IMG/VR virus record: IMGVR_UViG_3300020166_000052
Location: 1-36,678 of that record
Reading direction: 5' to 3' (one strand)
DNA from: a virus
Length of the DNA: 36,678 nt
The translations under genes were made by a program, and so were the position numbers. Below are positions 1 through 36,678 of this stretch, piece by piece; position 1 is the first letter of the stretch, and every line of letters starts with the position of its first letter. The notes under the pieces are model-generated. The model saw nothing but the letters and a program-made list of their open reading frames with translations. It searched no databases and was not told the origin of the DNA.

Positions 1-1
1 T

Positions 2-490
2 GGCATGGACTTTAACATAACCAATATGTCCGCAGTCATTCACGTCACAGATTCTAAAATCATCACAGCAGTCGAAGAGATTACAAAAGGATATGACACA
101 CCAGATATGATTCAAAACATAAAAGAACGCTTCACAGGTCATAAAATAGTGATCTATCCCGATGCTTCTGGAGATGCTCGCAACACGGCAGGGGAAAGCG
201 ATATTAAACTATTACGAAAGGCAGGGTTCACTATAAGAACACGATCAAAGAATCCAAGTGTAAGAGATCGTATCACAACCGTCAACACATCTTTTCTGAA
301 TGCTAAAGGAGAAAGCACCTATTACGTCAACACAAATAATTGTATCGAATATACAGATGCCTTAGAAAGAATGCCTTACAAGAATGGCCGACCAGACAAA
401 GAAAGCGGATTCGATCATATTACAGACGCAGGCGGTTATGCGCTGTATCAAATTAAAAACACTAACTCATCCGTCAGAATCTATGTTTAA
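2..490 (+). CDS. terL: Terminase large subunit, C-terminal nuclease part (5' truncated by window edge)
   Basis: The reading frame is already open at base 2, so only the last ~162 residues are present. What is seen is an RNase H-fold nuclease domain: an early acidic strand (GMDFNITNMSAVI), then YPDASGDARNT, and a late acidic site in FDHITDAGGYAL. This pattern is typical of TerL nuclease domains in phages of Bacteroidota. The domain makes the headful or site-specific cut during DNA packaging into the prohead. The ATPase half with Walker motifs lies outside the window. The stop codon overlaps the next gene by 8 bases. The first ATG in the window (position 5) is internal and not the real start. 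The assignment is strong from motif and position at the head of the late operon, but rests on a partial protein. Confidence 0.85.
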   Translation, partial: GMDFNITNMSAVIHVTDSKIITAVEEITKGYDTPDMIQNIKERFTGHKIVIYPDASGDARNTAGESDIKLLRKAGFTIRTRSKNPSVRDRITTVNTSFLNAKGESTYYVNTNNCIEYTDALERMPYKNGRPDKESGFDHITDAGGYALYQIKNTNSSVRIYV

Positions 491-1031
491 TATCTCACAC
501 ATAAACGTTAAAGACTTCTTTTTATTAGATGAAAATGAAGCTATAAAATATGTGGAGCTTCAAAGCATCATGTTAAGTAAAGATGTGTTTTTAAATTACA
601 GAGCAAAACCTTTAAGTGAATTAACCTTTGGTCAGGTCTCCGAGATAAAGCGAAATTTTATAAACCCAGACTACAAAAGCCTTTTGAATTGTTTTAAAAT
701 AGTATTCAAAGTAAAGGAAGATGATTATAGAAGATCAGACATTATTCCTTATTTCTATGCGCTTAACTGGATTAAAGATCAAATAATGGTATTGTTTGAA
801 AAAGAAAAGATGCTTATACCAGACCCCGATCCAGAACTTGAAATGGCAGGCGTTAAAAAATTATCCATCTTTGGTGAAATGTCAACCCTAATTAACCTCG
901 CAGAGAAATTCAGCACGACTCCAATGGCTATAGAAACATGGACTTACAATTTAGTATTCACTATTATACTATACCAAAAATTACTTAACGAAGTCCGAAG
1001 AGATTATAGTGATATAACGAAATCTAAATGA
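483..1031 (+). CDS. Hypothetical late protein after terminase
   Basis: The product is 182 aa and I do not recognise its family. The frame stays open upstream to 384, but the ATG at 483 is preferred because it gives a short 8-base overlap with terL instead of a 107-base one. The sequence is mostly helical and mixed-charge (FNISHINVKDFFLLDENEAI near the start) without signal peptide or membrane segment. It overlaps the next gene by 4 bases (ATGA), so it is translationally coupled in the packaging/neck block. By position it could be a structural accessory or a head-tail protein; this is inference only. Confidence 0.6.
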   Translation: MFNISHINVKDFFLLDENEAIKYVELQSIMLSKDVFLNYRAKPLSELTFGQVSEIKRNFINPDYKSLLNCFKIVFKVKEDDYRRSDIIPYFYALNWIKDQIMVLFEKEKMLIPDPDPELEMAGVKKLSIFGEMSTLINLAEKFSTTPMAIETWTYNLVFTIILYQKLLNEVRRDYSDITKSK

Positions 1032-1450
1032 TGACACTAGAAAACAAATTCAAAACATTAACAGAAACTTTAGGGTGGACGTTTGTAAACGCAAGGCGAG
1101 ATTATCAAAATTTAGCTTCAGTCGCTGACTTCATAGCAGATACTATGGAAGGCGTGGGCGTGGGTGAAACATTCCTATTCCTTGACCCTGTTATACGTGC
1201 CAAGAAAACAAGCGAATACATAGACTACTCAGGAAACTTCATGGTGCTTACAAAGTCAGATTTAGACGAAACAACTTATGCAGACCGCAAAACAAAATAC
1301 ATCGATCCTATTAATGACATTCTATACGGAACATTTTACGACAAATTAAGATGCAACTTTTTAATTTCTGATTGGAGAAGCATAGAAGTTATTAATGTAT
1401 TTGATTTCAATGGAGATGGGGTCAGCATGAAATTCACACTAAAAGGATAA
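1028..1450 (+). CDS. Putative tail-completion / tail-terminator-like protein
   Basis: A 140-aa soluble protein starting with an ATGATG pair that overlaps the previous stop. It has an alpha/beta composition with a central segment on FLFLDPVIRAK and a C-terminal strand VSMKFTLKG. Size, position between the terminase and the tail genes, and its neighbours are what one expects of a tail terminator or head-tail joining protein, but no diagnostic residue can be named. The stop codon shares its last base with the next start (TAATG). The functional label is inference. Confidence 0.4.
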   Translation: MMTLENKFKTLTETLGWTFVNARRDYQNLASVADFIADTMEGVGVGETFLFLDPVIRAKKTSEYIDYSGNFMVLTKSDLDETTYADRKTKYIDPINDILYGTFYDKLRCNFLISDWRSIEVINVFDFNGDGVSMKFTLKG

Positions 1451-1917
1451 TGGACGCAAACCAAAAATTACAAACAGAATTCGAATCTTTAAAAGTTGAT
1501 TTGATAGCCAAACATAAGGAGCTAGAAATGAAAGCATCTGGCAACTGGATAGACAAATTAAACGTGGAAGTCAAAGGATTAACCGCAACCATTTACGGTG
1601 AGCATTACACAGAACAACTTGTTGAAGGACGAGCTTCTGGTAAATTCCCACCCATCGCAGCCATCACACAATGGATTAAAGACAAAAGAATCACACCCTT
1701 TGATAATATCAGCATCAATAGTCTTGCTTTTTTAATCGCTCGTAAAATAGCAAAGAGTGGCACAAATTACTATCAAGAAGGCGGCACTGAATTAGTGTCT
1801 GCAGTCATCACGCCTCAACGTATTCAGCAAATCATTGACAGTGTGAGCGAATTCAGTATAAACAATTTCTATTCAGAGATAACTAAAGTGTTAGAAGATA
1901 TTAAAATAACAGCATAA
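1450..1917 (+). CDS. Putative neck / HK97-gp10-like tail-completion protein
   Basis: A 155-aa protein. The middle contains LVEGRASGKFPPIAAITQW, then an SLAFLIARKIAKSGT helix. This GR.(P/S)GKFPP..AI.QW...K plus LAFLIARKIA..G pattern is one I associate with small neck proteins of Bacteroidota phages that resemble HK97 gp10. Such proteins close the head or attach the tail. It starts and ends in one-base TAATG overlaps, so it is tightly coupled to both neighbours. No membrane segment or signal is present. The family link is from memory of the pattern, not from a search. Confidence 0.5.
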   Translation: MDANQKLQTEFESLKVDLIAKHKELEMKASGNWIDKLNVEVKGLTATIYGEHYTEQLVEGRASGKFPPIAAITQWIKDKRITPFDNISINSLAFLIARKIAKSGTNYYQEGGTELVSAVITPQRIQQIIDSVSEFSINNFYSEITKVLEDIKITA

Positions 1918-3026
1918 TGGCAATACTAATCACAGCAGAACCCGAAGGGAATTTATTAACCACCTACAATAATACTATTATTGAATTCGGTACAAATGTA
2001 GGCAATCCATCAAGAGCGACTATTATGGTCGGTACTTTTACTTTTGAAATAACACCTAACAAAGGCGTGTTTTACTTCAATTTAAAAGAAGTCGTGAAAG
2101 TAGTCAATAATGCTAATAATTTTACGGATAACGTTTCAGTCGATCTACCTTCAAGTTATTTGTTTCCAGACAATTCATTGTATAATGAAGTGAGCTTTAC
2201 AATCACAGTGTATAAAACAGATGGCACTTTTGAATCCCTTGTTAAAAAATACAACTACTCAAAGGGTGTGATTCAATTAGTGAGAAATAAATTCCTTCCA
2301 AGCGATGCAATTAGAATCCTGTCGCCATCCAAAGACTTAAATTCACACCTAACGTACTTTGAAGGACTACCATTTGATTTATCAATTTATAGTGACGCAG
2401 CGAGAACCGTCACCATTACTAATAAGCGAACCTCTGGAGTTTTAATCATCCCACTTTCAAAAGGTGTCAATCGATTATTCCTTTCAAATGGTGAAAATGA
2501 TAACTTAGGGTTTGAGGGACAGCTTCCATTACATATAGGGATCAATGAATTAGAATTTTCTGGAGGTGGTGAACTCATCACTGTTTTTGTTAAAAAAGTA
2601 GCCGTAGCCTGTGGTGCGTATTTAAAATGGTTCAATCAGAACGGGGCGTGGTCTTATTGGCGGTGTTCACCAATCTATCAAGAAGACATCAAAACAAAAC
2701 ACTTTAAAGAATTAAATAACGACTTTAAAAATATTGAAAACTCAAATGCTAGAGTAACTCAAACAGGAAAAACCGCAGAGAATTTCCTAAACCTAAAGAC
2801 GAATCAAATGACAGAACAAGAACGTTTTGTTGTAGCTCAAATATTCGCAAGCCCTAAAGTGTTTTATTACAATAATATAGCATTACAACCATTTGAATTA
2901 CTAGACTGGATTGAATGCAGTTTAGGTTCTGTAACAAAAGAAGTTGACAACACCAAGAAAATTATTACCGAGTACGAAATCAAAATAGAATTACCAAAAA
3001 TATATACACAGGCTTATGCAGGTTGA
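1917..3026 (+). CDS. Putative tail structural protein
   Basis: A 369-aa beta-rich protein. The N-terminal half is a string of short strands (for example ATIMVGTFTFEITPNKGVF) suggesting an immunoglobulin-like or tail-tube-related fold. The centre has a Cys/Trp-rich part (CGAYLKWFNQNGAWSYWRC). The C-terminus ends in strands like those of distal-tail proteins. It lies between neck candidates and the 673-aa tail protein, and overlaps the latter by 11 bases. It is probably part of the tail tip or distal tail; the exact part is not shown by the sequence. Confidence 0.5.
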   Translation: MAILITAEPEGNLLTTYNNTIIEFGTNVGNPSRATIMVGTFTFEITPNKGVFYFNLKEVVKVVNNANNFTDNVSVDLPSSYLFPDNSLYNEVSFTITVYKTDGTFESLVKKYNYSKGVIQLVRNKFLPSDAIRILSPSKDLNSHLTYFEGLPFDLSIYSDAARTVTITNKRTSGVLIIPLSKGVNRLFLSNGENDNLGFEGQLPLHIGINELEFSGGGELITVFVKKVAVACGAYLKWFNQNGAWSYWRCSPIYQEDIKTKHFKELNNDFKNIENSNARVTQTGKTAENFLNLKTNQMTEQERFVVAQIFASPKVFYYNNIALQPFELLDWIECSLGSVTKEVDNTKKIITEYEIKIELPKIYTQAYAG

Positions 3027-5037
3027 TATTTACATTAACGAGGAAAAGCTCGACACGAACGCTAATACAAAGATTGCAGAGACACGACAAGTTAATGATT
3101 TCTTTGACGTTAAAGATCGCCAAATATCGCACACAAATACATTTAAGCTTCCAAAGACGCCAAGAAATATAAGCATCCTTAAAGGCATGGGAATGATTGC
3201 CAACACATCATTAACACCTTATAGAGTTCAAAAAGTAAACATCTACCGTGAAGGAATTCAAACCATATTCAATGGAATAGGTTATTTCAAGCCTACTACA
3301 GACACGTTTAATTTATATGTGTATAGTGAAAATATAAACTTGTTTGATGAAATTGGAGATAAGAAAATAGCAGATTTAAACACACAACCATTGTATCACA
3401 ATCTAAATCCTAACACATGGCAGGCTTCATTTAATAATCCTAACTACGTGTATGCTGTGGCGGATTATGGCAAATTAGACGGCGCTATTGAAATTAATTA
3501 CCAAATTCCTTCATTGTACGTGAAATATATATGGAATAAGATTTTCAATGAAAATGGATTTACTTATAGTTATGAAGGGCGTGGCGGACGCCAAGATTTC
3601 AATCCATTCTTAAAAGATGAATGGGATGAGTTAGCAATCACAATAGATGAAGGATTTCCAGAACCTAAAGAAAGTGTAGACCCTGTTAGAAAATTAGAAA
3701 TATTCAAGAATCAAACACGACTATTTGAAGCGCAAACAATTACTTTTTTAGGTCAAATAATCGGGGTTAATGACTTAACTGGTGAAATCACAGAGTACCT
3801 ACGATTCGGCAGCGTATTCGATCCAGATGGGTTGCATAAATATTCAAGCTCCATATTCTCAAACCGTTCCAGAATTGTAATTAAAGAAGATGGTTTTTAC
3901 AACCTAAAAGCGATAGGTAACTTTTATAATCTTCAAACTGAAAACGCTGCAATGTATATTGAAAAAGACAACGTAAACCTTTTTACAATAAGCGACGACT
4001 TTCCAGATCAACAAAGTCAAATAGGATTTTCAAAAACCGTTTACTTAAAAGAGTTGGATGAAATATACCTAAAGGTTATTACACTTCCAATTGACAATTT
4101 AATAGCTGAATACTCTTATGACATTTCAGTTCAATTGTTTTTAGATAACAATGTAAGTGCAGTAAACTTTAGTAGTTACCTGTCTAAGTTAAAACAAAAA
4201 GATTTTATAAAAGACGTGATGCATCATTACGGATTAATGTTTAGACGCAAGCAGAAAAATTATGAATTTATAAGTTTTGAAGAAATTCTCAATCCATTAG
4301 CAGACTACTCTAATTATGACGCATTAGCAAATGATACCGTTTTTGAAGATTGGTCTAAAAAATACGATAGCCTTATCGAAGACAACACAAAGATAGGTCG
4401 ATACGCAAGAAAAAATCTTTTTAAATATAAATACGACAACCCGGAAGATACTTTTGCAGATGGAGTTATACAGGTAGACGATCAAACAATAGCAGATCAA
4501 GTCACGTTAATACAAAGACCTTACAAGGCTCCTGAAAATTCAACAAACGTAATAGATGGGAATTTCTTAAAAGAATGTGTCTTTTATACAAAACAATATG
4601 ACGAAGATGGAAACCTTAAAAGTGTCAAAGCAAAAAAAACAACTCCTTTCTTTTTTAGGGTTAAAAAAGTAAACACCACAATTCAATTCAGATTAGCAGG
4701 CGCGGTAGGTAGTAGCCCTTTTACAGGTGACGTACCGATTATGAGTTTTCAAGGGCTAAGTTGGAGCAGCATTTTATCAGACCGATATGCTGCATTTGAA
4801 AACATGATTAATTACGGAAACAAACTAAAAGTTAGGGTGTTCCTTTCAATTTTAGATATGAACACCTTAGATTTTTTTACACTAAAATACATTAAACAGT
4901 TAGGGGGGTTATATTATTTAAGTAAACCCATTCAATTTACAAATTCAAAAACAACAACAGTAGAATTAATAAAAATTAGAAGCCTCGAAAAACTAGGAGA
5001 GTATAGTGACGATTATAGTAACGATTATAACAATTAA
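3016..5037 (+). CDS. Large tail / baseplate-like protein
   Basis: A 673-aa protein without signal peptide. The N-terminal ~100 residues (EKLDTNANTKIAETRQVND, FFDVKDRQISHTNTFKLP) match an arrangement I have seen in Bacteroidota siphophage tail-tip proteins. The body is strand-rich, and the C-terminus ends in an acidic Tyr/Asp tail (YSDDYSNDYNN). Being just upstream of the tape measure gene together with one small protein, it is likely a distal-tail or baseplate hub component. It starts inside the previous gene (11-base overlap). No enzymatic motif was found. Confidence 0.55.
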   Translation: MQVDIYINEEKLDTNANTKIAETRQVNDFFDVKDRQISHTNTFKLPKTPRNISILKGMGMIANTSLTPYRVQKVNIYREGIQTIFNGIGYFKPTTDTFNLYVYSENINLFDEIGDKKIADLNTQPLYHNLNPNTWQASFNNPNYVYAVADYGKLDGAIEINYQIPSLYVKYIWNKIFNENGFTYSYEGRGGRQDFNPFLKDEWDELAITIDEGFPEPKESVDPVRKLEIFKNQTRLFEAQTITFLGQIIGVNDLTGEITEYLRFGSVFDPDGLHKYSSSIFSNRSRIVIKEDGFYNLKAIGNFYNLQTENAAMYIEKDNVNLFTISDDFPDQQSQIGFSKTVYLKELDEIYLKVITLPIDNLIAEYSYDISVQLFLDNNVSAVNFSSYLSKLKQKDFIKDVMHHYGLMFRRKQKNYEFISFEEILNPLADYSNYDALANDTVFEDWSKKYDSLIEDNTKIGRYARKNLFKYKYDNPEDTFADGVIQVDDQTIADQVTLIQRPYKAPENSTNVIDGNFLKECVFYTKQYDEDGNLKSVKAKKTTPFFFRVKKVNTTIQFRLAGAVGSSPFTGDVPIMSFQGLSWSSILSDRYAAFENMINYGNKLKVRVFLSILDMNTLDFFTLKYIKQLGGLYYLSKPIQFTNSKTTTVELIKIRSLEKLGEYSDDYSNDYNN

Positions 5038-5040
5038 ATT

Positions 5041-5565
5041 ATGAGCCAAAAAGGAAGAGTAGCATTAAAACAAGTCGTTGACCAAAAAATATACGACAAC
5101 AATAATAAAGAGATACTAGCATCTATGCACAGGGAGGTCTTGACAGATTATAGAGATTCTAATTTTAATTTAATAGATGACGAACTAAAAGACGTTAAAT
5201 ATAACTCCACGCAAACATTAGAACAGTATTTAAATTCTGTAATTGGTGCTGTTCCTGTTTATGGGACTCTAGAAAACGTAGATGTAGCCACGAATCCCGG
5301 GCCTATTACAACGTCAGGTATTATAGCGAATGCTTCCTATACATTTGCCTCTGGCCCCGACGGATTAATAACGATTAATTTTTCTGAAAACATAGCTAAC
5401 AGGCGATTAATTCCAGTATTAACAACAACCTCAAGTAATTGGGATGCACAAAATGATGTTTGTAACCCCGTAATAAGGAGGATCTCAAGCACTCAAATCA
5501 CACTAGCGTTAAGAGAGGTTTCGACAAATTTACAAAGTTTAAATATAGAGATAATAGCGATATAA
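5041..5565 (+). CDS. Putative tail-tip / fibre-head protein
   Basis: A 174-aa protein with a Gly/Pro/Thr-rich linker around residues 75-100 (AVPVYGTLENVDVATNPGP). The ~70-residue C-terminal domain is rich in strands with alternating hydrophobic residues (LITINFSENIANRRLIPVL). That layout (short N-terminal attachment, linker, compact beta domain) suits a small tail-tip protein or receptor-binding head. It starts 3 bases after the previous stop and its own stop overlaps the tape measure start by one base. Function is inferred from position and composition. Confidence 0.4.
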   Translation: MSQKGRVALKQVVDQKIYDNNNKEILASMHREVLTDYRDSNFNLIDDELKDVKYNSTQTLEQYLNSVIGAVPVYGTLENVDVATNPGPITTSGIIANASYTFASGPDGLITINFSENIANRRLIPVLTTTSSNWDAQNDVCNPVIRRISSTQITLALREVSTNLQSLNIEIIAI

Positions 5566-8282
5566 TGGCAGATCAGATAAAAGTATTCGAGCTTAAAATC
5601 GATGTAGACGCAGCGATTAAGTCAACGTCACAATTAAAAACAACCACCGACAACTCAAAGAAAACACTAAAAGAATTTAAGGAAGCAGGCGATACATCTT
5701 CAGAGGCGTATATAAGAACAGCAGCGGCGGTAAAAAATGCAAGTAGCGAATATAATCAAGCTCAAAGTCAAATAGGCAAGCTTCTAGCTTTACAAGGTAA
5801 GGAAATTAAAACAGTTCAGCAAGGAAGAAACGCATTGACAATTTTAAATAAAGAATGGGCAAAAACTAGAAATTTATATGGCGAAACATCTAAAGAGTCT
5901 TTAAAACTTGCAGAACAACATAAGAAATTAAAAGACCGTGTTAATGAGCTTCAAAAAGGAGTAGGGGACACCTCGGCAAACATTGGAAGATACAGAGAGG
6001 GGTTTGCAGAAGCCGCAAAAGAATCCTCTATTTTTGGTCGAGCGCAAAAGAGACTACAAACTGGTTTGTTATTATTTAAACCAATTTACCAGTCTATTAA
6101 AAAAGAACTTCAAGGAGTTCAAGCCAACTACATAGCAGCAACAAAAGGAACTAAAGGACTTTCAGCAGCGCAGAAAGCATCAGCAATAACTACTAATTTA
6201 GTAAGTTCATCTTTAAAACTACTTAAAATTGCTTTAATTTCCACAGGGATCGGCGCAATTATAATTTTATTAGGTTCTTTTATAGCATGGCTATCAAAAA
6301 CTCAAAAAGGAATTGACTTTGTAAGTAAAGCAATGGCGGTCGTGGGTGTGGCTGTAGATGTGTTTATAGATAGGTTATCAGCATTATTTGGGGCGTTTAC
6401 TAAATTCTTTTCAGGTGATTTTGCTGGGGGGTTTGATGATATGAAAGATGCCGTTTCAGGAGTTGGAGATGAAATCTCAAGAGAAATAGCCTTAGTTATT
6501 GAATTGGAAAACTCAATAGTAAAGCTTCGAGACAAAGAACTAGGGTTAATTAAAACACAAGCGGAGCGAAAAAAACAAATAGAAGAGTTAAGACTAGCCG
6601 CTAAAAATGAATTACTTGATTTAAGTGAGCGTGCAAAATTATTAGAAAAAGCAGGTAATTTAGAAAAATCAATTTTAGATGACCGTTTAGAGATTGCTAA
6701 AGAAGAGGCTCGAATATCCCAAGGGAAGTTAGACTTAGCAAACAGCACCTTTGAAGAAATAAAAGCAAACGCAGAACTTCAAGCGAGAGTGATTGAACTT
6801 GAAACAGAATCACTTAAAAAACAAAGAAGTATTGAAGCCGAAAAACAAGGGCTTTTAAAAAGAGCCAGAACGGAAAACGAAGCAGCTTCAAATAAAGCAA
6901 TCGCAAGCGCTAAAAAAGTAACGGATGCAGCAATCAAAGAAAACCAAACACGTCTTAAATTATTCATAGAACAAAACAAGGGAGAAGCCGAATCCTTAGA
7001 GCAAGGATTAAAATTTCAAGAAGATATTCGAGATAAAAAACTTGCACTACTTGATGAGCAAATTAAAGCAGGAAAGAAAACACAAATAGAAGGAGAGCTT
7101 GAAGCCTTGAAAATCAAAAACGATTTCCTTGAACAAGAAGCACAAATCACTGTTGAATTTGCAGATCAAGAGCTACAATTATTTAAGTTCGTCAACCAAT
7201 CCAGAATAGATGAAGGGCAATTATTAACCGATAAACTTGTTTCACAGGAAAAGGCACGACTTGAAGTCGTTGCAGAAGCCGAGCGACAGGCATTAGCCAC
7301 ACGTTTAGAAAACGGAGTTATAAGCAGACAGGAATATAACGAAGCAATCGCAGCCGTGGATGCAGAATCCAAAGCATCTAAAGACGGAATAGAACTTGAA
7401 CAAAAAGAACAAAAAGCAGCAGCTGATGCGATAGATTTAGAAAACAAAAGAGCCTTACAGCAGGAAGCTTTAGAATATGATTTAGAAGCACAACTCAATG
7501 AGTTAAACCTAAAGAAACAAGCCGAATTGGATGCAGCCGAAAAGACAGGTGCAGACAAATCTTTGATTGAGGATAAGTACGCAGAACTTGAAGAACAAAC
7601 AGCAGCAGCTGTAAACGCAAACAAACTTCAATTAGCATCACAAACCTTTGGAAATTTAACGTCTATTTTAGGTAAGGAATCCGCAGCAGGGAAAGCTGCA
7701 GCAATTGCACAAACCACTATTGACACATACCAAGGCGCAACAGCAGCCTACAAGTCATTAGCAGGCATTCCTGTAGTGGGTCCCGTATTAGGAGGTATTG
7801 CAGCAGCCGCCGCAGTCGCAGGAGGTATAGCGAATGTTAAAAAAATATCAAGTACCAAAACCCCAAAAGCAGCCAAAGGAATCACCTTACAAGGCAACAG
7901 GCACGCACAGGGTGGAATTGATTTGTTTGATGAATTAGGAAATTCCGTAGTCAATGCCGAGGGTGGAGAAAACGTATATGTAATTAATAGAAACGCCTCC
8001 GCATTAATCAATGGGTTAAGCAGTGTAAATCAACTAACAGGTGGTGTACCGTTATCAACCCCTGTTAATTTTGCAGCCGATGGTGGCTTGATACAAAGAT
8101 CGATACAAACAAATCAAAACGGTTCGCCAGTCGTAATTAAAAGTGAGTCAATCAATTACGACTTGATGGCACAAAAGATAGGAGAAGCAAATCTATTATT
8201 GCCATCACCAGTAACCGATGTAAAGGATATAATCGGACAAGTAGGGTCATATAATCAAGTAGTCGATGGCGCCAATATCTAA
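5565..8282 (+). CDS. Tail tape measure protein
   Basis: At 905 aa this is the longest gene in the window. It has long helical, Lys/Glu/Ala/Gln-rich coiled-coil stretches (residues ~1-210 and ~310-700), one strong hydrophobic region at ~221-243 (KIALISTGIGAIIILLG) and a second at ~255-275. A Gly/Ala-rich segment near 740-770 is followed by a C-terminal part with HAQGGIDLFDELG and EGGENVYVINR, which recurs in tape measure proteins of Bacteroidota phages. The protein sets tail length inside the tube and may aid DNA entry through the inner membrane. It is coupled to its neighbours by 1-base and 17-base overlaps. Confidence 0.9.
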   Translation: MADQIKVFELKIDVDAAIKSTSQLKTTTDNSKKTLKEFKEAGDTSSEAYIRTAAAVKNASSEYNQAQSQIGKLLALQGKEIKTVQQGRNALTILNKEWAKTRNLYGETSKESLKLAEQHKKLKDRVNELQKGVGDTSANIGRYREGFAEAAKESSIFGRAQKRLQTGLLLFKPIYQSIKKELQGVQANYIAATKGTKGLSAAQKASAITTNLVSSSLKLLKIALISTGIGAIIILLGSFIAWLSKTQKGIDFVSKAMAVVGVAVDVFIDRLSALFGAFTKFFSGDFAGGFDDMKDAVSGVGDEISREIALVIELENSIVKLRDKELGLIKTQAERKKQIEELRLAAKNELLDLSERAKLLEKAGNLEKSILDDRLEIAKEEARISQGKLDLANSTFEEIKANAELQARVIELETESLKKQRSIEAEKQGLLKRARTENEAASNKAIASAKKVTDAAIKENQTRLKLFIEQNKGEAESLEQGLKFQEDIRDKKLALLDEQIKAGKKTQIEGELEALKIKNDFLEQEAQITVEFADQELQLFKFVNQSRIDEGQLLTDKLVSQEKARLEVVAEAERQALATRLENGVISRQEYNEAIAAVDAESKASKDGIELEQKEQKAAADAIDLENKRALQQEALEYDLEAQLNELNLKKQAELDAAEKTGADKSLIEDKYAELEEQTAAAVNANKLQLASQTFGNLTSILGKESAAGKAAAIAQTTIDTYQGATAAYKSLAGIPVVGPVLGGIAAAAAVAGGIANVKKISSTKTPKAAKGITLQGNRHAQGGIDLFDELGNSVVNAEGGENVYVINRNASALINGLSSVNQLTGGVPLSTPVNFAADGGLIQRSIQTNQNGSPVVIKSESINYDLMAQKIGEANLLLPSPVTDVKDIIGQVGSYNQVVDGANI

Positions 8283-8511
8283 CATAATTGAGGGGTGGAA
8301 TTTATACATTAAAGGGAAAACACCTGAGTTCGCAATAAAGCGCAAAGATATTTGCAAGAAATGTCCTTTTGCAAAAATAGGAACCTATGAAAAATGGATG
8401 CCGGAAAAAGAATTAAAAGAAATTAAAGGATTGATGTGTTCTAAATGCGAATGTCCTTTATCAACAAAATTAAGAAGTGAAAACGAAAAATGCCCTTTAA
8501 ATAACTGGTGA
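8266..8511 (+). CDS. Small cysteine-rich zinc-binding-type protein
   Basis: An 81-aa protein starting inside the end of the tape measure gene. Its cysteines are arranged as CKKCPF, then CSKCECPL, then KCPLNNW at the end, a pattern that should bind one or two zinc ions. I have seen the CxxCxCPL...K.R....CP...W pattern in small genes next to tape measure genes in Bacteroidota phages, with no known function. Its place suggests a tail-assembly or late-expression accessory role. It overlaps the next start by 4 bases (GTGA). Confidence 0.65.
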   Translation: MAPISNIIEGWNLYIKGKTPEFAIKRKDICKKCPFAKIGTYEKWMPEKELKEIKGLMCSKCECPLSTKLRSENEKCPLNNW

Positions 8512-8735
8512 GTACTTACGAACTTATAGCAAAGCTGTCGCAACTTGATTACTTTAAAGATTTATTGAAGCAAGGGATTGTCCCTATAAATTGGACGAAT
8601 TACAAACAGATATATGAGTTCTACCAACAAGAAAAACAACACGCCAAAGGCAAACAGTTAGTTACCAACGTTTGCGAAAAATTCAAGATAAGCGAAAGTA
8701 GTGTCTATGCGATTGTCAAGAAAATGGAGGAATGA
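8508..8735 (+). CDS. Small HTH-like protein
   Basis: A 75-aa protein with a GTG start overlapping the previous TGA. The last ~25 residues (NVCEKFKISESSVYAIVKKM) look like a helix-turn-helix: an invariant-looking helix, a KISESS turn and a recognition helix. It is the last rightward gene before the reverse-strand pair, and its stop lies one base from the end of the facing gene at 8737. It could be a DNA-binding regulator or simply a small late protein; the call rests on one motif. Confidence 0.5.
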   Translation: MSTYELIAKLSQLDYFKDLLKQGIVPINWTNYKQIYEFYQQEKQHAKGKQLVTNVCEKFKISESSVYAIVKKMEE

Positions 8736-8736
8736 T

Positions 8737-9183
8737 TTAGTACTCACTAGATTTTATCCATTTATTAACGTTGTATTTTTCTATAGGTAGAATGCATTCA
8801 AATTTATTTACAGAAATCTTAACCGATGTGTTTAACTCATAAACAGATGTTGATGATGGGTTGTCTTTATCATTAAGGTAAAAATCACCATTTCTAATTA
8901 CTGAAAACACCTCTATATTAGGATCGATGCAAGACACCACTGCTATTATATGTGTGTTAGATCTTTCTTTTGAAGTAACGTCAAAATACAGGAATGAATC
9001 ATTAGTAGTCCCCTCGTGGTAAATCTCTCCACTGTTAAAGTTGTAAAATACGTAATCATATTCAGAATCGATGCCTTTTACATAAATACCATATTCTGTA
9101 GCAGCAAGGTAATTCGGTTCATCATTATCATTTGAACAAGATAATACAATAAGGCTAATTAATAATAATTTAATAATTTTCAT
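8737..9183 (-). CDS. Predicted outer-membrane lipoprotein (cargo gene)
   Basis: A 148-aa protein on the strand opposite to all surrounding late genes. The N-terminus is a type II signal peptide (MKIIKLLLISLIVLSCSND) with the lipobox Cys at residue 16. The SNDNDE that follows is an acidic stretch of the kind that serves as a lipoprotein export signal to the surface in Bacteroidota. The rest is strand-rich with no recognised domain. It sits head to tail with the membrane protein gene at 9202 (18 bases apart), so the two probably share a transcript. Reverse orientation inside a structural operon and an envelope destination suggest a moron expressed from the prophage, perhaps for superinfection exclusion or surface change. 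That role is inference. Confidence 0.7.
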   Translation of the reverse strand: MKIIKLLLISLIVLSCSNDNDEPNYLAATEYGIYVKGIDSEYDYVFYNFNSGEIYHEGTTNDSFLYFDVTSKERSNTHIIAVVSCIDPNIEVFSVIRNGDFYLNDKDNPSSTSVYELNTSVKISVNKFECILPIEKYNVNKWIKSSEY

Positions 9184-9201
9184 AAGTAGTGTTTTGAATG
9201 T

Positions 9202-9489
9202 TTATAAATAAAATCGTTTAGGGTTTATCAAATCGTCAATCTCAGAATCAAATCCATTTTCAAATTGTTTATAGTCATCCGAGGGTTTAATTATATGCTT
9301 CTCAAAGCCACGATCAATTAATTTTTTATTATTAAGTAGGAATAAAACATAGTAATACGCAGCCTTCAAAAGAAGTAAGTAACTTTTTATGATAAGCACA
9401 AAAGCGTATGTAAAAAAACACGCTGCAATAATCATAAGTAGTAAAATCATAAGCAAATATATAAAATTTTTCCAGAAATGTCTGGACAC
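9202..9489 (-). CDS. Small two-helix membrane protein (cargo gene)
   Basis: A 95-aa protein with two hydrophobic segments at roughly residues 9-32 and 34-52, then a charged cytoplasmic-type tail (KKLIDRGFEKHIIKP). The start used is GTG at 9489; an in-frame ATG at residue 14 would cut into the first helix. It lies just upstream of the lipoprotein gene on the same strand. Nothing in it identifies a function. Together the pair looks like an envelope-acting lysogenic module placed between the tape measure block and the head block. Confidence 0.55.
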   Translation of the reverse strand: MSRHFWKNFIYLLMILLLMIIAACFFTYAFVLIIKSYLLLLKAAYYYVLFLLNNKKLIDRGFEKHIIKPSDDYKQFENGFDSEIDDLINPKRFYL

Positions 9490-9521
9490 AATTAGGAATC
9501 TTCTATCTTAACTTTGTCTAC

Positions 9522-10649
9522 ATGGACAATGTAATAAACATTATAGGAGTCATAGGGGAAATTCCAGACGATAACGGAAATATAATCACTCCGAATTCTA
9601 CTTTCTTAAATGTGGTTTCACAAGTTGAAGCTTATAACGAACCTGCGTTTTTAAATTTCATTATTAAATCTCCAGGGGGCTATGTAGAGGATGGAGACGA
9701 AATCTATAATTACATAGAGTCTCTTAAAGATAGAGGCATTCAAGTAAACACATACGCAAAAGAGGTATGTGCTTCTATTGCGACTAAACTTTTCTTAGCA
9801 GGAGAGCAGCGTCTTTTAATTGGACAACCCGATTTTATGATTCACAATCCTTTCGGATCACTTGAGGGTGACGCAGACGAGATTGAATCTTATTATAAGT
9901 CATTAAGGGCTTTAGAAAATGATCTAATTAATTTTTATGCAGACAAAACAGGGACGTCTAAAGAAGCGATAAAGCCTCTTATGAAAAAAGAAACCACCTT
10001 AACAAATCAAGAAGCAATTCAACTAGGATTTGCGACAGGTAATTATCAAAACACCGAATTAAAAGCAGTGGCGTATTTCAAAAAGTATAATTTAAAAAAC
10101 AATCAAATGAGTAAAGATGTATTGACAAAAAAAGAAGCAGAGTCGATGTTCGATAAACTATCAAACAAAATCAAAGCCTTTTTAGACACTAAAATTAAAA
10201 ACAAAATGGTGATAGACTCGACAGGTGCGGAAATAGATTTTCCAGACGTAGAAGACGACTCAACTCCTGCAATAGGAGATGCGGCCACTGTTGAAGGTGT
10301 AGCGGCTGAAGGGGAGTACTTAATGCCAAACGGTGATGCTTATGTATTTAATGCTGGTGTATTAACGGAAATTAGAGTCGCTGAACCCGATGCAACAGCA
10401 GCAGACCCTGATGAGATTGCAAATTTTGAACAGCAAATAGAAAATCTTTTACAAGAGGTTGCTAACGGTCAATCGGAAGTAAAAAATCTAAAGAAACAAA
10501 ATAAAAAATTCAAAGGTCACTTAGAAGTAATGAGTGAACAAGTAAAAGTCTTATCAAAATCAATGGGGTCAGATTTTAAACACGACCCTAAAAAGAAAAA
10601 CCTAAAACTAGAAAAGTCGACAGTAAGAAAACTTTTCAAAGACGCATAA
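9522..10649 (+). CDS. ClpP-type prohead protease with C-terminal scaffold-like region
   Basis: A 375-aa protein. Residues 1-~190 form a ClpP/crotonase-fold serine protease: KSPGGYVEDGDEI (oxyanion region), Ser85 in EVCASIATK, His108 in FMIHNPFG and Asp141 in YADKTG form the expected triad. Residues ~200-375 are acidic, then strongly coiled-coil (~300-345), ending in a basic tail, as in fused protease-scaffold proteins. It would guide capsid assembly and then cleave the scaffold. A TAACTTTG box at 9509-9516 resembles a Bacteroidota -7 element but has no good -33 partner and is only 5 bases from the ATG. The gene lies directly upstream of the major capsid gene. Confidence 0.85.
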   Translation: MDNVINIIGVIGEIPDDNGNIITPNSTFLNVVSQVEAYNEPAFLNFIIKSPGGYVEDGDEIYNYIESLKDRGIQVNTYAKEVCASIATKLFLAGEQRLLIGQPDFMIHNPFGSLEGDADEIESYYKSLRALENDLINFYADKTGTSKEAIKPLMKKETTLTNQEAIQLGFATGNYQNTELKAVAYFKKYNLKNNQMSKDVLTKKEAESMFDKLSNKIKAFLDTKIKNKMVIDSTGAEIDFPDVEDDSTPAIGDAATVEGVAAEGEYLMPNGDAYVFNAGVLTEIRVAEPDATAADPDEIANFEQQIENLLQEVANGQSEVKNLKKQNKKFKGHLEVMSEQVKVLSKSMGSDFKHDPKKKNLKLEKSTVRKLFKDA

Positions 10650-10679
10650 AAAAATTTAACAAAACTAAAAAAAAAAACA

Positions 10680-11750
10680 ATGGCAGCATTTGATTTATCG
10701 GGTTTAACAATGGAACCCCAAGAAGTAGATGACGTATCAAAAGCAATTTTTGAAAACGTTATAACAGAGGGAGACCTTTCGGAGTCTCACGAAATTGAAA
10801 CAGGTATCACAATGAAAACGCAAATTGCGTTTATTGGAAACCCCGGACTGGTTGGTAAAAAACAAACAGATTGCGACAGAGAAATAGATGACTTTGTAAT
10901 TCCTGTTACAGAAAAATTTTGGGAATTAGTGTTACTAGGAGTACGCTTAAAGCATTGCGCAACAGATTTGAATCCACTTTTAAAGCTTTTCAAAAAAGCA
11001 ACTAAAATTAATCCAGATTTTTATGACCGAATCGGAAGTCAAGAACTTGGTGTAGTCGTTTCTAAATTGGAATACGCTTTAAAACAAATGTTAAACCGAT
11101 TGGTCTGGTTTGGAGATACGGCAGCTTTAAATGTTGCTGGCGGCGGCGTGATTACAGACGGAACAGATGTAGGATATTTTACCCCGATAAATGGTTTATT
11201 TAAACAAATTTTCGCAGAAGTGCCAACAAACGCTTCCAATTACGTGGAGATTTCAGAAAATGCAGGTGCTAGTTATGCAGAACAAGCCTTAGCAGATGAC
11301 AAAGCCTTAGATATTTTTAGACAAATGTTTAACAAAACAGATGCGCGGTTTTTTCAAGCCTTAGAAGGTGGGGCAGTTCCGCAACTGTTTGTCACTCGTG
11401 AGTTGATGCAGAATTATTGGAACACTTTAGAGAGTAAGTCTTTAAATTTTTCATTGGTAGAGACTACAGACGGAACGACTAAAATGTCATACCGAGGAAT
11501 TCCGTTAAAAGTTCGATACGACTGGGATAATAACATTAGAAGTTACCAAGACAACGGCACTAAATTCAACCTCCCGAATCGTGCAATTTTAACACTTAAA
11601 GAAAACATTCCTGTAGCTACATTATCGCAGGCAGACTTAGATGCTGTAACCTCTTTCTACGTACAAAAAGATCACGCAAATTATATGGATGTCGATTTAA
11701 ATTTAGACACCAAGCACTTACTACCTTATTACACGGTAGCAGCATATTAA
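10680..11750 (+). CDS. Major capsid protein
   Basis: A 356-aa soluble protein directly after the protease/scaffold gene. It has the length and strand/helix mix of a HK97-fold capsid subunit: an N-terminal extension, a long central helix region (residues ~120-150) and a C-terminal half with strands and a loop around YRGIPLKVRYDW. It is preceded by a 30-base A-rich leader (positions 10650-10679) with no Shine-Dalgarno, which is the usual strong initiation context of highly expressed Bacteroidota genes. The call comes mainly from context and size, plus similarity of the C-terminal YRGIPL / LPNRAILTLKENI area to capsid proteins of this phage group. Confidence 0.8.
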   Translation: MAAFDLSGLTMEPQEVDDVSKAIFENVITEGDLSESHEIETGITMKTQIAFIGNPGLVGKKQTDCDREIDDFVIPVTEKFWELVLLGVRLKHCATDLNPLLKLFKKATKINPDFYDRIGSQELGVVVSKLEYALKQMLNRLVWFGDTAALNVAGGGVITDGTDVGYFTPINGLFKQIFAEVPTNASNYVEISENAGASYAEQALADDKALDIFRQMFNKTDARFFQALEGGAVPQLFVTRELMQNYWNTLESKSLNFSLVETTDGTTKMSYRGIPLKVRYDWDNNIRSYQDNGTKFNLPNRAILTLKENIPVATLSQADLDAVTSFYVQKDHANYMDVDLNLDTKHLLPYYTVAAY

Positions 11751-11781
11751 TTAAATTTTAATTTAAAAACAAAAAGAAATT

Positions 11782-12372
11782 ATGGGATGTTTTACAGACA
11801 AACTTTCAGCAGATATATTAGTCAATTGTGATCACTTAGGAATTGCAGGGGTTGAAGATGATATTGTTTTGATTCCGCATGGCGACTTAGATAAAGCAGC
11901 AAGCACTTTAAATGCTACAAACCGGATGCTATTTGATGACTTTGCTTGCAAGTCAGGAAAAACAGGGTTTTTAATAGAAGGGATTAAACAAGTTCAAGGC
12001 TTCTTGTCCGAGTTTGTTTTAGGCACAGACACTTTAGACAAGTGGCGCCATGTATATGATGGGGTGATTGCCTCCCCAACAAAAGAAAACCGATTACTAG
12101 CTTCTCAACTCGCAAAAAGCGAGCCTTATATAGCAGTTATTAGAAAACGTTACAAAGGTGAAAACGGAGAAGATGAATTTATAGTTCTAGGATGGGATGC
12201 TGGAATCTATATAACATTAATGACTGAGAATTCAAGAGAACAAGACGGGATGATTAAATTCACGCTATCATCTAAAGATGAATCTCTTGAATACGACATG
12301 GTGCGAAACCTTTTAGATACGAATAATGAAACCACATTGTTAGCATTTAACAACAAATTCGCAACCGCCTAA
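11782..12372 (+). CDS. Putative major tail tube protein
   Basis: A 196-aa protein next to the capsid gene, with its own A-rich leader (11751-11781), which suggests high expression. A segment FLIEGIKQVQGFLSEFVLG is followed by an enzyme-like but motif-free strand region (GWDAGIYITLMTENS) and a C-terminal FTLSSKDESLEYDM part. The size and composition fit a siphovirus tail tube subunit. Its position between capsid and portal is unusual, so a head decoration or other capsid-associated role is an alternative. Confidence 0.5.
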   Translation: MGCFTDKLSADILVNCDHLGIAGVEDDIVLIPHGDLDKAASTLNATNRMLFDDFACKSGKTGFLIEGIKQVQGFLSEFVLGTDTLDKWRHVYDGVIASPTKENRLLASQLAKSEPYIAVIRKRYKGENGEDEFIVLGWDAGIYITLMTENSREQDGMIKFTLSSKDESLEYDMVRNLLDTNNETTLLAFNNKFATA

Positions 12373-12373
12373 C

Positions 12374-12877
12374 ATGGATTGGTTAAGTGTTGATAAGGAT
12401 ACCGTTTTCAATGGCAGCGATGCACATGGGAATCGGTATCTAAATCAATTCTTAGCAGACTATGAGCGCATTTTTGACCTCAAAGATTTAAACGCAGGGT
12501 GTAAAAATTGTCTCAATAACTATTATTCGAATTTAATTAAACACTTAAACATGGGAAACACAACAGAATCAAAAGCCTATCAGCTTAAAGCAAAGTATAA
12601 CGGTATCCCGTTAAAATTTGGGTCACCAATATTGGTTAATAACGGAAATATTACTAAAAAATATGCGGAAGAATTAATTAAAAACCACCCACGTGGAATT
12701 GATTTGTTTGATGTATTACCAGAGCGAGAATCACAAAACGATTTTAAAGGATTAAAACGTGCAGACCTCGACGAAATCGCTATTGGCTTAGGGTTAAATC
12801 CGGAGGTCTATTCAAATGCGACTTTAGTTAAAGAAGCGATAACGGAAGCGAAAGCAGCCACTCACTCCACTGATTAA
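12374..12877 (+). CDS. Hypothetical head protein with SAP/HeH-like C-terminus
   Basis: A 167-aa protein starting one base after the previous stop. The N-terminal half is helical with a Cys pair (GCKNCLNNYY). The last ~40 residues (KGLKRADLDEIAIGLGLNP) resemble the helix-extended-loop-helix (HeH/SAP-like) motif, a small DNA-binding unit often found at the ends of phage head proteins. It lies directly upstream of the portal gene (5-base gap). It may be a connector-associated or DNA-contact protein; function is not established by the sequence. Confidence 0.45.
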   Translation: MDWLSVDKDTVFNGSDAHGNRYLNQFLADYERIFDLKDLNAGCKNCLNNYYSNLIKHLNMGNTTESKAYQLKAKYNGIPLKFGSPILVNNGNITKKYAEELIKNHPRGIDLFDVLPERESQNDFKGLKRADLDEIAIGLGLNPEVYSNATLVKEAITEAKAATHSTD

Positions 12878-12882
12878 AAAAC

Positions 12883-14262
12883 ATGAAAAACTTTCGATCT
12901 GAATTCTTAAAAATATTTAATAAGACTGCGGATTACGACAAGAGTAAGGGAATTCATTTAAACGGGGTAGGTAATAACTATCCCGATTTTGTAGAAAGCA
13001 TTATCTCCGAATCCGTAACGGCGTCACGCTGTGCGAAATTAATGGCTGACTATATCTCTGGTAAAGGTTTTGAAGGGGACGCTAACAAGTTAATTGTCAA
13101 TGAATCTAAAGAGACTACGCTTTTAAAATTTACACAAAACATTGCGGAGTCTATCGCAGAACATAACGGCGTTTATATACACTGCAATTACAACGGAGAA
13201 TTCAATATAAAAAACATGGAAGTGTTGCCGTTTGCAGATTGCAGAGTAGGCAAAAAAGATGATGATGATTACTTCGGTAAAATATTAGTATGTGACGACT
13301 GGGGTGACGCAAAAAAAATAAAAAAAGCCACACCTATAGATGTTTATAATTCAAATAAAGAAGTAATTCAGAAACAAATTGAAGCGTCTAAAGGTATCAA
13401 TGATTATAACGGTCAAATTATGTACTTCCGATTCGGAAAATACACCTATCCACTAGCACCAATCCACCCCTGTTTAAAGGATGCAGAAAGTGAAACACAA
13501 GTTGCTGTTTATAAACACATTTCATTAAAAAAAGGTTTTTTTGGAAAAACCATAATAGCCACGAAGCCTTTAGTCGATGCCAATGTTGAAGATGATGAAT
13601 ACGAAACTCAAATCACACAAAGGGAGGCGTTTAAAACAACAATCAAAGAATTTATAGGAGCAGAAAATGCAGACGGTGTGCTTCATTTAGAAATGGACTT
13701 TGACAGTGAGAAGCTAAAAGATCAGTTAGTTTTTGAAAATATAAATAGTAATATAGATGACAAGCTTTTCGCACATACCGAAAATTCTGTGAGTGACAAC
13801 ATTCGTATGTGTTTCAACAATGTACCAGCAGCCTTAATCCGTTCACAAGACGGTAAGATATTCGGTACTTCTGGTAACGCAATCAAGGAAATGAAAATCT
13901 TCTACCAAGACCAAACTAAAGAGGAGCAGATGATTGTGGAAGAAATCATTAATAAACTGATGAAAAACTTTAAAAATCCACAAACAGATTTAAAAATAGT
14001 GCCTTTAATCGAAGAAACCCTAATTCCCACATCTATAACAAGCGGAGGCGACTCGCCTGAATTAGCTAAGAAAAAAGCACAAGCAACCTTAAAGGGATCA
14101 GTCGGTGGTGTCACTGCATTGCTACAAATTCAGCAAAGTGTGTCCGCAGGCACTACAGATAGAGATGCTGCGATTACTATTATAGAGGAAATATATGGCA
14201 TTGACAAAACACTTGCAAGCGAAATGCTAGGAACACCAAACAAAGAAGTAAATGTTAATTGA
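12883..14262 (+). CDS. Portal protein
   Basis: A 459-aa protein with the profile of a Bacteroidota phage portal: an N-terminal VESIISESVTASRCAKLMADYISGKGF segment (helix before the wing), strand-rich middle, a GKIFGTSGNAIKEMKIFYQDQTKEEQ stretch near residues 325-350 corresponding to the stem region, and a helical, Lys/Thr-rich C-terminus. It forms the dodecameric ring through which DNA enters and to which the neck attaches. It is unusual that it lies after the capsid gene and far from terL. It overlaps the connector gene by 11 bases. Confidence 0.75.
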   Translation: MKNFRSEFLKIFNKTADYDKSKGIHLNGVGNNYPDFVESIISESVTASRCAKLMADYISGKGFEGDANKLIVNESKETTLLKFTQNIAESIAEHNGVYIHCNYNGEFNIKNMEVLPFADCRVGKKDDDDYFGKILVCDDWGDAKKIKKATPIDVYNSNKEVIQKQIEASKGINDYNGQIMYFRFGKYTYPLAPIHPCLKDAESETQVAVYKHISLKKGFFGKTIIATKPLVDANVEDDEYETQITQREAFKTTIKEFIGAENADGVLHLEMDFDSEKLKDQLVFENINSNIDDKLFAHTENSVSDNIRMCFNNVPAALIRSQDGKIFGTSGNAIKEMKIFYQDQTKEEQMIVEEIINKLMKNFKNPQTDLKIVPLIEETLIPTSITSGGDSPELAKKKAQATLKGSVGGVTALLQIQQSVSAGTTDRDAAITIIEEIYGIDKTLASEMLGTPNKEVNVN

Positions 14263-14758
14263 TAGAACCGACATAGCAGCCTACCGAGAGTTGGCAAGAG
14301 GTGTAAAGGAAGATAAAATCAATCCATTCATTCAAGATGCTGAACGATTGGATTTAAAGCCATTACTAGGAAGTGCATTGTATTTTGATTTAGTTAAAAA
14401 TAAGACAGTTGGTAAATACGTAAATCTTTTAGAGCCTTTCGACTTCACGGTTAATGAGATCACTTATGCACACGTAGGAATCAAGAAAATACTATCTATT
14501 TTTTCCTCTGGAAGATACACGCTGTTTGGATCGTTTACCGATACGTCTTTTGGTTTTGTAGAAAAAAACTACTATGACGGAAAGCCAGTTCCCTTCACTT
14601 CAAAGAAAGATGTTTACAAATACGATCAGCAAGTCGCAACACAATACTTCGCAGAAATAGCCCTTTTTTTAGATAATAATAAAGACACGTATCCCTTATG
14701 GAAAAAAGGATGCGAAAAACGACCAATGGGAACCTTTAGAATCTCTAAAATAGTATGA
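14252..14758 (+). CDS. Head-tail connector-like protein (DUF6712-like)
   Basis: A 168-aa protein starting inside the portal gene end. The N-terminus has IQDAERLDLKPLLGSALYFDL, a pattern I associate with DUF6712-type connector proteins of Bacteroidota phages. The rest is helical with Tyr/Phe-rich turns (FGFVEKNYYDGKPVPFTSKKD). It follows the portal directly, the usual place of the first connector (gp6-like) ring. The stop overlaps the next start by 4 bases. Confidence 0.6.
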   Translation: MLIDRTDIAAYRELARGVKEDKINPFIQDAERLDLKPLLGSALYFDLVKNKTVGKYVNLLEPFDFTVNEITYAHVGIKKILSIFSSGRYTLFGSFTDTSFGFVEKNYYDGKPVPFTSKKDVYKYDQQVATQYFAEIALFLDNNKDTYPLWKKGCEKRPMGTFRISKIV

Positions 14759-15537
14759 TTTATACATTCGTAAACATATCAGAAGTAAAATTCAGCATCA
14801 ATGGGAGGGAGCTTTATAAGACGTTCATTCCGTTATACATAAACGACGACTTTATAAAGGTCTTAAACGTCTATGACAGCCTATGTCCGCTAGTTCCAAA
14901 GACTGCAGTCGCCAACTTTATAGTTGATGGAGTTATATATACTAATGCAACCGATTTAAATAACGCAATTTACACCGTAATATTTTCAAAAAACGCAAGT
15001 GAAGCGGTGAGTAATGCACAAATCGAACTGAATCGACTAGCGATTATTGATTTACAAAATAATAAATCAAACGTAGGTCATAATCACGACGACCGTTATT
15101 ACACAAAGGCACAAATTGATATTTTAATAGACGATATAGTTTCACAAAGCGACTTACTAGCAAAAGGAGAAGTTGATGGAGATATTCTAAACTTTAGACA
15201 AGCAGATAATACGCTTGTTTTCTCAATTAATGCCGCAACCTTCACAAGCCAAGGAACTGATGTGTCGTTTTCAAACGGTGTTTTAACACTTAGAAACAGC
15301 AAAGGAGAGGTGTTATCAACAACACTAATAGAGACAGGTTTAGAAAGGTCTTATATAGAAATTGAAGGTAACAAGTTTGAGTACATTCCAAATTTCGGAA
15401 GCGATGGATCTACATTTCAAACAGGAGACATTGCGATTAACGGGCGCATAGACGCTTCTACTTACGGAAAACTATTAATGTATACAGGAGGTCTCCCATC
15501 CCTGTTTGCGTCTTGGAAAACAATAGAAAAATTATAA
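14755..15537 (+). CDS. Tail fibre-like structural protein
   Basis: A 260-aa protein. Near residues 102-118 it has VGHNHDDRYYTKAQIDIL, the NHDDRYYTK.(E/Q) repeat common in tail fibres and fibre-attachment proteins. The C-terminal half is a set of short strand repeats with Gly/Asp/Asn/Ser (FSNGVLTLRNSKGEVLS). There is no signal peptide, unlike the four genes that follow. It probably forms part of a fibre or its adaptor. It is coupled to the connector gene by an ATGA overlap. Confidence 0.65.
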   Translation: MIYTFVNISEVKFSINGRELYKTFIPLYINDDFIKVLNVYDSLCPLVPKTAVANFIVDGVIYTNATDLNNAIYTVIFSKNASEAVSNAQIELNRLAIIDLQNNKSNVGHNHDDRYYTKAQIDILIDDIVSQSDLLAKGEVDGDILNFRQADNTLVFSINAATFTSQGTDVSFSNGVLTLRNSKGEVLSTTLIETGLERSYIEIEGNKFEYIPNFGSDGSTFQTGDIAINGRIDASTYGKLLMYTGGLPSLFASWKTIEKL

Positions 15538-15554
15538 ACAGTAATACAAATAAA

Positions 15555-16019
15555 ATGAAACATTTAATTAAAATTATTTTTTTAGTAACCACTCTGAATT
15601 TATCAGCACAATCAACGTCAACGGCTAAGGTCTATACAAAAGGAAACTACTTTATAATCGAACAGAATGGAAAGTTATATCCAGGAGTGAGTAAAAATGT
15701 GGAAGTGTATCAAACAGCAATAAATGGCGAGTTTTATTACTTTACAAATCTTAAAAATAACTGGCCAAATCACGGACTTAAAATAGAAAACATAGTTGAC
15801 GGCACTGAAACCCCTTACACAGCAGGCAGTTGGGAAACTTTTTATACTGAGAATACTGGAAATTTTAATGCAGGAGGGGGCGACGGCAAATTGGGGTCGC
15901 AAACACCAGAAGAAGTTGCTCTGGCTATGTATGTAGATGCAGCCGCAGCAATTGCAGGTGGATTAGTAAGTAAACAATTATATCACACGGGGGATTATGT
16001 TCTAAGAATGATTCCATAA
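15555..16019 (+). CDS. Secreted fibre-associated protein with Sec signal peptide
   Basis: A 154-aa protein. The frame is open from 15513, but the ATG at 15555 is chosen because it opens a clean signal peptide (MKHLIKIIFLVTTLNLSAQS) with an AxA-like cleavage site near residue 18. The mature part has Gly/Tyr-rich strands (YTKGNYFIIEQNGKLYPG), a Gly-rich loop (NAGGGDGKLGSQTPEE) and a C-terminal Ala-rich helix. No known domain is seen. It sits between fibre genes, so a fibre accessory role is likely, but the export signal is odd for a virion protein. Confidence 0.6.
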   Translation: MKHLIKIIFLVTTLNLSAQSTSTAKVYTKGNYFIIEQNGKLYPGVSKNVEVYQTAINGEFYYFTNLKNNWPNHGLKIENIVDGTETPYTAGSWETFYTENTGNFNAGGGDGKLGSQTPEEVALAMYVDAAAAIAGGLVSKQLYHTGDYVLRMIP

Positions 16020-16030
16020 ACAACATTAAA

Positions 16031-16939
16031 ATGAAAAAACTATTATTATTATTTTTATTGATTTTCGTAACCATTGGAAACGCTCAAGAAGTCCCAACTG
16101 ACGGCTTTTTAATGCCTCGAAAAACAACAGTAGAACGATTGGCTTTCCCTGCAAACACAGCAAAAGGGATTCATGTTTATGACACTGACACTGCAAGCGA
16201 TTGGATTTATAACGGAACGACTTGGGAAGAAGTGGGTGGCAGTTCTGACCCCGAATGGGTTGCAAATGCATCGTATGGAGCAGGGGATGTTGTGTTGTAC
16301 AATGGTAGAAGATTTACAAACACACTGGGGGGCAATACAGCAACAAACCCAGCTGCTGATATTAACAACTGGGAAGCCTCAGATTTAACCCACAGCAGAA
16401 CTCTAATGCCGAGAAGACTACAACGGAGATTCCAGAGCAATGGTTCTGTGGCGGGCAGCATAACTCTTGGGGATGATAGCTCAACATCTTATTCCAATGT
16501 ACTTTTTGCAGGAGGCGCAATGAGTGGCACAGGGACGCAATATGTGTTTTACCTAAACGGGAACGGTAATGCTGCAAAATCAGGTGGTGGTAGCTGGGCT
16601 ACAACATCCGATGAGAGAACAAAAAAGGATATTAAAGACTTCAATGTTGGGTTAGAAGAGGTTATCAAGCTTCGTCCAGTAAGTTTTAAATACAACGGAA
16701 AATACGATACCCCGACTGACGAAAAAGAACATGTTTCCTTTATAGCACAAGAGGTTGGGAAAATAGCCCCAAGAATGATAAAAGAAATTGACATTCCTGG
16801 TTCTGATGCCGTCGGTGAAAATGCTTTAAAGTTGATAGAAAATTCTGATTTTGTCCCAATGCTTGTGAATGCGGTAAAAGAGTTGAAACAAAAAAATGAT
16901 GAATTAGAGGCAAGAATACAAGCTTTAGAAAATAAATGA
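16031..16939 (+). CDS. Fibre-like protein with signal peptide and Peptidase S74 chaperone domain
   Basis: A 302-aa protein. Residues 1-19 form a Sec signal peptide (MKKLLLLFLLIFVTIGNAQ). Residues ~26-70 match the MPR.TT.ERLA...A.G..VYDTDT..W.YNGT.W pattern of Bacteroidota fibre proteins. Residues ~75-115 (YGAGDVVLYNGRRF...NNWE) resemble a small carbohydrate-binding (chitin-binding type) module. Residues ~190-302 are an S74 intramolecular chaperone: SDERTKKDI with the Ser193/Lys198-199 dyad, LRPVSFKYN and SFIAQEVGKIAP, ending in a coiled coil. S74 domains trimerise fibres and then cut themselves off. Combining this with a secretion signal is unusual. Confidence 0.8.
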   Translation: MKKLLLLFLLIFVTIGNAQEVPTDGFLMPRKTTVERLAFPANTAKGIHVYDTDTASDWIYNGTTWEEVGGSSDPEWVANASYGAGDVVLYNGRRFTNTLGGNTATNPAADINNWEASDLTHSRTLMPRRLQRRFQSNGSVAGSITLGDDSSTSYSNVLFAGGAMSGTGTQYVFYLNGNGNAAKSGGGSWATTSDERTKKDIKDFNVGLEEVIKLRPVSFKYNGKYDTPTDEKEHVSFIAQEVGKIAPRMIKEIDIPGSDAVGENALKLIENSDFVPMLVNAVKELKQKNDELEARIQALENK

Positions 16940-16940
16940 T

Positions 16941-18293
16941 ATGAAAAACATTTTAAAACTTATTTTAATATTCGCAACTTTAAATGTGGCAGCTCAGAAT
17001 CCAAATACCCCATCTGATTTTGTGAATGGAATTAAATTGTCGGAAGCCACACAAGTTACTACAACTGAAAAGATTCCAATAATTGATACGGACTTATTAA
17101 TTAACAGTTGGATTAGTTCAGAAGACTTATTAGATGGTTTAGTGAGCGGTTCTGGAACTGTTAATTATTTATCGAAATTTACCGCAGTAGGGACGATCGG
17201 AGACAGTCAAGTTTTTGATAACGGGACAAATGTAGGGATAGGAACAACAAATCCTCTAGCAAATTTAAACATCAACGGTCAAGCATCAGAAATAAAAACA
17301 GGCTTTAAAGGGGCTTTATTACTTAGCGGATCAAATCCAAATGCAAATTATTATTTAGCAAATAAAATAGTAATAAGTTCTAATACGGGCTACACACCTG
17401 ACTTATATACGGGAGGAATTCATATAACGAGAAGACAGCCTCAACAGTCCTATTCACAGTATGGGGCTGGAATTAGAGCAATAGGAGATAGTTCCTCTTT
17501 ACAGGGAAGTTCGTTAGAGCTTTATACAAGTACCTTGGATAACCCCAATGCTACTGGAATAAAAATAACTGAGGATAGTAAAATAGGAATTGGGACCGAT
17601 AATCCAACAGCAAAAACCGAGGTTCTAACCACAGACCCTTCTTTAGATTATTTAAAAATAAGTAGTTCAGAGGCTACAAAAGGCGACGTGATGACGGTAC
17701 ACGCATCTACGGGAGATGTAGAGATAGGTAATTCGTTAGAGGTTACAGGATCATTTAGAGACTCAAATAGTTCTGAAGGGCTTTTAGGACGAGTGTTGAC
17801 TTCAACGGTTACAGGAACTGAGTGGTCTGAGGGCGGTTTGTTTTATGGGCGAAACAGCTATAGTACAACTCAGCAGCTTTTAATAACCCTAAACACTTTA
17901 CAGCCTATAATTTCAGAAATTGAAACTGTCAATAATGGTTTTGTTGCGGACGTCACTAATACGGAATTCGAAGCTACTATTGCTGGCGTGTATCGGTTGG
18001 AAGCTATTCCGCAATTTATAAATGGAGGAGGCGATTCAAAAATAGAACAGTGCTGGCAGATTGATACTGGAGGGGGGTTTGTTACAGATCCACAATCAGT
18101 GATTGAAGATACATTTAAAAAAGATACAGAAGGTGTAATCTCTTGTGTAACGAGTCTTTCGCTAAACGTAGGCGACAAGGTTCGGGCAATGTGGGCTTCA
18201 GACAATAACAATACAGAAATAAACACATTAATCACTGTTACAGGCAATACAGCCCCTTCAGTTCAACATTTTATAACATTTATAGGAAAATAA
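16941..18293 (+). CDS. Fibre/adhesin-like protein with signal peptide, GIGT repeats and jelly-roll-like C-terminus
   Basis: A 450-aa protein. The signal peptide is MKNILKLILIFATLNVAAQN. Two fibre-type repeats follow: NVGIGTTNPLANLNINGQ (~92-110) and KIGIGTDNPTAK (~213-225), a head-repeat common in Bacteroidota fibre and surface proteins. The last ~140 residues have strands of C1q/TNF-like jelly-roll type (FEATIAGVYRLEAIPQF; LNVGDKVRAMWASDNN), which often form trimeric receptor-binding tips. It is one base downstream of the S74 gene. It is likely a receptor-binding fibre or a surface adhesin; the signal peptide favours envelope exposure. Confidence 0.7.
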   Translation: MKNILKLILIFATLNVAAQNPNTPSDFVNGIKLSEATQVTTTEKIPIIDTDLLINSWISSEDLLDGLVSGSGTVNYLSKFTAVGTIGDSQVFDNGTNVGIGTTNPLANLNINGQASEIKTGFKGALLLSGSNPNANYYLANKIVISSNTGYTPDLYTGGIHITRRQPQQSYSQYGAGIRAIGDSSSLQGSSLELYTSTLDNPNATGIKITEDSKIGIGTDNPTAKTEVLTTDPSLDYLKISSSEATKGDVMTVHASTGDVEIGNSLEVTGSFRDSNSSEGLLGRVLTSTVTGTEWSEGGLFYGRNSYSTTQQLLITLNTLQPIISEIETVNNGFVADVTNTEFEATIAGVYRLEAIPQFINGGGDSKIEQCWQIDTGGGFVTDPQSVIEDTFKKDTEGVISCVTSLSLNVGDKVRAMWASDNNNTEINTLITVTGNTAPSVQHFITFIGK

Positions 18294-18302
18294 AAAAATA
18301 TC

Positions 18303-18731
18303 ATGAAAAAAACAATTCTAGTAACCGCATTATTAATGACTATTTTTTCTTTTGGTCAAACATTTGAAAAGGCAATCATAAGTGAGAACACACATATTTA
18401 TAACCCTGTAAAAAATCTGGAGTGTAGAATGATTAGAGCGATAACCCCCCACAATGGAGTCCATTTTTCCGATGAAGGGGTCACGGTTTACGTTCAAGTG
18501 TACGGTATTCTGGAAGATGGAAGCTTGTTCCAATTGCCGCAATATTCTGAAAAAGTAGTTTACTCGAGACAACAGGTCGATGGTATGTTTTCACAATATG
18601 ACAATTCAATAGATTCTAACGAAAGTTTTATAGACGAATTCAATACGATGCTAAAATCAATTTTACTTCACGAAACAATGGCGCAAGGTTATTTTGGTGG
18701 GGACAAATTTAGTATTTATAACACAGATTAG
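18303..18731 (+). CDS. Small secreted protein in fibre block
   Basis: A 142-aa protein with a Sec signal peptide (MKKTILVTALLMTIFSFGQT). The mature part (~123 aa) has strands around GVTVYVQVYGILEDGSLFQL and an acidic helical end. No domain is recognised. It is the last member of the signal-peptide run, directly before the lysis genes (2-base gap). It may be a fibre accessory or a periplasmic protein. Confidence 0.55.
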   Translation: MKKTILVTALLMTIFSFGQTFEKAIISENTHIYNPVKNLECRMIRAITPHNGVHFSDEGVTVYVQVYGILEDGSLFQLPQYSEKVVYSRQQVDGMFSQYDNSIDSNESFIDEFNTMLKSILLHETMAQGYFGGDKFSIYNTD

Positions 18732-18733
18732 TA

Positions 18734-19018
18734 ATGAATAAATATTGGAAGACTTACTGTTATTTTATGATCGCTCTTTTTTTAGTAGCGATGATTGCGA
18801 ATGGTTTTAACGCAAATTTCTTTTGGGGACATGATAATTATACAATTCAAAAGTTGTCGTTAAATTTTTCCAGCCTTACAGTGCTTGACATTAGCTTAGT
18901 GGTTTTACATTACATTTTTATTAAGGAAAACAAAACACCTTCAAGGTGGTGGCAGATCTTTTTAACGGTCGCAAACGTTGCGGTGGCCGTTGCAAACATA
19001 ACCCTTTTAATGCGCTAA
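18734..19018 (+). CDS. Small membrane protein, holin candidate
   Basis: A 94-aa protein with three likely membrane segments: residues ~8-26 (YFMIALFLVAMIANGF), ~45-63 (LTVLDISLVVLHYIFI) and ~73-92 (WQIFLTVANVAVAVANITLL), with charged ends. Size, topology and place just ahead of the endolysin fit a class I holin. Three membrane genes lie here in a row, so which one triggers lysis cannot be told from sequence. Confidence 0.55.
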   Translation: MNKYWKTYCYFMIALFLVAMIANGFNANFFWGHDNYTIQKLSLNFSSLTVLDISLVVLHYIFIKENKTPSRWWQIFLTVANVAVAVANITLLMR

Positions 19019-19022
19019 TATT

Positions 19023-19307
19023 ATGTCAGGAGAAATGGAAAAAGTGAACGCGCTCAGTAAAATAGCAAACAGTCAATTATTAACGCTTCTTTGTGTTGCG
19101 ATATTTTTAGGCGGCGTGGTTTACCTACAGCACCAAGAACGGCAAAAAGAAACTCTAAGGCAGGAAAAAATAACCGATCATCTTTTTGAAAGATCAAATG
19201 AAGTTATTGAAAAAAATACCAAAGCATTTGAGAAGTCAACCGATGCCTTTCACGATCAAAAAGAGGTCATTTCAGAGTTAAAAATACTGATACAAACAAA
19301 AAAATAA
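19023..19307 (+). CDS. Small single-helix membrane protein with coiled-coil tail
   Basis: A 94-aa protein. One membrane segment at ~17-35 (LLTLLCVAIFLGGVVYL) is followed by a ~55-residue charged helix with heptad-like spacing (QRQKETLRQEKITDHLFERS). The layout resembles BhlA/UviB-type holins or inner-membrane lysis accessories. It lies between two other small membrane genes and upstream of the endolysin. Confidence 0.5.
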   Translation: MSGEMEKVNALSKIANSQLLTLLCVAIFLGGVVYLQHQERQKETLRQEKITDHLFERSNEVIEKNTKAFEKSTDAFHDQKEVISELKILIQTKK

Positions 19308-19313
19308 ATAATT

Positions 19314-19652
19314 ATGATACTCATTTTACAACAGATAGGCGTCGGGATTTTAGCGGTTTTAATCTACAACGTATTCAAGTTTCAGAAACTTTTAAATAAA
19401 AAAGAATTAGCGACAAAAACGTTTTGGAGATCTTTTTGGATAGAGTCAAAAGCCACTTGGATATGGACAGCTTTAATGCTTGTTTTGATTAGTGTAGTCA
19501 TATATGCCTTACCAGAATCGGCTGAGTCTATAAGCACATTGACGGGGTTAAATGTTGGCACACAATTAGTCTCTTTTTTTACCTTAGGACTAGGGCTCTC
19601 AAGCTTAGTTGATACTAAAAATCAAGGTAAAAACGAAAATAAAAATCAATGA
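19314..19652 (+). CDS. Small membrane protein, holin-like
   Basis: A 112-aa protein with hydrophobic segments at ~1-20 (MILILQQIGVGILAVLIYNV), ~49-66 (TWIWTALMLVLISVVIYA) and ~80-97 (LVSFFTLGLGLSSLV), and a hydrophilic Lys/Asn-rich C-terminus. It could be a holin, antiholin or membrane anchor of the lysis block. Its stop overlaps a 17-codon ORF start (ATGA). Confidence 0.5.
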   Translation: MILILQQIGVGILAVLIYNVFKFQKLLNKKELATKTFWRSFWIESKATWIWTALMLVLISVVIYALPESAESISTLTGLNVGTQLVSFFTLGLGLSSLVDTKNQGKNENKNQ

Positions 19653-19702
19653 AACTACCAAACTCCATTTCTGCAATTCGTTATTCAAAACCAAAATTGT
19701 AA
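19649..19702 (+). CDS. 17-codon mini-ORF ahead of endolysin
   Basis: An ATG overlapping the previous stop opens a 17-codon frame (MKLPNSISAIRYSKPKL) whose TAA is followed immediately by the endolysin ATG. It exactly bridges the gap between the two genes, so ribosomes could pass from the membrane protein to the endolysin by reinitiation. It is in the same frame as the endolysin. It could equally be chance in a 50-base gap. Confidence 0.3.
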   Translation: MKLPNSISAIRYSKPKL

Positions 19703-20119
19703 ATGAAACATTTAGATATAGCTTTTAGTCAGTATGGAGTTAAAGAAATCGTAGGAAAGAATCATAATCCAATGGTTTTAAAGTACTTCAATGAGACAGG
19801 TCACGAATTGGTCAAGGATGATGAAACAGCGTGGTGTAGTGCCTTTGCAAATTGGGTGTGTAAAAAGGCTGGCCTTGAATATTCAGGGGCTTTAAATGCT
19901 CGTAGTTGGCTGAACGTAGGTTGTGAGGTTGAGGCTCCAAAATTGGGGGATATAGCGATATTTTCAAGAGGCAATCCTAACGGGTGGCAAGGTCATGTTG
20001 GGTTCTTTATTAGAGAAACAAAAAACTGGGTTTATGTTCTTGGTGGAAATCAAGCGAATCAAGTAAAAATATCTGCCTATCCAAAAAGTAGATTGTTAGA
20101 ATTTAGAAGATTAACATAA
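19703..20119 (+). CDS. Endolysin (Cys/His peptidase, TIGR02594-like)
   Basis: A 138-aa protein of the NlpC/P60-CHAP-like fold as found in the TIGR02594 family. Catalytic Cys45 is in ETAWCSAFANWV, His98 in WQGHVGFFIRE and a third polar residue in LGGNQ (~N116). A GDIAIFSRG strand lies between. It would cut peptide bonds in peptidoglycan during lysis. There is no signal peptide, so it needs a holin, which fits the three membrane genes just upstream. Its stop overlaps the spanin-like gene by one base. Confidence 0.8.
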   Translation: MKHLDIAFSQYGVKEIVGKNHNPMVLKYFNETGHELVKDDETAWCSAFANWVCKKAGLEYSGALNARSWLNVGCEVEAPKLGDIAIFSRGNPNGWQGHVGFFIRETKNWVYVLGGNQANQVKISAYPKSRLLEFRRLT

Positions 20120-20775
20120 TGAAAAATATATACCACCACGCAATAACAGTTGCTTTAATCGTTCTTTGCATTTATTTATGGAGAGGGAAAAAATATAGTG
20201 AAAAAGTTTCCACAAACAATATTGAAACCTTGACGAGCGACATAAAGGAATTTAAAACAAAGCAAGGTCTTTGGGCTTCGGAAAAACAAGCGTTTGAGGG
20301 CACTGAAAAAGACTTAAAGCAAATTATTAAGACTAAGGACGCCGCACTACAAAACGCTCTTAAAACCTTTAAAAAGCGAGTTGCAGCCGCTAGTATTAAA
20401 ACGATCGTAGAGATAGACACTGTTTTTATTCCTTATGATAAAACAGTAGATTTTGAGTTTAGCGAAACTTTCAAAAAAGATACAAAGTACTATTCAATCA
20501 ATGGCGTGGCAAATCAAAAAGGTGTTGATGTCTTAAACGTATCAATTCCAAACACACAAACCCTTGTGATAGGTAAAAAAAGAGTTGGTTTTTTAAAACA
20601 TGAAACGACTGTTGATGTAATTAATTCCAATCCACTTATAAAAGTTGATGAACTTGAAGCCTTTTCCTTTAAAAGCAAACCTAAACGTTTTGGATTAGGT
20701 ATTTTTGTAGGTTATTCTACAGAATTAGAGGTGGTTATAGGTGTTGGAGTCTCTTATAATTTAATTTCATTTTAA
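20119..20775 (+). CDS. Spanin-like protein (inner-membrane anchor, coiled coil, outer-membrane-type end)
   Basis: A 218-aa protein. It has an N-terminal membrane anchor (~8-22, ITVALIVLCIYLW), a periplasmic coiled coil (~25-95, rich in Lys/Glu/Gln), a strand domain around DTVFIPYDKTVDFEF, and a C-terminal ~30-residue part of alternating hydrophobic strands ending in Phe (GLGIFVGYSTELEVVIGVGVSYNLISF). The terminal aromatic and strand pattern resemble outer-membrane beta proteins. Directly after the endolysin, this suggests a one-piece protein that joins both membranes, as u-spanins do. Small proteins of this type are common after endolysins in this phage group; the exact mechanism is inferred. 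Confidence 0.6.
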   Translation: MKNIYHHAITVALIVLCIYLWRGKKYSEKVSTNNIETLTSDIKEFKTKQGLWASEKQAFEGTEKDLKQIIKTKDAALQNALKTFKKRVAAASIKTIVEIDTVFIPYDKTVDFEFSETFKKDTKYYSINGVANQKGVDVLNVSIPNTQTLVIGKKRVGFLKHETTVDVINSNPLIKVDELEAFSFKSKPKRFGLGIFVGYSTELEVVIGVGVSYNLISF

Positions 20776-20782
20776 AACTTAT

Positions 20783-20813
20783 TTGTATTTTGTTTATAGT
20801 TTTATTAGTTTTG
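20783..20813 (+). promoter_or_regulatory. Bacteroidota-type promoter for 20836 gene
   Basis: A TTG at 20783-20785 (within TTTG) and a TAGTTTTG box at 20806-20813 are 20 bases apart, matching the TTTG-N19..21-TAnnTTTG consensus of primary sigma promoters in Bacteroidota. Transcription would start near 20820, just upstream of the GTG at 20836. It separates the late lysis operon from the accessory zone. Confidence 0.55.
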
Positions 20814-20835
20814 TTAAACTATAATTCAATTTATC

Positions 20836-21249
20836 GTGCCAAAAAAACCAAAAAAGAAAAAAAGATACCCCCACAAATTAGCCGAAAATTACCCTTCAAA
20901 CAGCCTTTATAATTGGGAGTTGTTTAGTGATAAAAAACTTAAAATTCGGAAGGAAGCAGCTAAACAAATTATAGAGGACCACATCATACTTTACGATATG
21001 TTTTGGGCAACCAATGATTTCGTGAACCACTTAAATGATGACAAAGACAATATTTTCAAAGTTGAAGAAAAGTTAAACGGACTTAGTAAATTATTTGTTC
21101 TAGGTATGATCGATGACCTTGATCATCAGGACAATCTTACCAATACTGCGAATGATATTATTGAAACGACTCGGGGCTCCAGTATGAGTATTAAAGATCG
21201 TGCGGAAATGGTTGAAATGTCACTTAGGCAACGGATTCTACATTTGTAG
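20836..21249 (+). CDS. Hypothetical protein with basic N-terminus
   Basis: A 137-aa protein with a GTG start placed 23 bases after the promoter box. The first 12 residues are almost all Lys/Pro (PKKPKKKKRYPHK); the rest is helical and acidic. No known domain. It has its own promoter, so it can be expressed apart from the lysis operon. It could be a nucleic-acid binding or small late-acting protein; nothing more can be said. Confidence 0.5.
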   Translation: MPKKPKKKKRYPHKLAENYPSNSLYNWELFSDKKLKIRKEAAKQIIEDHIILYDMFWATNDFVNHLNDDKDNIFKVEEKLNGLSKLFVLGMIDDLDHQDNLTNTANDIIETTRGSSMSIKDRAEMVEMSLRQRILHL

Positions 21250-21341
21250 GGTTGTCTTATATTTTAAAAAAACTGAAAAAATGAAAATATAAAATATTAT
21301 ATTTTTAAATAAAAATAATGGGGTTTTAAAAAATACAGATT

Positions 21342-21403
21342 ACCAACACCGTATAAGATTTCGTTGGCTTTTTTGCCAATGAATTTTATACAAGTACGTT
21401 ACC
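21342..21403. repeat. Imperfect inverted repeat A (attC-like shape)
   Basis: Arm 21342-21368 pairs with 21375-21403 across a T-rich 6-base loop. Paired blocks include GTATAA with TTATAC and CGTTGGC with GCCAATG (one G-T pair). The outer ends carry CCAAC and GTTACC, so the conserved AAC/GTT of attC sites is present. The structure is extensive and lies between facing genes, so a bidirectional terminator is an alternative. The rest of the 21250-21422 gap is AT-rich with no gene. Confidence 0.5.
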
Positions 21404-21422
21404 AAAAATAAAAAAGGGCGAC

Positions 21423-21905
21423 TTACTCAGTCGGCTTACTCTTGTATTTAAAGTAATCAATTGCTATATCTAAGTTTTGTATTCCTGTATGAGCAACTTT
21501 TACATACCCAAATCTTTTATCTACCCAGCTTTCGTAACTAATTCCTGCACCATATTCAAAAACAGGATTTAATATAAAAAAATAAGGGTCTTTAGTTTTA
21601 TCAAGCCAATCAAATACTTGTTTTTTGTTTTTGTAAAAATCGTTTTTAGCTAATTCTAATTCTCGTTCTTCACTTGAAAAGTGTCTTTTATTTAAAATTG
21701 CTCGTGTTCCAATTGTATCACTAAAATCAAGATGTTTTATTGTTTCGATTAACGCTTTGTTTTTTATATAATTAAATAATTGAAATCTTATAAAACTTCC
21801 TAAATAATTATAGTATTCAACACTATTTTCAATACATTTTTTTTTCGTATTTTCTTCAATCTTAAACCAAGTAGGTTCAATTTTATTAAAAGCTATTGCT
21901 TTCAT
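21423..21905 (-). CDS. Orphan accessory protein, reverse strand
   Basis: A 160-aa soluble protein (MKAIAFNKIEPTWFKIEEN at the start) with no recognised family. It is Phe/Tyr/Lys-rich with a central helical region and a C-terminal part with EYGAGISYESWVDKRFGY. It is on the opposite strand to its neighbours, bounded by inverted repeats A and B. That setting is typical of mobile cargo genes (defence, exclusion or toxin-type), but no such motif is seen. Confidence 0.5.
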   Translation of the reverse strand: MKAIAFNKIEPTWFKIEENTKKKCIENSVEYYNYLGSFIRFQLFNYIKNKALIETIKHLDFSDTIGTRAILNKRHFSSEERELELAKNDFYKNKKQVFDWLDKTKDPYFFILNPVFEYGAGISYESWVDKRFGYVKVAHTGIQNLDIAIDYFKYKSKPTE

Positions 21906-21955
21906 TTTTTCTTACTGTTTATAATTCAATTTTTCGTGCTGTTTAGGTCGCTACG

Positions 21956-22098
21956 ACACCTTATACCAATAAATATAAGTAATGGGGCGGCACGGCTTTA
22001 ACGGTTGGTCTATGGACTTATAATAAAATGCCATAAATTCATCAGCTTGAGTTTCACAAACACCCCACATACTCATATTCAAAACGTTGTATTGGTGT
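21956..22098. repeat. Imperfect inverted repeat B (long attC-like shape)
   Basis: Arm 21956-21987 pairs with 22063-22098 over an internal region of ~75 bases. The paired blocks include GGGG/CCCC at the inner end, ATATAAGTAAT with a bulged partner, and an outer ACACC/GGTGT. The right arm carries CGTTGTAT, the left arm ATACCAAT. Length and bulges resemble long attC sites. No gene lies in the gap 21906-22197; 22099-22197 is AT-rich sequence without features I can name. Confidence 0.45.
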
Positions 22099-22197
22099 TA
22101 CATATTTTATAATTATGTATTTTCTTATTTTCGTTTTATTTAGTTTTTAGTTAATATTCTCGCACTAGCCATATCTCCGATCAGTTGTAGTGTAATA

Positions 22198-22530
22198 CTA
22201 TCTTATAGGTTTATTTACAATGCCTGTTTTATAAAGAAGAAACTTTAAATCTTCTTCATTTTCTATAAGTCCGTTGTACACTAATATAGTTTCATTATCT
22301 TCTAAATTCCTTTCAAAAGTTTCTCTATCATAAACCCTGTGTAAAAATATCTTATAAAGTCTATGTTCTAATCTATCTGATTTTAGATACGTTTCAATAG
22401 GGCAATGTAAAGTTGCGGTTAAAAAAAATCCATAGTCAGGATTTAAGTAGTCTTTAAGAATGAAATCATTCCAGGTTGACCATAAGTTTTTATCAGTCTT
22501 TTTAAAATATTTTTCTATAAGCTCTTGCAT
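22198..22530 (-). CDS. Orphan accessory protein, reverse strand
   Basis: A 110-aa soluble protein rich in Leu, Tyr, Glu and aromatic residues (KYFKKTDKNLWSTWNDFIL). It has no recognised domain. It lies between inverted repeats B and C, on the same strand as the 160-aa gene. It has no clear TAnnTTTG promoter just upstream. Cargo status is inferred from orientation and flanking repeats. Confidence 0.45.
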   Translation of the reverse strand: MQELIEKYFKKTDKNLWSTWNDFILKDYLNPDYGFFLTATLHCPIETYLKSDRLEHRLYKIFLHRVYDRETFERNLEDNETILVYNGLIENEEDLKFLLYKTGIVNKPIR

Positions 22531-22574
22531 TTAAATAAAGTTTGTGGCTTAAATTCCGTACTACACACATCAAT

Positions 22575-22650
22575 GTATATGGTTTTGTAAGTCTAATTAA
22601 TATTCGTTTTCAATTTGTAACTTTCTGCTATGGCTTACAAAACCATATAC
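22575..22650. repeat. Inverted repeat C with 17-bp perfect arms
   Basis: GTATATGGTTTTGTAAG at 22575-22591 is the exact complement of 22634-22650, with a 42-base spacer. It is followed by TCAACGTTATTT, again giving an ACGTT motif at the right end as in repeats A and B. The 22531-22764 gap holds nothing else but the promoter box upstream of the next gene. Confidence 0.6.
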
Positions 22651-22738
22651 TCAACGTTATTTAGTCAAAAATACAATGTATTTAACTTAAAAACAAATAT
22701 TATTTACATTATTTAATGATTAATACTATTTTATTTTG

Positions 22739-22746
22739 TATCTTTG
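22739..22746 (+). promoter_or_regulatory. Putative -7 box for 22765 gene
   Basis: TATCTTTG fits TAnnTTTG exactly and is 18 bases ahead of the ATG. A matching TTG about 20 bases upstream is lacking, so the promoter may be weak or regulated. Confidence 0.35.
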
Positions 22747-22764
22747 CTTAAAATCAAGATATAA

Positions 22765-23043
22765 ATGAGTTTACTTAGATTAAAGAGCCTATTAGATAAA
22801 GATACAACAGGCAGATCGTTAGCTAAAAAACTAGGGGTAACACCCAACACGGTAAGTAATTGGGTTAAAGGTCATTCATTGCCAAGCGGTGAGGACTTAA
22901 TTAGAATCGCAACCGCATTAGATGTAGATATAAGAGACCTGTTCAAATCAACCAAAACAAAAGACGCTCACGACCTCTTAAATGAGGCTATAAAAAATAT
23001 TACAGTCGTGAGTGAACGAATTAAAAATAAACAAGATGAATGA
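22765..23043 (+). CDS. XRE-family helix-turn-helix regulator
   Basis: A 92-aa protein. Residues ~7-62 form an XRE/Cro HTH: TGRSLAKKLGVTPNTVSNWVKG holds helices 2-3 with the recognition helix at PNTVSNWVKG, followed by LPSGEDLIRIATALDVDIRDLF. The C-terminus is a short charged helix. It is a second likely regulator apart from the CI-like protein and is next to the cassette zone. It may control accessory genes or act in lysogeny; the target is unknown. Confidence 0.75.
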   Translation: MSLLRLKSLLDKDTTGRSLAKKLGVTPNTVSNWVKGHSLPSGEDLIRIATALDVDIRDLFKSTKTKDAHDLLNEAIKNITVVSERIKNKQDE

Positions 23044-23059
23044 AATAATAGTTAAACAA

Positions 23060-23091
23060 TGCCTAGCTATTATTTTTATATAGTGTTGGCA
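23060..23091. repeat. Short hairpin D (attC-like half-sites)
   Basis: TGCCTAGCTAT pairs imperfectly with ATAGTGTTGGCA around an AT-rich loop. The right end GTTGGC fits the GTTRRRY core of attC sites; the left end GCCTAGC is one base from its complement type GCCTAAC. It is shorter than usual attC sites. A separate 9-bp AAATAATAG/CTATTATTT repeat overlaps it and could be a terminator of the 22765 gene. Confidence 0.35.
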
Positions 23092-23108
23092 GTAGTTAAT
23101 TACTAAAG

Positions 23109-23336
23109 ATGGAAGAAAAGATACAAGAAATTATAAACGATGGCAAAGAAAACGTAGAACGTGCTGAAACAACAGTTACCAATTTAAGAAATAGAATAGA
23201 CTTTTGCCAAGTACATAAGTTTGCAGAAGAGGAAAGAGTTGCACGTTTGAAACTTGATGCAATGGAAATGGTTGTTTATAGATACAGACAGACGTTAAAA
23301 CAATTTCAAGACACGCTAAATGCTTGGAACTCTTAA
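23109..23336 (+). CDS. Small helical protein inside a cassette-like unit
   Basis: A 75-aa protein, nearly all charged helix with coiled-coil character (IQEIINDGKENVERAETTVT). No known family. The front flank at 23085 (GTTGGCAGTA, then a gap, then ATTA) is the near-exact complement of the back flank TAATTACTACCAAC (23334-23347). The gene thus fills a unit bounded by complementary ends, like an integron cassette. It begins 23 bases after the GTT core. Function unknown. Confidence 0.55.
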   Translation: MEEKIQEIINDGKENVERAETTVTNLRNRIDFCQVHKFAEEERVARLKLDAMEMVVYRYRQTLKQFQDTLNAWNS

Positions 23337-23340
23337 TTAC

Positions 23341-23379
23341 TACCAACGTTGAGCGTATGAAACGTAGCGTTTAGTAAAC
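23341..23379. repeat. Hairpin E (attC-like)
   Basis: GTTGAGCGTATG pairs with CGTAGCGTTTAGT over a 3-base AAA loop, with one bulged G and several G-T pairs. The left end begins ACCAAC and the right end has GTTTAGT. A bulge on one arm and AAC/GTT ends are the attC-type features seen. It is shorter than typical sites. Confidence 0.35.
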
Positions 23380-23415
23380 CTAAACTTTGAATTAAACAAC
23401 TAATTAATAATTTTT

Positions 23416-23748
23416 ATGGCAAGAGAAAACGAATTTGAATGGCGACAGTTTTGCAGACTTGGTGAAATGATTGGTGATGGATTGCACCATGAAGAGCCTT
23501 GGATAAGTAAGGAATATAAAAAACTGCAAAAAATATTACTTCCTGAAACCGAAATAGAAAAAGAGTACAAAAGAAAGGCTCGCAAATTAAGGAATGAAAA
23601 TATAAATAAGCAGATAGCCGAAAGACTAAAAACGGACAGATGTACTTGTGGAAGTGAGCTAAAACAATATAGGTCTGGAAGCAAAACTGTTGCTTGTACT
23701 AAAGTTGAATGTGGCAAAAGGTTTACTTATAAATCTAAAAGGAAATAA
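23416..23748 (+). CDS. Small protein with C-terminal zinc-ribbon-like end
   Basis: A 110-aa protein. The N-terminal ~70 residues are charged and helical (ETEIEKEYKRKARKLRNEN). The last 35 hold CTCGSELKQY and ACTKVECGKRF, two Cys pairs as in a zinc ribbon. It lies between cassette-like ends E and F. It may bind nucleic acid; family not recognised. Confidence 0.5.
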   Translation: MARENEFEWRQFCRLGEMIGDGLHHEEPWISKEYKKLQKILLPETEIEKEYKRKARKLRNENINKQIAERLKTDRCTCGSELKQYRSGSKTVACTKVECGKRFTYKSKRK

Positions 23749-23753
23749 AAATT

Positions 23754-23930
23754 ATGGACGAATTAAAGAAGAAAGTTTTAGAATAGACAAGAGGTTTACC
23801 AATAGAAGGCGACACAAAAGAAGAAGTAAAAGGCTCAATAAAAGCCAGATTGTGGGATTTAGAATGTGAATTTTTCCAAGAAGCCAAAGCCTTCTATGAT
23901 ATGGTAGATAAATTAGATATACCAGACTAA
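23754..23930 (+). pseudogene. Small ORF interrupted by an in-frame amber codon
   Basis: From ATG 23754 the frame reads MDELKKKVLE, then TAG (23784-23786), then continues as TRGLPIEGDTKEEVKGSIKA and on to DKLDIPD and TAA at 23928. The stretch after TAG is protein-like (acidic/basic helix) and there is no start codon immediately after the stop. One base change (CAG to TAG) would explain it, which suggests a recent pseudogene; amber read-through is the alternative. It lies 5 bases after the zinc-ribbon gene, in the same cassette-like unit. Confidence 0.5.
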
Positions 23931-23941
23931 TAATTTTATTT

Positions 23942-23993
23942 GTTTATAACACAAAGCTAAACGCCGTTTTAATGGCGATTTAGCAACTGTTAT
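23942..23993. repeat. Imperfect inverted repeat F (attC-like)
   Basis: ATAACACAAAGCTAAACGCC pairs with GGCGATTTAGCAACTGTTAT over an 8-base loop. GCTAAA-CGCC and GGCG-A-TTTAGC form the inner stem with one extrahelical A; ATAAC and GTTAT form the outer stem, with an unpaired spacer between. Two boxes, a spacer and a bulged base on one strand is the attC arrangement. It is the best-formed short site in this zone. Confidence 0.5.
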
Positions 23994-24013
23994 CGAGCGT
24001 TTTTAATGCTCGA
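23993..24013. terminator. Hairpin next to integrase stop
   Basis: TCGAGC and GCTCGA form a 6-bp perfect stem over a 9-base loop, three bases beyond the integrase stop codon. It has no clear T-run on the integrase side, so it is only a candidate terminator. It directly abuts repeat F. Confidence 0.4.
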
Positions 24014-24015
24014 CC

Positions 24016-25152
24016 CTAGTACTTCAATAGCTTACTATAATCATCTGGAAGCTCCACATCATTAACTTGTATATAGCCATAGATAGCTTTACTCGTGTGA
24101 CCTGTGATTAAAGAAAGTGTACGCACCGTGTCCTCTTTAGAAAGCGTTTTCCTCAACTCAAGATAAATTTTAGTAATAAAAGTGTGTCGAAAATGGTACA
24201 AAGTAAATTGAGTCTCTATGTTGTTTTTCTTTCTAAACTTACCAAACTGTTTAGTATAAAAGCCACGCCTGTTAATTTCAGTAGTGTTATTCCAGTCTGC
24301 ATTGGAGGGTTCAAATATAAATCCGCTTTTATCTTTTACAAATTCTTTCAAGCGGTCCACTAAAATTGAAGGGATTATTTTTGTCTTTAAAGCTTTGGTT
24401 TTTGTGTCTATCTGAATTATGTTTTTGTCAAAGTCAATGTCACTCGTTTTCATTCTCACAATTTCGATAGGGCGCCAGAACATATACCCAACAAAATAGA
24501 TAAACATTAAAATAGCTTGATCCTGCTTTGTTAGTAATTCCACGATTTTATTAACATCATTTTCAGAATATACTTTAATAGGCTTTTTTAAAACTTTCTT
24601 ATTTCGTATCTCAGAAATAAAATTAAATTCGATATAACTTTCGTCAGATAATATACCGAATATAGAACTCAGCGCAATTTTACAGTTGTTTCTGTTTTTT
24701 GCACCAGTAAATTGATTTAAAAATTGAGACACCTCTCTCTTAGTGATAGCGGTAATTAATTCATGCAATTGACCCTTTGACTCTAAAAAGTGTTTAAACT
24801 GCTTAACACGGCTCTCATAATCTTTATAAGTTGTTTCTTTTACTTCTGATTTTTTAACAGAAAGAGCATAGTCTAAACAACTTTCTGCCGTATAGCCGTT
24901 CAACTGTGGGTTTTTTTTACCAAGGTCCCACTCGTTTTCTAAATAATAATTAATGAAATTCCTAATTTTGTTTAATTCTCGGAGCCTTTCGTCTTTTTTC
25001 TTGAACCGCCTGTTAACCTTAAAAGTAAGTGGCGTTTGCCGTTTCATTTTACCATCAGAACCTATAAGAGAGTAATAAACATACCATCGCTTCGAGAGGT
25101 CGTAATCTTTCCCCCCGTGGTATATTTTCGCTTCTATATAATTCTTAGTCAT
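24016..25152 (-). CDS. int: Tyrosine recombinase (phage integrase)
   Basis: A 378-aa protein from ATG 25152; the frame stays open to 25221. The shorter start is preferred because the extension is encoded by the arm repeat at 25167-25189, while MTKNYIEAKIYHGGKDY is a more usual start of the N-terminal arm-binding domain. The core SAM-like domain covers about residues 85-185. Catalytic residues in the C-terminal domain are Arg in FWRPIEIVRM, Lys in TKTKALKTK, Arg in YHFRHTF, His in TGHTSK and Tyr in YGYIQ. It integrates and excises the phage at attP directly next to it. It is a phage-type enzyme, not recognisably an integron integrase. Confidence 0.9.
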   Translation of the reverse strand: MTKNYIEAKIYHGGKDYDLSKRWYVYYSLIGSDGKMKRQTPLTFKVNRRFKKKDERLRELNKIRNFINYYLENEWDLGKKNPQLNGYTAESCLDYALSVKKSEVKETTYKDYESRVKQFKHFLESKGQLHELITAITKREVSQFLNQFTGAKNRNNCKIALSSIFGILSDESYIEFNFISEIRNKKVLKKPIKVYSENDVNKIVELLTKQDQAILMFIYFVGYMFWRPIEIVRMKTSDIDFDKNIIQIDTKTKALKTKIIPSILVDRLKEFVKDKSGFIFEPSNADWNNTTEINRRGFYTKQFGKFRKKNNIETQFTLYHFRHTFITKIYLELRKTLSKEDTVRTLSLITGHTSKAIYGYIQVNDVELPDDYSKLLKY

Positions 25153-25166
25153 GTTTTCCCTGTTAC

Positions 25167-25189
25167 TGTATGCGGTTTCGTATGCGGTA
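25167..25189. repeat. attP arm repeat (integrase side)
   Basis: A 23-bp sequence made of GTATGCGGTT and GTATGCGGTA joined by one C. It recurs exactly at 25384-25406 on the other side of the tRNA-like core. Paired direct repeats on both arms are typical of integrase arm-binding sites. Confidence 0.7.
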
Positions 25190-25258
25190 CGAATTTTTCC
25201 AATTAAAAAAGCCATTGACATTTAGAGTTAAACAACTGCAAATCAATGGCTTAAAATT

Positions 25259-25303
25259 GTAGCGAGAGCGGGGCACGATCCCGCGACCTCCGGGTTATGA
25301 ACC
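25259..25303 (-). other. attP: attP core: 3' part of tRNA-Met(CAT)
   Basis: On the reverse strand this is the 3' half of a tRNA: the loop TTCATAA with anticodon CAT, stem part CCCGG, variable AGGTC, T-stem GCGGG/CCCGC and acceptor end CTCTCGCTACA. The 5' half is missing, so it is not a tRNA gene but the piece of host tRNA that phages carry to rebuild the gene on integration. It lies between integrase and repressor with phage genes on both sides, so the window shows attP (free or circular form), not attL or attR. The T-loop reads ATCGTGC instead of the usual TTCRAnn. Confidence 0.75.
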
Positions 25304-25383
25304 AAAAAAAATCATCTCTCAAAAAGTTAAATCATTAATTGTCAGTTTGTTATGTTTTTAGTTTGTGTTAAAATAGTGCGTTT

Positions 25384-25406
25384 TGTATGCGGTTTCGTAT
25401 GCGGTA
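25384..25406. repeat. attP arm repeat (repressor side)
   Basis: An exact copy of the 23-bp unit at 25167-25189, in the same orientation, about 80 bases beyond the core. It also holds two GTATGCGGT half-sites. It lies just past the end of the lipoprotein gene. Confidence 0.7.
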
Positions 25407-25411
25407 GGGGT

Positions 25412-25960
25412 TTAGGGTTGTTTTTTTAAGACTTTTATTTTTTCAATAGCATCATTTAAAACAGATTCTAGATTGTCTAAGTCTTTTATGAAAATTGAAT
25501 TATCAGAGCCGTACTTTTCAAGCGAGATGTACCAAGAAGCTTTTCCTCCACTGACGTAATAACCAACTTGAAAACCATCATCGGAAACAAATTTATTTTC
25601 TAAGTAGCTAGGGTTGCTAGCTTCATCGGAAATAATAGATGCTTTTAATACATTTATAGCCTTATTTACCTCTAATAAGTCTTCATAGGCTATTGATGCT
25701 TTTTTAGTAGAGTATTTACCTTTTTTGGATATTTGAAAAAAGAATTTAGTATTATCTGAAATACTGAATTTTCTTATTTTAGTTTTAACAACTCCATAAC
25801 TAATACTTAAGGTCTCTGCTTCATAGTCGGTGTATTTAATTATCTCTCCAGTAGCAGATGAAAACTCATCTATTTTTGTTTTTTGCACTTCTTTTTCTTG
25901 CGAATAACAAGAGTGGAATATAAATAGCAGACTAACTAATATTAATTGTAATTTTTTCAT
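25412..25960 (-). CDS. Predicted lipoprotein in lysogeny block
   Basis: A 182-aa protein with an N-terminal signal (MKKLQLILVSLLFIFHSCYS) and a lipobox-type Cys at residue 18. The mature part is strand/helix mixed with FSISDNTKFFFQISKKG and a C-terminal helix. No known domain. It is on the same strand as and just downstream of the repressor (29-base gap), so it is probably expressed in the lysogen. A superinfection-exclusion or surface role is a reasonable guess, not shown. Confidence 0.65.
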   Translation of the reverse strand: MKKLQLILVSLLFIFHSCYSQEKEVQKTKIDEFSSATGEIIKYTDYEAETLSISYGVVKTKIRKFSISDNTKFFFQISKKGKYSTKKASIAYEDLLEVNKAINVLKASIISDEASNPSYLENKFVSDDGFQVGYYVSGGKASWYISLEKYGSDNSIFIKDLDNLESVLNDAIEKIKVLKKQP

Positions 25961-25989
25961 AATAAGTAGGTTTTAGGGTTTATGTTAAT

Positions 25990-26370
25990 TTAAGGAGTTT
26001 GAGGCATTAAATTTTTTTTCGTATCAAAAAGGGCTTCAAGCCTTTCAATGCGTTGGTTCTGGTAATTGATTCTATCGTCTTGAGAGCCTGCAAGTCGTTC
26101 TAATAACTCAACTCTTTTTAATAGTACGTCATTGACAGGGCTTTCTTTTGGCTGAAGCTCTATTGATCCTTCGCCAGTCAATAAGTATAATTCATTCAAT
26201 TGGGGATAAGCTTCTTTTAGTTTAGCTGCTAAATTTCGAGACATTTTATTTCTCCCCGTTTGGATGTTATACAAGGATGTGCCGTCTCTTTTACCAATCT
26301 CTTTTCCGATCTGATTGATATTCTTGTTTAAGAAACGAGAAATCTCGTCAATTATATTTAATTTTTCCAT
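25990..26370 (-). CDS. CI-like repressor (HTH plus coiled coil)
   Basis: A 126-aa protein. Residues ~6-60 form an HTH domain: FLNKNINQIGKEIGKRDGTS, then LYNIQTGRNKMSRNLAAKL and LNELYLLTGEGSI. This N-terminal form is common in Bacteroidota phage repressors. Residues ~80-115 form a coiled coil (LLKRVELLERLAGSQDDRIN) for dimerising; there is no LexA-type peptidase domain. It faces the early operon across a 146-base region full of TTTGTA palindromes. It would maintain lysogeny by blocking the early promoter. Confidence 0.8.
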   Translation of the reverse strand: MEKLNIIDEISRFLNKNINQIGKEIGKRDGTSLYNIQTGRNKMSRNLAAKLKEAYPQLNELYLLTGEGSIELQPKESPVNDVLLKRVELLERLAGSQDDRINYQNQRIERLEALFDTKKNLMPQTP

Positions 26371-26432
26371 TTTTTTAATTATTTGATTATCAAATATTTA
26401 AACGGTTATTTTTAAAAAACATACAATTTTAT

Positions 26433-26447
26433 TTGTAATAATTACAA
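26433..26447. promoter_or_regulatory. Operator palindrome 1
   Basis: TTGTAAT and ATTACAA are perfect complements around a single A. It shares the TTGTA half-site with the next two sites and lies between repressor and early genes. It is likely a repressor-binding site. Confidence 0.5.
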
Positions 26448-26450
26448 TAA

Positions 26451-26470
26451 TATTTGTATAAATACAAATA
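26451..26470. promoter_or_regulatory. Operator palindrome 2
   Basis: TATTTGTAT and ATACAAATA are perfect 9-base arms with AA between. It overlaps the -33 TTTG of the early promoter, so binding here would block RNA polymerase. A third set of half-sites (TTTGTAT then TTTGTAA, direct) lies at 26473-26487. Confidence 0.6.
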
Positions 26471-26484
26471 TGTTTGTATATTTG
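26453..26484 (+). promoter_or_regulatory. Early rightward promoter
   Basis: TTTG at 26453-26456 and TATATTTG at 26477-26484 are 20 bases apart, an exact match to the Bacteroidota promoter consensus. Transcription would start near 26490, before the first early gene at 26517. The -33 is inside operator 2 and the -7 overlaps the third half-site group. Confidence 0.65.
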
Positions 26485-26516
26485 TAATATAAAACTTTTA
26501 TAACCGTAAATATAAC

Positions 26517-26780
26517 ATGAAAACCGAGACCTACAATAAAATAGCAAAAAAATTCATCTGCGACGAGGCTACCGAACAGTTAATCGGATTTAAAGGAGTT
26601 TTAAAGAATTTAGAAATAGATTTTTATGCAGAACCAGAAAACAATTACAAAGTTCAAATAGATGTTTTTGGTTATAAATCAAAAAAAGGATGGACGGACT
26701 TAAAGCCAACCTACTTACAATTAAAGGATATGCAAAAACGCATTAATTCGGAACTAGACAATCTTCAATTACTAAACTAA
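26517..26780 (+). CDS. First early gene, hypothetical
   Basis: An 87-aa soluble protein with a mixed helix/strand pattern (NYKVQIDVFGYKSKKGW) and a C-terminal helix. No known domain. As the first gene of the early operon it is in the place of Cro- or host-takeover-type genes, but there is no HTH to support this. Confidence 0.5.
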   Translation: MKTETYNKIAKKFICDEATEQLIGFKGVLKNLEIDFYAEPENNYKVQIDVFGYKSKKGWTDLKPTYLQLKDMQKRINSELDNLQLLN

Positions 26781-26802
26781 TCAAGCTCTAAAAACTATAA
26801 CA

Positions 26803-27078
26803 ATGCCACAAATAGGAGAACCAATTACCAAAGAACAAAAAGACCTCTTAAACAGGCTTTTAACAACTCAAGATTTGATAGATATATCCACAACGGTTGA
26901 CGCTAGTTATTCAACGGTCAAGAGTTTGTTTTACCGTACAGCTTCCGTAACGGAAGAGAACCAACAAGCGGTTTATAAAATGATTAGCCGTGCTTTTCAG
27001 AAATCAGAAGAAGCCCTTATTTATTTCACTAAGGCAAAATCTGAATTAGAAGCTATGCTTCCAAAGGTTCAAAGCTAA
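26803..27078 (+). CDS. Small HTH-like early protein
   Basis: A 91-aa protein. Residues ~22-50 (TTQDLIDISTTVDASYSTVKSLFYR) look like an HTH in which VDASYSTVKSLFYR is the recognition helix. The rest is helical. It could be a Cro/Cox-like regulator of the lysogeny switch by its second place in the early operon. Similar short proteins are frequent in Bacteroidota phages. Confidence 0.5.
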   Translation: MPQIGEPITKEQKDLLNRLLTTQDLIDISTTVDASYSTVKSLFYRTASVTEENQQAVYKMISRAFQKSEEALIYFTKAKSELEAMLPKVQS

Positions 27079-27088
27079 CCATAACCCA

Positions 27089-27277
27089 ATGAGCCTCGAA
27101 CCTTCCGCAATATTAGACCTTTTAATTAGCTCCATTTCATTGAATGGTGTAAAGGCATTGATAGCGGAAAAAGAGGTTAAAAAACCAAAAAAAGTAAGCG
27201 TACACGGCAAGTACGATGCTTATTATAAAAGTGAAATTAGAAAACGATTTAAAAAACATCAAGCCCAAAACCTATGA
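27089..27277 (+). CDS. Small basic early protein, hypothetical
   Basis: A 62-aa protein with a hydrophobic N-terminal helix (ILDLLISSISLNGVKALI) and a Lys/Arg-rich C-terminal half (YYKSEIRKRFKKHQ). No known domain. It overlaps the next start by 4 bases (ATGA). Confidence 0.45.
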   Translation: MSLEPSAILDLLISSISLNGVKALIAEKEVKKPKKVSVHGKYDAYYKSEIRKRFKKHQAQNL

Positions 27278-27528
27278 AATCCTTCAAACTAAACATGTAT
27301 TTCGCAGCCATACCAAAAGACGGCTCGTTTTTAAAAGAAGATTATGAGAACGCAAACACCGCAGAAGAATTGTTAGACTTAGCGCATAAGTGGTTTAATA
27401 AGATTGAAAATGAAAAGAGCCAAGTTAAAAAAGCATGGTACAGTTCGGCAGCACATTACCTGTATAGCCACTTAACAGGCGAACCGCACGACAGTAAAAA
27501 ATTACTGATGGATATAGAAAACCTTTAA
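27274..27528 (+). CDS. Hypothetical early protein
   Basis: An 84-aa soluble helical protein (TAEELLDLAHKWFNKIENEK). No known domain or signal. It is coupled to the previous gene by overlap and lies 21 bases ahead of the next one. Confidence 0.45.
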   Translation: MKSFKLNMYFAAIPKDGSFLKEDYENANTAEELLDLAHKWFNKIENEKSQVKKAWYSSAAHYLYSHLTGEPHDSKKLLMDIENL

Positions 27529-27549
27529 ACCTTAAATAAACCCAAAACC

Positions 27550-27951
27550 ATGGAAACCCAAACAGCAGCAACAGCAGTTGCAAGTAAAGTAAAGTCAGTT
27601 CAACCCAATGGCACTTATGAAAGCGCACACGGAACTCTATTCAAATTTGAATATGAAATGGAGGACGGTGTAGTGTTGGCTGCGAACCACAAGTCACAGG
27701 ACGGCTTTTTAAAGGCTGGTGAATCAGTAGAATATACAATTAAGGGAACGAACGCCTACGGAAACTACGGAAGCGTATCTAAGCCAAAACAACCCTATGC
27801 ACCTAACGGAAATTCTTATAGTAAAAAAACAGGAGGTAATGCTTCGTTCGCTTTGAGCTATGCTAAGGATTTAGTGGTAGCAGGCAAGGTTGAGGTTAAG
27901 CAAATACTTAACATAGCAGATAAATTAAATAACTGGTTAAACACAAAATAA
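27550..27951 (+). CDS. Putative OB-fold / DNA-binding early protein
   Basis: A 133-aa protein. Residues ~10-80 hold five short strands with Gly turns (SVQPNGTYESAHGTLFKFE; SVEYTIKGTNAYGNYG), which look like an OB-fold. A Ser/Lys/Pro-rich linker and a C-terminal helix region follow (ALSYAKDLVVAGKVEVKQI). It leads the recombination-type genes of the operon, so a single-strand binding or replication accessory role is plausible. The stop overlaps the next start by one base. Confidence 0.45.
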   Translation: METQTAATAVASKVKSVQPNGTYESAHGTLFKFEYEMEDGVVLAANHKSQDGFLKAGESVEYTIKGTNAYGNYGSVSKPKQPYAPNGNSYSKKTGGNASFALSYAKDLVVAGKVEVKQILNIADKLNNWLNTK

Positions 27952-28454
27952 TGAGCAAAGATTTATTTTTAGAACTAAGAGAAAAAGAAGTCATTTCAGA
28001 AGAAATACTTCAAAATAGAACCAATCCTTTACAGGAAATTCAAGACCGAATTATACACATTCATAATGAAGTCGAAAACGGTTATCGATCAGCATTTGAT
28101 GGGCTGATTGAACTAGATATTTACAGAAAGCAATTAGATAATGCCCTAGCCTTAATAAAGGACTTTAAAGACACTTTTAATGACCAACTAGCATCTGCAT
28201 CTACAGAATACAAAGACGGGTATAAGGGTTATAAAATAGAGACTAGAAGCGGTGGACGAACCTTTGTTTACAAGGCCATTCCAGAATGGGCTGACGCTGA
28301 GAAATCAAAAAAAGAGATTGAAGCTAAATACAAGTCAATGTTTTTAGCCATTGAGAAAGGCAACGTAAATGCTAACATTTCAGAAGATGGAGAAATCTTA
28401 CCACTTCCAGAAATCACTTACAGAAAAGGCTCAATTATTTTAAAGAAAGCTTAA
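27951..28454 (+). CDS. Hypothetical early protein
   Basis: A 167-aa protein. The N-terminal ~85 residues are helical (IQDRIIHIHNEVENGY), then a strand part YKGYKIETRSGGRTFVYKAI, then helices. The place between an OB-fold-like and a DUF1367-like gene suggests a recombination or replication accessory. No family is recognised with certainty. It is coupled to both neighbours by one-base overlaps. Confidence 0.45.
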   Translation: MSKDLFLELREKEVISEEILQNRTNPLQEIQDRIIHIHNEVENGYRSAFDGLIELDIYRKQLDNALALIKDFKDTFNDQLASASTEYKDGYKGYKIETRSGGRTFVYKAIPEWADAEKSKKEIEAKYKSMFLAIEKGNVNANISEDGEILPLPEITYRKGSIILKKA

Positions 28455-28867
28455 TGAAACTATTCGTCATTAAACAGCTCGATCATACTTTAAAAGTTGC
28501 TTACAACTCTGATTATGACAAAATCAAAAAATTAAAAGCAGGTGAGGAATATCAATGTGAAATTAAACGTCCAAGAAACTTAAAGTTTCATAAGAAATTC
28601 TTTGCGCTCATTAATATGCTTTTTGAGAATCAAGAAATTTATAACAATCCAGACCGATTAAGGAAGGATTTAATTATAGAAGCAGGGCTTTATGATGAAT
28701 GGGTAGATTTTCAGGGTGTAATGCAAAGAGAAGCAAAGAGCATAAGCTTTGCGAGTATGAATGAAGATGAGTTTAGCGAACTCTACTCAAAAGTAATTGA
28801 TGTAATAGTAAAGCATTTCAATTTTGATAAGCAAGATATTATAGACAACGTAGAACAATTTTATTAA
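28454..28867 (+). CDS. DUF1367-like phage protein
   Basis: A 137-aa protein. The segment IKRPRNLKFHKKFFALINML and the later KSISFASMNEDEFSELYSKV match the R(N/S)..HRKFFAL.N and SISF..M...EF..LY pattern of DUF1367, a family found in phages next to nin-region and recombination genes. No catalytic role is known. It lies 13 bases ahead of an SSB-like gene, which fits a DNA-metabolism block. Confidence 0.65.
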   Translation: MKLFVIKQLDHTLKVAYNSDYDKIKKLKAGEEYQCEIKRPRNLKFHKKFFALINMLFENQEIYNNPDRLRKDLIIEAGLYDEWVDFQGVMQREAKSISFASMNEDEFSELYSKVIDVIVKHFNFDKQDIIDNVEQFY

Positions 28868-28880
28868 AACAACTTTAAAA

Positions 28881-29237
28881 ATGAAAGTAGAAGGCAGAAT
28901 TAAAGTAATCGGACAAACTAAAGAAATTGGTTCAAAAGGATTCAAGAAACGTGAGTTAGTCATAACCATTCCAGATGAGAAATACCCTCAACACATTCTG
29001 GTGGAGTTTATCCAAGACAAAACAGCACTTTTAAATGATGTGATTGTTGGCCAAAAAATAACAGTACACATCAACATTAACGGAAGAGAGTGGATCAACC
29101 CACAAGGAGAAGCGAAGTATTTCAATGCGATACAAGGCTGGAAAATAGAGGTGCATCCACAGTCCGAAATTCCAAAACCTCCATTTGAAACCGCTGAAGA
29201 TTTAGCTCAAGAACAACCAGACGATTTACCGTTTTAA
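28881..29237 (+). CDS. SSB-like protein (DUF3127-like)
   Basis: A 118-aa protein. Residues 1-~95 form an OB-fold of the DUF3127 type (GRIKVIGQTKEIGSKGFKKR; INPQGEAKYFNAIQGW). The tail ends in acidic DDLPF, matching the DDDIPF-type tip by which bacterial SSB recruits DNA repair and replication proteins. It is therefore likely a single-strand DNA-binding protein of the phage. Known members are conserved in Bacteroidota and their phages. Confidence 0.7.
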   Translation: MKVEGRIKVIGQTKEIGSKGFKKRELVITIPDEKYPQHILVEFIQDKTALLNDVIVGQKITVHININGREWINPQGEAKYFNAIQGWKIEVHPQSEIPKPPFETAEDLAQEQPDDLPF

Positions 29238-29247
29238 ACCTAGAACA

Positions 29248-29559
29248 ATGAAAATACTTCACTTAACTTTAAAAAAGAAATGGTTCGATATGATCTCTTC
29301 TGGTGAAAAGACAGAGGAATATCGAGAGATTAAACCTTATTGGATTAGCAGATTAGGGAATGTTGAAGCTCTTGGAGAAACTTTTATTAGATCGTTTGAT
29401 GTAGTTGAATTTAGAAATGGTTACCAAAAAAATGCGCCAAAGATAAGACTTGAATGGAAAGGGATTCAAAAAAGAACAGGAAAAACGGAGTGGGGCGCAT
29501 TACCAGGCGAACAGTATTTCGTTATAAAACTTGGAAAAATAATAAGTAAATCAAATTAA
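29248..29559 (+). CDS. ASCH-domain protein
   Basis: A 103-aa protein. MKILHLTLKKKWFDMISSGEKTEEYRE is the conserved start of the ASCH fold (a PUA-like beta barrel), with GEK(T/R).E.R as the key loop. The C-terminal strands EQYFVIKLGKI close the barrel. ASCH proteins bind RNA or modified nucleotides; some are N4-acetylcytidine hydrolases. The role in this phage is not known. Confidence 0.75.
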   Translation: MKILHLTLKKKWFDMISSGEKTEEYREIKPYWISRLGNVEALGETFIRSFDVVEFRNGYQKNAPKIRLEWKGIQKRTGKTEWGALPGEQYFVIKLGKIISKSN

Positions 29560-29571
29560 AACCTAGAACCT

Positions 29572-29997
29572 ATGAGTGTAGCAATCAAAAACAGAAACAA
29601 CGCTTATTTCGAAATTCTCAAAAAAGCACCTAAGAAATGCCAATTTATTTTGGAGTTAATAAAAGAGAATAAAGGTATCACAACTCAAGAGTTAAGCACA
29701 AAGTATGGGATTCGTATAAACAACGTGTCAGGACGTGTTACAGAGCTTGAAAAGATGTGTTTAATAAAAGCGGTAGGAAGTGCGAAGAGCTCTTTTACAA
29801 ATAAGTCTAACACTATTTACGTAGCAATCAAAGATACTGACGCAATAATCGATATGCGAAACCTAAAGGCTCAAGAATTGATAGATGAAAATGCAGCCTT
29901 AATTAATGACTTCATTTTATTGAAAAGCACGCTATCAAGAGTCATCCTAAACAACAGGATTAGAAAAAACAAAAAAGAATTAGCAATGGTTTCTTAA
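29572..29997 (+). CDS. Winged-HTH protein
   Basis: A 141-aa protein. Residues ~20-70 form a winged HTH (FILELIKENKGITTQELSTK; NNVSGRVTELEKMCLI) of the type used in MarR- or LexA-like regulators. The C-terminal half is helical with an acidic to basic end. It may control later genes of the operon or bind DNA in replication. The downstream gap begins a structured region. Confidence 0.6.
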   Translation: MSVAIKNRNNAYFEILKKAPKKCQFILELIKENKGITTQELSTKYGIRINNVSGRVTELEKMCLIKAVGSAKSSFTNKSNTIYVAIKDTDAIIDMRNLKAQELIDENAALINDFILLKSTLSRVILNNRIRKNKKELAMVS

Positions 29998-30046
29998 AAA
30001 TATAGAATTAGTGTTGGAACTAGTTTACAATAGGTGAGTTAGGTTT

Positions 30047-30096
30047 TTTGGTTGGGTAAAGTGGCACTGGTTATAGCCTTCCAGTGTCCAACCAAA
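30047..30096. repeat. Two-stem hairpin upstream of methyltransferase
   Basis: The outer stem is TTTGGTTGG with CCAACCAAA (9 bp, perfect). The inner stem is CACTGG with CCAGTG over a 10-base loop. The left side has an extra 9 bases between stems, the right only 1. This shape suits a structured RNA, a terminator without T-run, or an extrahelical-base recombination site. The 29998-30118 gap has no gene. Confidence 0.55.
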
Positions 30097-30118
30097 CCAA
30101 ATATTTGTAACGGATTAT

Positions 30119-30793
30119 ATGAAAGACATTGAATTAATACACGGAGATAGCTTACAAGCGTTAAAAGGCTATGGCGATAATTATTTTGATGTGGCTATTG
30201 TTGACCCTCCTTACGGGCTTGGTTTTGATGGTGAAGTGGCAAGTATGACAATAAGCCCGAATATGGGTAGCGAAAGAAAAAAGCGATGGAATGGAAAGAA
30301 AATAAACCAATACACAAAAAAGGACTGGGATAAAGAAGTACCATCTAAAGAATATTGGGATGAGCTTTTCCGAGTATCTAAAGATCAAATAGTATGGGGT
30401 GGAAATCATTTTGAATTACCACAAAGTAGAGGGTGGTTATTTTGGGATAAGAAAATGGATAAGGGTTTTTCTTTGGCTGATGGTGAACTTGCTTGGACTT
30501 CATTCGATAAAGGGGTAAAAAAATTTGAATACTTATGGGCGGGATTTAAAAAGAAAAAACCTATTAAAAGAATCCACCCGACACAAAAGCCAATAGATTT
30601 GTATAGGTTTTGTTTGGAACATTACACGAGCGAGGGTGATTTGATTTTAGATACTCACTTGGGTAGTGGAAGTATAGCTATAGCCTGCCACCAAATGAAA
30701 CGAAAACTAATAGCCTATGAGATAGATGCTGAATACTATGAAAAGGCTTGTAAGCGGTTTAAAGAACAAACTCGTCAAATAGCACTATGGTAG
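30119..30793 (+). CDS. DNA methyltransferase (adenine/cytosine-N, DPPY class)
   Basis: A 224-aa enzyme. The catalytic DPPY motif is at residues 29-32 (AIVDPPYGLGF). A target-recognition middle follows, then HPTQKP and LDTHLGSGSIAIAC (the SAM-binding loop, near 180-195) at the C-terminus. This order (DPPY first) is the beta-class. No restriction enzyme is nearby, so it is an orphan enzyme that would mark phage DNA against host restriction or affect packaging or replication. It lies between the two-stem hairpin and site G. Confidence 0.85.
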   Translation: MKDIELIHGDSLQALKGYGDNYFDVAIVDPPYGLGFDGEVASMTISPNMGSERKKRWNGKKINQYTKKDWDKEVPSKEYWDELFRVSKDQIVWGGNHFELPQSRGWLFWDKKMDKGFSLADGELAWTSFDKGVKKFEYLWAGFKKKKPIKRIHPTQKPIDLYRFCLEHYTSEGDLILDTHLGSGSIAIACHQMKRKLIAYEIDAEYYEKACKRFKEQTRQIALW

Positions 30794-30801
30794 TGTTTAT
30801 T

Positions 30802-30901
30802 GTTGCTAACGCATTGTGTATGTGTAGTAAGGCTATGCACGTACATTAAACCGAAGAACGAAAGTTAATTAGCCTTATTACATATACATTTGTTATGCAA
30901 C
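30802..30901. repeat. attC-like site G
   Basis: Arm 30802-30835 (starting GTTGCTAACG) pairs with 30868-30901 (ending GTTATGCAAC). Matching blocks are TAAC/GTTA, TGTATGT with ACATATACA, and TAAGGCTA with TAGCCTTA, with extra bases on one strand and a ~32-base internal region. It has an AAC-type left core, a GTTATGC right core and bulges, as attC sites do. The start codon of the next gene (30895) lies inside the right core. Confidence 0.6.
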
Positions 30902-31083
30902 GTAGATTTAAAGTAGGAGATAAAGTAGAAATAATTGGTAACATACCATTTCAATTAAAAGACAAGCCAAAGCCACTATTAGGAACTATAACGAACATAG
31001 ACGGTGCTTATATTTTAGTTAGACCAAAATACCAGAGACATGAATGTGAATTTTATAGTGGCGAATTGCGCTATGTTGCATAA
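30895..31083 (+). CDS. Small SH3/KOW-like protein filling a cassette unit
   Basis: A 62-aa protein. KVGDKVEIIGNIPF, GTITNIDGAYILVRPK and the C-terminal strand form a small SH3-like beta barrel of KOW type. Its ATG is inside the front core GTTATGCAAC (30892-30901) and its TAA inside the back end GTTGCATAAC (31075-31084), which is the exact complement. The coding region therefore fills the whole unit between two attC-like sites. Such barrels often bind nucleic acid; the role is unknown. Confidence 0.6.
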   Translation: MQRRFKVGDKVEIIGNIPFQLKDKPKPLLGTITNIDGAYILVRPKYQRHECEFYSGELRYVA

Positions 31084-31141
31084 CGTGTTGAATATGGTGT
31101 CGTAGTGAGGCACGAGCTATGCACTATATTTTGTGTTGTGC
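31075..31141. repeat. attC-like site H
   Basis: GCATAACGTGTTGAATATGGTG at the left pairs with the right arm 31117-31141 ending GTTGTGC. Matching blocks include GCA(T/C)AAC, AATAT, and ATAG at the inner end, with bulges. The first ten bases are the complement of the right core of site G. No gene lies in 31084-31176. Confidence 0.6.
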
Positions 31142-31176
31142 TTAGTGCGGATTATTAAACTAAAAACTTGATTAAA

Positions 31177-31518
31177 ATGAAAATAGTAAAAGGAGAATTT
31201 AAAGATACTGGAATCAATGAAATAGATATTGATTTAGTGGTAAGTAAGTGGAGTCATTTATGGATGCTTACAGAATGGCAAAGAGATAACTCTTGGAGAG
31301 TTGTAAAATACATTAGAAAAGATTCTGGAATAACTGAAATTAAACTAACAATATCTTGGCAACAAGCAAATGAGTTAGTTAAAAAACTTGATTTAAAACC
31401 TACAAATACAGGATTTAGAAGCGGTTACTCTTGGAGGACTGAAAAAGATATGATGCACCTTGACAATTGGAGACGTTTGAAATATACACCTTGTTGTAAA
31501 CTGTGCGAATTTAAATAG
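31177..31518 (+). CDS. Hypothetical early protein
   Basis: A 113-aa protein; the ATG at 31177 is used over the upstream TTG at 31168. It is strand-rich at the N-terminus (VKGEFKDTGINEIDIDLV) and Trp-rich (five or more Trp), ending in CCKLCEF with a Cys cluster. No known domain. It lies directly after site H but no matching complementary end is found downstream, so it is not shown to be a cassette. Confidence 0.5.
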   Translation: MKIVKGEFKDTGINEIDIDLVVSKWSHLWMLTEWQRDNSWRVVKYIRKDSGITEIKLTISWQQANELVKKLDLKPTNTGFRSGYSWRTEKDMMHLDNWRRLKYTPCCKLCEFK

Positions 31519-31525
31519 ATAAAAT

Positions 31526-31954
31526 ATGAAAAATAGAAACATACCTCATAAAGACGACTGGGCGACACCACCATGCTTTTATGATAAATTAAACGGTGAA
31601 TTTGATTTTAACTTTGATCCTTGCCCGTATCAGCACGATATTGAAAAATGGAACGGACTTGAAATTGAATGGAAAGAGCGAAATTTTATAAACCCACCTT
31701 ACAGCAGAAAGTTAAAAGATGCGTTTGTAATTAAGGCAATAGAAGAAAGTAAAAAAGGTAAACTTTGTGTGATGCTTTTACCTGTAAGTACAAGCACCCA
31801 ATTATTTCACAGACACATATTGCCGAACCAAAAAGAGATCCGCTTTATAGAAAAGAGAATAAAATTTTGCGGTGTTAATACAAAAGGTGAATATGTTACG
31901 GGCAAAGCTGGTATGCACGACTCAATGGTGGTGGTGTTTGATGGAAGAACGTAG
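31526..31954 (+). CDS. Phage N6-adenine methyltransferase (Dam, PF05869-like)
   Basis: A 142-aa enzyme. DDWATPPCFYDKLN at the start and FINPPYSRKL (the NPPY catalytic motif) are typical of the small phage Dam family that methylates adenine. LCVMLLPVSTSTQ and the C-terminal GMHDSMVVVF strand complete the fold. It has no restriction partner. With the DPPY enzyme at 30119 the phage has two orphan methyltransferases. Confidence 0.8.
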   Translation: MKNRNIPHKDDWATPPCFYDKLNGEFDFNFDPCPYQHDIEKWNGLEIEWKERNFINPPYSRKLKDAFVIKAIEESKKGKLCVMLLPVSTSTQLFHRHILPNQKEIRFIEKRIKFCGVNTKGEYVTGKAGMHDSMVVVFDGRT

Positions 31955-31977
31955 CATTGTTTACAACTAGGTATATG

Positions 31978-32035
31978 GAGAACAAACACCCTTTTTATAG
32001 GGGTATATCTCTGGATAATAGGAACTTTTGTTCTC
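31978..32035. repeat. Inverted repeat in gap before replication genes
   Basis: GAGAACAAA (31978-31986) and TTTGTTCTC (32027-32035) are perfect complements with a 40-base loop that itself has a CCC/GGGG pair. It lies in the 130-base gap between the Dam gene and the DnaA-like gene. It may be a terminator or leader hairpin; the rest of the gap is AT-rich. Confidence 0.45.
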
Positions 32036-32084
32036 ATTTATCATTTTAATAAAAATAATGTGCATCTATAAAAAAACTTAAATT

Positions 32085-32480
32085 ATGAAATCATTAAAAA
32101 CAATTATACAAACAATAAAAAAAGTGACGGGTGTGGATATAAAAAAAATAGAATCGAGTAAATCAAAAACAGAAATAGCAGATGCAATTCGTATCTATTG
32201 CTTAATAGCAACCACATTAACACAATATAATTATAGTGACATAGGAAGCTTATTTAAGCGATCCGGAACGGCTCAAAATCACAGCATGGTGGTTTACCAC
32301 AAAAAGAAGGGATTATTCTTCTTAGAAAAAGAAATAAGGTTTAAAAACATCTACAACAAATGTATGAAGGAGCTGCCTTACTTGAATGATGAAAATGAGT
32401 GTCTTAATAAAATAAAGTACCATAATAGGAAATTAAAAAAATATACATCAATACTGCAAAAATTAAGTAACAATGGCTAA
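32085..32480 (+). CDS. DnaA domain IV-like protein
   Basis: A 131-aa protein. Residues ~25-75 (TEIADAIRIYCLIATTLTQ; SDIGSLFKRSGTAQNHSMVV) resemble the C-terminal DNA-binding domain IV of DnaA: a helix with ADA.RIY, then a helix-turn-helix and an N-H-S-M-V helix like the DHSTV signature. No ATPase domain is present. It lies directly before the replication initiator gene (8-base overlap), so it may bind the phage origin or act as a replication regulator. Confidence 0.55.
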   Translation: MKSLKTIIQTIKKVTGVDIKKIESSKSKTEIADAIRIYCLIATTLTQYNYSDIGSLFKRSGTAQNHSMVVYHKKKGLFFLEKEIRFKNIYNKCMKELPYLNDENECLNKIKYHNRKLKKYTSILQKLSNNG

Positions 32481-33153
32481 AAATAACCTACCTCACATAC
32501 CTCTTTACATTGGCGATTGGGAAAAAGATTGTAACGTACTTTCATTAGAAAGCGAAGGAGCTTGGCTGAGAATCATCTTTAAAATGTTTTCAAAAGGAAA
32601 ACAAAGTACAATCAAAATCCCTACAAAATCCCTACAAAATTTATGGAGATGTTCTGCAGAAAGTGTGCAAGAAATTATAAATGATTTAATGTTCAACGAT
32701 ATATGCGACATAGATGTAGAAGGTAATTTCACGGAATTTACTTGTCGCCGTTTTGTAAAAGAAAACAAGCTTTCAAAAACACGAAGTGAAGCACGGAAAA
32801 AAGGATACGAGAAAAACAAAACAACTACAAAACCAAATCAAAATAAAAACAAAAAGCTACAAAACGCTGACAATGACAATGACAATGACAATGATATTGA
32901 TATTAACAATAACATTGATATTCCAAATAAAAAAGAGTTTTTAGAATTTGCAAAATCAAAAATTGAAAATATCGACCTGGAAGATGTGGGCCTAAAATAC
33001 GAAGCATGGAAATCTAGTGATTGGCATACGGGCGGTGATAAACCTCGAAAGATTAAGAATTGGAAAACAACGCTGTTAAACACCTTGCCTCATCTGAAAA
33101 AAACAACCGTAAAAAAAACAGGAAAACTTAACGCATATAATCCGAACAAATGA
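32473..33153 (+). CDS. Replication protein with internal repeats (O-like)
   Basis: A 226-aa protein. The N-terminal ~100 residues (HIPLYIGDWEKDCNVLSLES) fit a DUF1376-like winged helix of phage replication initiators. A low-complexity acidic stretch with Asp/Asn repeats (~132-150) is followed by a C-terminal FLEFAKSK...KYEAW..SDW domain as in helicase-loading proteins. It lies upstream of a DnaC-like loader, the lambda O-P arrangement. The repeat stretch also gives a run of DNA repeats within the gene. Start and end overlap both neighbours. Confidence 0.7.
   Translation: MAKNNLPHIPLYIGDWEKDCNVLSLESEGAWLRIIFKMFSKGKQSTIKIPTKSLQNLWRCSAESVQEIINDLMFNDICDIDVEGNFTEFTCRRFVKENKLSKTRSEARKKGYEKNKTTTKPNQNKNKKLQNADNDNDNDNDIDINNNIDIPNKKEFLEFAKSKIENIDLEDVGLKYEAWKSSDWHTGGDKPRKIKNWKTTLLNTLPHLKKTTVKKTGKLNAYNPNK
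32869..32922. repeat. Hexamer repeat array within replication gene (possible origin)
   Basis: Nine adjoining hexamers of the form (G/A)A(C/T)A(A/T)T: GACAAT four times, GATATT twice, AACAAT, AACATT, GATATT. It codes for the Asp/Asn stretch. Repeats inside the initiator gene recall the lambda origin within O, so an iteron-like origin is possible; plain low-complexity coding sequence is the alternative. Confidence 0.45.
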
Positions 33154-33905
33154 TTTCAACTAGAAAATACAGACTTCTAAAGCGATTCAAGGGAACTCTA
33201 ACAGATGATCAGAACACTCAAATATCCGAGTATGAAAACTCCGCAATCTCTGTAAAATTTAGCGAACCAGAGCCAGAAAAAGTTCCATTATCAAAACTTC
33301 CTTTCGGTTGGTTGCAGAAAATGTTCATCAAATGTTGGAAAATAAACGAAGGAAAAGATTTAATTTTCACAGAATCCACGAAACCAATTTACAGAGCTTT
33401 GACTCATTATTTTGCAAAGAGTGAAAATTTTAAAAACACGAATATTACCACAAACATCCCTGATCTTAAAAAAGGGCTTTTAATTATTGGCGATTATGGA
33501 TGCGGCAAAACATCAATGCTAAGAGCTTTTCAAATGGTGGGCAAGGCACTGTTGCCAGATCCGATACTTTGGTTTAATAACGTGTCCTGCAACGCTTTGG
33601 TAATGGAGTTTGAAGGCATGGACACGAACGATAAGTCGGCAAAGAAACATTTCTTTCAAAAATACAACAAAGCTGCTGTAATGTATTTTGATGATTTTGG
33701 CACGGAGTCGAACGCTTCTAATTTTGGAATTAAAAACTTAATGAAAGACATTCTAGAAGAAAGGTATTCTAATAATAAACGAACATTTTTAACAAGTAAT
33801 TTATCCCTACCAGAAATTCAAGAAAAGTACGGAGACAGGGTGTATGACCGACTTCAAGAGATGTTTAACATAATTGAAATGCCAGGCGAAAGTTATAGAA
33901 AATAG
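33150..33905 (+). CDS. DnaC-type helicase loader (AAA+ ATPase)
   Basis: A 251-aa protein. Walker A is GDYGCGKTS (~114-122), Walker B is VMYFDDFGTES (Asp181/182), and a sensor region TFLTSNLSLPEIQEKYGDRV follows. The C-terminal DRLQEMFNIIEMPGESYR holds the arginine finger area. DnaC-like ATPases load the host or phage helicase at the origin. It follows the initiator gene with a 4-base overlap. Confidence 0.8.
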   Translation: MISTRKYRLLKRFKGTLTDDQNTQISEYENSAISVKFSEPEPEKVPLSKLPFGWLQKMFIKCWKINEGKDLIFTESTKPIYRALTHYFAKSENFKNTNITTNIPDLKKGLLIIGDYGCGKTSMLRAFQMVGKALLPDPILWFNNVSCNALVMEFEGMDTNDKSAKKHFFQKYNKAAVMYFDDFGTESNASNFGIKNLMKDILEERYSNNKRTFLTSNLSLPEIQEKYGDRVYDRLQEMFNIIEMPGESYRK

Positions 33906-33932
33906 AATAGACAAAGTAAAACAACAGTTAAA

Positions 33933-34007
33933 ATGAAAACAAAGACAATACACCTTTTTTGCCCCACAATTGAGGTCCCTAAATCCCATGAACTAAACAC
34001 TACTTAA
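33933..34007 (+). CDS. 24-codon ORF, uncertain
   Basis: ATG after an A-rich leader opens MKTKTIHLFCPTIEVPKSHE and ends at TAA four bases ahead of the next gene. It fills the gap between the loader gene and the membrane gene. No known family; it may be chance. Confidence 0.3.
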   Translation: MKTKTIHLFCPTIEVPKSHELNTT

Positions 34008-34010
34008 ATT

Positions 34011-34220
34011 ATGCAAACAAAAAAACAATCATTCAAAGAAATTGTAATCAGTACGGCTATTGGTTTCACTATATCATTAATTGCAACCTTCATTGTTTTA
34101 CCGATATGGGGTATACAAAGTTCGTCATCTCAAAATTTAGGCGTTACAATATGCTACACAGTTATAAGTATATTGAGAGGCTATTTTGTAAGAAGACATT
34201 TTAATAATAAACTAAAATGA
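34011..34220 (+). CDS. Small membrane protein (DUF7220-like)
   Basis: A 69-aa protein with two membrane segments (~11-32, IVISTAIGFTISLIATFIVLP; ~43-57) and a basic end ILRGYFVRRHFNN. The SILRGYFVRR.FN ending is one I recall from small membrane proteins of many phages (DUF7220). The function is unknown. The stop overlaps a tiny ORF start. Confidence 0.6.
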   Translation: MQTKKQSFKEIVISTAIGFTISLIATFIVLPIWGIQSSSSQNLGVTICYTVISILRGYFVRRHFNNKLK

Positions 34221-34300
34221 ATTATATTCTTATAGTATTTTCAGTTATCAATATACTTTACACAATTGACGTAATTATTAAAATCAGAAATAATCGTTAA
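34217..34300 (+). CDS. 27-aa hydrophobic peptide, uncertain
   Basis: ATG overlapping the previous TGA (ATGA) opens a 27-residue peptide with a single hydrophobic helix (MNYILIVFSVINILYTIDVI) and a basic end (KIRNNR). Overlap and membrane-type composition give some support. Small membrane peptides are often missed. Confidence 0.35.
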   Translation: MNYILIVFSVINILYTIDVIIKIRNNR

Positions 34301-34349
34301 ATAATATTCAATAAAACACCTTATTTATTGATGATTCCATAAAAAGCAT

Positions 34350-34369
34350 TAAAATACTAAAGTATTTTA
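34350..34369. promoter_or_regulatory. Palindrome upstream of 34449 gene
   Basis: TAAAATACT and AGTATTTTA are perfect 9-base arms with AA between. The size suits a regulator-binding site. A second short hairpin (GTTGC, six bases, GCAAC) lies at 34414-34429. The 34301-34448 gap contains nothing else. Confidence 0.4.
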
Positions 34370-34448
34370 GTTTAAAACTTGTGTATATTTAAGTTTAGGC
34401 GTAGATTTGAAGTGTTGCAACGAAGCAACTACCCTTAAATTAAATGTT

Positions 34449-34796
34449 ATGATTTTTACAATACAAGACCTAAAAAACAATAGAGAAGAAATTTTTAGTT
34501 TTTTTTATAAAAACAAAGGTGTAAAACCGAGATTAAAACACTTTATGGAAATGCTTGTTGATAGTGTCGAAAAGGAATATTACTCACCATCAGTTTGTGA
34601 TAACATAGAAAGCTTATGCATCGACACGATGTTAGATTACCATCAAGGAATTGATGTTAAAATAACTACTAGAGAAAGAAGATTGTCCCTCCAAGCAAGG
34701 GTAAATATGATGGAAGAAGATAAAGGAAAAGTTTGGCATCCAATATATAACACATGGGTAGCAGATAAAGGAATGAATCCATCAATGGCAAAATAA
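34449..34796 (+). CDS. Hypothetical early protein
   Basis: A 115-aa protein from the ATG at 34449 (the frame is open from a TTG at 34407, which is less likely). Mostly helical and charged (FSFFYKNKGVKPRLKHFMEM), with a VWHPIYNTWVADKGM segment near the end. No known domain. It follows the palindrome gap, so it may be separately regulated. Confidence 0.45.
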   Translation: MIFTIQDLKNNREEIFSFFYKNKGVKPRLKHFMEMLVDSVEKEYYSPSVCDNIESLCIDTMLDYHQGIDVKITTRERRLSLQARVNMMEEDKGKVWHPIYNTWVADKGMNPSMAK

Positions 34797-34829
34797 TATA
34801 AAAAAAATAAATTTTAAAACCCAAAAATC

Positions 34830-35435
34830 ATGAAAAATTACAAATTAGTGTGGAGAAACGAAAATTCACAAGAACTAGACTTAAATTATGGTAACACAAA
34901 AATCAAAACAGAATTTGACGACTTAAAAGACGCTTATAATGCTTTTAAAAAACTAGATGTAAATAGTTTTGATTTTGAAGAGGGGGATGAGTATGAGCTA
35001 TGTAAGATAGTTGATGGCGAACATACAGATTGGATCGATGAAGAGTTGAAATCAATTAATCAACCTCTGAATACTTTGGTAATAAAATCCCTAAATCAAC
35101 CTATTATGAAAAACGTAAACTTAAACCTTGGAATGTACGAACAGAGACTGTCTAGCGATTTAAATAAGCTGCAAGAAATTTTTGCAAATGCTGACGATGT
35201 TCAATTGTATGATGTATCAAAGTCCTTTAACGGACACGGACATTACAGAATTAATCTGGAATTAATCATTAACGGAATTACGAAAAAATTCACAACCGTA
35301 ATAGACATGATGACAGTAATTGATGACTGGAATGATGAAGATGGTAATGTAACGGCAGATACTATCATGTATGTAATTGGTAAATTTGAAGATCAAATTG
35401 ATGAATATTTAATTGAAGTATCTGAAAAAGCATAA
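34830..35435 (+). CDS. Hypothetical acidic protein
   Basis: A 201-aa protein with strong acidity. It has two parts: residues 1-~88 with strands and a helix (TEFDDLKDAYNAFKKLDVNS), then a short near-repeat INQPL..LVIKSLNQPI. A second part starts at an internal ATG (35107) with helices and strands (HGHYRINLELIINGITKKF). It might be two fused small genes. No family is recognised. Confidence 0.45.
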   Translation: MKNYKLVWRNENSQELDLNYGNTKIKTEFDDLKDAYNAFKKLDVNSFDFEEGDEYELCKIVDGEHTDWIDEELKSINQPLNTLVIKSLNQPIMKNVNLNLGMYEQRLSSDLNKLQEIFANADDVQLYDVSKSFNGHGHYRINLELIINGITKKFTTVIDMMTVIDDWNDEDGNVTADTIMYVIGKFEDQIDEYLIEVSEKA

Positions 35436-35477
35436 TGAAAGAACTTATAGAAGAATATAAAAATAAAACTTAATGAT

Positions 35478-35687
35478 ATGAAATTACAAATAGGAATGAA
35501 AGTATTGATAAAAAGCGATGTTAAAAACTATCTCTTTGATTCAGGAAAAGAAAAAACAATAACAAGCCATTTACCAGACTTTGGAAAAAAAAGAGCTTTT
35601 GGACTTGATGGAGATGATGGAATATGGTGTGTAGAGGATTTTGAAAAATGCACTAACTATCCAAAATTACCGATGGAGAACAAATGA
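35478..35687 (+). CDS. Small SH3-like hypothetical protein
   Basis: A 69-aa protein. KLQIGMKVLIKSDVKNYLFDS and FGLDGDDGIWCVEDFEK give short strands as in a small barrel. It has the feel of other small phage proteins that bind nucleic acids, without proof. It overlaps the next start by 4 bases. Confidence 0.45.
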   Translation: MKLQIGMKVLIKSDVKNYLFDSGKEKTITSHLPDFGKKRAFGLDGDDGIWCVEDFEKCTNYPKLPMENK

Positions 35688-35950
35688 AAAATTACAAGCA
35701 AGCATCAAAAGTAGGGCAGCAGCTAATCATGTCCTACTTAAAAAAACGAATGAAGGAAAAAAAAGTAACCATTAGAAAGCTCGTGGTGATCCTAGGGGTC
35801 AGTGAGCCTACTCTAATAGGCTACTTTAAACTAAAGACACCTATGCCATTAGGAGTTCTCTTAGAGATATGTGGGGTGTTAGAATTGCGACCGTATTTCA
35901 TACCTGCGGAGAGCGACAACACCGAAATGAAAAGAATGTTTTTTTATTAA
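35684..35950 (+). CDS. XRE-type HTH protein
   Basis: An 88-aa protein. Residues ~25-55 (KKVTIRKLVVILGVSEPTLIGYF) form an XRE-like HTH with recognition helix SEPTLIGYF. A C-terminal helix part follows (LLEICGVLELRPYFIPAE). It is directly before the terminator and NinG, a place where late-gene regulators often sit. A role as late regulator is inference. Confidence 0.6.
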   Translation: MKNYKQASKVGQQLIMSYLKKRMKEKKVTIRKLVVILGVSEPTLIGYFKLKTPMPLGVLLEICGVLELRPYFIPAESDNTEMKRMFFY

Positions 35951-36008
35951 AGAAAAATCATCTAAATAATTTGTATAACATAGTTTTTTAAACTATATTT
36001 ACCATTCC

Positions 36009-36060
36009 AACACTAAGATTAAACTGATTCATTCAGGGTACTTAGTGTTTTCTTATTTTA
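36009..36060 (+). terminator. Terminator hairpin before ninG
   Basis: AACACTAAG (36009-36017) and CTTAGTGTT (36041-36049) are perfect 9-base arms over a 23-base loop. A T-rich run (TTTTCTTATTTT) follows. This suits a rho-independent terminator of the early operon, although the loop is long. Confidence 0.55.
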
Positions 36061-36067
36061 AGCAAAT

Positions 36068-36090
36068 CCTAAGACTCTTTAAAACTTAGG
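36068..36090. promoter_or_regulatory. Second hairpin just ahead of ninG start
   Basis: CCTAAG and CTTAGG pair over an 11-base loop and end one base before the GTG. It shares CTTAG with the terminator stem. It might act in antitermination or translation control of ninG. Confidence 0.35.
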
Positions 36091-36091
36091 C

Positions 36092-36487
36092 GTGGACGTA
36101 ACATCAAGATATTTAAATAAGAACTTAGCGCAACTCAAAAAAATTGCAGTTAGACACTTCCATCTGTTTGTCAGAAATAGAGACAAGGATCAGCCCTGCA
36201 TATCCTGTGGACGCTACACAACCCTCCAGGCAGGTCACTACTTCAGCGCAGGACTTCACCCTCTTTTAAAATTTGAAGAAGATAATGTAAACGGACAATG
36301 TGTTCAATGCAATTACTTCAATCATGGAAATGAATCTATGTACGCTATTGCTTTGAGAAAAAAGATAGGAGCAGAGCGCTTTGAAAAACTAAACCTAAAA
36401 CACGCAATGGGGAAACGAACCAAATTTAAATGGGATAGATTTTCGTTAATTGAAATTATTGAAAAATACAAATCCTTAAATAAATGA
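36092..36487 (+). CDS. ninG: NinG/Rap recombination protein
   Basis: A 131-aa protein with a GTG start. Zinc-type residues are C36 and C39 (PCISCGRY), H49 (QAGHYFSAG), C70 and C73 (GQCVQCNYF) and H78 (NHGN), as in lambda NinG/Rap and HNH-like nucleases. NinG is a Holliday-junction or branched-DNA nuclease that helps recombination. It lies at the end of the early block, shortly before the terminase, and overlaps the next gene by 4 bases. Confidence 0.75.
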   Translation: MDVTSRYLNKNLAQLKKIAVRHFHLFVRNRDKDQPCISCGRYTTLQAGHYFSAGLHPLLKFEEDNVNGQCVQCNYFNHGNESMYAIALRKKIGAERFEKLNLKHAMGKRTKFKWDRFSLIEIIEKYKSLNK

Positions 36488-36642
36488 AATTTGAAATAGA
36501 AATTAGAGGAAACGAAACAACCGTAAAATATAAAGGAAAAATACAGACGCATAGAAGTACATTTTTTAAAAAACTAAGCTATAATGAAGTGCTTCTTTAC
36601 ATAGCACACCATCCTGAAAATAAAGAACATGAAAAAAAGTAA
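36484..36642 (+). CDS. Small hypothetical protein
   Basis: A 52-aa protein from ATG overlapping the ninG stop (ATGA). It is basic, with strands at the start (FEIEIRGNETTVKYKG) and a helix later (SYNEVLLYIAHHPE). No known family. It overlaps the next start by 14 bases. Confidence 0.45.
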   Translation: MKFEIEIRGNETTVKYKGKIQTHRSTFFKKLSYNEVLLYIAHHPENKEHEKK

Positions 36643-36678
36643 ACTAATTCTAGCCTTCAAAATGGCACTAACACAACA
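36629..36678 (+). CDS. Start of a further gene, cut by window end
   Basis: ATG at 36629 opens a frame (MKKSKLILAFKMALTQ) that runs off the edge. Being just upstream of where terL would begin in a circular map, it could be the small terminase or a small gene before it. Only 16 full codons are visible. Confidence 0.3.
   Translation, partial: MKKSKLILAFKMALTQ

Follow-up and report, generated by a model that had tools for sequence, protein, structure and literature searches.

The window analysed here (36,678 bases, the entire virus record) is, by its gene content, a temperate tailed phage of Bacteroidota type. All relatives of its portal gene (12883-14262) come from Bacteroides, Flavobacterium and similar phages, its helicase loader (33150-33905) is closest to a flavobacterial phage version, and a phage integrase is encoded at 24016-25221. 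The stretch beside the integrase gene (25222-25411) resembles the 3′ part of a tRNA gene and may contain an attP core. At 36092-36487, the translation, judged by eye, looks like a NinG/Rap-type recombination endonuclease; the annotations of the array-bearing muminphages and of the P12002 phages, discussed below, include an endonuclease of this type.

Between two DNA methyltransferase genes of this phage lies a 62-codon ORF with unusual ends. A sequence-only reading of the locus had claimed that the ORF is bounded by exact inverted complements that contain its start and stop codons, and direct reading bears this out to the letter: GTTATGCAAC at 30892-30901 and GTTGCATAAC at 31075-31084 are exact inverses over 10 bp, and the extended arms match at 13 of 14 nt. 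The features of the locus are as follows.

30119-30793, + strand: N6_N4 DNA methyltransferase gene of the preceding cassette, which ends at the left core of site G
30799-30810, + strand: left core of site G, ATTGTTGCTAAC, the end of the preceding methyltransferase cassette; fits the class motif (A/C)T-N7-AAC
30811-30891, + strand: hairpin G, with a 5-nt 5′ spacer, a stem of about 19 bp, an open loop and a short 3′ spacer (fold, detector and covariance model)
30892-30903, + strand: right core of site G, GTTATGCAACGT, which holds the start codon; class motif GTT-N7-GT
30895-31083, + strand: cassette ORF, 62 aa, with its ATG and TAA inside the inverse ends
31073-31084, + strand: left core of site H, ATGTTGCATAAC, with the stop codon inside it; inverse to the right core of G over 10 bp
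30811-31084, + strand: predicted mobile unit of 274 bp (hairpin G, GTTATGCAAC core, ORF, GTTGCATAAC core), from own-end complementarity and the crossover position in relatives
31085-31134, + strand: hairpin H, ranked first in the window by the covariance model (E 0.011)
31135-31146, + strand: right core of site H, GTTGTGCTTAGT, which begins the next cassette
31178-31518, + strand: 116-aa ORF, start of the third cassette (31168 TTG in the ORF list, ATG at 31178)
31526-31954, + strand: Dam-type DNA adenine methyltransferase gene, at the array end
31956-31978, + strand: putative fixed array end, attI-like, ATTGTTTACAAC followed by TAGGTATATGG; an AAC core without a hairpin of the class after it

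The 62-aa product is perhaps SH3/KOW-like; it has no match in Pfam, PHROG or NCBIfam. Relatives of the gene were found in two phage contigs, one Sphingobacteriaceae prophage and one contig labelled Woesearchaeota, and flanking sites of the class are absent around them. Since these relatives stand outside such arrays, the gene itself is a general phage gene that is in a cassette here by happenstance. The 116-aa ORF has no database match. The start core of the preceding N6_N4 methyltransferase cassette is not recognisable in the window, and matching own ends are absent from the window cassettes both before and after the 62-codon cassette. A hairpin upstream of the methyltransferase gene (30018-30116) was considered and is not of this class.

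Folding and covariation of the two sites

The long, bulged inverted repeats with AAC and GTT cores that had been described on either side of the gene both fold as proposed. In site G, the arms pair as GTTGC-TAAC/GTTA-T-GCAAC, followed by a spacer, a 19-bp stem and an open loop. This fold has -16.1 kcal/mol and a z of -3.0, and a single one of 200 shuffles did as well. In site H, GCATAACG pairs with TGTTGTGC, followed by a spacer and a bulged stem, with a z of only -1.0. A purpose-made detector gave site G a score of 30.4, where none of 150 window shuffles reached 30 and two reached 25; site H scored 19.0, and about 2.2 such scores occur per shuffled window. Thus, site G stands out from its shuffles, whereas site H, with its z of -1.0 and a detector score common in shuffles, is not significant by fold alone. 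The complementarity of the cassette's own ends, which had been read as the mark of a cassette, is indeed present, but is not improbable by itself: exact 10-bp GTT..AAC inverse pairs 100-1500 nt apart occur 2.8 times per shuffled window. With inverse ends arising about three times by chance and H weak on its own, testing on relatives was needed.

A covariance model was built from an alignment of 19 sites, none of them from the window. The alignment contained 58 double-change cells compared to 19.3 when shuffled (0 of 500 shuffles as high), and the covariation signal was gone when pairing partners were slid by one column. Across all 36.7 kb of the window, H was the top hit of the model (E 0.011) and G the third (E 0.29), adjacent and on the same strand; in the arrays of other phages, some of whose sites were in the model themselves or as close copies, E-values went down to 1e-12. 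No Rfam family fits the hairpins, and no intrinsic terminator (a G+C-rich stem followed by a T run) is present in 29950-32100. The suggestion that the repeats might belong to a terminator family can therefore be set aside; they are covarying hairpins with integron-type cores, and not a known RNA family. Extra-helical bases, a possible marker of polarity, are mixed between the two arms, and we make no claim about polarity from them.

It is scarcely credible that the locus is an ordinary phage gene in a fortuitous inverted repeat between two unrelated hairpins. Such a coincidence would fit the 2.8 ten-bp inverse pairs expected in the window and the lack of significance of H by fold, but not the score of G far above its shuffles, the presence of both sites in the top three of an independent model, or the class flanks, since the wider motifs (ATN7AAC, GTTN7GT and a G after AAC) are all obeyed at the window sites. 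The combination of inverse cores placed at the hairpin edges, together with the independent covariance model, is beyond chance.

The fourth hit of the covariance search (E 0.45) is a solitary hairpin of the class at 21339-21406 on the - strand, which reads TTGGTAAC, GTACTTGTATA...TTATACGGT, GTTGGTAA, with the core boundaries at the commas, and is near the Polaribacter phage type. It lies after the gene at 21423-21905, for which no matching start core was found.

Similar sites in other phages and in chromosomes

The methyltransferase gene that precedes site G led to Flavobacterium and Polaribacter phages, whose arrays have the same kind of hairpin between methyltransferases and small genes of unknown function. 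The core motifs AT-N7-AAC before the hairpin and GTT-N7-GT after it, as well as the G after AAC, are common to the window and these relatives. In the Flavobacterium phage arrays, the own ends of nearly every gene are exact 10-bp inverses, whereas the two cores of one hairpin match over 4-5 bp only. The window cassette shows the same relationship, with 10 bp between its own ends and 3-4 bp between the two cores of one hairpin.

Complementary own ends were found in 43 of 135 viral loci, 29 of them with two or more cassettes (some of these viral contigs may be host DNA), and in Bacteroidia genomes too; over phage, viral and chromosomal arrays together, most have own ends of 8-10 bp. A pattern scan also found one uncultured viral contig in which GTTATGCAACGT, the end core seen in the window, surrounds another gene. 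Bacteroidia chromosomes contain arrays as well, one of them over about 35 kb. Both origins that the sequence-only reading had envisaged for the cassette, a phage-borne system or capture from a host array, thus have counterparts in nature in the form of phage platforms and chromosomal arrays. The cassette variation that it had looked for exists too: in phages related in kind, the stretch between the same sites holds other genes or no gene.

Three further loci are worth recording. A many-cassette chromosomal array extends up to a convergent recombinase at about 110-145 kb of one Bacteroidia contig (G195:C1; loci L212, L208 and L211). The cultured Flavobacterium phage 11b (L011) has a small array of three class sites in a row at 2101-2771 (+ strand). 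The oyster-associated phage PQ867841 (L012, Zobellviridae), which belongs to a different group from the Flavobacterium array phages, has at about 2007-2081 a stretch of 75 bp, without an annotated gene, that shares 96% identity with a portion of a Flavobacterium phage array.

No close relative of the window phage was found in INPHARED (megablast, tblastn), and no syntenic locus was found via the downstream DnaA-like gene and the 116-aa gene. Mobility of the 62-codon cassette itself is therefore something that we infer, as no close relative with an empty site was found.

Cassette differences between isolates lie at or just after the AAC core

Exact cassette indels were seen in two sets of genomes: 14 muminphage isolates, whose backbones are almost the same, and the Polaribacter phages P12002L and P12002S. 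These comparisons, which do not distinguish gain from loss, gave 23 junction classes (not all independent) with one or more extra cassettes in one genome. The sequence shared by the empty and filled versions contains the AAC core of the upstream gene in 20 of the 23 classes, and starts 4-14 nt downstream, within the hairpin arm, in the other 3. None of the 23 has its junction at the GTTRRRY core. Several junctions share just 5-8 bases, and some sit at the array end, with no hairpin after them.

The Polaribacter phage Freya provides the clearest natural illustration. Four isolates from one host (Freya_1, 6, 10 and 8; our loci L242-L245) have the same backbone gene for gene, with cassettes that differ by 0, 2.2, 4.0 and 4.9 kb. 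Differences between isolates amount to 0.9-4.9 kb of cassettes, which are inserted between CAAC and ACCCCTATAACAAC; from there it is 46 bp to the ATG of a recombinase gene that belongs to the phage itself and to the family described in the next section. In one comparison the junction shares CAAC only. The integrase was taken as a sign of a temperate lifestyle in the Freya paper (Bartlau et al. 2021, PMC8776804); our data suggest that it shuffles cassettes, instead of or besides integrating the phage. Neither this paper nor that on the muminphages (PMC7077304) mentions integrons or cassettes.

As junctions fall at or just after the AAC core, the moving unit consists of a hairpin, a GTT core, a gene and an AAC core. 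Applied to the window, the crossover of relatives at the gene-end core predicts that hairpin G moves with the 62-codon gene, rather than the gene with hairpin H. For several cassettes, the loop of the upstream hairpin apparently contains the ribosome-binding region together with the start codon, and a mobile unit of this composition would therefore bring its own translation start.

We considered whether ordinary phage mosaicism could account for these exchanges, with the hairpins acting as transcript or replication elements and homologous or annealing recombination via similar hairpins swapping the genes between them. Phages of the group do have RecT- and NinB-like recombination genes, and hairpins are alike within a phage group. 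However, the junctions share as little as 4-8 bp (CAAC, ATAAC, TAACGTT) and always fall at the same core, even at array ends that lack a hairpin; hybrid hairpins are seen in a few cases at most. Annealing also leaves unexplained why own ends match over 10 bp and the cores of neighbouring hairpins over 4-5 bp, and the hairpins have no terminator signature. We consider this explanation very unlikely.

The junctions also bear on the integron-type cassette that the sequence-only reading had proposed. The classical form of that idea, in which a cassette with a classical attC was acquired from an array of the host and owes its movement to a canonical IntI cutting GTTRRRY on the gene-antisense strand, agrees with the cores, the spacers and the own-end complementarity, all as in attC. 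IntI1 recombines a site of Polaribacter phage P12002L into attI1 (Qi et al. 2023, PMC9892861), and P12002L is among the phage arrays studied here. In classical integrons, however, recombination occurs at the R′ core only (PMC2727003), and it is the hairpin after the gene that moves; the relatives have their junctions at the AAC core that precedes the hairpin, or shortly beyond it, and none at GTTRRRY. Taken together with the recombinases described in the next section, this makes a classical cassette improbable. The integron-type character of the cassette is supported, but not as a classical attC/IntI pair.

A recombinase without the IntI-specific insert adjoins the arrays

A tyrosine recombinase of about 350-550 aa was found in 9 of 9 array-bearing Bacteroidia genomes examined. 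Its match to the IntI model (TIGR02249) is split in two, and the IntI-specific insert is absent; XerA-like enzymes and IntI4 are its nearest solved structures, the IntI4 match again being in two pieces. The chromosomal recombinases have an extra N-terminal domain and match NCBIfam NF040815, in one case at 225.5 bits for a cut-off of 220. Branches in the recombinase tree are long, and the placement of IntI relative to the family is not fixed. The annotated integrases of Cellulophaga phage Ingeline and Polaribacter phage Leef (H130-H140) are relatives, at 35-38% identity, of an array-side phage recombinase.

Chromosomal arrays usually run towards a convergent recombinase, and in 9 genomes the last cassette ends 96-110 bp from the recombinase stop codon, at a conserved AAC followed by T..TTATA. 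Of 11 loci picked solely for their recombinase score and with a flank of no less than about 1.4 kb, 8 had hairpins on the array side. The family is present in 202 of 395 Bacteroidia genomes. It occurs in 39 of the 50 with a strict site pattern and in 163 of the 345 without, and is thus enriched with, but not exclusive to, the pattern. Recombinase genes often lie about 100-130 bp from a contig end (e.g. G084:C19, G325:C5, G144:C21, G214:C6), as would be expected if assemblies break in the repetitive adjoining array. Canonical IntI above cut-off was found in 1 of 295 Bacteroidia genomes (G143), with no array beside it. The scarcity of IntI, and the presence of the insert-less recombinase instead in array-bearing genomes, both argue against a classical cassette.

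Phages encode recombinases of this family in some cases, namely Freya and some uncultured phages; the insert-less enzyme is absent from the Flavobacterium phages read. In three uncultured phage contigs (L043, L064 and L092), shorter recombinases have their ATG 44-53 bp downstream of the array end; L092 and a further contig, L139, contain phage replication genes.

The window itself has two sites 274 bp apart by the covariance model built here, and no IntI. This agrees with the initial reading, which had seen no IntI: the phage's own integrase reaches only 32.9 bits for a cut-off of 265. No recombinase of the insert-less family is encoded in the window either. Its array end consists of ATTGTTTACAAC (31956-31967), a 12-mer identical to the empty-site core of Freya_1, followed by TAGGTATATGG. 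Comparison with the AAC, T..TTATA ends beside chromosomal and phage recombinases is only suggestive, but would make it attI-like.

Discussion

The 62-codon ORF is very probably one cassette of a short integron-like array in a temperate Bacteroidota phage, moved by an insert-less recombinase supplied in trans. In the mechanism that we propose, the gene-sense single strand would fold at each junction to give a hairpin between AAC and GTT cores. A candidate tyrosine recombinase, related to IntI and archaeal XerA but without the IntI-specific insert, would cut beside this hairpin, either between AA and C or directly after AAC. The cassette (hairpin, GTT core, gene, AAC core) would then leave as a circle, in which its own ends could pair perfectly over 10 bp, and this circle would enter either a different AAC core or the fixed end of an array. 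Since the window encodes no such enzyme, the simplest view is that the host or a co-resident phage would provide it.

The likely benefit of such a system would be the exchange of DNA methyltransferases and small genes that guard the phage against host restriction. Methyltransferase cargo recurs, with two genes in the window and others in the muminphages and P12002L. Nilsson et al. (2020, PMC7077304) reported that muminphages that plated poorly on strain LMO6 lacked a particular methyltransferase, and regrew two phages, morran9-1 and lillamy9-1, on this strain. We found that an AXF38279-like methyltransferase cassette is absent in morran9-1 and lillamy9-1 and present in hemulen6-1, snork6-1, mumin6-3 and tooticki6-1, all isolated on LMO6; snusmum6-1, also isolated on LMO6, is without this cassette and has another methyltransferase.

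Integrons are the best-known natural platform for gene capture, and their definition rests on a special domain of the integrase and on a fixed side of crossover. The arrays that we describe in Bacteroidota and their phages probably form an integron class of their own, one whose polarity is inverted. The gene-sense strand would be the one that recombines; the hairpin, often with the ribosome-binding site, would lie upstream of the gene; and the enzyme would be an IntI/XerA-like recombinase without the domain supposed to be required to recombine folded sites. The class would comprise both chromosomal arrays of tens of kb and self-contained phage platforms that shuffle anti-restriction genes. If this is true, cassette recombination at folded sites has more than one form, by separate origin or by later evolution; a major phylum contains more cassettes than searches based on classical models report; and there is an explanation for how flavobacterial phages swap methyltransferases, which determine the host strains open to them.

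That phages can carry cassettes was already known, since Qi et al. (2023, PMC9892861) reported phage attC arrays, including that of P12002L, which contains sites of the class found here. The window resembles their CALINs (clusters of two or more attC sites within 4 kb, with no intI) in having attC-like sites around methyltransferase genes in a flavobacterial type of phage without IntI. Working with classical attC models, they noted divergent site directions in P12002L; they did not report a crossover side, a fixed end or a recombinase of this kind. The muminphages (PMC7077304) and Freya (PMC8776804) are known phages in which we found the cassette indels. Archaeal XerA is among the proteins under the family name of NF040815 (site-specific tyrosine recombinase/integron integrase, XerA type), and the model implies no link to cassette arrays. 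In the searchable open literature, outside which lie many subscription papers and preprints, neither the inverted crossover side nor the fixed end turned up, and the insert-less recombinase was nowhere described as the enzyme of a cassette platform.

Compared to classical IntI integrons, the arrays have in common the complementary cassette ends, the AAC and GTT cores, an unpaired spacer with a G after AAC, a folded single-strand site with a free loop, and a content of mostly unknown small genes and methyltransferases. Relatives also share the fixed end beside a tyrosine recombinase, while the window has an attI-like end without one. They differ in that crossover in the relatives occurs at the gene-end AAC core, so that the upstream hairpin moves with the gene, and in that genes point towards the chromosomal recombinase and own ends match over about 10 bp. 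Finally, the recombinase lacks the insert specific to IntI and, in its chromosomal form, has an additional domain at the N-terminus.
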